Below, piece after piece: positions 1-64,000 of a stretch of 64,000 bases of DNA. The position numbers were made by a program, and so were the translations under genes. The stretch covers positions 2,294,001 through 2,358,000 of the forward strand of contig NZ_JACBZH010000001.1 in the NCBI RefSeq assembly GCF_013407855.1, given 5' to 3'. Position 1 is the first letter of the stretch. Each line of letters begins with the position of its first letter. The stretch comes from Actinopolymorpha rutila. GTDB taxonomy: Bacteria > Actinomycetota > Actinomycetes > Propionibacteriales > Actinopolymorphaceae. The notes beneath the pieces are model-generated. The model saw only the letters and a list, made by a program, of their open reading frames with translations. It had not been told where the DNA came from and did not search any database.

Positions 1-1
1 G

Positions 2-1076
<1,075 letters not shown>

Positions 1077-1100
1077 CCGTCCCCCGTGCCCGGCCTGGCG

Positions 1101-1994
1101 TCAGCGGCGCCCGCTGAGCCGGCGTTCCTCCTCGGCCTTCATCCGCTCCTGCCGGCGCACCCGCTCGGGGACGACGGCCTCCCGCGGCGCGGTGGGAGTG
1201 AAGTCGTACCGCTCCACACCCAGCCCGCGCAGCACCGCCCGCTCAACCAGCGAGAAGTCGGCCGGGTCCTCGCGGTCGAAGCGCATCGGCTCGGCCAGGT
1301 GCACCGGCGGGTTGGTGATGAGCCGGGGCAGGCGCAGCAGGTTCTGTGCCTTCGCGTGCAGGACGTACGGATGGAGCAGGAAGACGTCGCCGACCCGGCC
1401 GGTGGCCTCCACGAAGTTCTGGCACTGCCCGACCAGGCTCGGGGTGTCGAACTCGGTGGGCAGCACGCCGCCGGGCCGCTCGGCGAGGTAGCGCGCCACC
1501 GGGCCTACCGAGTCCGCGGCCACGAACGTCGCGCCGCCCTGGTGGCGTACGTCCGACCACAGGACCAGCGTCAGCAGGCCCTGCTCGGGTGAGTCGAGGA
1601 AGTGCCGGAAGAAGTCGCCGTCCTTGTGCCAGCCGGGGGCCTGCGCCGAGGCGGGCTGCCAGGGACGGTCCTCGCCCTCCCACAGGTTGACGATGAAGCC
1701 GTCGCCCCACGAGTACGGCTTGGCCACCCGGTCCTCGCCACCCAGCAGGTCGCAGGCGGCCTGCCAGGCCTTGGGCGCGAACTCGCGTACGTCGATCCGG
1801 CGGTGCGTCGGCATGTGGATCGACGACTGTTCCCAGGTGGACTGGTCGTCCGGGTCGTACCCGAGCCGGGTCCACACCTGGTCGGTGTACTCCGCCGCGG
1901 CCTCGCGGGTGAAGCAGTCGTGGATGACCACGAAGCCCTGTTCGAGGAACGCCTGCGCCTGTTCGTCGGTGAGTACCTGATAGCCCGAAGCCAT
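1101..1994 (-). CDS. PhyH-type Fe(II)/2-oxoglutarate dioxygenase
   Basis: A 297-residue member of the phytanoyl-CoA dioxygenase superfamily: cytoplasmic non-haem iron hydroxylases that use O2 and 2-oxoglutarate. The iron-binding facial triad can be placed as His123-x-Asp125 in GWHKDGDFF and a distal His in LLHPYVLHAK (His208 or His213). An Arg follows at about 224 to bind 2-oxoglutarate. The N-terminal 'LTDEQAQAFLEQGFVVIHDCF' pattern is typical of the family. The substrate cannot be told from sequence; homologues act on small hydroxylated metabolites or natural products. The gene is convergent with dapB (24 nt gap) and stands alone, with its own leader of about 130 nt before azlD. Confidence 0.85.
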   Translation of the reverse strand: MASGYQVLTDEQAQAFLEQGFVVIHDCFTREAAAEYTDQVWTRLGYDPDDQSTWEQSSIHMPTHRRIDVREFAPKAWQAACDLLGGEDRVAKPYSWGDGFIVNLWEGEDRPWQPASAQAPGWHKDGDFFRHFLDSPEQGLLTLVLWSDVRHQGGATFVAADSVGPVARYLAERPGGVLPTEFDTPSLVGQCQNFVEATGRVGDVFLLHPYVLHAKAQNLLRLPRLITNPPVHLAEPMRFDREDPADFSLVERAVLRGLGVERYDFTPTAPREAVVPERVRRQERMKAEEERRLSGRR

Positions 1995-2080
1995 GAGAGT
2001 CCGTCCGTCGCGGTGATTCGTGTGGGTCCGGTTCGACGCTAGGCCGGTGCGTGCCGGTCGGCTCGTACGTTCGTCCGCTG

Positions 2081-2097
2081 GTCTCGGTTCGCGAGAC
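2081..2097 (-). terminator. possible hairpin terminator after azlD
   Basis: GTCTCG and CGAGAC form a 6-bp inverted repeat separated by five bases, 28 nt beyond the azlD stop. There is no U tract, as usual in such GC-rich genomes, so this is only a candidate transcript end. Confidence 0.3.
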
Positions 2098-2124
2098 GGT
2101 TGTCCGTGCCCGGTCAGAGGTGGG

Positions 2125-2430
2125 TCAGAACACCAGGCGTACGAGCGCCGCGGTGAGCGCCGCGAGCGCCACCACCACGATGAACGGCGCGCGCAGCAGC
2201 AACGCGACCACGGCGACCGCGACTCCGGCCAGCCGGGCGTCCACGACCAGCCGGGTGCCCGAGCTCAGGGTCTGCACGCCGACGAGCGCGGCGAGCAGGG
2301 CGACCGGCAGCAGGGCCGCGGACCGTCGTACGGCCGGCCGGTCGAGCACCTGCCGGGGCACCGACACCCCGGCCAGCTTGAGCAGGTAACAGCCGAGGGC
2401 GGTGGCCAGCACGGCGACCCAGAGCGTCAT
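2125..2430 (-). CDS. azlD: AzlD-type branched-chain amino-acid exporter subunit
   Basis: A 101-residue integral membrane protein with three to four hydrophobic helices (TLWVAVLATALGCYLLKLAG, ALLPVALLAALVGVQTL, and two more) and the charged loop 'VPRQVLDRPAVRR'. This is the standard AzlD layout. With AzlC it forms the LIV-E family exporter for branched-chain amino acids (BrnFE in Corynebacterium). Its start overlaps the azlC stop by 4 nt (ATGA), so translation is coupled. Length and context leave little doubt about the family; the substrate is inferred from the family. Confidence 0.9.
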   Translation of the reverse strand: MTLWVAVLATALGCYLLKLAGVSVPRQVLDRPAVRRSAALLPVALLAALVGVQTLSSGTRLVVDARLAGVAVAVVALLLRAPFIVVVALAALTAALVRLVF

Positions 2431-3266
2431 CGGGCCTCCCCTCGGGTGGGGTGGGAGGAGGAGTCGCCGTACGTGTTGCCGTACGAGGTGCCGGATGGCG
2501 TGGTGCCGGATGGCGTGGTGCCGGATGGCGTGGTGTCGGCCATCGGCTCGGGTGTCGGCTCGGGGTCACCCGGCGGGGCCGACGTGGACCGCAGCCCGAA
2601 GACGATCGCCACGACACCCGCGGCAAGGACCGGAACGCCCGCGGGCACCAGCGGCACCAGCGCCACCGCGACCAGCGCCCCGCCCGCCGCGACCGCGCGC
2701 GTCCGTGCCGTGGTCAGCTGCGGCCACAGCAGGGCGACGAACGCTGCCGGTGCGGCGGCGTCCAGCCCGTAGGTGCGGGGGTCACCGAGCGAGGCGCCGG
2801 CCACCGCGCCGAGCAGCGTCCCGGCGTTCCACAGGGTGAACAGGATCAGCGCGGTGTACCAGAAACCGGCCCGGCCCAGCTCCGGCGAGCGCCGCCCGAC
2901 CGCCATCGCGGTCGTCTCGTCGATGACGAAGTGCGCACCGGCCAGTCGGCGGAGGCCGCGCAGCCGGAGCAGGTCGGTCAGCCGCAGGCCGTAGAAGGTG
3001 TTCCGGGTGCCGAGCAGCAACGCCGCCAGCACGGCCGACAGGCCCGCTCCGCCGGCTCCGACGATCCCGACGAACGCGAACTGCGACGCTCCGGTGAACG
3101 CCAGCAGGGACAGGGCGCAGGTCTGCGCGACCGACAGGCCGCCGGCCACGCCGAGGGCGCCGAAGGAGATGCCGTACGCGCCGGTGGCGACGCCGATCGC
3201 GACCGCGTCGCGGACCACGGCGCGGCGCGTCTCCGGGACCGCCGAAGCGGATCGGGACGCGGGCAT
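2427..3266 (-). CDS. azlC: AzlC-type branched-chain amino-acid exporter, large subunit
   Basis: A 279-residue polytopic membrane protein. The AzlC signature runs from VRDAVAIGVATGAYGISFG, through LSLLAFTGASQFAFVGI, to LLLGTRNTFYGLRLTDLLR with HFVIDETTAMAVGR. About seven to eight membrane segments are visible. I chose ATG at 3266, which lies just after the upstream GNAT stop codon; the frame stays open further upstream but reads as antisense of the GNAT gene. The last 40 residues are unusual: a soluble tail with TPSGT repeated three times, from a 15-bp DNA repeat, then a Ser/Tyr/Gly-rich end. The gene is coupled to azlD by a 4-nt overlap and probably co-transcribed with the upstream GNAT and CGNR genes. 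Confidence 0.93.
   Translation of the reverse strand: MPASRSASAVPETRRAVVRDAVAIGVATGAYGISFGALGVAGGLSVAQTCALSLLAFTGASQFAFVGIVGAGGAGLSAVLAALLLGTRNTFYGLRLTDLLRLRGLRRLAGAHFVIDETTAMAVGRRSPELGRAGFWYTALILFTLWNAGTLLGAVAGASLGDPRTYGLDAAAPAAFVALLWPQLTTARTRAVAAGGALVAVALVPLVPAGVPVLAAGVVAIVFGLRSTSAPPGDPEPTPEPMADTTPSGTTPSGTTPSGTSYGNTYGDSSSHPTRGEAR
2488..2532 (-). repeat. 15-bp tandem repeat x3 in azlC 3' end
   Basis: GTGCCGGATGGCGTG (plus-strand reading) is repeated exactly three times, then decays. It is in frame and gives the TPSGT repeats of the AzlC tail. Copy number could vary without breaking the reading frame. Confidence 0.9.
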
Positions 3267-3268
3267 GC

Positions 3269-3823
3269 TCAGTCGTCGACGAGGGCGGTGTGCAGGCGTA
3301 CCTGCTTGGCGCGGACACTCCCGTCGCCGTACAGGTCGAGCTCGCGGTGGGCGCCGTCGGGACCCCAGCCGGCCTCGGTGAGGAACGCGCGGAGCGCGTC
3401 GTCGGTGGCCTGCAGCCAGATGACCGCCCGGCGGAAGTTGTCGGCGGCCAGGGTGTCGGCGCACGCCTGCAGCAGCCGGGAGCCGTGCCCGTGCCGGGTC
3501 TGGGCGGGATCGATGTGGAACGCCGTGATCGTCCCGTCCGCGACCGGATCGGCGTCGGGGTCGTCGGCGGGCCCGGTAGAGGCGAACCCGACCACGGTCT
3601 GGTGGTCGAGCGCTACCAGCAGGCGGTGCCGGGCGTCCGGGGGCTGCGCCAGGGACCGGCGCCACTGCTCGGCGAAGGCCTCCTCGTCGAGTTGGTCGAG
3701 GACCTCGGCCGGGAGGAGGCCGGCGTACGCCTGCCGCCAGGCCGCCACCTGGACCCGGGCGACCTCGGGGGCATCGGCGGCCCAGGCGATACGGACGCTG
3801 GTGTCGGCGCTGGGCTGGCTCAT
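3269..3823 (-). CDS. GNAT-family N-acetyltransferase
   Basis: A 184-residue acetyl-CoA-dependent acyltransferase. The N-terminal strand-helix (VRIAWAADAPEVARVQVAAWRQAYAGLLPAEVLD) is the common start of RimI-like GNAT proteins. The acetyl-CoA pyrophosphate loop appears as THRG-like RHGHGSRLLQACADTL (motif A), followed by AVIWLQATDDALRAFLTEAGW (motif B). The acceptor cannot be predicted. Its start overlaps the end of the CGNR gene by 4 nt and its stop lies 3 nt before azlC, so the four genes CGNR-GNAT-azlC-azlD look like one operon. Confidence 0.88.
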   Translation of the reverse strand: MSQPSADTSVRIAWAADAPEVARVQVAAWRQAYAGLLPAEVLDQLDEEAFAEQWRRSLAQPPDARHRLLVALDHQTVVGFASTGPADDPDADPVADGTITAFHIDPAQTRHGHGSRLLQACADTLAADNFRRAVIWLQATDDALRAFLTEAGWGPDGAHRELDLYGDGSVRAKQVRLHTALVDD

Positions 3824-4455
3824 CCGTCCATCCTGTCAGCCGCCTTCTGGCGGGCGCGGTAGGCCCGGGTCTTCTGCCGGTTGCCGCAGGAACCCATCGA
3901 GCACCAGTGGCGGGAGCGGTTCTTGGAGGAGTCCAGGAACGCCCACGCGCAGTCCTGCGCGGCGCACAGCTTCAGCCGCTGCCAGCTGCCGTCGGCCTGG
4001 GCGGAGGCGACCGCGGCCACCAGCGCGGCCAGTGCGCCTACGACGCCCGTACCGGCGGGGGCGAGCGAAGGTGCGGTGCCGGCGAAGGTGACCCGCAGCG
4101 GAAGACGGGCGGCGGCCCGGTCCAGCTCGGGTACGAGGGTGGCGAGGTCGCCGTCGTGGTGCTGGCGCATGGCCTGCCGCAGCCCCGCGCGGAGCTCATG
4201 GGCCAGTACGAGGTCGTCGTCGGTCGCGGCCGAGGAGCCCGGGGAGCCCGGGGAGCCCGGCGAGGAGTACGCGAACGGCGCGTCCGCGGCGGGCGAGGCG
4301 CCTCCGGCGAGCAGGTTCTGGGAACGCAGCCAGGCGGTGAGTGCCGCCGGGTCGGGCAACTGCTCGGGTTCGGCGAGGTCTACGTCGTAGGTGTTGACGA
4401 ACGCGGGCAGCAGCTCGGCGGGCGGCGGGACGCGGTGCGCGGGCGGCTCGGTCAC
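3820..4455 (-). CDS. CGNR zinc-finger / ABATE-domain stress regulator
   Basis: A 211-residue protein with two parts. The N-terminal ABATE-like region (FVNTYDVDLAEPEQLPDPAALTAWL...) is thought to bind a ligand in this family. The C-terminal zinc finger near residues 175-205 has the diagnostic order C-A-A-Q-D-C-x-W-x-F-x-D-x-S-K-N-R-S-R-x-W-C-S-M-x-x-C-G-N-R. These proteins are predicted DNA-binding regulators, often of stress or resistance genes; no target is proven. A 9-bp repeat makes a Gly-Ser-Pro stretch in the middle. The start is GTG 4455. It heads the operon with GNAT and azlCD and is divergent from paaA, so it may regulate either neighbour. Confidence 0.9.
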   Translation of the reverse strand: MTEPPAHRVPPPAELLPAFVNTYDVDLAEPEQLPDPAALTAWLRSQNLLAGGASPAADAPFAYSSPGSPGSPGSSAATDDDLVLAHELRAGLRQAMRQHHDGDLATLVPELDRAAARLPLRVTFAGTAPSLAPAGTGVVGALAALVAAVASAQADGSWQRLKLCAAQDCAWAFLDSSKNRSRHWCSMGSCGNRQKTRAYRARQKAADRMDG

Positions 4456-4625
4456 GGCTCACCCCCTCAGCGCCGGGTCCGGCCCGGCCGCCGGACACCT
4501 CGACACCACCATAATCCGCACGCCGGTGCAGGCATTCCGTCCGCCCCGTGATCGACGCGCTGATCAACCCTGCTCGGATATGACACCTTCCCGCCGAATC
4601 TGTGGGAACCCGTCACATCCGGCGG

Positions 4626-4638
4626 TACGCTGGGGCGC
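4626..4638 (+). promoter_or_regulatory. -10 box of paa operon, leaderless start
   Basis: TACGCT (4626-4631) fits the actinobacterial TANNNT -10 consensus and is followed by 7 nt and the paaA ATG. Transcription would start at or next to the start codon, and no Shine-Dalgarno site is present. The -35 region is not clear. Confidence 0.5.
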
Positions 4639-5664
4639 ATGGTCGCCAGGGGCCGGACAGCCGACACCGTTGCCGACGTTGTGGAGCGGCCCGACGGTGT
4701 GCCCGCGTTCGAGGCGTTGCTCGCCGCCGACGAGCGGGTCGAGCCGCGCGACGAGATGCCCGACGGCTACCGCCGTACCCTCGTCCGGCAGATCGCCCAG
4801 CACGCGCACTCGGAGATCATCGGCATGCAGCCGGAGGCCAACTGGATCTCCTGCGCGCCGAGCCTGCGCCGCAAGGCGATCCTGATGGCCAAGGTGCAGG
4901 ACGAGGCCGGCCACGGGTTGTACCTCTACGCCGCCGCCGAGACGCTCGGCGTCGACCGGGCCGACCTGCTCGACCAGCTGCACTCCGGCCGGCAGAAGTA
5001 CTCCTCGATCTTCAACTACCCCACCCTCACCTGGGCCGACGTCGGCGCCATCGGCTGGCTCGTGGACGGCGCGGCGATCACCAACCAGGTGCCGCTGTGC
5101 CGCTGCTCCTACGGCCCCTACGCGCGGGCGATGGTGCGGATCTGCAAGGAGGAGTCGTTCCACCAGCGGCAGGGGTTCGACCTGCTGCTGGCGCTGACCA
5201 GGGGGACCGAGCGGCAGCGGGCGATGGCGCAGGACGCGGTGGACCGGTGGTGGTACCCGAGCCTGGCGATGTTCGGTCCGCCGGACGCCGAGTCCACCCA
5301 CGGCGCGCAGTCGTCCGCCTGGGGGATCAAGCGGTTCTCCAACGACGAGCTGCGGCAGCGGTTCGTCGACATGACGGTTCCGCAAGCGGAGGTGCTCGGC
5401 GTGCGGATCCCCGATCCGGATCTGCGCTGGAACGCCGAGCGGGGCCACCACGACTTCACCCAGCCGGACTACGCCGAACTCCTCCGGGTCATCAAGGGAG
5501 CCGGGCCGTGCAACGCCCAGCGGATGGCACATCGCCGCCGGGCGCACGAGGACGGTGCGTGGGTACGCGAGGCGGCGACGGCGTACGCCGCCAAACACGC
5601 GACCGAAGCGTCCGGGCACCTCGCCGGGCGTACGAACGAGCCGAACGGCGGGCCGGCGGCATGA
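4639..5664 (+). CDS. paaA: 1,2-phenylacetyl-CoA epoxidase, catalytic subunit PaaA
   Basis: A di-iron oxygenase subunit that, with PaaC, PaaB and PaaE, epoxidises the ring of phenylacetyl-CoA, the first committed step of aerobic phenylacetate breakdown. The 341-residue protein carries ferritin-like di-iron motifs: [13 protein letters not shown], then [14 protein letters not shown] (the E-x-x-H ligand pair), and later [17 protein letters not shown] (a second E-x-x-H). The C-terminal '[14 protein letters not shown]' is typical of PaaA. It is first of five overlapping genes; the stop overlaps the paaB start (ATGA). The downstream isomerase, hydrolase and CoA ligase of the pathway are not in this window. 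Confidence 0.96.
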
Positions 5665-5996
5665 GTGAACCCGACCGCGACGACCAGGACCGCGACGCCG
5701 GCCGGCGCGGCAGTCACGCCGACTGGCCGCTGTGGGAGGTGTTCGTCCGGGCGCGGCGCGGACTGTCCCACGTACACGCCGGCAGCCTGCACGCACCTGA
5801 CGCGGTGATGGCCCTGCGCAACGCCCGCGACCTCTACACCCGCCGGCAGGAAGGGGTGTCGATCTGGGTCGTCCCCGCGGCCGCGATCAGCGCCAGCAGC
5901 CCGGACGAGAAGGACGCGTTCTTCGACCCGGCGGCGGACAAGACCTACCGCCATCCGACGTTCTACGACGTACCGGAAGGGGCGCCGCACCTGTGA
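5661..5996 (+). CDS. paaB: phenylacetyl-CoA epoxidase subunit PaaB
   Basis: A small 111-residue subunit needed for assembly or bridging of the PaaAC oxygenase complex. After a charged 20-residue start, the family core is plain: [39 protein letters not shown], and [10 protein letters not shown]. It ends with the [18 protein letters not shown] tail, which is nearly invariant in PaaB proteins. ATG 5661 overlaps the paaA stop by 4 nt and the gene's own stop overlaps the GTG of paaC by 4 nt, so translation is coupled throughout. Confidence 0.95.
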
Positions 5997-6814
5997 CGGC
6001 CCCGGGGAGAACACCGAAGGAATCCGGCACGCCGAGCCTGGTGAGCGCCGGCGCGGTGGTGGACCCGCCGGTCGCGGTGTACGCCACCAGGCTGGGCGAC
6101 GACACGCTGATCCTCGCTCAGCGCCTCGGCGGCTGGATCACCAACGCGCCGCAGTTGGAGGAGGACGTCGCGCTGGCCAACCTCGGGCTGGACCTGCTGG
6201 GCCAGGCGCGGATGCTGCTGACCTACGCGGGGGAGCGGGAGGGTCTCGGCCGCGACGAGGACGACCTGGCCTACTCGCGGGACGAGCGCGGCTTCTGCAA
6301 CGTCACGCTGGTGGAGCGCGCGGACGCCGACTTCGGCGAGGCGATGGCCAGGCTGCTGGTGTTCTCGGTGTACCAACTTCTGTTGTACGACAGGCTCTCC
6401 GCGTCCACCGACCCCACGCTGGCGGCGATCGCGGCCAAGGCGGTCAAGGAGGTGGCCTACCACCGCGACCACGCCACCCAGTGGGTGCTGCGGCTCGGCG
6501 ACGGCACGCCGGAGAGCCACCGCCGGATGCAAGCCGGGGTTGACTGCGTGTGGCCGCACGTCGACGAACTGTTCGAGACCGACGACCTCGAACGCGCACT
6601 GGTCGCGGAGGGTGTCGCGGTCGACCGGCCCGGCCTGCGCGCGGAGTGGGAGTCGTACGTACGCGACGTGCTGACCCGCGCCACCCTCACGGTGCCGGAG
6701 CCCGCGGCCGCACCGGTCACCGGCGGACGTGCCGGCGTGCACACCGAGGCGATGGGGTACCTGCTGGCGGAGCTGCAGCACCTGGTGCGTTCGCATCCGG
6801 GGGCGACGTGGTGA
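5993..6814 (+). CDS. paaC: phenylacetyl-CoA epoxidase structural subunit PaaC
   Basis: A 273-residue ferritin-fold partner of PaaA; in characterised systems it binds no functional di-iron site but stabilises the catalytic heterodimer. Visible family features are LGDDTLILAQRLGGWITNAPQLEEDVALANLGLDLLGQAR near the start, a central DRLSAS segment, VAYHRDHATQWVLRLGDGTPESHRRMQ, and the final GRAGVHTEAMGYLLAELQHL. It has a GTG start within GTGA at the paaB stop. The order and 4-nt overlaps match a standard paaABCDE operon. Confidence 0.95.
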   Translation: MTAPGRTPKESGTPSLVSAGAVVDPPVAVYATRLGDDTLILAQRLGGWITNAPQLEEDVALANLGLDLLGQARMLLTYAGEREGLGRDEDDLAYSRDERGFCNVTLVERADADFGEAMARLLVFSVYQLLLYDRLSASTDPTLAAIAAKAVKEVAYHRDHATQWVLRLGDGTPESHRRMQAGVDCVWPHVDELFETDDLERALVAEGVAVDRPGLRAEWESYVRDVLTRATLTVPEPAAAPVTGGRAGVHTEAMGYLLAELQHLVRSHPGATW

Positions 6815-7341
6815 TGCCGGCGCGAGCGCTCGCCCCGGAGGCCGCCCGCGCGGCGGCGGCCGCCGTCACCGACCCCGAGCTGCCTGTGCTGACCATCGCC
6901 GAGCTCGGCATCCTGCGTGCCGTGCGGGTCTCGCCGGACGGCGTGGTCGAGGTCGACGTCACCCCGACCTACGCCGGATGCCCCGCACTGGAAGCGATCG
7001 AGGCCGATGTCAAGGCCGCCTTGCGGGTGGCCGGGGCCACCGACGTTCGCGTACGCCGGGTGCTGGCGCCGGCCTGGACCACCGACTGGATCACCGAGCC
7101 CGGCCGCGACAAGCTCGCCGCGGCCGGCATCGCGCCGCCGAGCCCGACGGGGCACGGCCCCACCGCGGGTCACAGCGGCACGGCTGGTTCCGGTCCGGTC
7201 GACCTGACGCTCGCCGTTCGGTGCCCGCGCTGCGGGTCGACGGCCACCCGCGAGCTCAGCAGGTTCGGGCCCACCGCGTGCACGGCGCTGCGTTCGTGCG
7301 CGTCGTGCCGGGAGCCGTTCGAACACGTGAAGGCGCTGTGA
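6814..7341 (+). CDS. paaD: phenylacetate degradation protein PaaD (iron-sulfur assembly type)
   Basis: A 175-residue protein with an N-terminal MIP18/DUF59 domain (VTDPELPVLTIAELGILRAV, then TPTYAGCPALEAIEADVKAAL with its conserved Cys). The C-terminal zinc ribbon has CPRCG and CASC pairs. PaaD is required for a functional epoxidase and is thought to help assemble the metal centre or the PaaE Fe-S cluster. I chose ATG 6814, which overlaps the paaC stop (ATGA); GTG codons at 6808 and 6811 are alternatives. The Cys in YAGCP and all four ribbon cysteines are present. Confidence 0.93.
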   Translation: MPARALAPEAARAAAAAVTDPELPVLTIAELGILRAVRVSPDGVVEVDVTPTYAGCPALEAIEADVKAALRVAGATDVRVRRVLAPAWTTDWITEPGRDKLAAAGIAPPSPTGHGPTAGHSGTAGSGPVDLTLAVRCPRCGSTATRELSRFGPTACTALRSCASCREPFEHVKAL

Positions 7342-8525
7342 GCGCCCCGCCCACCGACCCGGCCCGGAACCCGGCGACCGACCCGGCCATCGACCCGGCC
7401 GCGGACCCGGCCGACCCGCGGACCCCTCGCAGCGGCGTCCGGCGGCACGCGGTCGTCCACCAGCTGCGGGTCGCCCGGGTGGATCCGCTGACCGACGACG
7501 CGGTGGCGGTGACGTTCGAGGTGCCACCCGAACTCGCCGAGGACTACCGGTTCGTGCCGGGCCAGCACCTGAACGTCTCGACGCCGCGCGCGGGAGACGA
7601 CCTGCGCCGCAGCTACTCGATCTGCTCGCCGTGGAGTCCGTTGCCGCCGGCGCGGTTGCGGATCGGGGTGAAGCGGGTCGCCGGTGGTGGCTTCTCGTCG
7701 TACGCGCTGACCGACCTCGCGGCAGGCGACGAGGTGGGCGTGATGACGCCGACCGGCCGGTTCACGGTCGTCCTGGACCCGGTGGCGGCCCGGCACCTGG
7801 CGTTCGTGGCCGCCGGCAGCGGCATCACGCCGATCCTGTCCATGGTGGCCGGCGTGCTGGCGGTCGAGCCGGCGAGCCGGGTGACACTGCTGTACGGCAA
7901 CCGGACCAGCGCCTCGGTGATGTTCGTGGAGGAGCTCGCCGATCTCAAGGACCGCTATCCCGACCGGTTCCACCTGGTGCACGTGCTGTCGCGCGAGCTG
8001 CCCGAGATCGCCCTGCTGGGCGGCCGGCTGGACGCGGCGAAGCTGGGCGGTTTCCTGGACACGCTGCTGCCGGTGGAGTCGGTGGAGCAGTGGTACCTCT
8101 GCGGCCCGCTGGCCATGGTCGAGGAGATCCGCGCGCTGTTACGTGAGCGCGGGGTGCCGCGCACCCGGGTGCACACCGAGCTGTTCCACGTCGGCGCCCC
8201 GGTCGAGACCGCGCCGGTCGCCGTTCCACCGAGCGAGACCGCGGCGGGGTGCGAGGTCGAGGTGGTGATGGACGGTCGGCGGTCCTCGTTCCGGCTGCCG
8301 ACGCCCGGACCGACTGTGCTGGAAGGTGTTCTCGGCGTACGCGGGGACGCGCCGTTCGCGTGCCGCGGCGGAGTGTGCGGCACCTGCCGGGCCCGCGTGG
8401 TCGAGGGCGACGTACGGATGGACCGCTGCTACGCGCTCGAGCCGGAGGAGGTCGCCCGCGGCTACGTCCTCACCTGCCAGGCCCATCCGACCAGCGACCG
8501 TCTGGTGGTCGACTACGACGCCTGA
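7338..8525 (+). CDS. paaE: phenylacetyl-CoA epoxidase reductase PaaE
   Basis: A 395-residue flavin/iron-sulfur reductase that passes electrons from NAD(P)H to the PaaA di-iron site. Domain order is visible: an FAD-binding barrel with RRSYSICS (about 92-99) and GGFSSYAL; an NAD-binding part with AAGSGITPILSM and LYGNR; and a C-terminal plant-type [2Fe-2S] ferredoxin with ligands in CRGGVCGTCRA plus a distal Cys in LTCQA. The first 35 residues are a Pro/Asp/Ala-rich extension not usual in the family; an internal start is possible. GTG 7338 overlaps the paaD stop. It is the last gene of the operon. Confidence 0.95.
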   Translation: MSAPPTDPARNPATDPAIDPAADPADPRTPRSGVRRHAVVHQLRVARVDPLTDDAVAVTFEVPPELAEDYRFVPGQHLNVSTPRAGDDLRRSYSICSPWSPLPPARLRIGVKRVAGGGFSSYALTDLAAGDEVGVMTPTGRFTVVLDPVAARHLAFVAAGSGITPILSMVAGVLAVEPASRVTLLYGNRTSASVMFVEELADLKDRYPDRFHLVHVLSRELPEIALLGGRLDAAKLGGFLDTLLPVESVEQWYLCGPLAMVEEIRALLRERGVPRTRVHTELFHVGAPVETAPVAVPPSETAAGCEVEVVMDGRRSSFRLPTPGPTVLEGVLGVRGDAPFACRGGVCGTCRARVVEGDVRMDRCYALEPEEVARGYVLTCQAHPTSDRLVVDYDA

Positions 8526-8594
8526 CCCGGCGGCCGGGTACGGAGCGGGTGCGGAAAACCGGGAGCGCCAGGGTCCGATCCGTCAGTGCGCCGC

Positions 8595-8606
8595 TACGGT
8601 GGGTAG
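8595..8606 (+). promoter_or_regulatory. -10 box, leaderless start of class V aminotransferase gene
   Basis: TACGGT (8595-8600) lies 6 nt before GTG 8607, the spacing expected when transcription starts on the start codon. No ribosome binding site precedes the GTG, which supports the leaderless reading. Confidence 0.45.
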
Positions 8607-9830
8607 GTGGCTTACGACGCGTACGGCGCTTATGACATCGACGGCATCCGCGCGGCCTACCCCGCGCTCGCGGACGGGCACGCCTACCTCGACGGCGCGG
8701 GCGGCACCCAGGTGCCGCAGCCGGTGATCGACGCGATCGCGGACGCCTACCGCCAGGGGCTCAGCAACGTCGGAGGGGCGTCGGCCGCCAGCCGGCGTTC
8801 GGACGGCATCGTCGGCGAGTGCCGTCGGGCGGTGGCCGATCTCGTCGGCGGCGAACCCGAGGGCGTCGTACTCGGCCCCAGCATGACCGCGCTCACCTAC
8901 CGGCTGGCCGACGCGCTGGCCCGGCAGTGGGGGCCGGGCGACGAGGTGGTCGTGTCCCGGCTGGACCACGACGCCAACGTCCGGCCGTGGGTCCAGGCCG
9001 CCGAACGCGCCGGGGCCACCGTGCGCTGGGCCGACGTCGACGCCGCCACTGGTGAGTTGCCGGTCGAGCAGTACGACGACCTGCTCGGCGCCCGCACCCG
9101 GCTGGTGGCGGTCACCGGCGCGAGCAACCTCGTCGGCACCCGCCCGGACGTCGCCGCGATCGCGGCCCGCGCCCACGCGGTCGGCGCACTGGTCTACGTC
9201 GACGGCGTGCACTCCACCCCGCACATCCGGGTCGACGTCCGCGCGCTCGGCGCCGACTTCTACGCCACCAGCGCCTACAAGTGGTCCGGGCCCCACCTGG
9301 CGGCGGTGGTCGCCGACCCGGTCGCGCTGGACGGCGTACGCCCGGACCGGCTGCTGCCCGCGCCGGCAGAGGCGCCCGGGCGGTTCGAGCGCGGCACGCT
9401 GCCGTTCGCCGACCTGGCCGGCGCCGTCGCCGCCGTCGACCACCTGGCCGGTCTGGACGCGGGAGCCGCCGGGTCGCGGCGGGCGCGGTTGCTGGCGTCG
9501 ATGGCCACGGTCGAGGCGTACGAAACGGACCTGTTCGCCTACCTCCTCGGCGGCCTCGACGCGATGGCGCACGTGACCACCTACGGCAAGGCGACCCTCC
9601 GTACTCCCACCGCCTACTTCACCGTCGCCGGCCACCCTCCGCGCGAGGTCGCCGAACACCTCGCAAGCCTTCGGGTCAACGTCTCCAACGGCTCCAACTA
9701 CGCCTGGGAGCTCGCCGCGGTGCTCGGCGTACGCGACACCGGCGGCGCCGTCCGGGCCAGCCTGGCGCACTACACCGACCGCTCCGACGTCGACCGGCTG
9801 CTCGAGGGCGTGGCAGACATCCGGGCCTGA
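8607..9830 (+). CDS. cysteine-desulfurase-like class V aminotransferase
   Basis: A 407-residue PLP enzyme of fold type I. The order is YLDGAGGTQVPQPVIDA at the start, a glycine-rich cofactor loop near 93-100 (LGPSMTALTYRLA), ALVYVDGVHSTPHIRVDV (the Asp and His that contact PLP) and TSAYKWSGPHLA with the Schiff-base Lys. It resembles the VC1184-type 'cysteine desulfurase family' rather than IscS/SufS: the SufS-type active-site Cys loop is not evident, so desulfurase activity is doubtful. There is no partner Fe-S gene nearby. It follows the paa operon by 81 nt with its own promoter. Confidence 0.85.
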   Translation: MAYDAYGAYDIDGIRAAYPALADGHAYLDGAGGTQVPQPVIDAIADAYRQGLSNVGGASAASRRSDGIVGECRRAVADLVGGEPEGVVLGPSMTALTYRLADALARQWGPGDEVVVSRLDHDANVRPWVQAAERAGATVRWADVDAATGELPVEQYDDLLGARTRLVAVTGASNLVGTRPDVAAIAARAHAVGALVYVDGVHSTPHIRVDVRALGADFYATSAYKWSGPHLAAVVADPVALDGVRPDRLLPAPAEAPGRFERGTLPFADLAGAVAAVDHLAGLDAGAAGSRRARLLASMATVEAYETDLFAYLLGGLDAMAHVTTYGKATLRTPTAYFTVAGHPPREVAEHLASLRVNVSNGSNYAWELAAVLGVRDTGGAVRASLAHYTDRSDVDRLLEGVADIRA

Positions 9831-9907
9831 ACCGGGCCTGAACCGGGCCTGATGGGAGACCGTCCGGATCTGAGCCGGATCTGAGCCGGATCTGATCAGG
9901 ATCTGAC
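9821..9907. repeat. two families of 11-bp tandem repeats over a stop codon
   Basis: CCGGGCCTGAA occurs three times at 9821-9852, and a second 11-mer, CCGGATCTGAG or close variants, four times at 9864-9907. The first repeat carries the stop codon of the class V aminotransferase gene, so each copy offers another in-register or shifted TGA. No function is evident; the 11-nt period equals about one helical turn. Confidence 0.85.
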
Positions 9908-9980
9908 CGAACGAGCCTGGTGATAACCGCCGCGCACGCCTGGCCAAGCACTATGGTGAGCGGCCAAAGGAACCAGTGAC

Positions 9981-10409
9981 GTGTCCAGTTCGACGGCACC
10001 CGGCCGATCTGTGGCGTGGGCCAGCACCTGCCGAGCTGACTCATCCGACCTCGCAGTCAGGGGGGTGGACGCCATCGCCGAGATCGTGGTCACGAAGACC
10101 GGAACGTCGACCATCGCGGCCGTGGGCGACGAGATCCTCGTGCAGTTGCCGGAGAACGCCACCACCGGATACCAGTGGAGGGTCGAACGCGTGTCCGGGC
10201 CGCTGGAGGTGGTGTCGTCGGAGCTGGCGCTGCCCGGCGCGGGCACCGGCGCGGCACCGATTCCGGGCGCGGGTGGGCAGCGGCTGGTCCGGCTCGCCGT
10301 CGTCGCGCCCGGCCTGGGCGCGGCCGAACTCGTCCTCAGCCGCTCGTGGGAGACGAGTTCGCTGGAGCGCTTCGAGGTCGAGGTGCGCGCCCGGCCCACG
10401 GATTCCTAG
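9981..10409 (+). CDS. chagasin-type (I42) cysteine-peptidase inhibitor
   Basis: A 142-residue protein whose C-terminal 110 residues match inhibitor family I42, tight-binding inhibitors of papain-family (C1) peptidases. All three inhibitory loops are recognisable in order: NATTGYQW at 59-66 (family NPTTGY/F), GAGGQR at 96-101 (GxGG) and RSWE at 121-124 (RPW). No signal peptide is seen. GTG 9981 has an AAAGGA site about 10 nt upstream; a GTG at 10065 is a weaker alternative. The nearest gene group, on the opposite strand, contains a C1 papain-like peptidase, which is the obvious candidate target. Confidence 0.85.
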   Translation: MSSSTAPGRSVAWASTCRADSSDLAVRGVDAIAEIVVTKTGTSTIAAVGDEILVQLPENATTGYQWRVERVSGPLEVVSSELALPGAGTGAAPIPGAGGQRLVRLAVVAPGLGAAELVLSRSWETSSLERFEVEVRARPTDS

Positions 10410-10528
10410 CGCGGTCGACGACAGCTCCGGGCACCCGCCCGCCGTACGGCCCGACCACCGGGACCGGCCGGCACGCGGGTGCTCAGCACGGGACAGTTGT
10501 CCTGCCGGGTGCTCGGCAGGGCAGTCGT

Positions 10529-10975
10529 TCACCACAGGTAGATCTGCCGGATCACTCCCTCCGCGTCCTCCAGAACGCTGACCGGCCGGCCGGTGCGGTG
10601 TGCCTGCGCGCCCAGGAACGCCAGCACGGTGCCGGCGCGCTCGTCCGCGCGGGGGAGCCGGCGCCAGCCGGGCCCGCGCAGGAGCAGCCACGGCGTGCCC
10701 GGCCCCTCCGCCGGCCGGTACGCCTCGACGTGGACGTTCGCGTGCCAGTGACCGCTCCGTTCGCCGGTCTGGACGTCCCAGGTCGCGGCGGTCAGGTCGG
10801 CCTCGGTGGGGTCGCCCGCCCTGCGCCGCGGCGGCGGCACCAGCGGGGGAGTGAACGACGACGGTTCGGGGCGGGTGCCGGGGGCACTGCCCGTCGAGGT
10901 CGCCGCCGTGCGTGGAACGGGAGCCCGCGCGGAGCTTCCTTCGGTGAATGTGGTCGCCATGGTGTAGATCCTCAC
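10529..10975 (-). CDS. hypothetical protein coupled to papain-like peptidase
   Basis: A 148-residue protein I do not recognise. It has a Ser/Thr/Pro-rich disordered N-terminal third (residues 7-55). A compact C-terminal part follows with TWDVQTGERSGHWHANVHVEAY, WLLLRGPGWRRLP, and VSVLEDAEGVIRQIYLW. The GTG start overlaps the peptidase stop (GTGA), so the two are translated together; ATG 10960 is a possible internal start. The layout peptidase, unknown protein, and opposite-strand I42 inhibitor suggests a role around the peptidase (substrate, chaperone or second inhibitor), but that is guesswork. Confidence 0.65.
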   Translation of the reverse strand: MRIYTMATTFTEGSSARAPVPRTAATSTGSAPGTRPEPSSFTPPLVPPPRRRAGDPTEADLTAATWDVQTGERSGHWHANVHVEAYRPAEGPGTPWLLLRGPGWRRLPRADERAGTVLAFLGAQAHRTGRPVSVLEDAEGVIRQIYLW

Positions 10976-12134
10976 GAAGGATGGAGCGAGGTGATGCGGC
11001 CGTCGTCCTCGAACAACCGGACCGGGCGTTCGAGGGTCTGCGACGTCGCGAGCTCCGGCAGCAGCGGGTGCTCCGACGTCAGGTCGTCACCGTCGAGGCT
11101 GAGCCAGCCGCGAACGGCGCCGTACACCCACACGTGGGTGTCGTCCTCGCCCGCCCACAGGGCGAGGACCGTCATCTCCGGTAGCAGGGCGCGCAGGGTG
11201 ACGCCGGTGATGCCGTAGACCTCGACACCACCCGGACCGGGATAGGACTCGATGTCGCACTCGCCGTAGCCGATCCGGAAGAACCCCTGCTCGCCCCAGC
11301 CGGTTCCCCAGCTGTTCTTGGCGATCCAGCACTGTTGGGCGTCGTCGTATCCGACCAGTACGACGCAGTGACCGCCGGTCGCCGCCCCGGACAGGTGCCG
11401 GTAGACCCCCGACCGGTAGCTGAAGAAGTCCTGGTACACGACGAGGCACGCGATGACCGCGCCGTAGATGCGCAGGTGCTCCTTGATCGCACCCGGGCCG
11501 GCGCCGAGCCGGGTGAAGCCGGTGACCCGGGCCCGCCGGTCGAGCCAGCCGAGATCCAGGCTCGAGTCGTCGGCGTCGTCCGGGGAGTACGGAAAGCAGT
11601 CCTCGAACGCCACTCCGGTGTCGGTGACCGACGGCAGCAGCCGCCCGGCCACCACCCGGTGTCCGCGCCCGCTCCGTCGGACCGGCCGTAACCGTGGAAC
11701 GCGTGTGCCTCGGACAGGTCCAGCGGCAGGTCGGGCATGTGCCGGGTGAACCGGGCGACGTGCTCGACGGCCGCCAGCGTCGCGAACGCCACACAACTGC
11801 CGCAGGGGCCCTGGTCCTTGACCGGCGTGGTGTAGTCGACGCCGCCCACGTCGCGCAGGTCGAAGTGGCCCGCCTCTCCGGCGTCGCCGCCCGTCCCGGT
11901 GGACCGGTCCCCGGAACGAGGAGCCGGTAGGGCGGGCGTCGCCGGGACAGTGACCCGGCGCCCGCCCGGGTCGGCCCCGGCGGCCCGGGGCCTTGGCAGC
12001 GGGACTCGGACGCGGCCGGCGCGTTCACTCTCCGACAGCGCCGTCATCGGGTTGCGCGCCATCTCCCAGGGCGTGCCGGCGCCGGTCAGCGTCCGGCCGA
12101 GGTCGACCAGGTCGAGGGGCTGGTGAACAGGCAT
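10972..12134 (-). pseudogene. papain-like C1A peptidase interrupted by a -1 frameshift
   Basis: Two overlapping frames together encode one C1A cysteine peptidase of about 387 residues. The first frame, from ATG 12134, gives a Pro/Arg-rich lead of about 88 residues and then FDLRDVGGVDYTTPVKDQGPCGSCVAF, with catalytic Cys114. Near 11649 the frame must shift to continue with LLPSVTDTGVAFEDCFPYSPDDA, GGHCVVLVGYD (catalytic His) and AKNSWGTGWGEQGFFRIGYG (catalytic Asn). One extra G in the TGGCC context would restore a single frame. All catalytic residues survive and codon use stays normal on both sides, so this is either a very recent mutation or a base-call error. No signal peptide is visible. 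Confidence 0.75.
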
Positions 12135-12668
12135 GGCTTCCCCCGTGGGCGTTTCCGGTGGATCGAGGACTCCGGTCGCCTGCGGGTACGCCGGTGCGGG
12201 CCCGGCGGCCGGTCTGGTGAGACGGTCCGATGGGGCCGTCCGGTGGAGCGAGCGGTGGGACGGGCTGTGGGACGAGCACGGACGGCCGTGGCGCGGATCG
12301 ACGGCGTTCCCCGGTGGGCCGCCGAAGGGTGCGGGCCGGTGCTCTGCGACGTCTCCATGGACGCCCTCCAAGGGGTCCCGGGGTGTTGACTTCCGGGGCC
12401 TTGTGTTCTGGGTACTCCTATGTGAGAAGAGTGACAAGTGGTGACCGGAAAGTAGTCGTTGCGGTTCGGTGAAAGTTCAGACGCCCCGAAAGGCCTGGTC
12501 AGTGCGGATTTGTACCGGCTTCGGGCAGGATCGGGGGATCACCTGGGCGCCGGTCGCCACCCCGGCGCGGGTCCCCGAGCTGTCGGAGCGGCGGTCTAGG
12601 CTGACGCGGGTCGGGCGTGAACGGGACACTTCACGACATCCGGCACACGACTTCCGGGAGGAGCAGGC
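12135..12668. other. intergenic region between peptidase and thyX
   Basis: About 530 nt lie between two divergent genes. Open frames on both strands exist, but their translations are Arg/Pro-rich noise. A less GC-rich stretch near 12395-12480 is the likeliest place for promoters. A ribosome site, GGGAGGAG, at 12655-12662 serves thyX. I see no convincing small gene or RNA. Confidence 0.5.
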
Positions 12669-13484
12669 ATGGGTGGTGCGACGGCGGCGACCGGCGTGGA
12701 CGCACGTACGGATGGCCAGCCCGTGAGGAGTGAGGGGAGCGAGCCGGTGGAGCCCACGGACGCCGACGGCGCGGCGGCGGAGTTCCGCGACGACGTTTCG
12801 GTCGAGCTGGTCCGGTCGGCCGCCCGTGACGCCGACGTGCTCTTCGCCGCCCGGGTGTCGACCAAGGGCGAGCAGTCCCTGGACGACGTGGAGGCCGACG
12901 CCGAGCGGTCCGCCGGCCTGATCAACTACCTCATGCGGTCCCGGCACGGCAGCCCGTTCGAGCACAACTCGATGACCTTCTACGTGCACGCGCCGATCTT
13001 CGTCTTCCGCGAGCTGATGCGGCACCGGATCGCCTCCTACAACGAGGAGTCCGGGCGCTACCGCGAGCTGCGGCCGGTGTTCTACGTCCCCGGACCCGAG
13101 CGCAGGCTGGTGCAGGAGGGCAAGCCCGGCCACTACCAGTTCGTGTCGGGTACGCCGGAGCAGCACGCGCTGGTCCAACGCGAGACCCGCGAGCAGTGCA
13201 GCCGGGCCTACGCGTCCTACCAGCGCATGCTCGCCGCGGGGGTCGCCCGCGAGGTGGCCCGGATCGTGTTGCCGCTCACGATCTACTCCTCGGCCTACGT
13301 CACGGTCAACGCCCGCTCGCTGATGAACATCCTGTCGCTGCGTACCAGCCGGGAGGAGTCCGCGGTCCCGTCCTACCCACAGCGTGAGATCGAGATGATG
13401 GCCGAGCGGATGGAGGAGGAGTGGGCGCGGCTGATGCCGCTCAGCCACGCCGCCTTCCAGCGCAACGGCCGCGTCGCCCCCTGA
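12669..13484 (+). CDS. thyX: flavin-dependent thymidylate synthase
   Basis: ThyX makes dTMP from dUMP using methylene-tetrahydrofolate, FAD and NADPH. The 271-residue protein carries the family signature RHRxxSxNxxSxR as Arg118-His119-Arg120, Ser123, Asn125, Ser128, Arg130. The substrate helix ends in LPLTIYSSAYVTVNARSLMNILSLRTS. The first 40 residues are an acidic extension beyond the usual start; the ATG is kept because GGGAGGAG lies 7 nt upstream. In many actinobacteria thyX lies between dapB and dapA, as here. Confidence 0.96.
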   Translation: MGGATAATGVDARTDGQPVRSEGSEPVEPTDADGAAAEFRDDVSVELVRSAARDADVLFAARVSTKGEQSLDDVEADAERSAGLINYLMRSRHGSPFEHNSMTFYVHAPIFVFRELMRHRIASYNEESGRYRELRPVFYVPGPERRLVQEGKPGHYQFVSGTPEQHALVQRETREQCSRAYASYQRMLAAGVAREVARIVLPLTIYSSAYVTVNARSLMNILSLRTSREESAVPSYPQREIEMMAERMEEEWARLMPLSHAAFQRNGRVAP

Positions 13485-13582
13485 GCAGGCCCCCGCATCC
13501 CGCCCGGCGGCGTTGTCGTCGTCGCGCGTAGGACACCGCCACGCGACTCCCCCGCCTTGCCGGACGGGCGCGGACGACCTGC

Positions 13583-14995
13583 TCAGTTGTCAACCCTGAT
13601 TGGCTTTCCGGTGAAACCGAGGTCGCGGCGGCGGTCGGCGACGACCGCGGCCACGGCGTCGACGAACGCGTCGACCGGCATCGCCGGTAGCCGGCGATCG
13701 TCGCGCAGCCGGACCGCCACGCTGCCGGCGTCGGCCTCCCGCGCGCCGACCACCGCGAGGTAGGGCACCCGGCGCGGGCGGGCGGCCCGCACCCGTGCGC
13801 CCAGGCTCTCGTCGCGGTCGTCCACGTCGACCCGTAGTCCGGCGTCCTCGGCCCGCTGCGCAACCGCCCGGGCCGCCTCGGCCTGCGCCGGGCTCACCGG
13901 GAGGACGAGCACCTGCACCGGCGCGAGCCAGGGCGGCAGGGCACCCGCGTAGGCCTCCAGCAGGTAGGCCACCATGCGCTCCATCGACGCCAGCACGCTC
14001 CGGTGCACCATCGCCGGCCGCTGCCGGCTGCCGTCGGGAGCGACGTACTCCAGGTCGAACCGCTCCGGTTGGTACAGATCCACCTGCACGGTCGACAGGG
14101 TGAACTCCCGCCCGTGCGCGTCGTACACCTGGACGTCGATCTTCGGCCCGTAGAACGCCGCCTCGCCCCGCACCGCGCGAACCTGCACGCCGTGCTGGTC
14201 GAGCGCGTCCCGCAGGATCGCCTCGGCCCGCTCCCACATCGACGCCTCACCCGCGTAGGACTTGCCCTCCTCCGGCGGGCCGGGCAGTGACAGCCGGTGG
14301 TACGCCGCGCGGATCCCGAGGACGTCGTACGCCTCGTCGATCATCGAAAGCGCCCGCACCGCCTCCCGTGCGGCCTGCTCGGGCGGGCAGAAGATGTGCG
14401 CGTCGTTCAGGGTGATGCCGCGCACGCGGGTGAGTCCGCCCACCACCCCGGACCGCTCCATGCGGTACATCGACCCGACCTCGCCGATCCGCAGCGGCAG
14501 CTCCCGGTGGCTGCGCAGCCGGGAGCGGTAGACCAGCGCGTGGTGCGGGCACAGCACGGGCCGCAGGACGAGGTCCTCACCGCCGACCCGGAACGGCGGG
14601 AACATGTCCGGACCGAAGTGCTGCCAGTGGCCGGAGCGTTCGTACAGCGCGCGCTTGCCCACCGCGGGGGTCCGCACGTGGCGGTAGCCCTGCCGGCGTT
14701 CCAGGTCGAGGACGTAGCGTTCGAGTTCGGCGACGACGGCGGCACCGTCGGGCAGCCAGAGCGGGAAGCCGGCGCCGACGAGTTCGTCGCCGGTGAAGAT
14801 GTCGAGCTCGCGGCCGAGCCTGCGGTGGTCGACCGGTCCGTCGCCGGCGTCCGCGAGCGGACTTCGGTCCGGACCCTCGGCCGGCCGCTCCGGTGCGTTG
14901 TGCACGGATTCGACGGGCTCGAGGGGTTCGCCGGGTTCGCGAGATTCGGCTGGTTCGTGGCGAACTGAGCCGGAGGGTGAGTGTGGTGCGTGCAT
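13583..14995 (-). CDS. short threonyl-tRNA synthetase paralogue (no TGS/editing domains)
   Basis: A 470-residue class II synthetase matching only the catalytic and anticodon-binding parts of ThrRS; housekeeping ThrRS has about 640-680 residues. The zinc ligands that select threonine are kept: Cys in LRPVLCPHHALVYRSRLRSHRELPLRIGE, His in NDAHIFCPPEQ, and His in RPAMVHRSVLASMERM. Motif 2 is MYRMERSGVVGGLTRVRG. The anticodon domain (VQVLVLPVSPAQAEAARAV...) ends the protein. The first 55 residues are a Glu/Pro-rich linker in place of the TGS and editing domains. Without editing it could misacylate with serine. It is probably a starvation or resistance paralogue; a full-length thrS should exist elsewhere. 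Confidence 0.9.
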   Translation of the reverse strand: MHAPHSPSGSVRHEPAESREPGEPLEPVESVHNAPERPAEGPDRSPLADAGDGPVDHRRLGRELDIFTGDELVGAGFPLWLPDGAAVVAELERYVLDLERRQGYRHVRTPAVGKRALYERSGHWQHFGPDMFPPFRVGGEDLVLRPVLCPHHALVYRSRLRSHRELPLRIGEVGSMYRMERSGVVGGLTRVRGITLNDAHIFCPPEQAAREAVRALSMIDEAYDVLGIRAAYHRLSLPGPPEEGKSYAGEASMWERAEAILRDALDQHGVQVRAVRGEAAFYGPKIDVQVYDAHGREFTLSTVQVDLYQPERFDLEYVAPDGSRQRPAMVHRSVLASMERMVAYLLEAYAGALPPWLAPVQVLVLPVSPAQAEAARAVAQRAEDAGLRVDVDDRDESLGARVRAARPRRVPYLAVVGAREADAGSVAVRLRDDRRLPAMPVDAFVDAVAAVVADRRRDLGFTGKPIRVDN

Positions 14996-15022
14996 CGGGG
15001 TTCGTCTCCTTCGGGTGAGGGA

Positions 15023-15065
15023 GGGAGCACCCCGAGTGCCAGCCGACCCGGGAGGTGCTCCCGGG
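15023..15065 (-). promoter_or_regulatory. mutually exclusive hairpins of a threonine attenuator
   Basis: In the transcript of the short ThrRS gene, CCCGGGA(15065-15059)/TCCCGGG(15053-15047) forms a 7-bp hairpin. GGGAGCACC(15062-15054)/GGTGCTCCC(15031-15023) forms a 9-bp hairpin that uses the same 5' bases. Only one can form at a time. They lie between the leader-peptide stop (15081) and the synthetase ribosome site (GAAGGAG). This is what ribosome-mediated attenuation needs; no U tract follows, so termination would be Rho-like or translational. Confidence 0.6.
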
Positions 15066-15080
15066 CCGTCCGCGCGGCCG

Positions 15081-15182
15081 TTATCGACTGATCGTTGAGA
15101 AAAGATCGTCGGGACGAGGCCGCCGCGTCGCGGGAAGCGACTGCGGCGTCGTCGTGCTGAACAGGACCGACGCGAAGTTCAC
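15081..15182 (-). CDS. threonine-rich leader peptide of the short ThrRS gene
   Basis: A 33-residue leader starting at GTG 15182 and ending at TAA 15081. Residues 10-12 are three consecutive threonines, all ACG codons, inside LFSTTTPQS; two more ACG codons follow (five in total). It ends 15 nt before the first of two competing hairpins and 85 nt before the synthetase ATG. No Shine-Dalgarno site precedes it, but a TACGCT -10 box lies exactly 6 nt upstream, so the mRNA is probably leaderless. Stalling on ACG codons when charged tRNA-Thr is scarce would change hairpin choice and raise synthetase expression. Confidence 0.65.
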   Translation of the reverse strand: MNFASVLFSTTTPQSLPATRRPRPDDLFSTISR

Positions 15183-15188
15183 GGGACG

Positions 15189-15194
15189 AGCGTA
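15189..15194 (-). promoter_or_regulatory. -10 box of thr leader transcript
   Basis: TACGCT on the minus strand, 6 nt before the leader GTG, fits TANNNT with transcription starting on the GTG. No good -35 hexamer is apparent. Confidence 0.5.
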
Positions 15195-15250
15195 GCGGAG
15201 ATCGCGGCCGTTCGTGCCGCCACCGGCTCCGCCGATCCACCCCGGACCGG

Positions 15251-15264
15251 TAGCGTGAGGTCCC
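15251..15264 (+). promoter_or_regulatory. -10 box upstream of dapA
   Basis: TAGCGT (15251-15256) lies 8 nt before the dapA ATG. A GAGG at 15257-15260 could also act as a weak ribosome site of an upstream-started mRNA, so the leaderless reading is only likely. Confidence 0.35.
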
Positions 15265-16182
15265 ATGGCTCCCAGCTCAACGCCTGCCGAGGCGCCCCGC
15301 GCGCCCCTCGGCCGCGTCCTCACCGCGATGGTCACCCCGTTCACCGCCGGTGGCGACCTCGACCTGCCCGCCGCGCAGCGCCTGGCGACCCATCTGGTCG
15401 ACACCGGCAACGACGGCCTGGTGGTCAGCGGCACCACCGGTGAGTCGCCCACCACCAGCGACGCCGAGAAGGACGCGCTGCTGCGCGCGGTCGTGGAGGC
15501 GGTCGGCGACCGGGCGACCGTGGTCGCCGGGACCGGCACCAACGACACCCGGCACGCCGTCGAGCTGTCCGTGCAGGCGGAGAAGGCCGGCGCACACGGC
15601 CTGCTCGTGGTGACGCCCTACTACAACAAGCCTCCGCAGGAAGGCCTGCTGGCGCACTTCCGCACCATCGCCGACTCCACCGGCCTGCCGGTGATGCTGT
15701 ACGACATCCCGGGCCGCACCGGCACCGCGATCGCCACCGAGACGCTGATCCGGCTCGCCGAGCACGAGCGGATCGTCGCGGTGAAGGACGCGAAGGGCGA
15801 CATCGCCGGCACCACCGCGGTGCTGGCGCGCTCCGACCTCGCCTACTACAGCGGCTCCGACGAGTGGAACCTCGCCCTGCTGGCGACCGGCGCCGTCGGC
15901 GTGGTGAGTGTCGTCGCGCACGTCGCGGCCAGGGAGTACGCCGACATGCTTGCCGCCGTCGACGCGGGTGACCTCGCGTCCGCGCGGGCGATCGACCGCC
16001 GCCTGGTCCCGGCGTTCCAGGCGATCATGACCCGAACCCAAGGAGCGATCATGGCCAAGGCCGCGCTCGAAGTGCTGGGCGTCCTGCCCGGCCGTACCGT
16101 CCGACCTCCGCTGGTCCCGGCCACGGAGGACCAGCTCCGGGGGCTGGAAGCAGACCTTCGGGAGGCTGGACTCACCTCATGA
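15265..16182 (+). CDS. dapA: 4-hydroxy-tetrahydrodipicolinate synthase
   Basis: DapA condenses pyruvate with aspartate semialdehyde, the first committed step to diaminopimelate and lysine. The 305-residue TIM barrel has all marks: TAMVTPF at 20-26, SGTTGESPTTSDAEK (Thr57-Thr58 relay), VVTPYYNKPPQEGL, YDIPGRTG (Tyr146) and VKDAKGD with Schiff-base Lys174. The last 30 residues (LGVLPGRTVRPPLVPATEDQLRGLEADL) follow the bacterial consensus. The stop overlaps the rnj ATG by 4 nt, giving the dapA-rnj pair common in actinobacteria. Confidence 0.96.
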   Translation: MAPSSTPAEAPRAPLGRVLTAMVTPFTAGGDLDLPAAQRLATHLVDTGNDGLVVSGTTGESPTTSDAEKDALLRAVVEAVGDRATVVAGTGTNDTRHAVELSVQAEKAGAHGLLVVTPYYNKPPQEGLLAHFRTIADSTGLPVMLYDIPGRTGTAIATETLIRLAEHERIVAVKDAKGDIAGTTAVLARSDLAYYSGSDEWNLALLATGAVGVVSVVAHVAAREYADMLAAVDAGDLASARAIDRRLVPAFQAIMTRTQGAIMAKAALEVLGVLPGRTVRPPLVPATEDQLRGLEADLREAGLTS

Positions 16183-17870
16183 GCCACCCCCACCCCGAAC
16201 TCGGCGCCCCTGCCCAGCTTCCTCCCGGCGCGCTCCGCGTCACCCCACTCGGCGGTCTCGGCGAGATCGGCCGCAACATGACGGTCTTCGAGCACGACGG
16301 CCGGCTGCTGATCGTCGACTGCGGCGTGCTCTTCCCTGAGGACAAGCACCCCGGCGTCGACCTGATCCTGCCCGACTTCGAGCCGATCCGGGACCGCCTG
16401 GACGACATCGAGGCGCTCGTCCTCACCCACGGGCACGAGGACCACATCGGCGCGGTGCCGTACCTCCTCCGCGAACGCCGCGACATCCCGGTGGTCGGTT
16501 CCCAGCTCACCCTGGCCCTGCTGGACGGGAAGCTGCGCGAGCACCGGCTGAAGGACGTTCCGCACCATGTCGTCCGCGAACGCCAGCGGACGCGGTTCGG
16601 CCCGTTCGACCTGGAGTTCGTGTCGGTCAACCACTCGATCCCGGACGCCCTGGCGGTGGCCATCCGCACCGGCGCGGGGACCGTCCTGCACACGGGCGAC
16701 TTCAAGATGGACCAGCTTCCGCTGGACCGCAGGCTCACCGACCTGCGGGCGTTCGCCCGGCTCGGTGAGGAGGGCGTCGACCTGTTCCTGGTCGACTCCA
16801 CCAACGCCGAGATGCCCGGCTTCACCGTCTCCGAACGCGACATCACCCCGACGATCGACCGGGTCTTCGCCCGGGCCGACCGCCGGATCATCGTCGCCTG
16901 CTTCGCCTCGCACGTGCACCGCGTCCAGCAGGTGATGGACGCAGCGGTCGAGCACGGGCGCAAGGTGGCCTACGTCGGGCGGTCGATGGTCCGCAACATG
17001 GGGATCGCCAGCGACCTGGGGTTCCTCCGGGTGCCGCCGAACACCGTGATCGACGTACGCGAGGTGGACAAGTACGAGCCGAACGAGGTGGTGCTGATCT
17101 CCACCGGTTCGCAGGGCGAGCCGCTGTCGGCGCTGTCCCGCATCGCCGCCCGCGACCACCCGCAGATCCGGATTGAGGTCGGCGACACGGTCGTACTGGC
17201 GTCATCCCTCATTCCCGGCAACGAGAACGCCGTCTACCGCGTGATCAACGGGCTGTCCCGCTGGGGCGCCAACGTCGTGCACAAGGGGAACGCGCTCGTG
17301 CACGTGTCCGGCCACGCGTCCGCCGGTGAGCTGCTGTACTGCTACAACATCATCCGCCCCCGCAACGTCCTGCCGGTGCACGGCGAGATCCGGCACATGC
17401 GCGCCAACGCCGACCTGGCGGTGGCCACCGGTGTGCCCAGGGAACGCGTCGTGCTCGCCGAGGACGGCGTGGTGGTCGACCTGATCGACGGTGTCGCCAG
17501 GATCGCCGGGAAGGTCGACTGCGGTTACGTCTACGTCGACGGCTCGACCGTCGGCGACATCACCGAGACGTCGCTGAAGGACCGCCGCATCCTCGGCGAG
17601 GAGGGCTTCATCTCCGTCATCGTGGTGGTCGACTCGGTGACCGGGAAGGTGACCGGGGGACCGGAGATCAAGGCCCGCGGCTTCGCCGAGGACGACTCGG
17701 TGTTCGATCCGGTGCTGGAGAAGATCGCCGAGGCGCTGGACCGGGCCGGCCGTGACGGCGTGGACGACACCTACCAGTTGCAGCAGCTGATCCGGCGCAC
17801 CATCGGCAAGTGGGTGAGCGACACCCACCGCCGCCGGCCGATGATCATCCCGGTGGTCGTGGAGGTCTAG
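16179..17870 (+). CDS. rnj: ribonuclease J
   Basis: An RNA-processing and decay enzyme with 5'-3' exonuclease and endonuclease activity, of the beta-CASP metallo-beta-lactamase family. The 563-residue protein shows THGHEDHIG with metal ligands His84, His86, Asp88, His89. HTGDFKMD supplies a further Asp; ATFASHVHR-like VACFASHVHRVQQ starts the beta-CASP part; VHVSGHASAGEL carries a late His; and LPVHGEIRHMRANADLA is the RNase J signature. The C-terminal domain is present. It is translationally coupled to dapA and convergent with the following DapA-like gene. Confidence 0.95.
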   Translation: MSHPHPELGAPAQLPPGALRVTPLGGLGEIGRNMTVFEHDGRLLIVDCGVLFPEDKHPGVDLILPDFEPIRDRLDDIEALVLTHGHEDHIGAVPYLLRERRDIPVVGSQLTLALLDGKLREHRLKDVPHHVVRERQRTRFGPFDLEFVSVNHSIPDALAVAIRTGAGTVLHTGDFKMDQLPLDRRLTDLRAFARLGEEGVDLFLVDSTNAEMPGFTVSERDITPTIDRVFARADRRIIVACFASHVHRVQQVMDAAVEHGRKVAYVGRSMVRNMGIASDLGFLRVPPNTVIDVREVDKYEPNEVVLISTGSQGEPLSALSRIAARDHPQIRIEVGDTVVLASSLIPGNENAVYRVINGLSRWGANVVHKGNALVHVSGHASAGELLYCYNIIRPRNVLPVHGEIRHMRANADLAVATGVPRERVVLAEDGVVVDLIDGVARIAGKVDCGYVYVDGSTVGDITETSLKDRRILGEEGFISVIVVVDSVTGKVTGGPEIKARGFAEDDSVFDPVLEKIAEALDRAGRDGVDDTYQLQQLIRRTIGKWVSDTHRRRPMIIPVVVEV

Positions 17871-17915
17871 GACAGACTCCAGGCTCCGAGCCCGCGAGCG
17901 CGCAGACGGCGCCGC

Positions 17916-18884
17916 TCAGTCGGCGAGGGCGTCCAGCTGCTCGAGCAGGGTGGCGCGTTCGCCGGCGGGCAGGGCCGGGGCGTACGGGTCGAACGCGACC
18001 TCGGCGGGCAGCAGGCCCTGCCAGGCCGCCACCCAGGCCATCCGCTGGACGTAACCCTCCATCGGTTCGCGGAACGTCAACCGGGCAAGGGCGTCCAGCC
18101 GGGCGGAGGCGCCCACGAAGTCCGCGAGGTCGCCGCGCGTCCAGGTGTCCAGGACGGCGGCCGACCACGCGGGCAGCGCGGCGGCGATCCCGAGCAGCGC
18201 CGCCTGGGCGCCCCACATCAGCGACGGTCCGTACATCCGGTCCTCGCCTGTGAACACCAGCGTGTCCGGCGCCGTGGCGGTGGCCGCCTCGAGCAGGTCC
18301 TGGCAGGCCATCGCGTCGTCCAGCAAGGCCAGCTTGACACCGCACACCCAGGGGAGCGCGAGGAGCTCGGCGAGGGTGCCGACGTCGTACTGCAGCCGGC
18401 TCGCCCGCTCGTACAACACGAACGCCACCAGCGGAAGGCCGACCTCCTCACCGAGCCGGACGTGCAGGTCGACCGTCGCGGCCCGGTCCGCGTACGGCAC
18501 GGGGGACACCAGCAGGGCCTGGGCGCCGGCGTCGCGCAGCCGGGCGCCGAGCGCGACGAGGTCGTCCGGCCTCCCGGTGGCGGCGGGCAGCGAGAGGCCG
18601 GCCACGACCGGCGCCCCGGCCACCTGCCCGCACTCGCGGACAAGGAAGGTCAGGTCGTCGGCGGAGAGGTGGACACCGCGGCCGGTGTGCGCGCCGACCG
18701 CCAGGCCGCGCGCACCGGCGTCGACGAGCGCGGTGGCGTACGGTGCCACCGCCGAGCGCGCCACGGTCCCGTCGGGGCGGAACGGCGTGAGCGTCGCCGC
18801 CACGAGCCCGCCCCGCAGCAGGTCGCGCACCTGCGCGACGGGGTCGGTCGGTGGGTTTCCGGGCGATCCTGGGCTGCTGGTCAT
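17916..18884 (-). CDS. DapA-family (DHDPS/NAL) aldolase or dehydratase
   Basis: A 322-residue member of the class I aldolase family that includes DapA, NanA and keto-deoxy-sugar aldolases. The Schiff-base Lys sits in WVCGVKLALLDDA and the Tyr in LVAFVLYERAS. The N-terminal pyruvate-binding loop reads AVGAHTGRGVHLSADD instead of GTTGE, so it is not a true DapA. ATG 18884 was taken since upstream sequence belongs to the divergent promoter. It faces away from a regulator gene 123 nt off, and a second family member lies 1.5 kb downstream. A role in cleaving a keto-deoxy sugar acid is inferred from the surrounding lyase and importer genes. Confidence 0.85.
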   Translation of the reverse strand: MTSSPGSPGNPPTDPVAQVRDLLRGGLVAATLTPFRPDGTVARSAVAPYATALVDAGARGLAVGAHTGRGVHLSADDLTFLVRECGQVAGAPVVAGLSLPAATGRPDDLVALGARLRDAGAQALLVSPVPYADRAATVDLHVRLGEEVGLPLVAFVLYERASRLQYDVGTLAELLALPWVCGVKLALLDDAMACQDLLEAATATAPDTLVFTGEDRMYGPSLMWGAQAALLGIAAALPAWSAAVLDTWTRGDLADFVGASARLDALARLTFREPMEGYVQRMAWVAAWQGLLPAEVAFDPYAPALPAGERATLLEQLDALAD

Positions 18885-18994
18885 GGTCCCCGAGTCTGCC
18901 CTGTCCGGGGCCGGATGCCGATGGGTACGCCGTTCCCGAAAGCCCGGCGTCGTCCGGCCGACCGGGAGTGCGGGCGGAGTTCCGGCGCAGGCCG

Positions 18995-19007
18995 TAACGT
19001 ACGCGCC
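18995..19007 (+). promoter_or_regulatory. -10 box, leaderless start of regulator gene
   Basis: TAACGT (18995-19000) followed by 7 nt and ATG 19008, with no ribosome site. The spacing is that of leaderless actinobacterial mRNAs. Confidence 0.45.
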
Positions 19008-20297
19008 ATGAAGACAACCCAGCGGCCGTCCATGGCGCGCCCGGACCAGGGTGGCAGGAGGGCAGCACCGGACCGCACCCTCGTGTTCGGGGTCGTGGGC
19101 CCTGCCGACCTGGTACCCCGGGTCGCCGCGGCGGCGGAGGCGGCTCCGGCCCTGCGGGCGGTCCGGCTGCCGTACCGCCAGGAGCAGGAGACCGCCCGGA
19201 TCCTGCGCGAGCACGCCGACGAGGTGGACGCCTGGCTGTTCACCGGCGTGGTGCCGCACGCGATCGCCGACGCCGAGCACGCGGTCGGCGCGCCGGCCGG
19301 GCACGTGTCGTACAGCGGCCTCACCCTGCTGGCCGCGTTGTTCCGGCTCGGCCAGCAGGGACGCGACCTGAGCCTGATCAGCATCGACACGCTGGACCCG
19401 CTGGAGGTACGCGAGACGCTCGCCGAGGCGGGCCTGGCGCCGGACGCCGCCCGCACCATGGTCTACGCGCCGGAGGTGCGTTCCCGGGACGTGGTCGCGT
19501 TCCACCGGCAGGCCCGAGACGAGGGCGCGACGGTCGCGGTGACCTGCCTCCGCTCGGCGTACGACGTGCTCCGCAAGGAGATGCCGGTGGTACGCCTCGC
19601 ACCCTCACCGCGCGACATCCGCGACGCGGTGGACGACCTCGCCCTGCAGACCCGGAACGCCCACCATTCCGACGCGCAGGTGGCACTGGGGTTCGTGGAG
19701 CTGGCCGAGACGGACCCGGCGCTCGAACGCGACCTCGGCGAACTCGGCGGCGCGGTGGTCCGGATCGACGCCGAACGCTACCTGCTGGTGACCACGCGCG
19801 GGCCGCTGGAACGGGTCACCGACGGGTTCCGGAGCGCGCCGTTCCTCGGCCGGCTGGCCGAGCGGCACGACCACGTGCACGTCGGGCTCGGCATCGGGCG
19901 TTCGGCGGGAGAGGCGGCCGCGCACGCCTCGCGCGCCCTGGCCCGCGCCCGGGCACAGGGCGACCTCGCCGCTGTCCTCGCCGCGCCGCACGACGCCGAC
20001 ATCATCCTCGCCGTCGGTGAGCCGGCCGAGGGAGCCGGACCGACCGACCTGGGCCGGCTCGCCCAGCGGCTGGGGATGAGCCGGGCGACCCTGCAGTCGC
20101 TGCGGCAGTTCCTGGAGGGCGTCGAGGAGGGCCGGGTCACCGCGACCGAGCTCGCCCTCGCGTTCGAGATCCAGGAGCGCAGCGCGCGGCGGCTGCTGAA
20201 ACGGCTGGAACGCGCGGGCGCGGCGGTCCCGATCGGCACTCTGAACGAGGGCCAGATGGGCCGCCCGCCGGTCGTCTACCACGTCGAGCTGGCCTGA
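19008..20297 (+). CDS. transcriptional regulator with GGDEF/GTP-cyclohydrolase-III-like domain
   Basis: A 429-residue likely one-component regulator. Residues about 25-200 form an alpha/beta domain (LVFGVVGPADLVPRVAAAAEA..., WLFTGVVPHAIA, GHVSYSGLTLLAALFRL) resembling PrpR_N-type effector-binding domains. Residues about 285-320 read GLGIGRSAGEAAAHASRALARARAQG, the pattern found in degenerate GGDEF and archaeal GTP cyclohydrolase III folds. The last 100 residues contain two helix-turn-helix-like stretches (LAQRLGMSRATLQSLRQFL, and EIQERSARRLLKRLERAGAAVPIG). No catalytic GGDEF motif is present. It lies between two DapA-like genes, which are its likely targets. The TACGGTC operator found in this locus is absent from its own promoter. 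Confidence 0.65.
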   Translation: MKTTQRPSMARPDQGGRRAAPDRTLVFGVVGPADLVPRVAAAAEAAPALRAVRLPYRQEQETARILREHADEVDAWLFTGVVPHAIADAEHAVGAPAGHVSYSGLTLLAALFRLGQQGRDLSLISIDTLDPLEVRETLAEAGLAPDAARTMVYAPEVRSRDVVAFHRQARDEGATVAVTCLRSAYDVLRKEMPVVRLAPSPRDIRDAVDDLALQTRNAHHSDAQVALGFVELAETDPALERDLGELGGAVVRIDAERYLLVTTRGPLERVTDGFRSAPFLGRLAERHDHVHVGLGIGRSAGEAAAHASRALARARAQGDLAAVLAAPHDADIILAVGEPAEGAGPTDLGRLAQRLGMSRATLQSLRQFLEGVEEGRVTATELALAFEIQERSARRLLKRLERAGAAVPIGTLNEGQMGRPPVVYHVELA

Positions 20298-20314
20298 CCG
20301 GGCGGGCCGCCCGG
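20298..20314 (+). terminator. GC hairpin after regulator gene
   Basis: CCGGGC(20298-20303)/GCCCGG(20309-20314) directly follows the stop codon, with a 5-nt loop and no U tract. It is a possible transcript end between convergent genes. Confidence 0.3.
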
Positions 20315-20363
20315 GCGCGCGACCGGCTGATCGGCGACTGGCGAGCGGCGCCCGAGGAGTCCG

Positions 20364-21419
20364 TCAGCGCAGCCAGTCGCCCAGGTGCTCGGCGACGAAC
20401 TCGTCGTCGGTGAGCTCGGGGTAGGCCGCGCACACCCGGGCGATCTCCTCGGCCTGACCGGGGGAGAGGCGTTCGTGCGGGTCGAGGCACCAGGTGCCGG
20501 CCAGCAGGCCCTGCCGCCGCAGCACCTCGTGCACGCCCGCGATGCAGCCGGCGAACCCGCCGGCGGCGTCGAACACCGCGGCGTTGGCCTCGGTCAGCCG
20601 GGTGCTCTCCGCGAGCAGCGCCCGCAGTTCGGCGTCGTCGCCGGCCCAGGCACTCCGTACCCGCTCGAGCATCCGCACCGCCCGGTGCGTCCACACCGCC
20701 CACTGGCCGAGCAGGCCGCCGACGATGCGGCGCTGCACCACCTGGCCGCCCACCTGCGCGCTGATCGGTGCGAGCAGGTCGGTGATGATGGTGTCGTCGT
20801 TGCCGGTGTAGAGCGCGACCTCACCGCCCCGGTCGGCCTCGGCGATCCCGCGTACCGCCTCCATCGTGCGGTAGCGGTCGAACGGCGCGAGCTTGGCGGC
20901 CACCACGCACGGCAGGTCGGCGAGCTCCCGCCAGAACTGCCGGGAGAGGTACCTCCCGCCGACCGCCTCCTGCAGGTAGAACCCGAACACCGGCAGCACC
21001 TCGCCGACGGCCTTGGCCCGCAGCAGCAGGTCCTGTTCGTCCAGGTCGGGCCCGGCCGGGCCGAGGAGGACGGCGTGGTAGCCGTGGCGGGCGGCGAGTT
21101 CGGCCTCGCGGACCGCCTGGCGTACGTCGCCGACGGCACCGGCGACGCGCAGGAACGGCCGGCCGGCGACCGCCTCGTCCAGCGTCTCCCGGGTCAGGTC
21201 GAGGACGGGCTCGAGCAGTCCGGCGGACCGGATCGTGAACTGCGTGGTGTGGACGCCGACCGCCACCCCGCCCGCGCCCGCCGCGGCGTAGTAGCGGGTC
21301 AGGGCGCGCTGGCGGCGTTCGTCCAGCGTCCGGTCGGCGGTGAGGGCCAGCGGGTGAGCCGGAATCACGCAGCCCTCGGCGAGCAGCCGCGCCTGCGCGG
21401 CCGGGAGGGTGGTCGCCAT
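20364..21419 (-). CDS. second DapA-family aldolase/dehydratase
   Basis: A 351-residue TIM-barrel protein, longer than DapA (about 290-300). Recognisable parts are PAHPLALTADRTLDERRQRALTRYY, VGVHTTQFTIR, LLGPAGPDLDEQDLLLRAKAV, FGFYLQEAVGG (the Tyr position) and CVVAAKLAPFDRY with the Schiff-base Lys. It falls with 'dihydrodipicolinate synthase family' proteins of sugar-catabolic clusters, not with lysine synthesis. Its ATG shares one base with the epimerase stop (TGATG), so the two are coupled. Substrate is unknown; a keto-deoxy-uronate or similar sugar acid is the natural guess. Confidence 0.82.
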   Translation of the reverse strand: MATTLPAAQARLLAEGCVIPAHPLALTADRTLDERRQRALTRYYAAAGAGGVAVGVHTTQFTIRSAGLLEPVLDLTRETLDEAVAGRPFLRVAGAVGDVRQAVREAELAARHGYHAVLLGPAGPDLDEQDLLLRAKAVGEVLPVFGFYLQEAVGGRYLSRQFWRELADLPCVVAAKLAPFDRYRTMEAVRGIAEADRGGEVALYTGNDDTIITDLLAPISAQVGGQVVQRRIVGGLLGQWAVWTHRAVRMLERVRSAWAGDDAELRALLAESTRLTEANAAVFDAAGGFAGCIAGVHEVLRRQGLLAGTWCLDPHERLSPGQAEEIARVCAAYPELTDDEFVAEHLGDWLR

Positions 21420-22441
21420 CAGAACCGTCCGTCCCGTCGCTGGAACTTCGTCGGCTTGTCCCACAGTGTGCCGCCGGCGGCCACCCACGCCGCCTGCGCC
21501 TCGACCAGCGCGCCGGCGGAGAGCTCGGGGTAGCCGAACAACGCGTGGCAGCGGGACGCGTCCGACAGCAGTGCGGTCGGCGCCTCGGTGCCGGAGCAGC
21601 GCGGCTCGACGCCGAACAGCTCGCCGAACCTGGCCGCGACCCGGCGTACGGACAGGGTTTCCGGCCCAGTGAGGTTGAGGGTGAGCGCCGGACTGGTCGC
21701 GTGCAGCAGCGAGCGGAGGGCGACCTCGTTGGCGTACGCCTGCCAGACGACGTTGACGTGCCCGGTGGTGACGTCGACCGGCTCACCGGCGCGCACCGCA
21801 CGGGCGATGTCGGCCAGTACGCCGTACCGAAGGTCGACCGCGTAGTTGAGCCGGAGCAGGGCCACCGGGGTGCCGTGCCGGGAACTGGCGTAGGCGAACG
21901 CACGCTCGCGGCCCAGGCACGACATGGCGTACTCGCCCACGGGATCCGGCGGGTCGGACTCGGTGCAGCCGCCGGCGGTGACCGGCACCAGCGGGTAGAC
22001 GTTGCCGGTGGAGAACGCCGCGATCCGCGCACCGGCGTAGCGGCGGGCCACCGCCACCGGCAGGAACGCGTTGACCGCCCACGTCTGCGCGGGATCGGCG
22101 GCCGAGCCGAACTTCGCGCCGACCATGTAGACGACGTTGCCGGCGTCGGGCAGGCCGGTGAGGTCGGCGTCGGGGGACAGGTCGAAGGAGACCGTACGAA
22201 CACCGCGGTCGCGCAGCCGCTTCTCGACCTCGCGGTCACTCCAGCGGGACACCGCGATCACGTCGACGTCGGTGCGCCCGGCGGCGTCCAGGCCGCGCCG
22301 GGCGAGGTGGCACAGGCTGGGGCCCATCTTGCCGCCGGCGCCGAGCACCACCAGGTCGCCGGTCAGTTCGGCGAGGTCGGTGACCAACCGCGGTGGGGGT
22401 TCGGCCAACCGCCGTTCCAGGTCGTCGTCGGACTCGAACAC
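21419..22441 (-). CDS. NAD-dependent epimerase/dehydratase family protein
   Basis: A 340-residue Rossmann-fold protein of the extended SDR group. LVVLGAGGKMGPSLCHLARR is the nucleotide-binding segment (GxGGxMG variant of GxxGxxG). VVYMVGAKFG, FSTGNVYPLVPV and the YAMSCLGRER stretch follow; the last holds the Tyr of an altered YxxxK (Cys-Leu-Gly-Arg), so catalysis may be modified or lost. GTG 22441 is preferred because AAAGGAAG lies at ideal distance; ATG 22480 is upstream but overlaps the likely +1 region. It is transcribed from a promoter carrying the locus operator and coupled to the DapA-like gene. Confidence 0.82.
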   Translation of the reverse strand: MFESDDDLERRLAEPPPRLVTDLAELTGDLVVLGAGGKMGPSLCHLARRGLDAAGRTDVDVIAVSRWSDREVEKRLRDRGVRTVSFDLSPDADLTGLPDAGNVVYMVGAKFGSAADPAQTWAVNAFLPVAVARRYAGARIAAFSTGNVYPLVPVTAGGCTESDPPDPVGEYAMSCLGRERAFAYASSRHGTPVALLRLNYAVDLRYGVLADIARAVRAGEPVDVTTGHVNVVWQAYANEVALRSLLHATSPALTLNLTGPETLSVRRVAARFGELFGVEPRCSGTEAPTALLSDASRCHALFGYPELSAGALVEAQAAWVAAGGTLWDKPTKFQRRDGRF

Positions 22442-22480
22442 CGTTGTCTTCCTTTCCTCGGCGCCGGCCTGCACCGGCAT

Positions 22481-22519
22481 TACGGTCGAGACCGTATCTA
22501 GAGCGGGTTCCTGCGTCAA
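22481..22519 (-). promoter_or_regulatory. promoter with TACGGTC-GACCGTA operator (epimerase operon)
   Basis: On the minus strand TTGACG (22519-22514), 17 nt, then TACGGT (22496-22491) form a good promoter. The -10 box is half of an inverted repeat TACGGTC-TC-GACCGTA (22496-22481) that is perfect outside its two centre bases. A repressor bound here would block RNA polymerase. The same repeat occurs at 22643 and 38312. Confidence 0.7.
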
Positions 22520-22618
22520 CGTCCGGACCGGGACGCCACGCCGTCCGGGATTCGGGCCGGCTCGCCGCCGCCTCCTCAACTCGCCCGCGACAGTTGCGTT
22601 ACGTCCGAAGATCCGCCA

Positions 22619-22658
22619 TTGACAGCGGCGGAGAGGGGGTCCTACGGTCAGGACCGGA
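22619..22658 (+). promoter_or_regulatory. promoter with TACGGTC operator (ABC importer operon)
   Basis: TTGACA (22619-22624), 18 nt, TACGGT (22643-22648). The -10 box again begins the inverted repeat TACGGTC-AG-GACCGGA (22643-22658), one mismatch from the copy at 22481. This promoter drives the operon from the binding protein to dppF-like ATPase and perhaps beyond. Confidence 0.7.
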
Positions 22659-22696
22659 ATTCTCCGCTCGCTGATCACTTCCCCCTGGGGGCACCC

Positions 22697-24535
22697 ATGT
22701 TCGAGCGTTTCCGCTCCCCCGGCACGCCGGTGTCCGGTCCCACCCGTCGCGACCTCCTGCGCGGCGCCAGCTTCCTCACCCTCGCCGCCGGCGCGGGTGC
22801 CCTGACCGGTTGCTCGGTCTTCCAGGACAGCTCCGACGCCGGGCCCGCCGATGCCGCCGACGCCGGCAACGCCGCCGCCGGCGGCAAGCCCAAGCAGGTG
22901 CTGCGGCTGGGCTTCCCCAACTTCGCCGTCCTCGACCCACAGGTCATCACCGACGGCATGTGGCTGTCCCTGCGCGGCATCTTCGAGGGCCTGGTCTCCC
23001 AGAACGACGAGGGCACCGACGTGGTCCCGGGCGTGGCAGAGGGGTGGACGGCGTCCGGTGACGGCCTCACCTACACCTTCACCCTGCGCAAGAACGCCAA
23101 GTGGTCCAACGGCGACCCGGTGGTGGCGTCGGACTTCGAGCGCACCCTCAAGCGGTTGTTCACCCCGAGCCAGGCCTCCGCCGGCGGCACCACGATGGGC
23201 GCCAACTCCTACCAGGCCGCCACCGGCATCAAGGGCGCCGCGGAGTTCCTCGCCGGCACCCTGACCGACTGGTCGCAGGTCGGCGTCAAGGCGAACGCCG
23301 ACGACGAACTCGTCATCACCCTGGAGAACCCCAACGCGGGCTTCCTGCTCGGGCTCACCCACCCGTCGATGCTCCCGCTGCACATGGACAGCGTGGAGAA
23401 GGACCCGAAGGGCTGGCAGAACGCCGGCAACCTCGTCTCCAACGGCCCGTTCAAGCTGTCCAGGTGGACGCAGAACGCCTCGATGAACCTGGTGCCCAAC
23501 GAGCACTACTGGGACAAGGGCAAGGTGTTCCTGTCCCGGATCGAGATCAACCTGCAGGAGGCGGTGGCCACCGGCACCGCGACCGTGCCGTACGAGAACG
23601 GCGAGGTCGACATGGTGGGCATCGCCGACGCCGACGCGATCCGCTTCCAGAAGGACCCCACGCTCGCCAAGCAGGTGCACTCGGTGGAGAAGTACTCCAT
23701 CGTCTATCTGGCCAAGCTGCGCAGCAAGAACCCCGCGCTGGACGACGTACGCGTGCGCAAGGCGCTGTCGCTGGCCGCCGGTCGCGCCGACCTGACCAAG
23801 ATCGGCCCGGGGATGGCGCAGGGCACCTCGCTCGTCGTCGACAACGTGCCCGGCTGGGACCCGAGCCTGGCCATCAAGGACGACGTGGCGCAGGCACGCA
23901 AACTGCTCGCCGAAGCGGGTTACCCCGGCGGCAAGGGCCTGCCGACCGTCCGCATCCTCGCCGGCGTCCAGTCGCCGATCATCGACGCGCTGGTCCAGGC
24001 GTGGCAGAAGAACCTCGGCATCAAGGCCAAGGCCGACATCGTGGAGGCCGGTGTCTACGTCGAGCGCCGGTGGGCGGTCCAGGCCGACGACTACATCGGC
24101 TTCTACTTCGGCACGTTCGCCGGTCTGCACACCTGGCCGGTGATGGTGGGCGTCCTGTGGGGACCCAAGGACGTGCAGAAGATCAGCCTGCCGGCCGCCG
24201 ACTGGGCTGCGTACCAGCAGGTGGAAAGCGACACCAAGCTCAGCCCGGCCAAGCGCAACGCCGAACTCGACGCGATGCTGGCGGACAAGGCGAGCCCCGA
24301 GTCCAAGCGGCTCGGCCGGCTCGTACAGGAGGCCTCGGCCACCCGCGACGAGGCCGCACAGGTGAAGCTGTTCAAGGAGGCCGCGAAGCTGCGCGACCAG
24401 CAGTTCCTCTACGTTCCCTTGTTGTGGAACTCCGCGATGTTCGCCGTCGCGCCGAGGGTGCGTGACCTTCATCTGCGAGCGGCACCGGACTTCTTCTACT
24501 TCAAGGGAATCAGCATCGAGAAGGGCAGTGCATGA
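22697..24535 (+). CDS. Tat-exported lipoprotein, family 5 substrate-binding protein of ABC importer
   Basis: A 612-residue extracellular solute-binding protein of the peptide/nickel/opine (SBP_bac_5) family. The N-terminus has a twin-arginine motif (TRRDLLRG, Arg17-18), a hydrophobic stretch and lipobox LTGC with Cys39, so it should be folded before export and lipid-anchored outside. The family core follows: LDPQVITDGMWLSLRGIFEGLV, GDGLTYTFTLRKNAKWSNGDPVVASDFERTLKR and SNGPFKLSRWT. The ligand is probably an oligosaccharide or modified sugar, judging from neighbouring lyase and sugar genes; several family 5 proteins bind oligosaccharides. It is first of six overlapping genes. Confidence 0.92.
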   Translation: MFERFRSPGTPVSGPTRRDLLRGASFLTLAAGAGALTGCSVFQDSSDAGPADAADAGNAAAGGKPKQVLRLGFPNFAVLDPQVITDGMWLSLRGIFEGLVSQNDEGTDVVPGVAEGWTASGDGLTYTFTLRKNAKWSNGDPVVASDFERTLKRLFTPSQASAGGTTMGANSYQAATGIKGAAEFLAGTLTDWSQVGVKANADDELVITLENPNAGFLLGLTHPSMLPLHMDSVEKDPKGWQNAGNLVSNGPFKLSRWTQNASMNLVPNEHYWDKGKVFLSRIEINLQEAVATGTATVPYENGEVDMVGIADADAIRFQKDPTLAKQVHSVEKYSIVYLAKLRSKNPALDDVRVRKALSLAAGRADLTKIGPGMAQGTSLVVDNVPGWDPSLAIKDDVAQARKLLAEAGYPGGKGLPTVRILAGVQSPIIDALVQAWQKNLGIKAKADIVEAGVYVERRWAVQADDYIGFYFGTFAGLHTWPVMVGVLWGPKDVQKISLPAADWAAYQQVESDTKLSPAKRNAELDAMLADKASPESKRLGRLVQEASATRDEAAQVKLFKEAAKLRDQQFLYVPLLWNSAMFAVAPRVRDLHLRAAPDFFYFKGISIEKGSA

Positions 24536-25419
24536 GTGAGCTGCGAGTCGGTCTGGTCGGCGTCAACACCTCCCACGCGGGCGCGTTCGCGCGGCTGCTG
24601 AACGAGCGCGAGGTCGCACCGGGCGCCCGGGTGACCTGGGTCTGGGGCGGTGAGCTGCGTTCGGACCAGCCGGACGCGCCGACGCTGGCCGCGAAGTACG
24701 ACATCCCCGAGGTGGTGGCCGAGCCCACCGACCGGATCGGCGACACCGACCTGGTGCTCGTCGTCGACGACACCGGCGGCGGCGCCAACCACGTGCCGCT
24801 GGCCCGGCCGTTCGTCGAGGCCGGCGTCCCCGCCTTCCTGGACAAGCCGATGGCGGTCGACCTCGCCGCGGCGAAGGAGCTGTTCGAGCTGGCCGCGGCG
24901 AAGGGAACGCCGGTGACCAGTTCGTCGGCGCTGCGCTACGCCGTCGAGCTCGCCGCCGAGAAGGACGGGATCGCCGAACTGGGCGCGCTGTCGTCGGTGG
25001 TCAGCGTGGGGCCGGGCGAGTGGTACTACTACGGCGTCCACGCGGTCGAGCAGCTCTACGCCGCGGTCGGTGGCGGGGTGGAGTGGGTGCAGCGGTTCAC
25101 CTGGCCCGACCGGGACGTCGCGGTGATGTCCTACGCCGACGGCGGCCCCACCGCGGTGGTGCAGACCCTGCGCGACGCCGCGTACCGCTTCCACCTCACG
25201 ATGTACGGCGCCGAGGACATGCACGCCGTCCGGATCGCCGACTTCGACGGGTTCTACGCCGGTCAGGCGCGGGCCGCGGTGGAGATGGCCCGCACCGGCA
25301 CGCCGCCGATCAGGCCGGAGGAGACCCTCGAGCTCCTCGCGGTGCTGCGGGCCGGGGTGCTGTCGGCCGAACGCGACGGCGCCCGGGTGAGCGTGGCGTC
25401 CGTCCTCGCCGGGGACTGA
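24532..25419 (+). CDS. Gfo/Idh/MocA-type oxidoreductase
   Basis: A 295-residue NAD(P)-dependent oxidoreductase of the sugar/inositol dehydrogenase superfamily. LRVGLVGVNTSHAGAFARLL is the Rossmann start (GxxxxH variant). DLVLVVDDTGGGANHVPLARPFVEAGVPAFLDKPMAVDLAAAKEL holds the hallmark (D/E)KP. The protein is shorter than the usual 330-390 residues and lacks part of the C-terminal sheet. ATGA overlap with the binding-protein gene places it firmly in the importer operon, so it probably oxidises or reduces the imported sugar. Confidence 0.85.
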   Translation: MSELRVGLVGVNTSHAGAFARLLNEREVAPGARVTWVWGGELRSDQPDAPTLAAKYDIPEVVAEPTDRIGDTDLVLVVDDTGGGANHVPLARPFVEAGVPAFLDKPMAVDLAAAKELFELAAAKGTPVTSSSALRYAVELAAEKDGIAELGALSSVVSVGPGEWYYYGVHAVEQLYAAVGGGVEWVQRFTWPDRDVAVMSYADGGPTAVVQTLRDAAYRFHLTMYGAEDMHAVRIADFDGFYAGQARAAVEMARTGTPPIRPEETLELLAVLRAGVLSAERDGARVSVASVLAGD

Positions 25420-25422
25420 GCC

Positions 25423-26442
25423 GTGTTCGGGTTCGCGGCGTACCTCGGCCGCCGGCTCCTGCGACTGGTGGTGTCGCTGGTCGCGGTGTCGCTGATCACG
25501 TTCGTCCTGTTGCAGTTGGCACCCGGCAACTTCGCCGACATCCAGCGGATCAGCAGCGGCGCCAGCACGATCGGGTCGGCCGGCACCGAGGACGTCGCGA
25601 ACGCGTTCAAGGCCCGCTACGGCGCCGACGTCCCGGTCTGGAAGCAGTACCTCATCTTCATGAAGGGTGCGGTCACCTGGGACTTCGGCCCGTCGTACAA
25701 GTACCCCACGCTGGACGTCCAGGAGATCATCGCCAAGGCGTTCCCGGTGTCGGCCACGCTGGCGCTGCTGTCGGTGCTGCTGGCGCTGCTCATCGCGCTG
25801 CCCGTCGGTGTTTTCGCGGCGCTGCGGCAGAACTCCCCGGCCGACCACGGCACGATGTTCCTGGTCACGCTGGGACACGCGCTGCCGGGCTTCCTCAGTG
25901 CGGCGTTCCTCGTGCTGTTGTTCACCGCCACGCTGCACGTGCTGCCCTCCAGCGGGTTCACCGGGCCGCGCAACCTCGTCATGCCGGTGCTCGCGCTGGC
26001 CGTCGGGCCGGCCGCGGTGCTCGCCCGCTACGTCCGGTCGAGCATGCTGGAGACGCTGCGGGAGGAGTACGTCACCGCGGCGTACGCCAAGGGCGGCCCG
26101 CGGCGCACGGTCATCGTCCGGCACGCGCTGCGCAACTCCCTCATCCCACTGGTGACGGTGGTCGGCCCCCTGCTGGCGGGGCTGATGACCGGGACGGTGT
26201 TCATCGAGGCGCTGTTCCGCATCCCCGGGCTGGGGCTCTACTTCGCCACCGCCGCCGCCAGCCGGGACATGCCCCTGCTGATGGGCAGCACGTTGTTCTT
26301 CGCTGTCATCCTGATGGTCACCAACCTCCTGGTCGACCTGGTGTACGGCGTACTCGATCCACGGATTCGGGCCGAAGGGGGGTGGGGACGATCGCGGTCT
26401 CGGAAGGCGTCACAGCGGATCTCACCGCAGGAAGCACTGTGA
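25423..26442 (+). CDS. ABC importer permease, DppB type
   Basis: A 339-residue inner-membrane permease. It shows the DppB/OppB pattern: FAAYLGRRLLRLVVSLVAVSLITFVLLQLAPG at the start and a periplasmic segment (RYGADVPVWKQYLIFMKGAVTWDFGPSYKYPTLDV). Five more helices follow. The EAA loop reads EEYVTAAYAKGGPRRTVIVRHALRNSLIPLVT, which docks on the ATPases. The start is GTG 25423, three nt after the Gfo/Idh stop. The charged Arg/Lys/Ser C-terminal tail is longer than usual. Confidence 0.92.
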   Translation: MFGFAAYLGRRLLRLVVSLVAVSLITFVLLQLAPGNFADIQRISSGASTIGSAGTEDVANAFKARYGADVPVWKQYLIFMKGAVTWDFGPSYKYPTLDVQEIIAKAFPVSATLALLSVLLALLIALPVGVFAALRQNSPADHGTMFLVTLGHALPGFLSAAFLVLLFTATLHVLPSSGFTGPRNLVMPVLALAVGPAAVLARYVRSSMLETLREEYVTAAYAKGGPRRTVIVRHALRNSLIPLVTVVGPLLAGLMTGTVFIEALFRIPGLGLYFATAAASRDMPLLMGSTLFFAVILMVTNLLVDLVYGVLDPRIRAEGGWGRSRSRKASQRISPQEAL

Positions 26443-27305
26443 CCGAGCAGGAGCGCCCCAGAGGGCAGTGGGCCCGGGCGTGGGGCCGGTTCCGGGCGAA
26501 CCGGCTCGCCCTCGGCAGCCTGGTGTTCTGCGCGCTGCTGGTGCTGGCGGCACTGGCAGCACCACTGGTCGCGCCGCACCACTACGCCGAGGTCGACTAC
26601 ACCGCGCGGCTGGCCCCCATCGGCGCGCCCGGCCACCCGCTCGGCACCGACCTGCTCGGCCGCGACATCGCCAGCCGGCTCGTCTACGGCCTGCGGACCG
26701 CGCTGGTCGTGGCGTTCGGCGCGGAGCTCACCGCACTTGTGCTCGCGCTGCTCGTCGGCCTGGTCGCGGGTTACCGCGGCGGCCGGGTCGAGCAGGGACT
26801 GATGGGCCTCACCGACGTGATGTACGCGTTCCCCAGCTACCTCTTCGCGGTGGTGCTGGTGACCGTGCTGGGCCGCAGCCTGTTCGCGCTGATCCTGGCC
26901 ATCGGCATCGCCTCGTGGGTGACCCAGGCCCGGCTGGTCCGGGCGCAGGTGCTGACGCTGAAACAGCGGGAGTACGTCGAGGCGGCCAGGGCGATGGGCG
27001 CGCGCGGCACCACGATCGCGGTGAAGTACATCCTGCCGAACGCGATCGGGCCCATCCTGGTCACCACCAGCTTCGCCATCCCGGCGGCGATCTCGGCCGA
27101 GGCCGGCCTGGCCCTGCTCGGACTCGGCGTCCAGCCACCGACGCCCTCGTGGGGCGCGATGATCACCGACGGGATGCGCTACCTCCTGGCCGCACCGCAC
27201 GTGATGGTCTTCCCGGCCACCCTGTTCGCGTTGACGCTGCTGGCGTTCACCTGGGTGGGCGACGGGCTGCGGGACGCCTTCGACCCGACGGCGGAGCAAC
27301 GATGA
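26439..27305 (+). CDS. ABC importer permease, DppC type
   Basis: A 288-residue permease partner. The DppC features are in place: WGRFRANRLALGSLVFCALLVLAALAAPLVAP, HPLGTDLLGRDIASRLVYGLRTALVV, and the EAA loop REYVEAARAMGARGTTIAVKYILPNAIGPILV. It ends with LLGLGVQPPTPSWGAMI. GTG 26439 overlaps the dppB-like stop (GTGA); a GTG 57 nt upstream is possible. Six membrane helices are expected. Confidence 0.92.
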   Translation: MTEQERPRGQWARAWGRFRANRLALGSLVFCALLVLAALAAPLVAPHHYAEVDYTARLAPIGAPGHPLGTDLLGRDIASRLVYGLRTALVVAFGAELTALVLALLVGLVAGYRGGRVEQGLMGLTDVMYAFPSYLFAVVLVTVLGRSLFALILAIGIASWVTQARLVRAQVLTLKQREYVEAARAMGARGTTIAVKYILPNAIGPILVTTSFAIPAAISAEAGLALLGLGVQPPTPSWGAMITDGMRYLLAAPHVMVFPATLFALTLLAFTWVGDGLRDAFDPTAEQR

Positions 27306-28477
27306 CCACCCCGACCCGGGACCGCGCGGACGACCGACGTCGCCGCCCTGTGCACGACACCGACGCCACCTCTGGCTCCGGCTCTGCTCCCGGCCCGGAC
27401 GCGCCGCTGCTGTCGGTCCGAGACCTGCACGTCCACTTCCGCCGGGGCAAGGAGATCCTGCGCGCGGTCGACGGCGTGAGCTTCGACCTGCACGCCGGCC
27501 GGGCGCTGGCGGTCGTGGGGGAGAGCGGCAGCGGCAAGACGGTGACCGCGCGCAGCCTGCTGCGGCTGTTGCCGCGCAACGCCCGGATCGCGGACGGGCA
27601 GGTGTGGTTCAACCACGCCGCCGGAAGCCGGGACGGCGACCAGCACGCGAACAGGGGCGACCGGCCGGGCGGTCGCGGCCGGCGTGACCGAGGTGCCGCC
27701 GGACCGCGTGACCTGCTGCGCCTCGGTGAGCGGGAGATGCGGAGGGTTCGCGGGCGGAACATCGGCATGGTGTTCCAGAACGCCATGGAGGCGATGAACC
27801 CCACCCTCACCCTCGAACGCCAGCTGACCGAACACCTGCTCTGGCACGGGATCTGCGGCAAGGCCGAGGCCCGCGACCGGGCGGTGCGCGCGCTCGGCGA
27901 CGTCGGCATCCCCGAGCCCGAACGCCGGATCCGCACGTACCCGTTCCAGCTGTCCGGCGGGATGCGCCAGCGGGCGATGATCGCGATGGCGATGCTCACC
28001 CAGCCGGCTCTGCTGATCGCCGACGAACCCACCACCGCCGTCGACGTCACCGTGCAGCGGCAGATCCTCGACCTGCTGGTGGAGGTGAAGAACCGCGGCA
28101 CCGGCATCGTGATGATCACCCACGACCTCGGCGTCGCGCGGTACTTCTGCGACGACGTGGTGGTGATGTACGCCGGCCGGGTGGTGGAGCGGGCGAGCAC
28201 GCCGGACCTGCTGGACACGCCGCGGCATCCGTACTCCGTCGGTCTGCTCGGCTCGTGTGTGGAGATCGGCGACCGCGGCCGGGCGCTCGCGCCGATCCAG
28301 GGCGCTCCGCCCGACCTGGCCCGCCGGCCACAGGGATGCGCGTTCCATCCGAGGTGCGGAATGGCCGAGGCGCCGCGCTGCCTCACCGACCAGCCGCTGC
28401 TCCCGCTCGGTGGCGACGGCTCTGGCGGCACCGGCGGCCGGGAGGCCGCGTGCTGGAAGGTGGTGCCGGATGCCTGA
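27302..28477 (+). CDS. ABC importer ATPase, DppD type
   Basis: A 391-residue ATPase. Walker A is GESGSGKT, the signature is LSGGMRQR, Walker B is LLIADEPTTAVDV, and the H-loop is MITHDLGVA. The C-terminal oligopeptide-type extension has C-x-FHPRC, the Cys-rich tail that can hold an Fe-S cluster in DppD/OppD. A 35-residue Asp/Arg/Gly-rich insert (about 107-140) between Walker A and the Q-loop is unusual. The gene overlaps its neighbours by 4 nt and 8 nt. Confidence 0.92.
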   Translation: MTTPTRDRADDRRRRPVHDTDATSGSGSAPGPDAPLLSVRDLHVHFRRGKEILRAVDGVSFDLHAGRALAVVGESGSGKTVTARSLLRLLPRNARIADGQVWFNHAAGSRDGDQHANRGDRPGGRGRRDRGAAGPRDLLRLGEREMRRVRGRNIGMVFQNAMEAMNPTLTLERQLTEHLLWHGICGKAEARDRAVRALGDVGIPEPERRIRTYPFQLSGGMRQRAMIAMAMLTQPALLIADEPTTAVDVTVQRQILDLLVEVKNRGTGIVMITHDLGVARYFCDDVVVMYAGRVVERASTPDLLDTPRHPYSVGLLGSCVEIGDRGRALAPIQGAPPDLARRPQGCAFHPRCGMAEAPRCLTDQPLLPLGGDGSGGTGGREAACWKVVPDA

Positions 28478-29264
28478 GCGGGCTTCTGGGCAGCAGAGCG
28501 TTCTGGTGCGGGTGGAGAACCTCGGCAAGACGTTCTCCACCCCGGCCGGTGATGTGGTCGCCGTCGACGACGTGACGTTCGACGTCGTACGCGGAGAGAC
28601 GCTCGGCCTGGTGGGGGAGAGCGGCAGCGGCAAGTCGACCGTGGCCAGGCTGCTGATGTGGCTGCAGGAGCCGACGTCGGGCCGGGTGCTGTTCGACGGC
28701 ACCGACCTGGCCGGCGTGCCCGGCCGGGACCTGCGTACCGTCCGGCGGCGGATGCAGATGGTGTTCCAGAACCCCTACGGCTCCTTGCTCCCGCACTACA
28801 CCGCGGCCGGCAACGTCGCCGAGCCGCTGCGGCTGCACCGCATCGGCGACAAGGACAGCCGGCGGGAGCGGGCCAGGGAGCTGCTGGACCTGGTGGGTGT
28901 CAACCCGCGCTTTGCGGACCTGTATCCCCGGCAGTTCTCCGGCGGCCAGCAACAACGCATCGCGATCGCCCGTGCCCTGGCACTCGGCCCCGAGTTGCTG
29001 GTGTGCGACGAACCCACGTCCGCGCTGGACGTCTCCATCCAGGCGCAGATCCTCAACCTGCTCGACGACCTGCGCGAACGCCTCGGACTGACCTGCCTGT
29101 TCATCTCGCACAACCTCGCCGTGGTGGAACGCCTCGCCAACCGGGTCGCGGTGATGCGCCAGGGACGCGTTGTCGAGCTCGCCCCGACCGAGGAACTCTT
29201 CCGCGCGCCGCAAGACCCCTACACCCGTGCCCTGCTGGGCGCGGTCCTGCCGGTTCGCGGATAG
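28470..29264 (+). CDS. ABC importer ATPase, DppF type
   Basis: A 264-residue ATPase pairing with the DppD-like protein. Walker A is GESGSGKS, the Q-loop is MVFQNPYGSLLP, the signature is FSGGQQQRIAIARAL, Walker B is LLVCDEPTSALDV and the switch is FISHNLAVV. It stops soon after DPYTRALLGAVLP, so it lacks the usual Cys-rich DppF tail and is about 60 residues shorter than typical. It overlaps the previous gene by 8 nt. An 80-nt gap with a strong new ribosome site leads to the next gene. Confidence 0.92.
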   Translation: MPERASGQQSVLVRVENLGKTFSTPAGDVVAVDDVTFDVVRGETLGLVGESGSGKSTVARLLMWLQEPTSGRVLFDGTDLAGVPGRDLRTVRRRMQMVFQNPYGSLLPHYTAAGNVAEPLRLHRIGDKDSRRERARELLDLVGVNPRFADLYPRQFSGGQQQRIAIARALALGPELLVCDEPTSALDVSIQAQILNLLDDLRERLGLTCLFISHNLAVVERLANRVAVMRQGRVVELAPTEELFRAPQDPYTRALLGAVLPVRG

Positions 29265-29344
29265 CGGACGGCTCCGACTGCACCGACACCGGTCGGGAGG
29301 AAGTTCCTCGAGTGCCTCCTCGCCGGCCCGAAGGAGGAAGTCAC

Positions 29345-30898
29345 GTGAGTGGCACCAGTCCCGTCGCGGTTGTGCTCGACCCGGAGCTACGGGTCGCCGC
29401 GCATGCCCGGAACGAGAACGCGTGGTGGCTGTACTCCACGGAGGTCCTGGACCACCTGCGGGTGCCGTACGACGTCATCCGCCCGGACGAGGCGGACGCC
29501 CGGCTGGCGGCGGGCGGCACCGTACTGGTGCACGCGGCGGAGGGCCGGATCGTCGGCCCCGCGGGTGAGAGGGCGTTCCCGGCCGACCTGTGGGAGCGCA
29601 TCGTCACCATCCAGCAGGGCACGCCGGTTCACGAGGACGGGCCGCCAGCACCGGACGGTTCGTGCCCGGTCGACGACGGAATCCTCAAGTGCGACGACGG
29701 CCTGGCGCTGTCCTACGACGAGGACCGGATCGTGCCGCCCGGGGAGCCCGCGCTGAAGGGTGCGTTCTCCCACACCTACCCGCCGCCTGCCGCCGCGCCG
29801 ATGTTCCACCAGGCAAAGGCCGACCGGCTGCGGCTGGACTTCCTCGGGCTGTTGTTCGACGCCGCCGAGGCGGCCGGGATCGCCGTACCGTGGCTGCACT
29901 ACTGGCCGGCCGGGATCCCCGCGGTGGCGCACATGTCCCACGACTCCGACGGCAACGACTCCGACGCGGCGCTGAGCGCGCTGGAGGTGTTCGACCAGGC
30001 CGGCGTGCACGTGACCTGGTGCCACTGCTTCCCTGGCGGCTACCGGCCGGAGGTGGTGGCCGAGATCGCGGCCCGCGGCCACGAGCAGGCGCTGCACTAC
30101 AACGCGATGGGCGATGCCGACATCGCCTCCTGGGGCTGGCCGCAGCTGCGTGCGCAGTACGCCTGGGCACAGGCGATGACCGGGCGCGAGGACATCGTCT
30201 CCAACAAGAACCACTACACCCGCTGGGAGGGCTGGGACGACTTCTTCCTGTGGTGTGAGCGGATCGGCATCCGGATCGACGAGTCGCGCGGACCGAGCAA
30301 GCAGGGCAACGTCGGGTTCCCGTTCGGTTCGTGCCACCTGAGCTTCCCGATCGCCGGCGTAGGCGAGCACAACCGCCGGATCGATGTCCTCGAGCTCCCG
30401 CTGCACACCCAGGACCTCGCCTGGGCAGGCCACACCGCCATCCGGGACGTCATCCTGACCGAGGCGCTGGAGGTGCACGGCGTCGCGCACTTCCTGTTCC
30501 ACGCCGCGCACCTGCACACCAAGCCCGACGTCGCCCAGGCCTGCCGGGACGTGGCCGCGGAGGCCCGGCGGCTCGGCATGCAGTGGTGGACCGCCGAACA
30601 GCTCAACGACTGGGAGCGGGCCCGGCGCGGCGTACGCGTCGCGGTGGAGCCCGGGGCCGGCAGCGGTGAGCTGCGGGTCGAGGTCACCGCGACCACCGCG
30701 GTGAAGGGCGCGGGCGTGCTGCTCGCGGTGCCGGGGCTGGGACCTGACGATGATGCCGGGGCCACGCCGCGGGTGCTCACCGGCGACGCGACCTGCGCCG
30801 TGGTGACCCGGCACGGACGCCGGCTGCTCGAACTCGCCGCCGACCTTCCGGCCGGAACGTCGGTGTTCACCGTCACCACCGCCGGCCGGCCCGGCTGA
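29345..30898 (+). CDS. polysaccharide-deacetylase-like protein
   Basis: A 517-residue protein without signal peptide. The central region looks like a NodB-type (CE4) metal-dependent deacetylase barrel: AHMSHDSDGNDSDAA in place of TFDDG, WCHCFPGG, HEQALHYNAM (the HxxxH metal pair is not exact) and a late DVLELPLHTQD. Residues 1-90 resemble a ThuA/glutamine-amidotransferase-like start (VLVHAAEGRIVGPAG). A small beta domain ends it. GTG 29345 follows GAAGGAGGAAG. Its place after the importer suggests intracellular removal of acetyl or similar groups from imported sugar, but the metal site needs checking and the fold call is moderate. Confidence 0.6.
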   Translation: MSGTSPVAVVLDPELRVAAHARNENAWWLYSTEVLDHLRVPYDVIRPDEADARLAAGGTVLVHAAEGRIVGPAGERAFPADLWERIVTIQQGTPVHEDGPPAPDGSCPVDDGILKCDDGLALSYDEDRIVPPGEPALKGAFSHTYPPPAAAPMFHQAKADRLRLDFLGLLFDAAEAAGIAVPWLHYWPAGIPAVAHMSHDSDGNDSDAALSALEVFDQAGVHVTWCHCFPGGYRPEVVAEIAARGHEQALHYNAMGDADIASWGWPQLRAQYAWAQAMTGREDIVSNKNHYTRWEGWDDFFLWCERIGIRIDESRGPSKQGNVGFPFGSCHLSFPIAGVGEHNRRIDVLELPLHTQDLAWAGHTAIRDVILTEALEVHGVAHFLFHAAHLHTKPDVAQACRDVAAEARRLGMQWWTAEQLNDWERARRGVRVAVEPGAGSGELRVEVTATTAVKGAGVLLAVPGLGPDDDAGATPRVLTGDATCAVVTRHGRRLLELAADLPAGTSVFTVTTAGRPG

Positions 30899-30937
30899 CC
30901 TCCGGCCGCCGCGGGCGGTCCGACTGAGGGAGGAACC

Positions 30938-32596
30938 ATGAGCAGTGGGCAACCCATGAGCAGTTGGCAACTCGGCCGTCGGAGCTTCCTGCGCCGGTGC
31001 GGCACCTCCGCGATGGTGCTCGGCGCGGCCGGGGTCGGTGTGGTCGGCGGTGCCGGCGTACCGGCCCTGACACCGACCCGCCGCGCCCTGGCCGCGACGA
31101 CGCTGTCGGCGCAGGCGGAGCAATCGGCGTACGACTACACCGCGCGGGAGACGTACGACAGCTTCGACCGCGCCTTCCACGAGAGCGGGAGCGCCGGGCA
31201 GCCGGACCAGCCGAACGAGGCCGGCGGGCTGGCCTGGGGTCAGTCGTACGTGCTGGCGAGTTTCCTGCGGATGTACGACGCCTACCGCGACACCTACTAC
31301 CTCGACCGGTTCGTGCACAACGCCGATCTGGTGCTCGCCAACCGCGACAGCGAGCGCGGCGTCACCGACTACGCCGGTCGGTGCCGGCCGGCGTGGCGGG
31401 CGATGAACCCCTACACCGTTGGGATCGCCCGGCTGGTCGATGCGGGCGGCGCGCCCCTGCTGGAGGTGCGCAGCGCACTGGCCTACGCCGACCGGGCGAC
31501 CGCGAGCGTGCGAGCCGGCGAGGGCGAGCGGTTCACCCTCGCCGTGACGAACACGCAGTACGCCCGGACCGACACCTTCGCCGACGTGACCATGGACCCG
31601 GCCAGTCCCGACTACGTTGTCACCCGGGTGTACGACGCGTACCCCACCGGGACCATGGCGACCGTGCGCGACCTGCGCCCGGCACCCGCGGCGGGTGACC
31701 CACCGGCGCCGGGCGACACCGCCCTCGCCTCCGTGCCGGTCGTGTTCGCGGTGCACACCGGGATGATCAGCCACCCGCTCGCGTGGTTCGCCGCCACCGT
31801 GCTCACCGAACCGCGCCTGCGCCGCGATCCGCGCTACGGCCGCAAGGCCGAGGAGTACGCCGCGGCGGCACGGGACGCGGCCGCGGTGCACGACGAGGAG
31901 TGGCGCGACGGCCCCGACGGCACCGGGTGGTTCCAGTGGCCCAAGGGCATGCCGGTCCCGTACGACGGCAACATCCAGCCCATCAACCAGAGCGTGGCAC
32001 TCGGCCGCACGTACCTCGCGCTCGCCGAGGTCAGCCGGGACCGGACCTACCGCGACCGGGCCGGCCGGCTTGCCCGGATGTTCGCCGCGCAACTGGAGGT
32101 TGACAGCGCCGGTGCGGCCGGCTGGCACTACTGGCCGACCACGAGCCGGATGTACGACGGTTACGCCAAGACCGGCAACCCCGCCACGGACGTGTCGGCC
32201 TACACCCCGGCGTACGGGTCGGCCGGTCGCGGCGCCCAGCAGTACGAGGACGTGAGCCACGGCGCGATCGAGGTGGACTTCGCGGTCCGGGCGTTCCGGT
32301 CTGGCGTGGTCTTCCGCGGTGCGGACATGGCCGCGTTTGCAGCGACGTACACCCGCAACCTGGCCACCACGACACCCGAGGGCATCGCCACCACGTACAC
32401 CCGGGTCGACGGAGGCGGCGGACTCGCCGCGTCCGGGCAGTACCTCCAGGCGCCCAGGTGGATGGCGGTCGCGTGGTGGGACGGGCGGGTGTTCACCCAC
32501 ACCCGGGCGATCTACGACGACCGGCAGGTCCAGCCGGGCTTCGGCTCCGGCCTGCTGTGTGTCGCCAACCTCAACTGGTACGCCCGCCGAGGCTGA
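30938..32596 (+). CDS. Tat-exported alpha/alpha-barrel protein (glucuronyl C5-epimerase-like)
   Basis: A 552-residue protein with a twin-arginine signal (GRRSFLRRCG, Arg14-15) and probable cleavage after an Ala-rich stretch near residue 52, so it acts outside the cell. The mature part is helical and Tyr/Trp-rich. AYDYTARETYDSFDRAF, GQSYVLASFLRMYDAYRDTYYLDRFVHNADLVL, and QPINQSVALGRTYLALAEVSRDRTYRDRAGRLARMF are paired-helix repeats of an (alpha/alpha) toroid, as in D-glucuronyl C5-epimerases and several glycosidases. A beta-rich insert (about 160-230) interrupts it. Catalytic residues cannot be assigned. Beside a heparinase II/III-type lyase it fits uronic-acid polysaccharide breakdown. Confidence 0.6.
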   Translation: MSSGQPMSSWQLGRRSFLRRCGTSAMVLGAAGVGVVGGAGVPALTPTRRALAATTLSAQAEQSAYDYTARETYDSFDRAFHESGSAGQPDQPNEAGGLAWGQSYVLASFLRMYDAYRDTYYLDRFVHNADLVLANRDSERGVTDYAGRCRPAWRAMNPYTVGIARLVDAGGAPLLEVRSALAYADRATASVRAGEGERFTLAVTNTQYARTDTFADVTMDPASPDYVVTRVYDAYPTGTMATVRDLRPAPAAGDPPAPGDTALASVPVVFAVHTGMISHPLAWFAATVLTEPRLRRDPRYGRKAEEYAAAARDAAAVHDEEWRDGPDGTGWFQWPKGMPVPYDGNIQPINQSVALGRTYLALAEVSRDRTYRDRAGRLARMFAAQLEVDSAGAAGWHYWPTTSRMYDGYAKTGNPATDVSAYTPAYGSAGRGAQQYEDVSHGAIEVDFAVRAFRSGVVFRGADMAAFAATYTRNLATTTPEGIATTYTRVDGGGGLAASGQYLQAPRWMAVAWWDGRVFTHTRAIYDDRQVQPGFGSGLLCVANLNWYARRG

Positions 32597-32611
32597 CCAG
32601 CGCTGACCGTC

Positions 32612-33112
32612 CTACGTGCCCGAACGACCTCGTCGGGTGCGCTGGATCGCCTCGTCGACGGCGGTGAGGTTCCCCTCTTCCCAACGACGCTCGGTCTCGA
32701 TGCCTTCGATACGCCATCCTTCGGAGGTGCGGCGCAGATGGTTGGTGTAGATGGCGCGCAGCAGATAGAACTCTCCGTTCGGGGAGCCCTGGATCAGGTG
32801 CTGGGCATACATCGTCGACACGCAGGTGGCCAGATCGGGATCAGCGGTGTCGAACGTGATGACGTGGTTGGCGCTCAGATGCTGAGTCAGCGTGAAGCCG
32901 TCGAGCGCCTCGGAGATCAGCGCGACCAGACCCGCCCGGCTGGTCGAGCTCGTCGGCCGGCCGTCGTGGTACTCCGTCAGCACCGGATCGGTGAAGCAGC
33001 GGGTGAAGGTCGCCCAGTCTCTGCGGTCGACGTTCAGGCAGTAGTTGATGACGGTCTCGCTGATGGCGGCTCGGTCCTCGAGCCGTCGGACCCGGGTGGC
33101 GAGATCGTCCAT
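32612..33112 (-). CDS. SnoaL-like / NTF2-fold protein
   Basis: A 166-residue protein of the SnoaL-like superfamily: a small alpha+beta barrel used for hydrolysis, isomerisation, or ligand binding. The pattern LEDRAAISETVINYCLNVDRRDWATFTRCFTDPV is the usual start; HLSANHVITFDTADPDLATCVSTMYAQHL and YTNHLRRTSEGWRIEGIETERRWEEGN complete it. ATG 33112 has AAGGGAG upstream. The frame stays open through a repeat array farther upstream, but that part is not believable protein. It is convergent with the alpha/alpha-barrel gene (15 nt gap); no substrate can be proposed. Confidence 0.82.
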   Translation of the reverse strand: MDDLATRVRRLEDRAAISETVINYCLNVDRRDWATFTRCFTDPVLTEYHDGRPTSSTSRAGLVALISEALDGFTLTQHLSANHVITFDTADPDLATCVSTMYAQHLIQGSPNGEFYLLRAIYTNHLRRTSEGWRIEGIETERRWEEGNLTAVDEAIQRTRRGRSGT

Positions 33113-33205
33113 GGCCGGCACTCCCTTTGAAGCTTGGTGGTCGCTGGGGAGGCGGGGTGGTGATTCACGCTGGCACCCCGCGGGTGGCAGTAAGGCAGTA
33201 GTGCC

Positions 33206-33420
33206 CGTCGGCCGTGGTTGGCCTGCTGTGTCGTACTGAGCAGCAGGCCGTCGGCCGCAGTTGACCCGGTATGTCGTACTGGGCAGCAGGGCCGTCGGCC
33301 GCAGTTGGCCTGCTGTGTCGTACTGGGCAGCAGGGCCGTCGGCCGCAGTTGGCCTGCTGTGTCGTACTGAGCAGCAGGGCCGTCGGCCCACCCCGCGGAG
33401 GTCGGCGGCCCTGCTGCGTA
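33206..33420. repeat. array of four 43-44-bp direct repeats, each forming a hairpin
   Basis: Units begin at 33206, 33249, 33293 and 33337, each starting CGTCGGCCG and ending AGCAGG(G)C; a partial unit starts at 33381. Inside most units GGCCTGCTG pairs with CAGCAGGCC (one base changed in later units) over a 12-nt loop. A further CAGCAGGGCC/GGCCCTGCTG pair closes the right end (33372-33416). The array lies upstream of the SnoaL-like gene in a 520-nt gene-free stretch. The units carry no spacers, so it is not CRISPR. Confidence 0.85.
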
Positions 33421-33508
33421 CCCGAGCCTAGGCGCTGCACCGCGGCTCGTGTCCGACCCCCACCCGGCCCGCGTGGCCGAACCGGACGCTCGGCCGGGCT
33501 TTCCTGGG

Positions 33509-33560
33509 CGAAGTGTGGAGACCTACGGGGCCTGTAGCACCCGTACGTCTCCACACTTCG
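33509..33560. repeat. 52-nt near-perfect palindrome (long hairpin)
   Basis: Arm CGAAGTGTGGAGAC (33509-33522) pairs perfectly with GTCTCCACACTTCG (33547-33560). After one C-C mismatch, TACGGG (33524-33529) pairs with CCCGTA (33540-33545), leaving a 10-nt loop. It lies 73 nt beyond the stop of the DegT gene on the minus strand, so it could end that transcript, but its length and the absence of a U tract also suit a dispersed palindromic element. Confidence 0.8.
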
Positions 33561-33632
33561 CGGTGAGTCCAGGGGACGAATGGCGTGCGAGCCTGGTTCG
33601 CCGCACGGTCCCGGGTACCCACCGCTCACCGC

Positions 33633-34940
33633 TCAGAGCGTGTGCGCCTGGCCGAGAACCTTGCTCACCGCCGCGGCGATGTCGCGTACGTCGGCCTCGT
33701 CGCCGAGCAGGGCCGGCTGCGGCAGCCACACGGTGTCGGCGGCGACCTGTTCGGCGCCCGGCACCCGCGGCTCGGCGTACGGGACCTCCAGTCGCTTGGT
33801 GAGCGTGGCGATCTCCTCCCGCAGCGCGTTGTTGCGGTGCAGGCCGACGTAACCGCCCGAGCAGGGAATGCCCTCCGCGGCCAGCGCCTGCACGAACGCG
33901 TCCCGTTTCCCGGCGGCACCCAGCGCGGGCAGGCGCATCAGGAACAGGTGCCGGCCGTGGGCGGTGACGTTCGGGTCCTCCGAGGGGAGAGACACACCCT
34001 CCACCTCACCCAGCAACGAGCCGAGCAGCCGGGCGTTCGCGTCCCGGGTCGCCTGGGTCGCCGGATGGTCGCGCAGCTGCCCGGTGAGGATCGCCGCCTG
34101 GAACTCGGTCAGCCGCAGGTTGTAGCCCAGGTGCTCGTGTTGGTACCACCCGCCGCCGCGGACCCGGCCGACGTTGGCGAGCGCGTACAGGCGTTCGGCC
34201 AGCCGGTCGTCGTTGGTGACCACCGCGCCGCCCTCGCCGGCACTCATGTTCTTCGACGTCTGGAAACTGAACGTTCCGAGGTCGCCGAGCGCCCCGACGC
34301 GGCGGCCCCGCCACTCCGCACCATGGGCCTGAGCGGCGTCCTCGACGATCGCCACGCCGTGCTCGCGGCCGAGCGCGGCGAACGCGTCCAGGTCGCACGG
34401 ACGGCCGGCGATGTGCACCGGCATCACCGCCCGGGTGCGCGGGGTGATCGCGGCCGCGGCCGCCACCGGGTCCAGCAGGTGGGTGGCCGGGTCGACATCG
34501 GCGAACACCGGGACCGCGCCGACGAGCACCACCGCCGCCGCGCTGGCGATGAAGGTGTACGGCGGAACGATCACCTCGTCGCCGATCCCGACCCCGGCCG
34601 CACGCAGCGCGGCGACCAGGGCCAGGGTTCCGTTGCTCACGCAGACACAGTGCGCCGCCTGCTGGTAGTCGGCGAAGTCGCGTTCGAACGCCGCCACCCG
34701 GTCGCCGTGTGTGCTGCCCCACTTACCCGAGTCGAGGACGTCGAGCAGTTCGGCGCCCACCTGCTCATCGGCGCGCGGCCAGGCGGGGAAGGGACGGGTA
34801 CGGACGGGAGTGCCGCCCCGGAGGGCGAGCGTGCTGGCCATGAGTGCGGTCACCTCGTGTGGTTCGGCTGGTTCGGTGGCTGGTTCGGTGGGTGGGACGG
34901 CGTGTGGAACGGTGTCCGGGACGGCGCGGCCGGCGGTCAT
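33633..34940 (-). CDS. DegT/DnrJ/EryC1-family PLP aminotransferase (copy 1)
   Basis: A fold-type I PLP protein that in characterised cases transaminates keto-sugars. After a 33-residue Pro/Glu/Thr-rich lead, LALRGGTPVR, SNGTLALVAALRAAGVGIGDEVIVPPYTFIASA, VHIAGRPCDLDAF, VEDAAQAHGAEW and FSFQTSKNMSAGEGG follow in order; the last holds the Schiff-base Lys. Substrate-binding segments (YNLRLTEFQAAI) are intact. ATG 34940 overlaps the lyase stop by 4 nt (ATGA); ATG 34841 with GAGGTG upstream matches the usual family start and may be the true one. A paralogue lies at 38415. Confidence 0.88.
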   Translation of the reverse strand: MTAGRAVPDTVPHAVPPTEPATEPAEPHEVTALMASTLALRGGTPVRTRPFPAWPRADEQVGAELLDVLDSGKWGSTHGDRVAAFERDFADYQQAAHCVCVSNGTLALVAALRAAGVGIGDEVIVPPYTFIASAAAVVLVGAVPVFADVDPATHLLDPVAAAAAITPRTRAVMPVHIAGRPCDLDAFAALGREHGVAIVEDAAQAHGAEWRGRRVGALGDLGTFSFQTSKNMSAGEGGAVVTNDDRLAERLYALANVGRVRGGGWYQHEHLGYNLRLTEFQAAILTGQLRDHPATQATRDANARLLGSLLGEVEGVSLPSEDPNVTAHGRHLFLMRLPALGAAGKRDAFVQALAAEGIPCSGGYVGLHRNNALREEIATLTKRLEVPYAEPRVPGAEQVAADTVWLPQPALLGDEADVRDIAAAVSKVLGQAHTL

Positions 34941-37900
34941 GTCGTCCACTCCCGGGTGAGCGGGATGCGGACGGCGGCACCTTCGGCCACGTCGTAGGTG
35001 TACCCCTTGTCGAAGTCCTCCGGATCGACGTACCCCCGGATCGTGGTGACGTCACCGATGTCCAGCACGAGGGTGCGGGCATCCTTTCGCGTGGCGCCGA
35101 CGATGCGGTAGACCGCGTTGCGTACGCCGTCGTTGTCGACGTACACGTAGCTGCCCACGACCGACTCCGGTGCGGGAGCGGCGCCGGCGAGCCGGAGGGT
35201 GAGGGAGTTGTCGGTGCTGAGGCCGCGGGTGAAGTCGGTGACCGTGCCGGTGAGGGCGGCCGGACCGCGCACCTGGTTCACCGCGGCCACCATCGAGGCG
35301 TCGTGCCCGAACGCGTACACCGGTCGTCCGGCCGACAGCGAGTAGACCCCGAACGAGCCGCGGAAGACGAAGCGTCCGTCCACCCGGAGCACGACGTCGG
35401 TACGCAGCGAGCTCACCACGTAGTCGACCCGGCCGCTTGTCAAGGTCACCTTGACGGCGGTGGCCTCGTGCGGTGCGATGCTGCCGTCCGTGGCCTCCAC
35501 GCGTACCGACTCCACGGACTTCACCAGGCGATCGCCGACGTACGGCTCGACCACCGACACGAACTGGCTGGCGAGGTCGGTGCCCGCGCGCCTGGCGAGG
35601 AGATACCGCAGCTTCGAAGGGTTGCCGGGCTTGTTGCGCGGCGGGATGCCGTCGCACAGGGCCACCTCGTCGACGTCGCCCAGCATGGTGAGCCGCACGT
35701 GCAGGTCGGGGTCGGGATCCAGGACGTTCCAGGTGTCCTTCACCGCCCAGTCCACGCTGTACGCCGGATCGGGGTCGGCGTCGCGGGACACGTTGGACAG
35801 CCAGTCGAACCCACTCGCTCCCGCACGCGGCGTGGCGTTGTCGGCCGGCGGCTCGACGTCGGGACCGGCGTAGCTTCCGCCTGCCTGGTCGGTGAGCGTG
35901 AGCCCGGTAGTGGTGACCGGGCCCTCCGCGGCGTGGAACGAGAAGTGGTGCTGGCTGCCGCCCTCGACCCGGAAGACGTCCACGGCGTAGGAGTTGTCGC
36001 CGTCGATGTCGACCAGTGCGGTCACCCGGCGGTAGAGGCTGGTCGTGGGGTAGGCCTTCGGCGCGGCGACGTCGAACATCCGCACCCGCTCACCGGCGGC
36101 GAATCCGCACGGCAGGCCGACCCACTCCACCGCCTGCCGGGTCGCGCCGACCACCACGGTGTTGTGGGCAACCGTGTTGGACGTCCACTCCACCCGGCGG
36201 GCGTTGGTGTCGGCGAACTCCGGGTAGCCGAGGTCGGGCAGCAGGTCGACACCGAAGCCGAACAACCCGAGGTTGAGCGCGTCGGCGTGCCCGTGCCCGG
36301 TCGTTCGGCCGTACGACGTCCACAGCTCCCGGCGGGTGGCGCCCTGGCCCACCCGTAGCGCGGCGAACCCGAAGCCGGTGTGGTTCTCCGAGCCGAGGTT
36401 CAGCGGCCCGTGCTCCTTGATCAGCGCGGCGATCCGGTCCCGGGTCCCCTCCACGTCGGCGGACCAGATGCTGCCGTACAGCCCGTCGATCTTGTTGCCG
36501 TTGAGGAGGTACGCCGACTGCGCGAGCTCCAGCCCGCCGGTCCGCTCGAACTGCCCGGTGTACTGGGTCGCGCTGCCGTACAGCTCCGGCCCGCCCGTCG
36601 TGCCGGTGTCGCCGATGCTCGGCGTGTAGCGGTTGAGCATGGTCACCATCGGTGTGGCCTGGACCATCCGGAGGTACTTCGGGTGCTTCCACAGGTCGGC
36701 GGAGGCGTACTTCGGGTAGCCCTCGAGCGCGTCGACGACCCCGGCGATCGCCGTCGGCCAGATGAAGTCGTAGTGCGGCGCGCCCTCGTCGCCCATGCCG
36801 TCCCGGTCCACGTCGTCGACCAGCGTGGCGCTCAGGTTGCCGCCGGTGATGTGTAGCTTGGGGGTGCTGACCCGGCCGCCGGTCCTGAAGACGAAGTCGA
36901 TCTGCTCCTTCGTCTCGGTGTCGGAGTCGAGTACGACCGCCGCGGTGGCCAGGGTGGCCTGGTGGGTACCGAAGTTGCCCGCGATCTGGTGTGCCTTCAC
37001 CGCCGGGTAGACCTGGCGGACGAGGCCGTCCTCGAGGTTCTGCTTGAGCGCGGCCACGCTGTCCTTGGCCGGCAGGGCGTACTTCTGCGCCTTGGCGGAC
37101 AGGAACGCCAGCACGTCGGCGTCGTCGGCGGTCGCGATCGCCGGGAAGAACGCGTCGTAGGCGGCCACGAAGTCCTTGGAGAGTCCGACCTCCCAGATGC
37201 AGCCGAGGATCTTTCCCTGTCCGGACAGGCCGTCGGACTGCAGGTAGCCGTCCGCGCGCTTGTAGGCCGCGGCGTCCATCGCGGGATAGACGTCGGCGAT
37301 CCGGTCCAGCAGGACCAGCCCGGCGTGGGCGTACTTCGCCTCCCCGGTGTAGATGTAGGCGTCCCGCAGGGACCGCAACGCGTTCTGGATCACGCCCTTC
37401 GCCGTCTCCACCCCGGCGTACCACAGGTGCCAGTGGTGGTAGTAGGCGACGAACGTCCACTTGTCGCCGTTGCCGTCGACCCAGCCGAAGCCGTCGTCGA
37501 CTCCCCACGTCGGGCCCTTCTCGGGGTAGAGCTCGTTGACCAGCAGGGAGCGATCGGCGCGGGCGGGGTCGAACTCGCAGTGCTCGTCCAGGCCGCTGGC
37601 GTAGTAGGCGCCGAAGTCGTTGGTGGGGAAGACGTAGTCGCAGGAGGGGTCGACGATCTTCCACGGCCGGTTCAGCGGATCGGCCGTGTAGGGGTAGTTG
37701 CCGAACCGGAAGATGTCCTTGCCGGTGACGGGTGAGCCGAGCGTCTGGTTGACGGCGTAGCTGCGGGGCAGGCGCTGGCAGGTGACGAGGTTCCACAGCC
37801 ACTCGTCGCCCTTGTCGAGATAGGGCTTCGCGGCCGCCACGGCGTTGTCGCGCAGCCGCGCACCCCAGTCGTAGGCGGCGATGTTGCGCCGGACCGCGGC

Positions 37901-38203
37901 CACCTTCTCCGGGGTGTAGTACGTCGAGCCGGCCTTCGTCGAGGGGGTCAGGGTCGAGGCGGTCAGCGTCATGGCAACCGCTGCTGCGCCCGGCCCGCCC
38001 GTGGTGGCCAGGGCCGCGTCGGCCCGGGCCGGCCTGGAGAGGGGCGAGAGCACGCCGACCGCACCGACCGCACCGACCGCGCCGAAGGCGGCGAGGCGGA
38101 GGACGTCGCGCCGGCCCGGACCACGACCAGCTGTGCTGTGCGAGTGGGCAGAGTCCGGAGCGGGGCCGTACGCGGAGCTGTCGGCGGGGCCGGAACTGGT
38201 CAT
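34937..38203 (-). CDS. Tat-exported heparinase II/III-family polysaccharide lyase
   Basis: A 1088-residue secreted protein. The N-terminus has a twin-arginine signal (GRRDVLRLAAF, Arg31-32) with a 9-bp repeat in its hydrophobic part, and cleavage is likely after ARADA near residue 62. An (alpha/alpha) toroid of about 500 residues follows. Then comes the heparinase II/III-like beta domain: GRTTGHGHADALNLGLFGFGVDLLPDLGYPE, TSNTVAHNTVVVG and HHFSFHA, with His residues that may serve catalysis and Zn binding. Such enzymes split uronic-acid polysaccharides (heparin, alginate, related) by beta-elimination; the exact polymer is not predictable. It is divergent from DegT copy 2 over a region with the locus operator, and coupled to DegT copy 1. 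Confidence 0.88.
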   Translation of the reverse strand: MTSSGPADSSAYGPAPDSAHSHSTAGRGPGRRDVLRLAAFGAVGAVGAVGVLSPLSRPARADAALATTGGPGAAAVAMTLTASTLTPSTKAGSTYYTPEKVAAVRRNIAAYDWGARLRDNAVAAAKPYLDKGDEWLWNLVTCQRLPRSYAVNQTLGSPVTGKDIFRFGNYPYTADPLNRPWKIVDPSCDYVFPTNDFGAYYASGLDEHCEFDPARADRSLLVNELYPEKGPTWGVDDGFGWVDGNGDKWTFVAYYHHWHLWYAGVETAKGVIQNALRSLRDAYIYTGEAKYAHAGLVLLDRIADVYPAMDAAAYKRADGYLQSDGLSGQGKILGCIWEVGLSKDFVAAYDAFFPAIATADDADVLAFLSAKAQKYALPAKDSVAALKQNLEDGLVRQVYPAVKAHQIAGNFGTHQATLATAAVVLDSDTETKEQIDFVFRTGGRVSTPKLHITGGNLSATLVDDVDRDGMGDEGAPHYDFIWPTAIAGVVDALEGYPKYASADLWKHPKYLRMVQATPMVTMLNRYTPSIGDTGTTGGPELYGSATQYTGQFERTGGLELAQSAYLLNGNKIDGLYGSIWSADVEGTRDRIAALIKEHGPLNLGSENHTGFGFAALRVGQGATRRELWTSYGRTTGHGHADALNLGLFGFGVDLLPDLGYPEFADTNARRVEWTSNTVAHNTVVVGATRQAVEWVGLPCGFAAGERVRMFDVAAPKAYPTTSLYRRVTALVDIDGDNSYAVDVFRVEGGSQHHFSFHAAEGPVTTTGLTLTDQAGGSYAGPDVEPPADNATPRAGASGFDWLSNVSRDADPDPAYSVDWAVKDTWNVLDPDPDLHVRLTMLGDVDEVALCDGIPPRNKPGNPSKLRYLLARRAGTDLASQFVSVVEPYVGDRLVKSVESVRVEATDGSIAPHEATAVKVTLTSGRVDYVVSSLRTDVVLRVDGRFVFRGSFGVYSLSAGRPVYAFGHDASMVAAVNQVRGPAALTGTVTDFTRGLSTDNSLTLRLAGAAPAPESVVGSYVYVDNDGVRNAVYRIVGATRKDARTLVLDIGDVTTIRGYVDPEDFDKGYTYDVAEGAAVRIPLTREWTT

Positions 38204-38305
38204 TGCTGTCTCCTCCGGGCGGGGGACATGCGAGGACGTGCAGCGGACGTGCGGCAGATATGCGGGCCGTGCTGCGGGAGCGTTCCAGGCGAGCTTGCCG
38301 CGTAC

Positions 38306-38333
38306 TGGACTTTAGGTCAAGACCGTATAGATT
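38306..38333. promoter_or_regulatory. shared operator between divergent lyase and DegT promoters
   Basis: TTAGGTC-AA-GACCGTA (38312-38327) matches the TACGGTC-NN-GACCGTA repeat at 22481 and 22643. On the plus strand it exactly fills the 16-nt spacer between TGGACT (38306-38311) and TAGATT (38328-38333), a plausible promoter for the DegT gene. On the minus strand its right half reads TACGGT, the same -10-like hexamer as at the other two sites. Confidence 0.6.
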
Positions 38334-38414
38334 GTGGTTCGGCCGGGCAGAACGTACGCAGCGACGGATTCCCCTGCGAGTTGGGAATGGTGAGGTAGGC
38401 ATGGTGAGGTACGC

Positions 38415-39677
38415 ATGAGCCAGCCAGGCGAGGAGACCCTCGCACTCGACGGCGGCACGCCGGTCCGCACCGCGGCGTTCCCCAGTGTGGGCAACGCCGC
38501 GGGCCGCACCCTGGGTGCGGAGGAGATCGAGGCGGTCACCCGGGTGGTGGCCTCCGGCCGGCTGAACAGCACGGTCGGCGACGAGACCCGGCAGCTGGAA
38601 CGCGAGTTCGCCGACTACTACGGCCTCCCGCACGCGGTCGCGTCGAGTTCGGGCACCGCCGCGATCCACCTCGCGGTCGCCGCGGTCGACCCCGAGCCAG
38701 GCGACGAGATCATCACCACGCCGATCACCGACGCGGGCACCGTGCTGCCGATCCTGATGCAGAACGCGGTTCCGGTGTTCGCCGACGTCGATCCGCGTAC
38801 CGGCAATCTCGACGTGGCCTCGGTCCGCGACCGGATCACCGCGCGTACCAGGGCGATCATCGCGGTGCACCTGTTCGGGGCGCCGGCACCGGTGGTGGAG
38901 CTGCGGGCGCTGGCCGACGAGCACGGCCTGCTGCTGGTCGAGGACTGCGCCCAGGCGTACCTCACCCGCTGCTCGGACGGTCGGCTGGCCGGCACGGTCG
39001 GCCAGATCGGCTGCTTCAGCCTGCAGCAGTCCAAGCACATCACCGCGGGCGACGGCGGTCTGTGCGTCACCGGCGACGACGACCTGGCCAGGCGGATGCG
39101 GTTGTTCGCGGACAAGGGCTGGCCGCGCGACACCGACGAACGCACGCACCTGTTCCTGTCCACCAACTACCGCATGACCGAGCTCCAGGCGGCGGTGGCG
39201 CGTGCCCAGCTGCCGAAGCTGGCCGGCGTGGTGGCCGACCGGCGGGCCGGGGCGCAGCGGCTCGGTGCTGCCCTTTCCGGCCTTGCGGGGTTGGCGATTC
39301 CGCCGGACGAGGGTGGCGTGAGCTACTGGCAGTACCCCCTCGTCGTGGACCCCGGCCGGGCCGGCGGCACCTGCCACGACTACGGCAAGGCACTGGCAGC
39401 GGAGGGCATCCCCGCCAACGGCGGCTACCTGACCCGGCCCGTCTACCGGACTCCGGTGCTCACCGAGCGCCGCACCTACGGCCGTTCCGGCTATCCGCTG
39501 CACTCACCGCCCGCGCGGGTCGAGCCGGCGTACGACGTCGGGCTGTGCCCGGAGGCCGAACGCCTGATCGGCGAGCGGCTGCTGGTGGTGTCCTGGAACG
39601 AGCGCTACACCGCCGCCGACGTGGACGACATCGCCCGCGCGGTCGGCAAGGTGCACCGCGCCTTCACGTCGAGGTAG
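38415..39677 (+). CDS. DegT/DnrJ/EryC1-family PLP aminotransferase (copy 2)
   Basis: A 420-residue paralogue of the protein at 33633. It shows LALDGGTPVRTAAFPS, SSGTAAIHLAVAAVDPEPGDEIITTPITDAGTVLPI, VHLFGAPAPVVELRALA, VEDCAQAYLTR and FSLQQSKHITAGDGG with the PLP Lys, then TNYRMTELQAAVARAQL. A role in amino-sugar handling is likely. The translation start region is duplicated: the 14-nt ATGGTGAGGTAGGC/ATGGTGAGGTACGC repeat precedes ATG 38415, and the second copy makes a 5-codon mini-ORF that ends over this ATG. It is divergent from the lyase and shares its operator. Confidence 0.88.
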   Translation: MSQPGEETLALDGGTPVRTAAFPSVGNAAGRTLGAEEIEAVTRVVASGRLNSTVGDETRQLEREFADYYGLPHAVASSSGTAAIHLAVAAVDPEPGDEIITTPITDAGTVLPILMQNAVPVFADVDPRTGNLDVASVRDRITARTRAIIAVHLFGAPAPVVELRALADEHGLLLVEDCAQAYLTRCSDGRLAGTVGQIGCFSLQQSKHITAGDGGLCVTGDDDLARRMRLFADKGWPRDTDERTHLFLSTNYRMTELQAAVARAQLPKLAGVVADRRAGAQRLGAALSGLAGLAIPPDEGGVSYWQYPLVVDPGRAGGTCHDYGKALAAEGIPANGGYLTRPVYRTPVLTERRTYGRSGYPLHSPPARVEPAYDVGLCPEAERLIGERLLVVSWNERYTAADVDDIARAVGKVHRAFTSR

Positions 39678-39753
39678 CCGGCGTCGAGGTAGCACGCTTT
39701 GCCGAGGCGGCACGCGTCGCCGAGGCGGCACCGCGGCTCGGCGGCCGTCCGCG
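39678..39753. other. intergenic spacer between convergent genes
   Basis: A 76-nt spacer made largely of short direct repeats (GTCGAGGTAGC twice at its start, including the end of the DegT gene; GCCGAGGCGGCAC twice). No clear terminator stem is seen. Confidence 0.4.
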
Positions 39754-41355
39754 TCAGGTGGTGGCGAACGCCGCCATCATCGCCATGTCCTCGTGTTCGA
39801 GGTTGTGGCAGTGCAGGAGGTACGGCCCGCGATAGTCGGTGAAGCGCACCGCGACGTCGACGTACTCCGTTGGCCGCAGGTCGACGGTGTCCTTCCAGCC
39901 GGCGTCGAAGCGTCCCGGACCACCGTTGCCGCGCCGGACCACCTGGAACGGGTCGAGGTGCACGTGCACCGGGTGGTGCAGGTCGGCCTGGAACCGCCAG
40001 ATCTCGATGTCGCCGAGCCGGGGCCGGGCGTCCATCCGGCGCGGGTCGAACGGTCGGCCGTTGATCGTCCAGCCCTTCTCGCCGTGCACGTCTCCCCTGG
40101 CGAACCGCCACTCCCGCGTGCGCACCGCCTTCGCGGGGTCGAGCTTCTCGATTCTGCCGAGCGTGGAAGGGATCGCGGTGTCGTCCTTCACCCGGTGAGT
40201 CACCCGGAACCGCATCACCCGCGCGGTCGGCCCGCTGCCCAGTTGGTTGACCATCGTCACCACAGTTCCGGGCTTGTACGCCGAGAAGTCCACCACCACG
40301 TCGAAGCGTTCGGCCGGGGCGGCGACGATGGTGTCCTGGCCCTCCGGGTGTTCGAGCAGCCCGCCGTCCCCGCCGATCTGGACGAACGGCGTGCCCTCGC
40401 CAGGACCCGGGTCCAGGGCCAGCCGGTAGCGGCGGGCGTTGGAGGCGTTCAGGATCCGGAAGCGGTAGCGCGCGGCGGCCACCTCCAGCACCGGCCACGG
40501 TGCGCCGTTGACCAGGATGACGTCGCCCAGAACGCCTTCCATGTAAGCGGAGGTGACACCGGGCGTTGAGCGGAGCTCCCGGTCGAGTGCGGGATAGCGG
40601 AAGGCGCCGTTCTCCTCGAACGCCCGGTCGCAGATCATCAGCGGCACGTCCCGTTCGCCGCTCGGCAGCGGCAGCGCCTGCTCCTCGTCGTCGTGCACCA
40701 GATGGAAGCCGGCCAGACCTCGGTAGACCTGCGCACCGGTGAAGTCCATCCGGTGGTCGTGGTACCACAACGTCGCCGCGCGCTGGTGGAACGGATACGC
40801 GTAGTCGCGCTCGCCCCTGCGGACGTCGCCGGTCATGGAGCCGGTCGTCGAGCCCGCGCCGTGACCGGCTCCGTGGCCGTGTCCCGCACCCGGGTTCCAG
40901 CCGCCGACCGGCAGCACCAGGTCGATCGGGTAGCCGTCGTGGTCGGATGGCGTGTGCCCGCCGTGCAGGTGCACCACGGTCGGCACGGGGAGGGTGTTGC
41001 GGTGACGTACGACGGTCCGCCGGCCGCTGCGGCTCACCAGCGTGGGGCCGGGAAACATGCCGTCGTACCCGAGGATCGGTGTCTTCAGGCCGGGCAGGAT
41101 CTCCACGTCGGCGACCCGCTGGACGATCTCGTAGTAGTCGGTGGTGGCGTCCCTGAGCAAGGGCTCCTTGACAGCGGGCACCGGCAGCGGAACGGCGTAC
41201 GGCCGTGGTCGCGGTGTGAGGCTGGTGAGCAGCTGGGCCGTCTGCCCGGTGGTGTCCCGGCCGCAGCCGGTCAGGCCGAACGACCCGGCGACTCCGGCCG
41301 CGCCGGCCGCACCGACCAGCCCGAGGAAACCTCGCCTTGACAGGCGTGTACTCAT
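39754..41355 (-). CDS. Tat-exported multicopper oxidase
   Basis: A 533-residue three-domain copper oxidase. The signal has SRRGFLGLVG (Arg7-8) and a possible lipobox LTGC at 28-31, so export is in folded form, perhaps as a lipoprotein. All four copper motifs are present: VHLHGGHTPSDHDG, WYHDHRMDFTG, HPVHVHLDPFQVV, and HCHNLEHEDMAMM, the last including the type 1 Cys-His and a Met axial ligand. A His/Gly-rich loop (about 173-190) may bind extra copper. It resembles bilirubin-oxidase/CotA/FtsP-type oxidases; the substrate could be Cu(I), Mn(II) or phenols. ATG 41355 overlaps the upstream stop by one base; TTG 41358 is less likely. Confidence 0.92.
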   Translation of the reverse strand: MSTRLSRRGFLGLVGAAGAAGVAGSFGLTGCGRDTTGQTAQLLTSLTPRPRPYAVPLPVPAVKEPLLRDATTDYYEIVQRVADVEILPGLKTPILGYDGMFPGPTLVSRSGRRTVVRHRNTLPVPTVVHLHGGHTPSDHDGYPIDLVLPVGGWNPGAGHGHGAGHGAGSTTGSMTGDVRRGERDYAYPFHQRAATLWYHDHRMDFTGAQVYRGLAGFHLVHDDEEQALPLPSGERDVPLMICDRAFEENGAFRYPALDRELRSTPGVTSAYMEGVLGDVILVNGAPWPVLEVAAARYRFRILNASNARRYRLALDPGPGEGTPFVQIGGDGGLLEHPEGQDTIVAAPAERFDVVVDFSAYKPGTVVTMVNQLGSGPTARVMRFRVTHRVKDDTAIPSTLGRIEKLDPAKAVRTREWRFARGDVHGEKGWTINGRPFDPRRMDARPRLGDIEIWRFQADLHHPVHVHLDPFQVVRRGNGGPGRFDAGWKDTVDLRPTEYVDVAVRFTDYRGPYLLHCHNLEHEDMAMMAAFATT

Positions 41356-41792
41356 CAACGGTGCTCCCTACGCACTCGGGCCTCACGGGCGCGTGGGCCC
41401 AACAGCCAACAGGTGAAGAGGATCTGGCTAAGAACGAGGCCCACGCCGAGGGGAACGTGCACGAGCAGGGTGTGGTGGTAGCCGAGGAACACCTGCGTCA
41501 CGACGGCCACCAGCAGCGCCGCGGGCGCTGCGGCCGGCCACCAGCGTCCGCCGCCCTGCCAGACGTACAGCACCGTGGTCAGGAGTTGGCCGAACGCGAG
41601 TGCGGTGACCACGCGCGCGTTGGCCTCGTGCGTCCCGAGCGCGCCCACGTCGCCGGAGAGGTAGCTTCCGGCCAGCACGGGCTGGAGGAACAACGCCGCG
41701 CACGTGAGCAGGGCGGCGATCCGCAACGCCAGCAGGGATCGACGTGGCCTTGTGCGGGGCCTGTCCGGCCGGGATTCGGTCATCGCGGTCAT
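41355..41792 (-). CDS. four-helix membrane protein, paralogue B
   Basis: A 145-residue protein with a basic N-terminus (RPDRPRTRPRR) and four hydrophobic helices. It shares with the next gene the phrases LFLQPVLAGSYLSG, THEANARVV, VLYVWQGG and LLVHVPLGVGLVLSQ, so the two arose by duplication. I do not recognise a named family. The conserved His residues in membrane segments (THEANA, GYHHTLLVHVPLG) could bind haem or copper, which would suit the downstream copper oxidase. It is coupled to both neighbours (ATGA upstream, TGATG downstream). Confidence 0.75.
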   Translation of the reverse strand: MTAMTESRPDRPRTRPRRSLLALRIAALLTCAALFLQPVLAGSYLSGDVGALGTHEANARVVTALAFGQLLTTVLYVWQGGGRWWPAAAPAALLVAVVTQVFLGYHHTLLVHVPLGVGLVLSQILFTCWLLGPRAREARVRREHR

Positions 41793-42253
41793 GCCTGCTC
41801 ACCTGCCTTCGGGCGAGATCTGGGGCGGCGGGCTCCGGCACGGAAGAGCCAGACCACGAGGACCACCTGCGTGGTGACGACGGCGACGCCGAGCGGTACG
41901 TGCACGGCGAGTTTGCCGGCGTACCCCATGCCGGTCTGGATCCCTTCGGCGAAGAACAACATCGCCGTGACGAGGGCGGGCCAGCCGCGTCCTCGACCGG
42001 GCCAGACATAGACCAGCGCGGCGCCGAACTGCACCATGCAGGCGAGAATCACCAGGCCGGCGTTGAGTGAGTGGGTGGCGAGCGCGTCGAAGCGGCCGCT
42101 GAGGTAGATGCCGGCGAGCACGGGCTGGCCGACCACCAGGCCGGCGTGGACGAGCGCGACGAGCCGCAGCAGCCACAGCGTGGCGCGCGGCCCGCCAGCG
42201 GGGGCGCCCGGTGGGCTGGGCCGCGGGCTGGCGGCGAGGACGGCGGACGGCAA
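41789..42253 (-). CDS. four-helix membrane protein, paralogue A
   Basis: A 154-residue membrane protein, first gene of the oxidase operon. Helices include LWLLRLVALVHAGLVVGQPVLAGIYLSG, LVILACMVQFGAALVYVW, ALVTAMLFFAEGIQTGMGYA, and VPLGVAVVTTQVVLVVWLF. The conserved THSLNAGLV and KLAVHVPLGV segments match the paralogue. The start is TTG 42253 with AGGAGG immediately upstream; the short spacing makes the exact start uncertain. A possible redox or cofactor-insertion partner for the multicopper oxidase; no experiment-based function is known to me. Confidence 0.72.
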   Translation of the reverse strand: MPSAVLAASPRPSPPGAPAGGPRATLWLLRLVALVHAGLVVGQPVLAGIYLSGRFDALATHSLNAGLVILACMVQFGAALVYVWPGRGRGWPALVTAMLFFAEGIQTGMGYAGKLAVHVPLGVAVVTTQVVLVVWLFRAGARRPRSRPKAGEQA

Positions 42254-42445
42254 CGGACCTCCTCGAGTCGAATGCGGACGCCGCCCAGGCTATGTGTCGG
42301 CTGCCTACATATGAATCGGGTTGTTCCCTGGTCTTCTCCGCCCGCGTTCACCCCGGGATCCGCTCAGGGGAATACCGGAGATCGGCCCTGAGAGGCGCGC
42401 CGCGGAGCTGTCCGACAGTGGTGCGGATGGGTAGGCTGCGTACTC

Positions 42446-42769
42446 GTGAAGGCCGACATCGTGCGCGGGCACCTCGACGCGCTGCTGCTCGCGACCCTCG
42501 CCGACGGGCCCCTGCACGGCTACGCGATCATCGAGGCCCTGCAGGCCCGCAGCGGTGGCGTCCTCGACCTGCCCACCGGCAGCGTCTATCCGGCGCTGCG
42601 CCGCCTCGAACGAGCCCGGTACATCTCCGGCCAGTGGAGCATCGTCGGCGGCCGCCGGCGGCGCACCTACCAGCTCACCCGCGCCGGGCGGCAGGAGCTG
42701 GCCAGGGAGCGCGCCGACTGGAGCCGGTTCACCACGGCGATCGGCGGTGTCCTGGGGGAGTCGCGATGA
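42446..42769 (+). CDS. PadR-family transcriptional regulator
   Basis: A 107-residue winged-helix repressor of the short PadR-s2 type. The core reads GHLDALLLATLADGPLHGYAIIEALQARSGGVLDLPTGSVYPALRRLERARYISG, then the wing GGRRRRTYQLTRAGRQELARERADW. GTG 42446 lies 8 nt after a TAGGCT -10 box (42432-42437), so it is probably leaderless. It overlaps the next gene by 4 nt and most likely controls this three-gene operon. Confidence 0.93.
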   Translation: MKADIVRGHLDALLLATLADGPLHGYAIIEALQARSGGVLDLPTGSVYPALRRLERARYISGQWSIVGGRRRRTYQLTRAGRQELARERADWSRFTTAIGGVLGESR

Positions 42770-43503
42770 GCGCACCCATCGACAGTTACGTCCGGCGGGT
42801 ACGCCACCTGTTGCCCGGTCCGGCGTCGGCCCGGGCGGGGATGCTGCACGAACTGTCCGACGGACTGCACGACGCCGCGCAGGCCCACGTCCGGGCCGGT
42901 GTCCCGGCGGAGGACGCCGAGGCGCGGGCGGTCGCCGAGTGCGGGCCGGCCGAGGACGCCGCGGCCGCCTATCGCCCCGAACTCACCGCGCTCCAGGGCC
43001 GGCACACGGCGATGCTGGTCGCGGTACTCATGCCCGGCCTCAACCTCCTGTGGGACGTCCCGTGGATGATCCCCGGCCCGTGGAACGCCCCACCCAACCC
43101 CGTCGTGTCGGCGCTGTCCCGGGTCGTCACCGGAGCCGACCTGCTGGCCGGCTGCTGTGCGGTGGCGCTGATCCTGCTGATGATGCTCGCGGCCCGGCGC
43201 GGTCGCCCGGCCACCTCGCTCACCGGCGCGGTCGGAGTGATCGGCGTGATCGCGTTCACGGTCACGCTGAGCTGTTCGGTGGCGATGATGGTCGCCAACG
43301 CCGACGGGCCGAGTCGGGCGTTCGCGACGTCCTGGATCGGGCTACTGGTGGGTTCGGTCACCGTCGTCTGCGCGTGCCTGTTGGCGAGGTCGCTGGCCCG
43401 GTCGCTGCGGTCGGCGTTCGCCGCTGCCGCCCGTACACCGTCGCGGCCCGCGCCCGCCGGTGCCGCCGAACAGCCGGGACGAACCGAACGGCTGGGACGG
43501 TGA
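42766..43503 (+). CDS. HAAS/DUF1700-like membrane protein, copy 1
   Basis: A 245-residue protein. The soluble N-terminal helix pair (YVRRVRHLLPGPASARAGMLHELSDGLHDAAQAHVRAG, RAVAECGPAEDAAAAYRPELTA) is the HAAS domain that pairs with PadR regulators. About four membrane helices follow and a basic Arg/Ser/Pro tail ends it. In similar operons these proteins sense membrane or envelope state and work with PadR; the signal here is unknown. ATGA overlap with padR and GTGA overlap with its paralogue. Confidence 0.82.
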   Translation: MSAPIDSYVRRVRHLLPGPASARAGMLHELSDGLHDAAQAHVRAGVPAEDAEARAVAECGPAEDAAAAYRPELTALQGRHTAMLVAVLMPGLNLLWDVPWMIPGPWNAPPNPVVSALSRVVTGADLLAGCCAVALILLMMLAARRGRPATSLTGAVGVIGVIAFTVTLSCSVAMMVANADGPSRAFATSWIGLLVGSVTVVCACLLARSLARSLRSAFAAAARTPSRPAPAGAAEQPGRTERLGR

Positions 43504-44228
43504 CGGCCGTGACCTCGATGACAACGACGTCGACGACACCGGTGCCCGGCCGCCGCGACGACGGACCGATCGGTGCGTACGTCACCGCCCTCGGCCACGC
43601 CCTCCGCGGCCCGCGCGCCGCCCGGCGGGACGTCACCGCCGAACTCGCCGACGGGCTCCACGACGCCGCCGACGCCTATGTCGAGGCGGGGATGCCGGAG
43701 CGGGAGGCACAGGTCAGGGCCGTCCGCGAGTGTGGGCCGGTGGCGGACGTCGCCGCCGAGTACGCCCCCGAACTCGCGGCGGTCCAGGGCCGGCGGACGG
43801 CCGCGGTGTGCGCGCTGTCGATGCCGGCGACGGTGCTCGCCTGGGGCCTCACGTGGCGCGCCGAGCTGCCGAGCACACCGGCGCCACACCGCCAGTGGCG
43901 GCTGGGCGTTCTGTCCGACCTCACCGACTGGGCCGGCATCGCCGGCGGGGCCGCCGGCTGCGTCCTGGCCGCCCTGCTCGTGGTGTCGGCGCGCCGGGTG
44001 GTTCCGGTACGGCTGGTCCTCGCCCTGCTGGTCATCCTGTGCGGCGGAGCGGTGCTGGTCTCCACCGCCTGCTCGGTGGTGATGAACGTCGCCAACGCCG
44101 AGCTGATCGAGTGGATGCTGGCCGGCTCGTCGGCCGCGGTCGCGCTGTCACTGGCCACCGGCGTGATCTCCGCCTGGCAGCTGGCGTCGTTGTGCCGCAG
44201 CGCGAACCTCGCGTTCCGCCGCGGCTGA
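43500..44228 (+). CDS. HAAS/DUF1700-like membrane protein, copy 2
   Basis: A 242-residue paralogue of the previous gene, with the same layout: a Thr-rich lead, HAAS helices (YVTALGHALRGPRAARRDVTAELADGLHDAADAYVEAG, RAVRECGPVADVAAEYAPELAAVQG), and four membrane helices. The phrase CSVVMNVANAELIEW parallels CSVAMMVANADGPS of copy 1, so the two come from a tandem duplication. The start is GTG 43500 in the GTGA overlap; ATG 43518 is possible. Confidence 0.82.
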   Translation: MTAVTSMTTTSTTPVPGRRDDGPIGAYVTALGHALRGPRAARRDVTAELADGLHDAADAYVEAGMPEREAQVRAVRECGPVADVAAEYAPELAAVQGRRTAAVCALSMPATVLAWGLTWRAELPSTPAPHRQWRLGVLSDLTDWAGIAGGAAGCVLAALLVVSARRVVPVRLVLALLVILCGGAVLVSTACSVVMNVANAELIEWMLAGSSAAVALSLATGVISAWQLASLCRSANLAFRRG

Positions 44229-44232
44229 CGCC

Positions 44233-45312
44233 TCACCCGCCTGTCGCGAGTTCGGCGAGCACCGCGGTCACCGCGAGGTTGTGGAAACGCGGCCGCAGCC
44301 GGGGCATCGTGCTGGCGTCGCGTTCGGGGTGGACGCGGTTGGTGAGCAGGGTGACGTAGAGCCCGAGCTCTGGATCGACCCACAGGCTGGTGCCGGTGAA
44401 ACCCGCGTGTCCGTACGCCGACCCGCTCATCAGGTCGCCGGGAAGTGTCGACAGCAGGTCGTTTCCCTGCCAGGCAAGGGACCTGCGGAGGTTCAGGTGG
44501 TCGGTCGCCGGCCTGGTCATCACCGCGAGCGTACGCGGGGCCAGCAGCCGGCCGTGCTCGGCGCGGCCGCCGCGGACGAGCGCCAGCCCGAGGCGTTCGA
44601 CGTCTGCGAGGGTGGCGAACAGCCCGGCGTGTGCGGAGATCCCGCCGAGCACCTCGGCGTTCTCGTCGTGCACCGTGCCCTGGATCAGCCGGCCGCGCCA
44701 GGCGCACTCCTCGGTGGCCGCGGTGCGGCGCCAGCGTTCCCGCGGCGGGTTGTAGGTGAGGTCGGTGGCGCCGAGCGGCTCCGCGACGTACTCGCGTACC
44801 AACGCGTCCAGCGGCCGGCCGGCGGCGGCCTCGGCGACCAGGCCGAGCACGATGAAGCCCTGCGAGCTGTACTCCACCCGGGTGCCCGGCCCGCCGCGCA
44901 GCGGAAGGTCGCGGACCGCGGCCAGCAGGCCGTCCCGGTCAGGGTGGTCGCGGTAGAGGCGCTGCCCGCCCGGAATGCCGGAGGTGTGGGTCAGCAGGTG
45001 CCAGACGGTGAGGTCGGCCTTGTCCGTGCCGGCGTACTCGGGCAGGTGCATGGCCACCGGGTCGGTCAGCGCGAGCAGACCACGCTCGACCAGGGCCATC
45101 ACTACCAACCCGGCGACGGGTTTGGTGAGCGAGGCAAGGTCCCACCCGGTGTCCTCGGTCACCGGCTCGCCGTTCCAGGCGAGGGTGCCGAGGTGACCGC
45201 GACGGACGGGTCCGTCGGCGGTGCCGGCCGACCAGGCCGCCCCGGAGTACACCCGGTCCGTGCGGGCGTGTTCCAGCAGGGTGGTCAGTGGGTCGGTCGG
45301 CGGCGGGGTCAC
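44233..45312 (-). CDS. class C beta-lactamase-like serine hydrolase
   Basis: A 359-residue hydrolase of the AmpC/DD-peptidase/esterase superfamily. The active Ser and Lys are in WDLASLTKPVAG (SxxK); YSSQG takes the place of YxN; and YGHAGFTGTS corresponds to the KTG/HxG box. TVWHLLTHTSGIP is a strong family phrase. No signal peptide was found with the chosen start, GTG 45312, so a cytoplasmic esterase or peptidase is more likely than a resistance enzyme. It lies 46 nt after the enolase-type gene on the same strand and is probably co-transcribed. Confidence 0.88.
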   Translation of the reverse strand: MTPPPTDPLTTLLEHARTDRVYSGAAWSAGTADGPVRRGHLGTLAWNGEPVTEDTGWDLASLTKPVAGLVVMALVERGLLALTDPVAMHLPEYAGTDKADLTVWHLLTHTSGIPGGQRLYRDHPDRDGLLAAVRDLPLRGGPGTRVEYSSQGFIVLGLVAEAAAGRPLDALVREYVAEPLGATDLTYNPPRERWRRTAATEECAWRGRLIQGTVHDENAEVLGGISAHAGLFATLADVERLGLALVRGGRAEHGRLLAPRTLAVMTRPATDHLNLRRSLAWQGNDLLSTLPGDLMSGSAYGHAGFTGTSLWVDPELGLYVTLLTNRVHPERDASTMPRLRPRFHNLAVTAVLAELATGG

Positions 45313-45358
45313 GGCGTCGGCTCCGGATCGTGGGGCGGGACGAGCAGGGTGTGCGACC

Positions 45359-46489
45359 TCAGGGCGTGTGGTCGCCCTCCTTCTCGTTGCGGCGGGCGTA
45401 GTGGAGGACCCGGTCGAGGTCGACGTCGACGCCGAGGCCGGCACCCTGGGGTACGGGCAGGCTTCCGTGGGACAGTTCGATGCGCTCGGTCAGGACGTCG
45501 CCGTCGGCGAGGTAGTACATCGCGTCCACGGCATGGTCGAGCCGGTCGAGTGCCGCGGCGACCTGGAGATGGCATGCGGTGGAGATACCCAGTTCGCCGC
45601 CGCTGTGGAAGTTCAGCCCGAGACCGAAAGCCCGGCAGGTGGCGGCGAGGTTCATCGTCGGGCCGACACCGCCCCATTTGTGCACGTCGGCGTGGATGAT
45701 GTCGACCGCACCCATCCGCACCGCGGGGGCGAGGTCCTCCTCGCGTACGACACACATGTTGGTGCACAGGGGAGTGGCGATCTGCGCACGCACCTGCGCC
45801 ATCCCCTCCAGGCCCGCGCACGGGTCCTCGAGGTACTCCAGGTCGAGGGCGTCGAGTTGACGACCGGCCCACACCGACTCGGGCACCGACCAGACGGCGT
45901 TCGGGTCCACGCGCAGCGCGGTGTCGGGCAGTTTCGCCCGCAGCGCCCTCATCACCGACACGTCGAACCGCGCGTCGGTGGAGCCCTTGAACTTCAGCGC
46001 CGTGAACCCGTGCGTGGCCACGATCTCGGTGGCCTTGTCGGCCAGTACGGCCGGCTGGTCGGCGCGGGCCACGTCGCCGGCGGCGCCCCGGGTGAGCAGT
46101 CCGGTGAGGGGTACGACGTCACGGACCGCGCCGCCGAGGTACAGGTGCAGCGGCACCCCGGTGGCCTTGCAGGCGAGGTCGAGGAACGCCATCTCCAGCC
46201 CGGCCAGCGCGCAGTATCCGATGTAGCCGTAGAAGAACGGCACCATCGCGCACGTACGCCGGATCGCCGCGCTCGCACGCGGGTCGGCGCCGACGAACTG
46301 GTCCCTGATCCGCTCGACCAGCGCCGCGGTCGGCCGGCCGTGCATGGTCTCGCCCCAGCCCTCCAGCCCGTCGTGGTCGCGGACGCGGATCAGCGTACGG
46401 GTGGTGCCGGCCTTCGCCTCGAAGCTGCTGGCGAACGTGGTTGTCAAGGGGACGTTGACAACCCAGACGTCGATGTCGGCGACGCGCAT
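45359..46489 (-). CDS. enolase-superfamily dehydratase (glucarate-dehydratase-like)
   Basis: A 376-residue TIM-barrel enzyme with a capping domain. Catalytic and metal residues can be placed: Lys166-x-Lys168 in ALKFKGST, Asp195 in RVDPN, Glu221 in YLEDP, Asn244 in CTNMCVV, and a possible Asp268/His295 dyad in HADVHKWGG and LNFHSGG. This set resembles acid-sugar dehydratases such as glucarate dehydratase more than muconate cycloisomerase or N-acylamino acid racemase. Its likely role, dehydrating a hexarate or hexonate, fits the uronate-type genes at 18-39 kb and 52-54 kb. ATG 46489 has a GGAGAT ribosome site. Confidence 0.82.
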   Translation of the reverse strand: MRVADIDVWVVNVPLTTTFASSFEAKAGTTRTLIRVRDHDGLEGWGETMHGRPTAALVERIRDQFVGADPRASAAIRRTCAMVPFFYGYIGYCALAGLEMAFLDLACKATGVPLHLYLGGAVRDVVPLTGLLTRGAAGDVARADQPAVLADKATEIVATHGFTALKFKGSTDARFDVSVMRALRAKLPDTALRVDPNAVWSVPESVWAGRQLDALDLEYLEDPCAGLEGMAQVRAQIATPLCTNMCVVREEDLAPAVRMGAVDIIHADVHKWGGVGPTMNLAATCRAFGLGLNFHSGGELGISTACHLQVAAALDRLDHAVDAMYYLADGDVLTERIELSHGSLPVPQGAGLGVDVDLDRVLHYARRNEKEGDHTP

Positions 46490-46579
46490 GGATCTCCGTT
46501 CCGCAGTTGCCGGCCGAGCCTGCAGTTGCCGGCCGAGCCGGCAGCCGTCAGTGCCTCGCGCCGACCCTACCGAAGATCA

Positions 46580-46604
46580 CCGCACGACCAGCGCGGTCGT
46601 GCGG
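46580..46604 (-). terminator. hairpin terminator after P450 gene
   Basis: CCGCACGACC(46580-46589)/GGTCGTGCGG(46595-46604) is a perfect 10-bp stem with a 5-nt loop, 27 nt after the P450 stop; TGATCTT follows it on the minus strand. It is the strongest terminator-like stem in this part of the window. Confidence 0.6.
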
Positions 46605-46630
46605 AAACCGGTCATGCCCGGTCGCCGCGG

Positions 46631-47923
46631 TCAGGACAGGCGTACTGGAAGACTCTCCACGCCCCGGATCAGGCTGCTGTGCCGCCACCGCACCTCGTCG
46701 GGCTCCAACGCCAGCGACAGCTTGGGGAAGCGGTCGAGCATCCGGCGGAACGCCACCTCCGCCTCCAGCCGGGCCAGCGGCGCACCGACGCAGTAGTGGA
46801 TCCCGTGGCCGAATGCCAGGTGCCCGCCGCCCCGCCGGGTGACGTCGAGGTGCCCGCCCCCGGGGAACCGGTTCTCGTCGTGGTTGGCAGAGGCCAGCGA
46901 CACCAGGACGAACTGTCCGCGCGGAATCTCCACGTCACCGAGCCGCACCGCCTCGGAGGTGAACCGCATGGTGGCGAGGTTGATCGGCCCGTCGTAGCGC
47001 AGGAACTCCTCGACCGCGCCGCCCACCAGAGTCGGGTCGGCGCGCAGCCGGTCGAGCTGGTCGGGGTTGCGCAGCAGGGCGAGCACGCCGTTGCCGATCA
47101 GGTTGACGGTCGTCTCGTGCCCGGCGACGAGGAGCAGGAACGCCATCGCGATCAGCTCGTTCTCCTCCAGCCGGTCGTTGTCGTCGCGGGCCTGCACCAG
47201 GCCGGTGAGCAGGTCCTCACCGGGGTTGGCGCGCTTGGCCGCGATCAGCTGGCTGAGGTAGGCGGCCATGGCGTACGACGCGGTGCGTACCTCGTCGTCG
47301 GTCGGGTCGTCGGCGAGCACCACCGCGGACCAGGCGCGGAAGTCCTCGCGGTCCTCGAAGGGAACGCCGAGCAGCTCGCAGATCACCGTCATCGGCAGTG
47401 GGAACGCGAAGGCGTCGATCAGGTCGACCGGCTCACCATTCGCGCCGCGCGCTGCCATCGCGTCCAGCAGCTCCTCGGTGATCGCCTCGATCCGGGGACG
47501 CAGCGCCTCGACCCGGCGGGAGGTGAACGCCTTGTTGACGAGCTTGCGCAACCGGGTGTGGTCGGGCGGGTCCGAGCTCAGCATGTGCGCACGCAACGCC
47601 TCGGCGAAGACCATTTCGTCGCCGAGCTGCTCGGGGTCCATGTACTGGTCCAGCACCCGGCCGTTCTTCAGCAGCCGCGGATCGGCGAGGGCTGCCCGGG
47701 CCTCGTCGTACCTGGTCACGATCCAGGTCTCCCAGCCGTGGGGGAGTACGACCTTGCGGGCCGGCCCCTCCTCGCGGAGCGCCGCGTGGACCGCCTCCGG
47801 ATCCTGGAAGTAGTCGGTGTCCAGTGCCGGCGGCGAGCCATTCGGCTCCGCCGCGGTGTGCCCGGTGGGGTGCACCGTGGTGGGCCCCGTGCCCGTCGTA
47901 CCGACCACTCCTGGCTTCGTCAT
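46631..47923 (-). CDS. cytochrome P450 (CYP107-like bacterial class I)
   Basis: A 430-residue soluble haem monooxygenase. The I-helix oxygen motif AGHETT is at 268-273, the K-helix E-x-x-R at Glu306-Arg309 in EEFLR, and the haem loop FGHGIHYCVG has the cysteine ligand Cys378. MLSSDPPDHTRLRKLVNKAFTSR is the usual C-helix region. It resembles actinomycete CYP105/107 enzymes of macrolide or xenobiotic oxidation. No ferredoxin or reductase gene is adjacent, so redox partners come from elsewhere. ATG 47923 has a GGGAGGA site. Confidence 0.92.
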   Translation of the reverse strand: MTKPGVVGTTGTGPTTVHPTGHTAAEPNGSPPALDTDYFQDPEAVHAALREEGPARKVVLPHGWETWIVTRYDEARAALADPRLLKNGRVLDQYMDPEQLGDEMVFAEALRAHMLSSDPPDHTRLRKLVNKAFTSRRVEALRPRIEAITEELLDAMAARGANGEPVDLIDAFAFPLPMTVICELLGVPFEDREDFRAWSAVVLADDPTDDEVRTASYAMAAYLSQLIAAKRANPGEDLLTGLVQARDDNDRLEENELIAMAFLLLVAGHETTVNLIGNGVLALLRNPDQLDRLRADPTLVGGAVEEFLRYDGPINLATMRFTSEAVRLGDVEIPRGQFVLVSLASANHDENRFPGGGHLDVTRRGGGHLAFGHGIHYCVGAPLARLEAEVAFRRMLDRFPKLSLALEPDEVRWRHSSLIRGVESLPVRLS

Positions 47924-48225
47924 GTGTCGTCCTCCCTCGTGTGCCCGGCAGCTCCGGGACGTGCCCTGGCCGGACCGGCGGCCCGGGGCGCCTGCCGAGC
48001 CCCCGCAAGGATGAACGTCCGAGCACCGGCCGGTGATCCTTCGCGAGGAGGAAATCTCCTCTCGGTGGGGTGCCGGTGGGATGTTCGGTGGGGTGGCCCA
48101 CGGAGGGCATGCAATCCGGATGCGACCGGCTGGCCGGACGGCTATCCTCGGCCTGCCCGGGCGGCCCGGCTCCGCGACTTCCCGCGCGAGTTCCGCGACG
48201 CCCGGCCGGACGAAAGGACCAGCGC

Positions 48226-48294
48226 ATGCGAGCCAGCACCGCGTCTTCGACCTCCGGTGTCGTGACGAGGGGTACGTCCGCGACCAGTCGCTGA
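48226..48294 (+). CDS. possible 22-residue leader peptide before MFS gene
   Basis: ATG 48226 follows a strong GAAAGGA site at good distance and opens a 22-codon ORF rich in Ser and Thr (MRASTASSTSGVVTRGTSATSR). A stable hairpin begins 20 nt after its stop. This arrangement recalls leader peptides that sense ribosome-targeting antibiotics or amino-acid supply before an efflux gene. The peptide itself has no known match to me, and the MFS gene may also have its own promoter, so this is tentative. Confidence 0.35.
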   Translation: MRASTASSTSGVVTRGTSATSR

Positions 48295-48313
48295 CCTGCC
48301 GGCTCCGTCCTGA

Positions 48314-48340
48314 CCGGCGGCGAGCTGTCTCGCCCGCCGG
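48314..48340 (+). terminator. attenuator-like hairpin upstream of MFS gene
   Basis: CCGGCGGCGAG (48314-48324) pairs with CTCGCCCGCCGG (48329-48340) around a 4-nt loop with one bulged C. An upstream GCCGG (within 48295-48305) could pair with the first arm instead, so two states are possible. Confidence 0.4.
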
Positions 48341-48463
48341 TGCCCGACCGCGTTCCCGCGTTCCGCGTACGCCATCCGCGTTCGCGCGCGCCTGCGCCCT
48401 GTCGACTCATTCGACGCCGGAGGGCTGTTCGCCCATAATCTCCTCGCGTCCGGAGTTCCACGT

Positions 48464-49714
48464 ATGCGCGCGTACGCCGTCTACCTCCTGATCCGCGGGC
48501 TCGGCTCCTTCGCCGGCGCCTGCGCGTTCACCCTCAACCTCGTCTACCAGATCCAGACCGTCGGCCTCGGTCCCCTCGAACTCGTCCTCGTGGGCACCGT
48601 GCTGGAGGTCACCTGTTTCCTCGCGCAGGTGCCCACCGGAGTCATCGCCGACCTGTACAGCCGCCGGCTGTCGGTGATCGTCGGCTACCTGCTCATCGGG
48701 ACGGGCACCCTCCTCGAGGGGCTCGTCCCCGCGTTCCTCGCCATCGTCGTCGGCAACGTCGTCTGGGGCATCGGCTCCACCTGCGTCGACGGCGCCGAGG
48801 AGGCGTGGGTGAGCGGCGAGCTCGGTGAGGACCGGGCGCCGGCCGTGTTCACCCGGGGTGCCCAGGTCGGCCAGGTGACCACCGTCGCGGGCATCGGCGC
48901 GGGCGTCCTGCTCGCCGGGATCGGCCTGAACCTCCCGATCGTCGCCGGCGCCGCGGTGTGGCTGTTGCTGGGCGCCGTCCTGGTGTTCGTGATGCCGGAA
49001 CGCTCCTTCGAGCCGGCGGCACCGGCCGAGCGGGGATCGTTCGCGGCGATGCGCGGGCAGTTCGTGGCCGGCGCCCGGGTGGTGCGCGGCCGGCCCGTCC
49101 TGGTGTGCCTGCTGGCCGCCGGGCTGTTCCTCGGCCTGGGTGGTGAGGGCTGGGACCGGCTGCAGCAGGCGCACTTCCTGGAGAACCTGCGGTTCCCTTC
49201 GTTCGGTACGCCGGTGGTGTGGTTCGGCGTGTTCAGCGTCATCGGCATGCTCGGCTCGGTCGCCGTCACCGAGGTCGTCCGGCGCCGGCTCGACCCGGCG
49301 CGTCCCGGGCGCCTCGGGACGATGCTGGTGGTCGCCCAGCTCGGCGTGGTCGCGGGGGTGCTGGTGTTCGCGTCGGCCGGTGAGTTCTGGCTCGCCGCGG
49401 CGGCGAGCGTGCTGGTGGGGCTGCTGCGGTCGGTGTGCCACCCGCTGGTGGCGAGCTGGCTGGTGGCGAACACCGAGCAGCGCACCCGGGCGACCGTGTT
49501 CTCCATGTCGGGCCAGGTCGACGCGGCCGGGCAGATCCTCGGCGGCCCGCCCGTCGGGCTGGTCGGCGAGCGCGTCGGCATCCGCGCCGCGCTCGCGCTG
49601 ACCGGTCTGCTCGTACTCCCGGCGGTCGGGTTGTACGCCCGTGCGGTCGCGCTCGGCCGGTCGCGGGACCGGTCGCGGCGTGTGAGACGTGAGCGAGCCG
49701 ACTCGATCCCGTAG
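48464..49714 (+). CDS. MFS efflux transporter
   Basis: A 416-residue major facilitator protein with about 12 membrane helices. Visible marks are FLAQVPTGVIADLYSRRLSVIVGYLLIGTG (the loop 2-3 signature with D-x-x-S-R-R), VVWGIGSTCVDGAEEAWVSGELGE in helix 4-5, and VVARGRP-like GARVVRGRPVLVCL before helix 7. It groups with drug-type exporters (Tet/Mef-like) by pattern; the substrate is unknown. ATG 48464 has GGAG upstream. It ends 11 nt before the ftsK ATG. Confidence 0.88.
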   Translation: MRAYAVYLLIRGLGSFAGACAFTLNLVYQIQTVGLGPLELVLVGTVLEVTCFLAQVPTGVIADLYSRRLSVIVGYLLIGTGTLLEGLVPAFLAIVVGNVVWGIGSTCVDGAEEAWVSGELGEDRAPAVFTRGAQVGQVTTVAGIGAGVLLAGIGLNLPIVAGAAVWLLLGAVLVFVMPERSFEPAAPAERGSFAAMRGQFVAGARVVRGRPVLVCLLAAGLFLGLGGEGWDRLQQAHFLENLRFPSFGTPVVWFGVFSVIGMLGSVAVTEVVRRRLDPARPGRLGTMLVVAQLGVVAGVLVFASAGEFWLAAAASVLVGLLRSVCHPLVASWLVANTEQRTRATVFSMSGQVDAAGQILGGPPVGLVGERVGIRAALALTGLLVLPAVGLYARAVALGRSRDRSRRVRRERADSIP

Positions 49715-49725
49715 GCTCGTTGACC
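49712..49725 (+). promoter_or_regulatory. -10 box upstream of ftsK
   Basis: TAGGCT (49712-49717) lies 8 nt before ATG 49726 with no ribosome site, inside the last codons and stop of the MFS gene; a leaderless ftsK mRNA is likely. Confidence 0.4.
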
Positions 49726-52434
49726 ATGGCCCGGACGTCTTCCCCCGTACGCCGGGGACAATCCCGCACGGCCGGCCCCGCACGCTCGGACACGCGCACC
49801 GGCACCCGCACCCGCTCGGCGTCCGCGGCGCCGGCACGGTCGAACAGGTCCGGCGCGTCCGGAAAGAAGCCACCGGCCAAGAAGGCGGCGGCGAAGAAGT
49901 CCCAGGCCAGACGCCCTGCACGGGGGAAGAGCTCGGGTTCGGTCGGCAGCGTCCTCGGTCAGCTGCTGACCGGGATCGTCCGGCTCGTCGCCGGCATCTG
50001 GCTCGGCATCGCACATCTCGTCGGCGGCATCGTCCGGCGGATCGGGTCGAGCGCGCGCGAGCTCGACCCCGAGCTTCGCCGCGACGGCGTCGGCCTGGCG
50101 TTCGTCGGCCTGGCCATCGTGGTCGCGGCCGCGGTCTGGTGGCGGATACCCAACGACGTCGGGAAGGCGATCCGTGGGGTGGTCGCCGGCACCGTCGGCG
50201 TGCTCGACTGGTCGATCCCGATCCTGCTCGCCCTGGTGGCGTGGCGGACGCTGCGCCACCCCGACCGAAACGGTCCCGGTGGACGCCAGGCGATCGGCTG
50301 GGCGTCGATCCTGGGTGGCGTCCTCGGGCTGGTTCACATCAAGGACGGGCTGCCCCGCCCCACCGGCGGGATCAAGAGTCTCGAGCACGCCGGCGGCGCC
50401 ATCGGGTTCGTGATGTCGTCGCTGCCGGCCGACCTGCTCACCGTGTACGTCGCCGTTCCGCTGCTGATCCTGCTGACGTTGTTCGGTGTGGTCGTGGTGG
50501 GCGGCACCCCGCTGCACGCGCTGCCCGAGCGGTTCCGGGAAGCCTGGGACCACCACATCCTGCGCAAGGACACCGGCGGGGACGCCGACGGGGCCGACGG
50601 CGAGACCGACGTGAAGGGGGACGCGCCGACCCAGCCGCTGCGCCGGTCGCGTTCCCGACGGCGGGTCGGGGCGGCGGCCAAGAGCGAGAACGACGGCGAG
50701 GAGTCCGGGTTCTCCGGCGACGCGCCGTACGACAGCCCGGTGCTCGAGGGCCGCGAGCTCGGCAAGCGCGGCAAGGGCAAGCCGGCCGGCGACGCAAACT
50801 CCTCGGGTGCCAGTGCCGGTGCCGGTGCCGATGCGGCCGCCGCGGCTGCCGCTGCCGCTGCTGCGGGCGGGAAGGACGACAGCGACGGCAAGCACGCCGA
50901 GCCCCCGCCGCACAGCCCGCTGCCGCAGCGGGTCGAGCAGCTCGCGCTGTCCGGCGACGTGACGTACACCCTGCCCGCCAACGACGTGCTGGTGCCCGGC
51001 TCGGCCCACAAGGCGCGCACCAAGGCCTCCGACGCGGTCGTCGATCGGCTCACCGAGGTGCTGGAGCAGTTCGAGATCGACGCCCAGGTGACCGGCTACA
51101 CGCGCGGGCCGACGGTGACGAGGTACGAGGTCGAGCTCGGGCCCGCGGTCAAGGTGGAGAAGGTCACCGCGCTCAGCAAGAACATCGCCTACGCCGTGGC
51201 CAGCACCGACGTGCGCATCCTGTCGCCGATCCCGGGCAAGTCCGCGATCGGCGTCGAGATCCCCAACACCGACAAGGAGACCGTCAGCCTCGGCGACGTA
51301 CTGCGCTCCAACGTCGCGCGCAGCGACCACCACCCGATGGTGGCCGGGCTCGGCAAGGACGTCGAGGGCGGCTTCGTGGTTGCCAACCTGGCGAAGATGC
51401 CGCACCTGCTGGTGGCGGGTGCCACCGGTTCGGGTAAGTCGACCTTCATCAACTCCATGATCAGTTCGATCCTGATGCGGTCCACCCCCGACGAAGTGCG
51501 CACGATCCTGGTCGACCCGAAGCGGGTGGAGCTCAGCGCCTACGAGGGCATCCCGCACCTCATCACTCCGATCATCACCAACCCGAAGAAGGCCGCCGAG
51601 GCCCTGCAGTGGGTGGTCTCGGAGATGGACCGCCGCTACGACGACCTGGCGGCGTTCGGGTTCCGGCACCTGGACGACTTCAACAAGGCCGTCCGCACCG
51701 GCAAGGTCACTCCGCCGCCGGGCAGCGAGCGCATCCTCACGCCGTACCCCTATCTCCTCGTCATCGTCGACGAGCTGGCCGACCTGATGATGGTCGCCCC
51801 GCGCGACGTCGAGGACTCGGTCGTACGGATCACCCAGCTCGCCCGGGCCGCCGGAATCCACCTGGTCCTGGCCACCCAGCGGCCATCGGTCGACGTGGTG
51901 ACCGGACTCATCAAGGCCAACGTGCCGTCCCGGCTGGCGTTCGCGACGTCCAGCATGGCCGACAGCCGGGTCATCCTCGACCAGCCCGGCGCGGAGAAGC
52001 TGGTCGGGCACGGCGACGGACTGTTCCTGCCGATGGGCGCGAGCAAGCCGATCCGGATCCAGGGCGCGTGGGTCTCCGAGAGCGAGATCCACAAGGTCGT
52101 CGAGCACTGCAAGACCCAGTTGCAGCCGATGTACCGCGAGGACGTCACCGCCGCACCGGGCGCCAAGAAGGAACTCGACGACGACATCGGCGACGACATG
52201 GACCTCGTGGTGCAGGCCGCCGAGCTGATCGTGTCGACGCAGTTCGGGTCCACGTCGATGCTCCAGCGCAAGCTGCGGGTCGGCTTCGCCAAGGCCGGCC
52301 GGCTGATGGACATCCTGGAAAGCCGCGGCGTCGTCGGACCCAGCGAGGGTTCGAAGGCGCGGGACGTCCTCGTGAAGCCGGAGGACCTGGAAGGCTTCCT
52401 GATCATCCTGCGCGGCGACGCCGAGTCCGAGTAG
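49726..52434 (+). CDS. ftsK: DNA translocase FtsK/SpoIIIE
   Basis: A 902-residue septal DNA pump that clears chromosomes during division or sporulation. The order is: a basic, disordered N-terminus (Arg/Ser/Lys-rich, 1-75); four membrane helices (about 80-255); an Ala/Gly/Asp-rich linker with ten Ala in a row near 375; and the motor. The motor has Walker A GATGSGKSTFINSM (near 563), Walker B LLVIVDELADLMM, and TQRPSVDVVTGLIKANVPSRLAFA. The C-terminal gamma winged helix (QFGSTSMLQRKLRVGFAKAGRLMDILE) reads the KOPS DNA signals. A core gene, here directly after an accessory MFS gene. Confidence 0.95.
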   Translation: MARTSSPVRRGQSRTAGPARSDTRTGTRTRSASAAPARSNRSGASGKKPPAKKAAAKKSQARRPARGKSSGSVGSVLGQLLTGIVRLVAGIWLGIAHLVGGIVRRIGSSARELDPELRRDGVGLAFVGLAIVVAAAVWWRIPNDVGKAIRGVVAGTVGVLDWSIPILLALVAWRTLRHPDRNGPGGRQAIGWASILGGVLGLVHIKDGLPRPTGGIKSLEHAGGAIGFVMSSLPADLLTVYVAVPLLILLTLFGVVVVGGTPLHALPERFREAWDHHILRKDTGGDADGADGETDVKGDAPTQPLRRSRSRRRVGAAAKSENDGEESGFSGDAPYDSPVLEGRELGKRGKGKPAGDANSSGASAGAGADAAAAAAAAAAAGGKDDSDGKHAEPPPHSPLPQRVEQLALSGDVTYTLPANDVLVPGSAHKARTKASDAVVDRLTEVLEQFEIDAQVTGYTRGPTVTRYEVELGPAVKVEKVTALSKNIAYAVASTDVRILSPIPGKSAIGVEIPNTDKETVSLGDVLRSNVARSDHHPMVAGLGKDVEGGFVVANLAKMPHLLVAGATGSGKSTFINSMISSILMRSTPDEVRTILVDPKRVELSAYEGIPHLITPIITNPKKAAEALQWVVSEMDRRYDDLAAFGFRHLDDFNKAVRTGKVTPPPGSERILTPYPYLLVIVDELADLMMVAPRDVEDSVVRITQLARAAGIHLVLATQRPSVDVVTGLIKANVPSRLAFATSSMADSRVILDQPGAEKLVGHGDGLFLPMGASKPIRIQGAWVSESEIHKVVEHCKTQLQPMYREDVTAAPGAKKELDDDIGDDMDLVVQAAELIVSTQFGSTSMLQRKLRVGFAKAGRLMDILESRGVVGPSEGSKARDVLVKPEDLEGFLIILRGDAESE

Positions 52435-52458
52435 GCCCGCGCCCACTCGGCCGCCGGC

Positions 52459-52476
52459 ACTCTTCCGCGGAAGAGT
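52459..52476. terminator. 18-bp perfect palindrome after ftsK
   Basis: ACTCTTCCGCGGAAGAGT is perfectly self-complementary and lies 25 nt after the ftsK stop. As RNA it makes an 8-bp stem with almost no loop, so it may be a terminator or a dimer-binding DNA site. No U tract follows. Confidence 0.45.
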
Positions 52477-52639
52477 CGCGCGCTCCTCCGCCGGCCGGCG
52501 GGCCTCCGCACACGACGTGCCGATCCCGGCCGACCGGCGTGGGGCCCCGGCGTACCCCGCGACGCCCGGGCCCGCGATCATGTCGCCAGGGACAACCGAC
52601 CGCGGTTGGTCCGACAGCGAGATCGCGAGGAGTGGTGGC

Positions 52640-53497
52640 GTGCGCATTGCGGTGACCGGGGCGAACGGCCGGCTGGGCAGGGGAGTGGTGGCCGCCGCGC
52701 TCAAGGACGGCCACGAGGTCGTCGCGCTGGACCGCGTCACCGGGCTGGCCGAGGGCGAGCGGGACGTCCGGGCCGCGTTCGGGACCCTGTCGGTGCCCGT
52801 CCAGGACGTCGACGTCACCCACTACGACAACCTGCTCGAACGCCTGACCGCCGCGCAGGCGGACGCGCTGGTGCACCTCGCCGCGATCCCCGGCCCGGGC
52901 GGTACGCCCGACCACCTCGTCCACGCCACGAACGTCCTCGGCAACTACCACGCGCTGCGCGCGGCGGTCGAGCTCGGCATCCGCCGCGTCGTGTGCGCCT
53001 CCAGCATCAACGCGATCGGCGGCATCTACAGCAAGCACGCCCACTTCGACTACCTGCCGGTCGACGAGGCGCATCCGACCTACGCCGAGGACGCCTACAG
53101 CCTGTCGAAGTGGCTCGGTGAGCAGCAGGCGGACGCGCTCGTACGCCGGGAGCCCGACCTCACGGTCGCCAGCCTCCGCTTCCACGGCATCACTCCCCAC
53201 CCGCCGACCAGGGAGCCACGCGACGAGGAGCGGCTCGCCTTCGAGGCCAAGCACCTGTGGGGCTGGGTGGGGCTGGAGGAGGCGTCCCGGGCCTGCCTGC
53301 TCGGCCTGACCGCCGACTTCACCGGGCACGAGGTGTTCTTCGTGGTCGCACCGACCACCACCAGCGTTCTCGACTCCCAGGAGCTGAGGCGCAGGTTCTA
53401 CCCCGACGTGGAGGTCCGAACAGAGCTGTCCGGGCAGCAGGGTTTCTACGACTGCGGCAAGGCCGTGAGGGTGCTCGGCTGGTCCCACGACGGGTAG
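52640..53497 (+). CDS. NAD-dependent epimerase/dehydratase (uronate-dehydrogenase-like)
   Basis: A 285-residue extended short-chain dehydrogenase. It has IAVTGANGRLGRGVVAAAL (GxxGxxG), LVHLAAIPGP, ASSINAIGG, and YSLSKWLGEQQ with the catalytic Tyr-x-x-x-Lys. LRFHGITPHP and a short C-terminal part follow. The compact size and the 'HLAAIPGPGGTPDHLVHATNVLGNYHAL' pattern resemble uronate dehydrogenases and related sugar enzymes. GTG 52640 has GAGGAG upstream. The next gene, a mannonate-dehydratase-like enzyme, lies 80 nt downstream and supports uronate metabolism. A near-palindrome ACCGACC-GCGGTTGGT lies at 52595-52610. Confidence 0.85.
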   Translation: MRIAVTGANGRLGRGVVAAALKDGHEVVALDRVTGLAEGERDVRAAFGTLSVPVQDVDVTHYDNLLERLTAAQADALVHLAAIPGPGGTPDHLVHATNVLGNYHALRAAVELGIRRVVCASSINAIGGIYSKHAHFDYLPVDEAHPTYAEDAYSLSKWLGEQQADALVRREPDLTVASLRFHGITPHPPTREPRDEERLAFEAKHLWGWVGLEEASRACLLGLTADFTGHEVFFVVAPTTTSVLDSQELRRRFYPDVEVRTELSGQQGFYDCGKAVRVLGWSHDG

Positions 53498-53576
53498 CAC
53501 GCCGGCGCGCGTGGACCAGCACCCACCACGGTTCGCAGATCTGCCGGGACGCCGGCGTACGACCGGAAGGGTTGGC

Positions 53577-54647
53577 ATGAAGCTCGCAGAGATGGTTCCG
53601 TCCGCGCCCGAGGCCGCACCGCTGGCCCGGCTCGTGGTCCAGGCCGGCGTCGGCTGGGCGGTCGGCGGACTGCCGCAGACCGTCGGCGCGGACCGGCGGG
53701 GTGACGACGCTCCGTGGGACTACCCCCCGCTGCTGTCGATGCAGAAGCGGTACGAGAACGCCGGCCTGCGGCTGGCCGTCATCGAGGCCCGGCCGCCGCT
53801 GGGCAGGGCCAAGCGCGGGCTGGACGGCCGCGACGCCGAGATCGACGCCGTGTGCACCCTGCTGGAGAACATGGGCCGGCTCGGCATCCCGGTGTGGTGC
53901 TACGAGTGGATGAGCGACTTCAACTGGCTGCGTACCGACACCGCCGTGCCCTCCCGCGGGGGTTCGCTGGTGAGCGGGTACGACCATGCGCTGATGCAGC
54001 AGGCTCCGCCGGTGGAGGCCGGGCCGGTCAGCGAGGACGAGCTCTGGGAGAACCTCGAGTACTTCCTGCGCCGGGTCGTACCCGTCGCGGAGAAAGCGGG
54101 CGTCAAGCTGGCCATGCACCCCGACGACCCGCCGATCTCACCGGTCCGCGGAGTCGGCCGGATCATGCGCAGCGTCGACAACTTCCAGCGACTCCTCGAC
54201 CTCGTGCCGAGCCCGGTGAACGGCATCACGCTGTGCCAGGGCAACTTCCGGCTGATGACCGACGACATCCCGGCCGCGATCCGGAAGTTCGGCGAACAGG
54301 GAAAGATCTTCTTCGTCCACTTCCGCGACGTCCGCGGCACCGTGGAGAACTTCGTGGAGACCTGGCACGACGACGGCCCGACCGACCTGTACGAGTGCCT
54401 GCGCACCTACCGCGAGGTGGGGTTCGACGGGCCGATGCGGCCCGACCACGTGCCGACGGTGGAGGGGGACAGCAACGTCAACCCCGGCTACTCGCTGTAC
54501 GGCAGGCTGTTCGCGCTCGGCTACATCCGCGGGCTGATGGAGGGCGTGGGGCGCGACGGCCGGGTCGGTCAGAACAGCGCCGCGCCGGACCAGGCCGGCG
54601 TCGCGTCGGCTCAGGCGGATCAGGACGGGGCCGTGTCGGTGGGCTGA
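53577..54647 (+). CDS. mannonate dehydratase-like TIM-barrel protein
   Basis: A 356-residue protein of the UxuA/xylose-isomerase-like superfamily. UxuA converts D-mannonate to 2-keto-3-deoxygluconate. Supporting motifs are VWCYEWMSDFNW, GVKLAMHPDDPPISPVRGVGRIM, TLCQGNFRLMTDD (UxuA has C-x-G-S), FVHFRDVRG and MRPDHVPTVEG with metal-binding His and Asp. The usual length is about 350-390. The last 25 residues are low-complexity. The 3' end overlaps the convergent regulator gene by 28 nt. Another sugar-acid dehydratase activity is possible. Confidence 0.85.
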   Translation: MKLAEMVPSAPEAAPLARLVVQAGVGWAVGGLPQTVGADRRGDDAPWDYPPLLSMQKRYENAGLRLAVIEARPPLGRAKRGLDGRDAEIDAVCTLLENMGRLGIPVWCYEWMSDFNWLRTDTAVPSRGGSLVSGYDHALMQQAPPVEAGPVSEDELWENLEYFLRRVVPVAEKAGVKLAMHPDDPPISPVRGVGRIMRSVDNFQRLLDLVPSPVNGITLCQGNFRLMTDDIPAAIRKFGEQGKIFFVHFRDVRGTVENFVETWHDDGPTDLYECLRTYREVGFDGPMRPDHVPTVEGDSNVNPGYSLYGRLFALGYIRGLMEGVGRDGRVGQNSAAPDQAGVASAQADQDGAVSVG

Positions 54648-54913
54648 CCCGGCCCGCCGGGCACGACCCGGAACAGGTCGCCGGGCTGGCAGTCGAGTGC
54701 GTCGCACAGGGCGGTGAGCGTGGAGAAGCGCACCGCCCTGGCCCGGTTGTTCTTCAGTACGGACAGGTTGACGACGGTGACGCCGACCCGGCGGGCGAGC
54801 TGGGTGACGGTCATGCCGCGCCGGGCCAGGAGTTCGTCCAGCCGGCACTCGACCCGATGCCCCTCACCAGCGCCACCATCACGGTCGCCGTCACCGCCGC
54901 GGGCCGCCCTCAC
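54620..54913 (-). CDS. XRE-family helix-turn-helix regulator (YozG-like)
   Basis: A 97-residue regulator. After a Gly/Asp/Arg-rich start, CRLDELLARRGMTVTQLARRVGVTVVNLSVLKNNRARAVRFSTLTALCDALDCQPGDLFRVV forms a complete XRE helix-turn-helix of the YozG type. GTG 54913 has GGAGGGG upstream and overlaps the stop of a tiny upstream ORF. YozG-like regulators normally follow a DUF2975 membrane protein gene; none is present here, only two short ORFs. Its 3' end overlaps that of the mannonate-dehydratase-like gene. Confidence 0.8.
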   Translation of the reverse strand: MRAARGGDGDRDGGAGEGHRVECRLDELLARRGMTVTQLARRVGVTVVNLSVLKNNRARAVRFSTLTALCDALDCQPGDLFRVVPGGPGQPTDTAPS

Positions 54914-54938
54914 GCCAGCCCCTCCACGTCCCGGCTCA

Positions 54939-55040
54939 TCAGGCGCCCCCGCCGGGGAGGACGGAGACCGTAGCGCGGGTAGTGGGACGTTGGTCCGGCT
55001 CGGTGCTTCTGGCACGGATGTCGCGAACACGTTCGGTCAT
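54939..55040 (-). CDS. possible small ORF or remnant upstream of XRE gene
   Basis: A 33-codon ORF (starting MTERVRDIRARS) with a GGGGGA stretch 6 nt before its ATG, followed within 50 nt by a 9-codon ORF that overlaps the XRE start. Neither matches a family I know. They may be what is left of the membrane-protein gene usually paired with this regulator, or an untranslated leader. Confidence 0.25.
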   Translation of the reverse strand: MTERVRDIRARSTEPDQRPTTRATVSVLPGGGA

Positions 55041-55156
55041 GCTGATCCCCCGTCGGTCGAGCATGGGCGGACCTGTCGACGCTTGCCGTTGACTGGTCGC
55101 GGCTGATCGTGACTGGGTGATGCCCGTCGAGACGGCCGGATTGCCGGGTACGACGC

Positions 55157-55169
55157 ATCGACAATCGAT
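55157..55169. promoter_or_regulatory. ATCGA-CAA-TCGAT inverted repeat
   Basis: A short perfect palindrome with flanking TA-rich bases in the 240-nt gap between the XRE gene and rimO. It is one of the few AT-containing sites here and may be an operator for the divergent regulator gene. Confidence 0.35.
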
Positions 55170-55279
55170 AAGGTACGCCGGGAACTGCCCCACCGCCAGA
55201 CCGCGCGGGGGAGGCGGGTCCGGCGCGCGGGGGACGCCGGGATCGCCGATCGAGCTCCCGTACGCGAGGATGGGGCCCG

Positions 55280-56848
55280 ATGACTGTGCCTTCCCATGTC
55301 CACCCGACCGCCGACGCGACCACCACCGTGGCCGTCGTCACCCTCGGCTGCGCCCGCAACGAGGTCGACTCCGAGGAGCTCGCCGGCCGGCTGGCCGAGG
55401 GCGGCTTCACCCTCGTCGACGACGCCGAGTCCGCCGACGCCGTTCTGGTCAACACCTGCGGCTTCATCGAGACCGCGAAGAAGGACTCGGTGGACCAGCT
55501 GCTCGGTGCCGCCGACCTGAAGTCCGACGGCGGGCGTACGCAGGCGGTGGTCGCCGTGGGCTGCCTGGCCGAACGCTACGGCGAGGAGCTGGCCCGGGAG
55601 CTGCCCGAGGCGGACGCGGTGCTGAGCTTCGACGACTACCCCGACATCGCCGACCGCGTACGCACGATCCTGACCGGCGCCCCACACGTGCCGCACGCCC
55701 CGCGCGACCGGCGCAAGCTGCTTCCCATCTCACCCGCCGCGCGTGGTTCGGCCGCGGCGGACTCGACCGGTGCCGGCGGCGCGGTCGTCCCCGGCCACCG
55801 GGTGGTGACGGCGGACTCTCGCGTGGGAGAACCCGACCTGCCCGCGGGCATCGCGCCGGCGTCGGGTCCTCGCGTACACCGGCGGCGGCTCGGCGGCGGC
55901 CCGGTCGCACCTTTGAAGGTCGCGTCCGGCTGCGACCGGCGCTGCGCGTTCTGCGCGATTCCTCGCTTCCGGGGTGCGTTCATCTCCCGGCCTCCCGAGG
56001 ACGTCCTGGCCGAGGCGGGCTGGCTGGCCGGGCACGGCGTCCGCGAGCTGTTCCTGGTCAGCGAGAACTCCACGTCCTACGGCAAGGACCTCGGTGACCT
56101 GCGGCTGCTGGAGACCGGCCTGCTGCCCGACCTGGCCGCCGTCGACGGGATCGAGCGGGTCCGGGTGTCCTACCTCCAGCCGGCCGAGATGCGTCCCGGC
56201 CTGGTCGAGGCGATGGCCACCGTGCCGGGCGTCGCGGCGTACTTCGACCTGTCGTTCCAGCACTCCAGCCCCACCGTCCTGCGCCGGATGCGGCGGTTCG
56301 GCGACACCGAACGCTTTCTCGGCCTGATCGAGCAGATTCGCGCCGTCGCGCCGGAGGCCGGCATCCGCAGCAACGTCATCGTCGGCTTCCCCGGCGAGAC
56401 CGAGGACGACGTCGAGGAGCTGTGCGGGTTCCTGGAGGCGGCCCGGCTGGACGTGGTGGGCGTGTTCGGCTACTCGGACGAGGACGGTACGGAGGCGCTG
56501 GGCTACGACGGCAAGCTCGACGAGGACGAGATCGCCGCGCGGGCAGCCCGGGTCGGTGAACTCGCCGAGGAACTCACTGCGCAGCGGGCCGAGGACCGGA
56601 TCGGGGAGGTCGTCGACGTCCTGGTCGAGTCCGTCGACCCGGAGGAGACCGCCGACTCCGCCGAGCCGGCCGGGTCCGTCGAGGGCCGGGCCGCGCACCA
56701 GGGGCCCGAGGTCGACGGCACCACCCGGGTGGTCGGTGCGCCCGGCGCCCGGGTCGGCGATTTCGTCCGTGCCCTCGTGGTGGACACCGAGGGTGTGGAC
56801 CTCGTGGCGGAGGCCCTGCCAGGTGCGGGTGCAGGTGCGGGTCGTTGA
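55280..56848 (+). CDS. rimO: ribosomal protein S12 methylthiotransferase
   Basis: A radical-SAM enzyme that adds a methylthio group to an Asp of ribosomal protein S12. N-terminal cluster ligands are Cys24 ([12 protein letters not shown]), Cys60 ([13 protein letters not shown]), and Cys95 (VGCLAERYG). The radical-SAM cluster is Cys218-x3-Cys222-x2-Cys225 in [36 protein letters not shown] and [21 protein letters not shown] are family segments; a TRAM domain ends it. The 522 residues exceed the usual 440-490 because of a roughly 60-residue insertion (about 140-200) before the SAM cluster and a Glu/Ala-rich insert in TRAM. It starts the rimO-pgsA-pncC-clgR block. Confidence 0.94.
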
Positions 56849-56867
56849 GGTCTCGGGGAGGCGTACG

Positions 56868-57443
56868 GTGACCGAAGTTCCGAAGGCCTCGCCCAGTGTG
56901 TGGAACGGCCCCAACGTCCTGACCGCGCTCCGCGTGGTGATGGTCCCGGTGTTCGGCTGGCTGCTGCTGAACGAGGGCGGGGCCAACACGACCTACCGGT
57001 TCGCCGCGCTCGCGGTCTTCCTGCTCGCCGCGCTGACCGACCGGTTCGACGGCGAGCTCGCTCGGCGTTACAACCTTGTCACCGACTTCGGCAAGATCGC
57101 CGACCCGCTCGCGGACAAGGCGCTGATGGGCATGGCCCTGGTCGGGCTGTCCATCCTCGGTGAGCTGCCCTGGTGGGTGACGGTCGTGGTGCTCGTCCGC
57201 GAGGTGGGTATCACCCTGCTGCGGTTTCTCGTGATCCGGTCGCAGGTGATCGCGGCCAGCCGGGGCGGCAAGGCCAAGACCGTGCTGCAGACCGTGGCGA
57301 TCGCGCTGTACCTCCTGCCCTACGACGGGCCGGTGCGGATCGTGGCGATGGTGGTCATGGCCGCGGCCGTGGTGGTCACCGTGGTCACCGGGGTGGACTA
57401 CCTGTGGAAGGTGCTGCGGTCCCGCCGGTCGCGGTCCGCGTGA
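56868..57443 (+). CDS. pgsA: CDP-diacylglycerol-glycerol-3-phosphate 3-phosphatidyltransferase
   Basis: A 191-residue membrane enzyme making phosphatidylglycerol phosphate. The CDP-alcohol phosphotransferase motif DxxDGxxARxxxxxxxxGxxxDxxxD is complete: TDRFDGELARRYNLVTDFGKIADPLADK. NGPNVLTALRVVMVPVFGWLL is the usual start and five to six helices follow. GTG 56868 with GGGGAGG upstream gives the standard start. It follows rimO by 19 nt and precedes pncC by 25 nt in a conserved order. Confidence 0.95.
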   Translation: MTEVPKASPSVWNGPNVLTALRVVMVPVFGWLLLNEGGANTTYRFAALAVFLLAALTDRFDGELARRYNLVTDFGKIADPLADKALMGMALVGLSILGELPWWVTVVVLVREVGITLLRFLVIRSQVIAASRGGKAKTVLQTVAIALYLLPYDGPVRIVAMVVMAAAVVVTVVTGVDYLWKVLRSRRSRSA

Positions 57444-57468
57444 CGCTCGACGTCGAGGGGGTTGTCCG

Positions 57469-58077
57469 GTGGTGTCCGAAAGCGGAGTCGGAACGAGTGC
57501 GGCCGGAACGAGCGCGGCCGGAACGAGCGCGGCCGGAACGAGCGCGGCCGGAACGAGCGCGGCCGGAACGAGCGGGTTGAGCGCGGCGTCGGCCGAGGAC
57601 CTGGCCGGCCGGTGTCACGAACTCCTGAGCCGGCAGCACGCGACCGCCGCCACCGCCGAGTCGCTGACCGGCGGACTTCTGGGTGCGGCGTTCACGCACC
57701 AGGCCGGTTCCTCCTCGACCTACCGCGGCGGTGTCGTGTCGTACGCCGTGGATCTGAAGACGTTGCTGCTCGGCGTCGACGCGGACAAGCTGGCCGAACA
57801 CGGACCGGTGCACCCGAGCACCGCCCGGGCGATGGCCGAGGGGGTACGCGACCGGCTCGGTGCCACCTACGGCCTGTCCACCACCGGAGTCGCCGGGCCC
57901 GAGCCGCACGGCGACCAGCCGGTCGGCACGGTCGACGTGGCCTGCGCCGGACCTGGGGGTACGCGGGGCGAACGGCTGCGGCTCCGGGGCGATCGGGAGC
58001 AGATCCGCCGGGCCACCGTCACCGCCGCTCTGGAGCTTCTCCTGGACGTACTCCGGGCCACGCCGCGCAACAGCTGA
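57469..58077 (+). CDS. pncC: nicotinamide-nucleotide amidase (CinA C-terminal domain protein)
   Basis: A 202-residue enzyme that recycles NMN from NAD breakdown by removing the amide. It consists of the CinA C-terminal domain only: TAATAESLTGGLLGAAFTHQAGSSSTYRGGVVSYAVDLKTLLLGV, then STTGVAGPEPHGDQPVGTVDVA. The first 37 residues are an unusual tail made of GTSAA repeated five times plus GTSGL, encoded by a 15-bp repeat. GTG 57469 (or 57472) follows pgsA closely. The real domain starts near residue 41, so a later start cannot be excluded. Confidence 0.92.
   Translation: MVSESGVGTSAAGTSAAGTSAAGTSAAGTSAAGTSGLSAASAEDLAGRCHELLSRQHATAATAESLTGGLLGAAFTHQAGSSSTYRGGVVSYAVDLKTLLLGVDADKLAEHGPVHPSTARAMAEGVRDRLGATYGLSTTGVAGPEPHGDQPVGTVDVACAGPGGTRGERLRLRGDREQIRRATVTAALELLLDVLRATPRNS
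57490..57579 (+). repeat. 15-bp minisatellite x6 in pncC 5' end
   Basis: Six units of GGAACGAGCGCGGCC (first with one change, last degenerate) encode the GTSAA repeats. Being a multiple of 3, copy-number changes keep the frame. Confidence 0.95.
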
Positions 58078-58221
58078 TCAATCCGTTCCGTGTCCCGGGC
58101 GTGCGGAGTCGTCACCGGGGTACGAAGGCGGGTACGGTGGGTTCAGCCCACAGCCGGATGTCCGGTGTCAGATCATTCGACGCCGGACACCACACCAAGG
58201 GGACACCGAGGGGAGCCACCA

Positions 58222-58608
58222 ATGGTCCTGGTTCGTCACCTGCTGGGTGGCGTACTCCGCCGCCAGCGCCTACGCCGCGGGCTCACTCTCCGCGAGGTGT
58301 CCCTCGACGCCCGGGTGAGTCTGGGCTACATCTCCGAGATCGAACGCGGCCAGAAGGAAGCCTCCAGCGAGCTGCTGGCCGCGATCTGTACCGCCCTGGA
58401 CGTCCCGCTGTCCGACGTGTTGCGTGAGGTCAGCGACGAGATCGACAAGGCACAGACCCGCAGCGTCCTCACCGCCGCGCCCCGCCAGCAGGTGATCAGG
58501 AAGGTCACCTCCAAGCGGATCGCCGCCAACCGGATCGACGGGCCCCGACTGGACACCTCGAGGATCGAGCCGACCGACGCCCACCGTGACGTCGTCGTAG
58601 CCGCCTGA
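58222..58608 (+). CDS. clgR: Clp-gene regulator ClgR (XRE family)
   Basis: A 128-residue activator of clp protease and chaperone genes in actinobacteria. RHLLGGVLRRQRLRRGLTLREVSLDARVSLGYISEIERGQKEASSELLAAICTALDVPLSDVLREV is nearly the consensus of the ClgR helix-turn-helix. In characterised ClgR the protein is itself degraded by ClpP, often through a short non-polar C-terminus; here the end is VVVAA, which fits a degradable tag. ATG 58222 has GAGGGGAG upstream. The TGTCCGG/CCGGACA inverted repeat at 58157-58190 lies in its leader. It shares one base with the next gene (TGATG). Confidence 0.92.
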   Translation: MVLVRHLLGGVLRRQRLRRGLTLREVSLDARVSLGYISEIERGQKEASSELLAAICTALDVPLSDVLREVSDEIDKAQTRSVLTAAPRQQVIRKVTSKRIAANRIDGPRLDTSRIEPTDAHRDVVVAA

Positions 58609-59168
58609 TGGCGGCCGGCCCCGACCCAGCCGACCCACCGCACGAGGATCCTCCGCGCGAAGCTCCGTCGCGGGAGGATCCTCCGTACGCCGCGGACGAG
58701 CGCGGCATGCTCGACGCCTGGCTCGCCTTCCACCGCGCGACCGTCGCGGTGAAGTGCGCCGGCCTGACCCAGGACGGCGCCCACAACGCCCCGGTGCCGA
58801 CGTCACCGACGATGACCGCGGCCGGCCTGGTGTCCCACCTGAGGTGGGTGGAGAGCTACTGGTTCGAGCGCGTGCTCCTCGGCGAGGCCGACGCCGCGCC
58901 GTCCGACCCCGACGATCCCGACGCCGAGTGGCGCCCGCCCTACGACGTGCCGCTCGCCGACCTGCTCGCCGCGTACGACAAGCAGGTCGCGAGGTCGCGG
59001 GAGATCGCCGCGGTGTTCTCCCTGGACCACCGGGCCGCCCCACGCCGTCCCGGCGAGGAGGGCGTCACGCTGCGCTGGATCCTGCATCACCTGATCGAGG
59101 AGACGTGCCGGCACAACGGCCATCTCGACATCGTTCGCGAGCTCACCGACGGCGTGACCGGGGAGTAG
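58608..59168 (+). CDS. DinB/DUF664-family putative metal-dependent enzyme
   Basis: A 186-residue four-helix bundle protein. The metal-binding histidines of the DinB superfamily are at SHLRWVESYWFERVL, and in the end motif HHLIEETCRHNGHLDIVRELTDG (HxxxH). The superfamily includes mycothiol- and bacillithiol-dependent transferases; DUF664 members are common in mycothiol-producing actinobacteria. The Pro/Asp/Arg-rich first 30 residues hold short repeats (GAxGATCCTCCG). ATG 58608 overlaps the clgR stop by one base, so it may be translated with clgR. Confidence 0.85.
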   Translation: MAAGPDPADPPHEDPPREAPSREDPPYAADERGMLDAWLAFHRATVAVKCAGLTQDGAHNAPVPTSPTMTAAGLVSHLRWVESYWFERVLLGEADAAPSDPDDPDAEWRPPYDVPLADLLAAYDKQVARSREIAAVFSLDHRAAPRRPGEEGVTLRWILHHLIEETCRHNGHLDIVRELTDGVTGE

Positions 59169-59209
59169 CGGCGGCAGGCACGGCGCGGACCTGCCGCGTC
59201 GTACGGAGG

Positions 59210-60013
59210 TCAGCCGGCCTCGGAGCTCGCGGGGTCGGGCTGGCAGTGCGGGCACCAGAACGTCACCCGCTCCTGTCCGGGTGGGCCGAGTTCGCCCCGC
59301 CGGATCCGGGTCCGGCACCGTCGGCACGGCTCGCCGGCCCGGCCGTACACCCAGTGCCCGCGGCCCCTGCGCAGGTCGCCGGTGGTGGCCTGTTCGGGAT
59401 GCTCGCGGTTGACCCACAGCAGTTGCCGGGCCAGCCGGACCATCCGGGTAAGGTCACCGGCCGCCGACACCGGGGCGGTCGGCGGAACCCCGCGCAGGAA
59501 CAACACCTCGGCGCGGTAGAGGTTGCCGATCCCGGCGAGGTTGCGCTGGTCCAGCAGCGCCTCACCGATGGTGCGGTCGGGTTGGTCGGCCAGCCGGCGT
59601 ACCGCCTCGGCCTGGTCCCAGTCCGGGCCGAGCAGGTCCGGGCCGAGGTGGCCGACCAGCGTGTCCTCCCGCTCGGTGGGTACGAGGTCGACCCGGGCCA
59701 GGCTCCGGCCGATCGCGACCGCCCGGGCGTTGGCCAGCACCACGCGGACCGGTTCGCGTGGCCCCGGGAACGCCGTACCGGCCGGGAACAACCGCCACGA
59801 CCCGTCCATGCCCAGGTGCGTGTGCAGGGTCAGGTCCGGCTCGATCCGGATCAGCAGGTGCTTGCCGCGGGCGAGGACCTCGGTCACCGTCCGGCCGGTG
59901 AGGTCGGCGGTGGCGTGCTGGGGTACGCGCAGGTCGGCGTGCGTCAGCGGCTGCCCGGCCAGCGCCACCGCCAGCCGCCGGGCCGTCAGCCAGACGGTGT
60001 CGCCCTCAGGCAC
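59210..60013 (-). CDS. nei: endonuclease VIII-type DNA glycosylase/AP lyase
   Basis: A 267-residue base-excision repair enzyme removing oxidised pyrimidines and cutting the AP site. After start removal the protein begins Pro-Glu (PEGDTVWLTARRL), the catalytic pair of the Fpg/Nei family, which fixes GTG 60013 as the start. THLGMDGSWRLF and the helix-two-turn-helix DQRNLAGIGNLYRAEVLF follow. The C-terminal zinc finger is CRRCRTRIRRG...FWCPHCQ. The gene overlaps the SGNH hydrolase gene by 8 nt on the same strand. This matches actinobacterial Nei2-type proteins. Confidence 0.94.
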   Translation of the reverse strand: MPEGDTVWLTARRLAVALAGQPLTHADLRVPQHATADLTGRTVTEVLARGKHLLIRIEPDLTLHTHLGMDGSWRLFPAGTAFPGPREPVRVVLANARAVAIGRSLARVDLVPTEREDTLVGHLGPDLLGPDWDQAEAVRRLADQPDRTIGEALLDQRNLAGIGNLYRAEVLFLRGVPPTAPVSAAGDLTRMVRLARQLLWVNREHPEQATTGDLRRGRGHWVYGRAGEPCRRCRTRIRRGELGPPGQERVTFWCPHCQPDPASSEAG

Positions 60014-60653
60014 CGGGCACCACAGCGGGGGCCGCGGGGGCCGCGGTGGAGTCCAGCCAGTCCCACCAGCCCGAGTCGAGGACCCGCCGGGCGAGCAGCT
60101 CGTAGCCGACGGCACGTGGGTGGGCGCCGTCGCCGGTGGCCAGCTCGGCCCGCCACCTGGTGTCCTCGGCGAACGCCTGCGTGAGGGGTACGAACGGGAC
60201 GCCTCGCCGGGCGGTGAGCTCCCGCATCAGCACGGTCAGCCCCAGCAGTCGCTCGTTCCGTGAATCGTCGGTCAGCGCGGGCGGGCCGACCACGAGTGTG
60301 GGCAGCCCCCGCCGCCGGGTCCACTCGAGCAGGTCGGCCAGCACGGCGAGGGTGCCGACTCTCGGCACCCGCTCGGCGCCGTCCTCACCTTCCCCGGGCG
60401 CGGTGTCGTTGGTCCCGAAGGACAGGACGACCCGGTTGTCGCAGCCCGCGGCCTGGCGCGAGGCGATCTCGCCGGCGAACCTCGCCTGGATGTCGCGGGA
60501 GGTGTCCCGGCGGACGCCGAGGTTGTAGAACGTGAGGTCCCGGCCCCTGCGCAGCGTCTCCCGGGCGACCCGCCCCACCCAGCCCAGCCCCTCGGGGTCG
60601 CCCACGCCGGCGGTGTAGGAGTCGCCGACGAAACAGATCCGCAGGTCGGTCAT
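60006..60653 (-). CDS. SGNH/GDSL-family hydrolase
   Basis: A 215-residue serine esterase or lipase. Block I is CFVGDSYTAGVGDPEG with the nucleophile Ser; the block III region reads VVLSFGTNDTAPGEG with its Asn; and block V DGAHPRAVGYELLA supplies Asp and His. The length is typical of small cytoplasmic SGNH hydrolases (TesA-like) and there is no signal peptide. ATG 60653. It precedes nei with an 8-nt overlap; the pairing has no obvious meaning. Confidence 0.9.
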   Translation of the reverse strand: MTDLRICFVGDSYTAGVGDPEGLGWVGRVARETLRRGRDLTFYNLGVRRDTSRDIQARFAGEIASRQAAGCDNRVVLSFGTNDTAPGEGEDGAERVPRVGTLAVLADLLEWTRRRGLPTLVVGPPALTDDSRNERLLGLTVLMRELTARRGVPFVPLTQAFAEDTRWRAELATGDGAHPRAVGYELLARRVLDSGWWDWLDSTAAPAAPAVVPGA

Positions 60654-60785
60654 GGCCGCATTCTTCCCGACCGCGCTCCGGGCGGACCGAGACCCCAGGC
60701 CCCGCCACTCGCTTCACCGGCGGCCCACTTCGAAACACGCCCTCCCTCGTCCGGCGCGCCCCGGTCCGTGGGCCATGCTGGCGGC

Positions 60786-61382
60786 ATGGACTTCGCAGAC
60801 GTCGTACGCCGCCGCCGGATGGTGCGCAACTTCGACCCCCGGCCCGTGGACCCGGCTGTGGTCGAGCGCATCCTGGACAACGCGCTGCACGCACCGTCGG
60901 CCGGCTTCAGCCAGGGCTGGGGATTCCTGGTGCTGGACCAGCCGGCCGACGTCGAGCGATTCTGGGCCGCCACCACACCGGAGGGGGCCGGCACCGACTC
61001 CTGGTCGCAGGGCCTGCGCCGGGCTCCGGTACTGGTCGTACCGCTGTCGTGCAAGCGTGCCTACCTCGAGCGGTACGCCGAGCCCGACAAGGGCTGGACC
61101 GACCGGGACGAGACACGGTGGCCCGTGCCGTACTGGCACATCGACACCGGCATGGCCGCGCTGCTGATGCTCCTCACCGTCACCGACGAGGGGCTCGGCG
61201 CCTGCTTCTTCGGCATCCCGCCCGAACGCATCCCGGCGTTCCGCACGGAGTTCGGCGTACCGGAGGACCATCTACCGATCGGCGTGGTCGCCCTCGGCCA
61301 CCGCGCACCGGACCGGCGTTCGCCGTCGCTGCGGCGCGGGCGGCGCGATGCGAGCGAGGTGGTGCACCGCGGCCGGTGGTGA
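60786..61382 (+). CDS. nitroreductase-family FMN protein
   Basis: A 198-residue flavoprotein of the nitroreductase superfamily, which uses NAD(P)H to reduce nitro groups, quinones, or flavin itself. VVRRRRMVRNFDPRPVDPAVVERILDNALHAPSAGFSQGWGFLVL gives the FMN-binding start (RxxR and A-PSA). HIDTGMAALLMLLTVTDEGLGACFFGI is the central helix, and PIGVVALGHRAPD the closing FMN-binding segment. The basic tail (RRGRRDAS) is ordinary. ATG 60786 is preferred over ATG 60768. It stands alone, divergent from the SGNH gene. Confidence 0.9.
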   Translation: MDFADVVRRRRMVRNFDPRPVDPAVVERILDNALHAPSAGFSQGWGFLVLDQPADVERFWAATTPEGAGTDSWSQGLRRAPVLVVPLSCKRAYLERYAEPDKGWTDRDETRWPVPYWHIDTGMAALLMLLTVTDEGLGACFFGIPPERIPAFRTEFGVPEDHLPIGVVALGHRAPDRRSPSLRRGRRDASEVVHRGRW

Positions 61383-61415
61383 CCGCGGCGCAACTCCGCC
61401 CTGTCCCGCCGAGGG

Positions 61416-62930
61416 TCAGTCCTCGTCGTCCACCCAGTCGAACGTCCGGGTGACCGCCTTCTTCCAGCGCGTGTAGTCGCGCTCGCGCATCTTGTCGTCC
61501 ATCTTCGGCGTCCAGCGCTTGCCCTCCTGCCAGTTGCGGCGCAGGTCGTCCTCGCCGGACCAGTAGCCGACGGCCAGGCCCGCCGCGTACGCCGCACCGA
61601 GCGCGGTGGTCTCGGCCACCTGCGGACGGACCACCGGCACGTCGAGGATGTCGGACTGGAACTGCATCAGCAGTTCGTTGAACACCATGCCGCCGTCGAC
61701 CTTGAGCTCGGTCAGGCTGACGCCGGAGTCGGCGTTCATCGCGTCGACGACCTCGCGGGTCTGGTACGCCGTGGCCTCCAGCACCGCGCGGGCGATGTGG
61801 CCCTTGTTGACGTAGCGGGTCAGGCCGACCAGGGCGCCGCGGGCGTCCGAACGCCAGTACGGCGCGAACAGCCCCGAGAACGCCGGGACGAAGTACGCGC
61901 CGCCGTTGTCGTCCACCGAGCGGGCCAGCGTCTCGATCTCCTCCGCCTGGCTGATCAGGCCGAGGTTGTCCCGGATCCACTGCACCAGCGACCCGGTGAC
62001 CGCGATCGACCCCTCCAGCGCGTAGACGGGTGCGTTGTCGCCGATCTGGTAGCAGGCGGTGGTGATCAGGCCGTTCTCGCTCATCACGCGTTCGGTGCCG
62101 GTGTTCAGCAGCAGGAAGTTGCCGGTGCCGTAGGTGTTCTTCGCCGTACCCACCTCGAAGCAGACCTGCCCGAACGTCGCCGCCTGCTGGTCGCCGAGGA
62201 TGCCGGCGATCGGCACACCGGGCAGCGAGCCACCGCGCCGGCCCTCGGCGTACACCTGCGACGACGGCCGGATCTCCGGCAGCATCGACATCGGGATGCC
62301 CATCTCCTCGGCGATGTTCTCGTCCCACCGCAGGGTGGCGATGTCCATCAGCATCGTCCGGGACGCGTTCGTCACGTCGGTGATGTGCAGGCCGCCGTCG
62401 GTGCCGCCGGTCATGTTCCACAGCAGCCAGCTGTCCATCGTGCCGAACAGCAGCTCGCCGCGCTCGGCGCGTTCGCGGACGCCGTCCACGTTGTCCAGGA
62501 TCCAGCGCACCTTCGGACCGGAGAAATACGTTGCGAGCGGGAGACCGGTGCGGTCGCGGTAGCGCTCGGCCCCGCCGCCGAGCGCGCCGAGCTGCTCACA
62601 GATCCGGTCGGTGCGGGTGTCCTGCCACACGATCGCGTTGTAGACCGGCTTGCCCGTCGCGCGGTCCCACACCAGGGCCGTCTCCCGCTGGTTGGTGATG
62701 CCGACGGCAGCCACGTTGGTGGCGGTGAGGTCCGCGCCGGCCAGCGCACCGGCCACGGTCTGCCGGGTGTTGCGCCAGATCTCCTCGGCGTTGTGTTCGA
62801 CCCAGCCCGCGCGCGGGAAGATCTGTTCGTGCTCCAGCTGGTGCACGCTCACGACCTGACCCGCATGGTCGAAGATCATGCACCGGGTGCTGGTCGTTCC
62901 CTGGTCGATGGCTGCGACGTAGTCGGTCAT
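61416..62930 (-). CDS. glpK: glycerol kinase
   Basis: A 504-residue cytoplasmic kinase making sn-glycerol-3-phosphate. [19 protein letters not shown] (phosphate 1), [42 protein letters not shown] (substrate-binding Arg-Glu), [40 protein letters not shown] and [15 protein letters not shown] are all standard. The FBP-inhibition loop differs from E. coli. ATG 62930 follows GGGAG; an in-frame ATG at 62942 is possible. It is the second gene after glpF, the usual glycerol-uptake pair. Confidence 0.96.
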
Positions 62931-63017
62931 GTGAGCTCCCACTGGGTTGGAAGGGTGCGGGGGTAGCGTACGTAGAACCGGCGTAGGTGGGCCGGGGCCT
63001 GGTGGGGAGGTGGCATG

Positions 63018-63740
63018 TCAGGACGCGACCCGGGCGAGCAGCCCCGCGACGAGGCCTCCGATCAGCGGCGCCACCACCGGCACCCAGGCGTACGGCCAGT
63101 CGCTGTCGCCCTTGCCTTTGATAGGAAGAACGGCATGGGCGAAGCGTGGGCCGAGGTCGCGGGCGGGGTTGATCGCGAAGCCGGTCGGGCCGCCCAGGCA
63201 GGCGCCGATCCCCACCACCACCAGCGCCACGGCCAGTGGGCCGAGCCCGGACGGCGTGCGCCCGAACACCAGAACGACGTAGACCAGGACGAAGGTCGCG
63301 ATCGCCTCGGTCACGACGTTCCATGCGTACGCACGATAACGGGGCGCGGTGGCGAACACCGCCAGCTTGTCGGCTCCGACCTCGCTGTGTTCGAAGTGCA
63401 TGCGGTACGCCAGGAAGCACAGCACCGCACCGACGAACGCGCCCAGGAACTCCCCGACCAGATAGGCGAGGGTGTTGAGGGGCGTTATCGGGATGCCCGG
63501 TGCGAAGCTGGGCGCGCCGTCGACGAGGATGCCGAACGTCACCGCGGGGTTCAGATGCGCGCCGCTGGCGTACGCGACGTACACGCCGACGAAGATGCCC
63601 AGACCCCAGCCGAGGCTGACCAGCAACCAGCCTCCCCGGTGGCCGAACGTGTTCTTCAGCCGCACGTTCGCCGCCACCGAGCAACCCAGCAGGGTCAGCA
63701 TCATCGTCCCCAGCGTCTCCGAGACGACGATCGTCCACAT
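63018..63740 (-). CDS. glpF: glycerol uptake facilitator (MIP channel)
   Basis: A 240-residue aquaglyceroporin with six helices and both half-helix NPA boxes: SGAHLNPAVTFG and TGFAINPARDLGPR. Asp right after the second NPAR is the mark of glycerol channels rather than water channels. It lets glycerol diffuse in for GlpK to trap. It lies 87 nt before glpK on the same strand. ATG 63740 faces a divergent gene over a 217-nt control region. Confidence 0.94.
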   Translation of the reverse strand: MWTIVVSETLGTMMLTLLGCSVAANVRLKNTFGHRGGWLLVSLGWGLGIFVGVYVAYASGAHLNPAVTFGILVDGAPSFAPGIPITPLNTLAYLVGEFLGAFVGAVLCFLAYRMHFEHSEVGADKLAVFATAPRYRAYAWNVVTEAIATFVLVYVVLVFGRTPSGLGPLAVALVVVGIGACLGGPTGFAINPARDLGPRFAHAVLPIKGKGDSDWPYAWVPVVAPLIGGLVAGLLARVAS

Positions 63741-63853
63741 CGAGGGACCCTTCCGGGCGGCGGCGTGCGACGGGCGGCGGCGACCGAGCGGTGCCCGGAG
63801 ACCACGAGCCGGCCGACCGTCCCTGCCCGATCCTGCCCGCCGTCGTACCTGTT

Positions 63854-63871
63854 GTCGCGAAAGTCCGCGAC
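63854..63871. promoter_or_regulatory. GTCGCG-N6-CGCGAC inverted repeat in glp control region
   Basis: GTCGCG (63854-63859) and CGCGAC (63866-63871) with 6 nt between, inside the divergent glpF / glpD-like promoter region (63741-63957). It could bind a glycerol-responsive regulator. The rest of this 217-nt gap shows no gene. Confidence 0.35.
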
Positions 63872-63957
63872 TTCTGCGATCCTGCGTGATTCCCGGATAT
63901 CGGGGCCGGCAGGTGTCCGCTTGAGTCCGCTGTCCACGTATGCCTGAGGAGTTGGTT

Positions 63958-64000
63958 GTGAGTAGTTCCGGGAAGTTGGGCCCACAGGAACGCGCCGAGG
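63958..64000 (+). CDS. start of a gene, probably glycerol-3-phosphate dehydrogenase (partial)
   Basis: GTG 63958 has GAGGAG 9 nt upstream and opens a frame that runs off the window after 14 codons (VSSSGKLGPQERAE). The start resembles the N-terminus of actinobacterial GlpD, which reads '...LxPxxRAEAL' before the FAD-binding GxGxxG, and divergence from glpF-glpK supports this. Only 14 residues are visible, so the name is a context-based guess. Confidence 0.45.
   Translation, partial: MSSSGKLGPQERAE

Follow-up and report, generated by a model that had tools for sequence, protein, structure and literature searches.

A conserved threonine leader with attenuator anatomy upstream of a short threonyl-tRNA synthetase gene in Actinomycetota

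Does a run of threonine codons in front of a short threonyl-tRNA synthetase (ThrRS) gene act as a sensor that controls this gene? The question is raised by a locus in a 64-kb stretch of the Actinopolymorpha rutila genome (hereafter the window, to which all coordinates refer), for which a sequence-only reading had proposed a leaderless threonine attenuator upstream of a ThrRS paralogue. Comparison with further loci upheld the leader, which is conserved and keeps a fixed spacing to its promoter box, and corrected both the role given to one of the hairpins and the claim of novelty. The gene, its leader and all hairpins described below lie on the minus strand.

The short ThrRS gene and its leader

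The gene (13583..14995) encodes a 470-aa ThrRS paralogue, in which a tRNA-synt_2b catalytic core and an anticodon domain are the sole domains detected, the TGS and editing domains of the housekeeping type being absent; the protein is above the NCBIfam thrS cut-off (446 bits). Its start codon ATG at 14995 is preceded by the Shine-Dalgarno (SD) sequence AAGGAG (15006..15011). A second ThrRS is encoded elsewhere in the genome by a 698-aa frame and is 41% identical to the short paralogue over the shared part. Among solved structures, the best score for the short ThrRS is that of 1nyq (397 bits), which we take to be the S. aureus enzyme, followed by 6l2p (299 bits) and others near 296 bits, most of them presumably from E. 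coli. These scores and the low identity make it improbable that the paralogue arose by a recent duplication of the host's ThrRS.

The neighbours of the gene are thyX and the divergent dapA and RNase J genes. Near the latter two, an ORF at 17916-19505 (minus strand) has a DHDPS-family match (E 1e-15) and is perhaps a second dihydrodipicolinate synthase-like gene. Another ORF (11172-12437, minus strand), which overlaps other ORFs, has a partial match to Peptidase_C1, the papain family (E 4e-7).

Upstream of the gene, the -10 element TACGCT (15189..15194) is separated by 6 nt from the start codon GTG (15182-15180) of a leader ORF (15081..15182; VNFASVLFSTTTPQSLPATRRPRPDDLFSTISR, read from the sequence) of 33 codons that ends in TAA (15083-15081). 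The leader contains five ACG codons, three of them consecutive (15147..15155), and this threonine run is the predicted stalling site. The box and its gap, the start codon, the codon number, the ACG run, the stop codon, the hairpins, the SD sequence and the ATG were all found at the positions previously claimed for them.

A TAnnnT box is situated 6 or 7 nt upstream of the start codon in 68/68 scripted leader matches with 4–9 nt allowed and in a further 21/21 with 5–8 nt allowed, i.e., 89/89 altogether (the leader at L050 was identified by eye and stands outside the scripted matches). This spacing is a requirement for a start codon placed at the transcription start, and hence leaderless initiation looks to be a fixed trait of the Thr leaders. 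Transcription would begin at or beside the leader start codon, so that the ribosome would load on the RNA 5' end itself.

Conservation of the leader across Actinomycetota

A Thr-run leader is present at 90 of the 91 short-paralogue loci examined, which belong to several families of Actinomycetota. It was observed at 51/51 loci of the order Propionibacteriales, 29/30 loci of a Streptomyces-type genus (one of whose loci is matched at ~80% by named Streptomyces plasmids), 9/9 additional short loci from the phylum search, and one locus of Planomonospora. The sequence-only reading had staked its case on orthologous loci carrying a Thr-rich ORF, and all but one of those examined do. Examples of the leader peptides are MLQRAVVTTTPEYVPAR, MKRAHLTTTPETVPAR, MAGLRSTTTTTGLPPAVCRVR, and MYLLQRTTTPDPLRR. 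The exception, L068 (also L144, genome G726), has no Thr ORF and retains the terminator-like hairpin T and the arm R5 described below, suggesting that this short ThrRS gene may have lost its sensor.

The paralogue itself was matched in 8/8 genomes of the window's family (Actinopolymorphaceae), in 51/293 genomes of the order at E 1e-112, and in 14/396 genomes of the phylum at E 1e-108; in the Streptomyces-type genus, ThrRS matches were found in 60/61 genomes at E 1e-60, with the short form in 30. Three of the 14 phylum matches (L054, L056, L058) are full-length enzymes with the editing motif and were left out, as were L020 and L021 on the same ground, L023 (a 772-aa frame), and L009 and L018 (duplicates of L019 and L007). 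No Thr leader was found in the segments retrieved for 28 loci of housekeeping ThrRS genes.

An RNA model search of 296 phylum genomes yielded five strong matches, every one upstream of a short ThrRS gene, and the model matches L098 and L099, on the reverse strand, coincide with these strong sites. Matches near E 1e-4 (seven loci, comprising five genomes without a strong match and a second place in G420) were discarded, as none matched ThrRS. In the window's genome, the model R1 gave no match under strict filters.

One genome, G699, contains further ThrRS-like sequences. At L143 (contig 316, 24000-32500), two matches with 37% and 51% identity to the window's ThrRS start about 4 kb apart and adjoin genes for a carbamoyltransferase, a DegT-type aminotransferase, and a short-chain dehydrogenase; the region may be a biosynthetic cluster equipped with ThrRS copies of its own. 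The second copy (51% identical) was rejected as a short form, being an 896-aa frame that extends far upstream, and no leader was detected there in the scan.

The short thrS gene together with its leader also occurs on large plasmids (L191, L192, L194, L196) of named Streptomyces and Kitasatospora, where the annotation is plain thrS. The leader was observed in 6/6 named plasmid records opened out of the 19 matching a query that itself contained the leader, namely those of S. anulatus, S. jietaisiensis, one Streptomyces sp., Kitasatospora, Embleya, and Streptantibioticus cattleyicolor. Given this plasmid location, the leader-thrS pair may be mobile.

Might a Thr run and GC-rich hairpins simply have arisen by chance in GC-rich intergenic DNA, where GC-rich arms can pair with nearly anything? 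The complete pattern (TAnnnT, a gap of 6–7 nt, ATG or GTG, an ORF of 8–45 codons, and Thr-Thr-Thr within the first 25 residues) occurs once on both strands of the window, the single match being the leader itself. In 89 other loci (245 kb) it was matched only twice, at L098 and L099, and both of these are Thr-run leaders overlapping L088 and L089, where a short ThrRS gene comes next. The scan and the presence of the leader at nearly all loci refute the chance origin, to which we assign practically no credence.

Constraint on the leader: RNA or peptide

PAR closes the peptide of 49 leaders, with the ending GTCCCGGCGCGCTGA in 48 cases and GCCCCGGCGCGCTGA in one, so that no variation is seen at the wobble positions of these three residues; for comparison, the genes' own usage is 62% for CCG, 43% for GCG, and 46% for CGC. 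In L062, a 1-nt deletion after the Thr run alters the peptide and leaves the RNA largely preserved. In Actinopolymorphaceae, four of eight leaders (those of the window and its three nearest relatives) read GTCGCTTCC in a frame different from the rest, and the sequence GTCGCTTCC..GCGAC.GCGGCGGC is largely kept despite the frame difference. Thus, the constraint on the leader acts at the level of RNA and not of the peptide.

These observations bear on the possibility that a nascent arrest peptide (TTTP..VPAR), rather than the sensing of Thr-tRNA, is what acts. The tail PxxVPAR is indeed common to two distant genera and to named Streptomycetaceae. However, the frame changes in L062 and in Actinopolymorphaceae alter the peptide past the Thr run with the RNA largely retained, the wobble positions are invariant, and the window's leader has no VPAR. 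A peptide-acting leader was rejected on account of the frame changes, and we regard the arrest-peptide explanation as highly improbable.

Hairpins P and T and the predicted antiterminator

In the consensus fold of eight Actinopolymorphaceae, the Thr codons are paired with the downstream part of the leader in hairpin P (regions 1:2, 15113..15153), which has 16 pairs, one of them with a two-sided change. Region 2 (15118..15136), the 5' arm of the predicted antiterminator, begins in the CUUCC loop of P; CTTCC is invariant in 8/8 of these genomes. The corresponding 3' arm is region 3 (15058..15079). Hairpin T (regions 3:4, 15044..15068), which is terminator-like and has its core CCCGGGAGCACCTCCCGGG at 15065-15047, overlaps region 3 with its 5' arm. 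The T stem is present in 69/69 leaders analysed (in L010 it was set by hand).

When the Thr codons are masked in the fold of the window, 15136-15118 pairs with 15079-15058 at -33.5 kcal/mol. To represent the stalled state, the leader was masked as far as 13 nt beyond the first base of the third Thr codon, and the RNA was folded up to the T loop; in 16/17 cases (the miss being L053), the first bases left free are then paired to the upper part of the T 5' arm, through UUCCCG:CGGGAG in the window and CCCGG:CCGGG in the Streptomyces-type and Kribbella-like leaders, the latter label being our presumptive one for one genus of the order. Across 55 sequences, the R2:R3 pairing GUCCCGG:CCGGGGC is formed in 99.7% of cells; it is nearly invariant, and no covariation was found in this set. 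In the shuffle control, the 5' arm of T is blocked at 0.64 vs. 0.51 with the upstream sequence shuffled, and the shuffle fraction is 0.1 or less at 10/69 loci. Within the window's own family, the T arm is blocked to no greater degree than in shuffled sequences (0.66 vs. 0.71 for the window), and the fold is more stable than that of shuffles (z from -0.75 to -2.4). L053 was excluded from the folding counts of 68 loci, and L026 from the antiterminator-forcing test.

As R2:R3 shows no covariation and the shuffle effect is modest, the case for the antiterminator is based on its position, its invariance, and its recurrence in different lineages. On these grounds, the upstream pairing of 15136-15118 with 15079-15058 is the more likely antiterminator, with moderate support. 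Averaged over 55 leaders, the antiterminated fold is less stable than hairpin T by about 12 kcal/mol, so that a working switch would need to operate kinetically. In the window, T lacks a U-run, and hence termination there is not certain; U-runs follow T in some other leaders (L008, L024, L043). Attenuators without a U-run, thrL among them, are also listed for S. lividans (PMC8079986), so that the missing U-run lowers the certainty of termination and is not decisive.

This anatomy makes it very probable, in our view, that the leader is a ribosome-mediated attenuator, which would raise the auxiliary ThrRS under a shortage of charged tRNA-Thr; the isoacceptor sensed would probably be tRNA-Thr(CGU), the one that reads ACG. 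With sufficient Thr-tRNA, the ribosome would reach the stop codon and hairpin T would form. A ribosome stalled on the ACG run would mask region 1, leaving region 2, from CUUCC onward, to pair with region 3; this pairing would pre-empt T, and RNA polymerase would continue into the ThrRS gene. Two downstream hairpins, B and C, may add control of the ribosome site.

Hairpins B and C and the ribosome site

Hairpin B (15023..15062) pairs GGGAGCAC (15062-15055), a segment of hairpin T, with GTGCTCCC (15030-15023), its 3' arm lying between T and the SD sequence. The sequence-only reading had described two hairpins that cannot form together. They are indeed mutually exclusive, and B is real and covarying, but the pairing of 15062 with 15023 cannot be the antiterminator, a role for which B was considered and rejected, because its 3' arm lies past T and is transcribed only after this terminator.

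In the alignment-free comparison of 29 loop classes, B shows 25 mismatches vs. 44.2 ± 3.5 in permuted sets (0/2000 permutations). In the alignment of 55 sequences, 91.6% of cells pair, with two-sided changes at 6/8 pairs; 0/500 shuffles reach any of five measures, and slid controls pair at 35–58%. The 8-mer permutation test was used for B in place of duplex energy: the duplex-energy test, which includes the palindromic CCCCGGGG, gave values below 0.05 at 27/69 loci and ranks of 0.05 or less at 11/40 rare-loop loci and was uninformative, as this stretch pairs with anything. B thus covaries strongly.

Hairpin C (14992..15039; UCGGGGU:ACCCCGA, GCA:UGC, CUCC:GGAG) covers the SD sequence and the start codon, and the arm R5 is common to B and C. 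Since the 3' arm of B is also part of C, B could unmask the ribosome site. The region from T to the ATG folds more stably than its shuffled versions (average z over 68 loci -1.75, with 50 of them below -1; z -3.2 in the window). When the 3' arm of T is blocked, the SD sequence becomes slightly freer (mean 0.25 vs. 0.22 at 68 loci; Wilcoxon p 0.001), with changes exceeding 0.1 upward in 11/68 and downward in 3/68 loci. When the antiterminator is forced (55 loci), the SD mean is 0.24–0.25 either way, with changes exceeding 0.1 upward in five and downward in three loci.

It is conceivable, then, that control acts mainly at the translation start of the synthetase, C masking the SD sequence and B, formed in the absence of T, removing the 5' part of C, with termination being secondary. 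The covariation of B, the folding beyond shuffles, the arm shared with C, and the small gain at the SD sequence are in line with such an arrangement, and the window's T without a U-run might suggest secondary termination. However, in these tests, which constrained the T arm or the antiterminator, the SD shift is small in the first case and nil in the second, and U-runs do follow T in some species. We therefore consider mainly translational control unlikely. As an additional layer on the attenuator, translational control via B and C is possible, although folding gave little support to it.

Partition of threonine codons between leader and gene

In 69 leaders, 213/228 Thr codons are ACG. In contrast, ACG constitutes 5/487 Thr codons (1.0%) in the cores of 68 paralogues and 112/455 (24.6%) in the cores of 28 housekeeping ThrRSs (paralogue vs. 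housekeeping, Fisher 1.7e-32, relatedness ignored). No such avoidance is seen for CCG, GCG, or GTG, whose usage in the paralogue is as usual. For these comparisons the cores were cut by match coordinates, and L051, which lies at a contig end, was left out of the codon count.

The paralogue is also poor in threonine as such, which makes up 1.80% of its core vs. 4.08% in the housekeeping enzyme. In Kribbella-like genomes, the share falls to 0.61% of the core, with one to six threonines per whole protein in 21 genomes; the window's short ThrRS has seven, and 7/7 are encoded by ACC. The log2 depletion in the paralogue is -1.83 for lysine, -1.39 for asparagine, -1.34 for phenylalanine, and -1.18 for threonine, i.e., the first three are depleted beyond threonine, as GC-rich drift would give. 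The loss of threonine itself we would not ascribe to GC drift. Because its Thr codons are few and almost exclusively ACC, the ThrRS mRNA would remain translatable even under the starvation sensed by the leader.

The window's genome contains one gene each for tRNA-Thr(CGU), tRNA-Thr(UGU), and tRNA-Thr(GGU) among 47 tRNA matches. According to the theory of selective charging as set out in PMC1183508, starvation is sensed more sharply by some synonymous codons than by others, and such differences would explain an ACG sensor ahead of an ACG-free gene. The choice of ACG in the run may also be partly dictated by the pairing in hairpin P instead of by the tRNA.

A wider proposal, which we advance tentatively and hold to be somewhat less probable than its negation, is that the leader and the gene form a starvation-proof pair across the phylum. 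In this proposal the ACG leader would stall on uncharged tRNA-Thr(CGU), the ThrRS would have shed its ACG codons and most of its threonine (leaving as little as one residue per protein in Kribbella-like genomes), and a three-armed RNA consisting of T, the antiterminator, and B/C would gate both termination and the ribosome site. A synthetase that almost dispenses with the amino acid it charges would strikingly illustrate selection for synthesis under starvation. In GC-rich bacteria, the partition between ACG in the sensor and ACC in the gene lends itself to testing what the selective-charging theory says about the synonymous codon that suits an attenuator.

A possible role in resistance to ThrRS inhibitors

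The short ThrRS could also serve chiefly to confer resistance to borrelidin or other ThrRS inhibitors, in which case the leader would sense the inhibition; this is compatible with the attenuator and, as the main role of the enzyme, seems to us possible but doubtful. Changes of Leu489 in E. coli ThrRS lead to borrelidin resistance, as reported in PMC4389257, and TrpRS1 with indolmycin, as treated in PMC9437257, provides a parallel. The residue equivalent to Leu489, assigned by motif, is Gln in 64/68 paralogue cores; in the Streptomyces-type genus, it is Gln in 28/29 paralogue cores vs. Leu in 15/20 housekeeping cores. On the other hand, Gln is also found in 9/28 housekeeping cores, including 4/8 within the window's family, so that the borrelidin-site residues do not discriminate and were rejected as proof of resistance. 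Moreover, the Gly463 motif FYGPK is intact in 12/13 sequences compared (the 13th is cut off), as is the His309 motif SGHW in 13/13. The leader-ThrRS pair may nevertheless hint at how soil actinomycetes survive ThrRS inhibitors.

Comparison with known systems

The closest known element is thrL (SLIV_19412) of S. lividans TK24, which is leaderless according to RNA-seq and lies directly upstream of a thrS gene (SLIV_19410; PMC8079986, Table 4). The claim that such a leader had not been described thus falls, as this one has been in print since 2021; in the open-access literature searched, it is the sole report of a leader of this kind. Its peptide MKRVRPFLETTPGFVPAR (...TTPGFVPAR) contains two threonines, and termination is called unclear there (PMC8079986). 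The thrL leader resembles those considered here in carrying Thr codons and preceding thrS, its leaderless start is what the -10 spacing of 6–7 nt would predict for them, and it shares its tail with the Streptomyces-type and Kribbella-like leaders; the window's leader, without the VPAR tail, shares only TTTP with this group. The report concerns one species, and its section on thrL contains no conservation, antiterminator, third hairpin, or codon partition (PMC8079986). The present comparison extends this single-species note to a whole regulatory family, conserved and marked by a fixed leaderless signature. The spread over the phylum, the third RNA arm (hairpin B), and the ACG partition are new as far as the open-access literature searched is concerned, where no account of them was found. 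In the same Table 4, the printed peptide of the S. lividans metNIQ leader, metL, has TTTP besides its Met codons, (PMC8079986); metL may therefore be related to threonine although it precedes a methionine importer.

Second ThrRSs are known from other bacteria. The T2 enzyme of Anabaena edits poorly, is made under stress, and is induced by low zinc (PMC4787780, PMC9437257). It retains the editing domain, which the window's short ThrRS lacks.

In Bacillus, thrZ encodes a starvation-induced second ThrRS controlled by a T-box that binds uncharged tRNA. The window's gene is likewise a second ThrRS, but neither a T-box nor any other Rfam family matched at the gathering score within the window.

Among attenuators that precede an auxiliary synthetase gene, ribosome-mediated attenuation has reportedly been described by Vecchione and Sello in 2010 for the auxiliary, antibiotic-resistant TrpRS gene trpRS1 of S. 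coelicolor; that system senses tryptophan and not threonine. Candidate trpS and leuS attenuators in Streptomyces have a classical leader and terminator before the synthetase genes, and the same survey, in its treatment of threonine operons, reports no conserved structure (PMC1262725).

The thr leader of E. coli has an SD sequence. As in the leaders described here, its ribosome reads a run of Thr codons, but that attenuator precedes a biosynthetic operon and its run consists of eight ACC codons (PMC1183508) instead of ACG. Finally, hairpin B is an element outside the classical 1-2-3-4 attenuator design.
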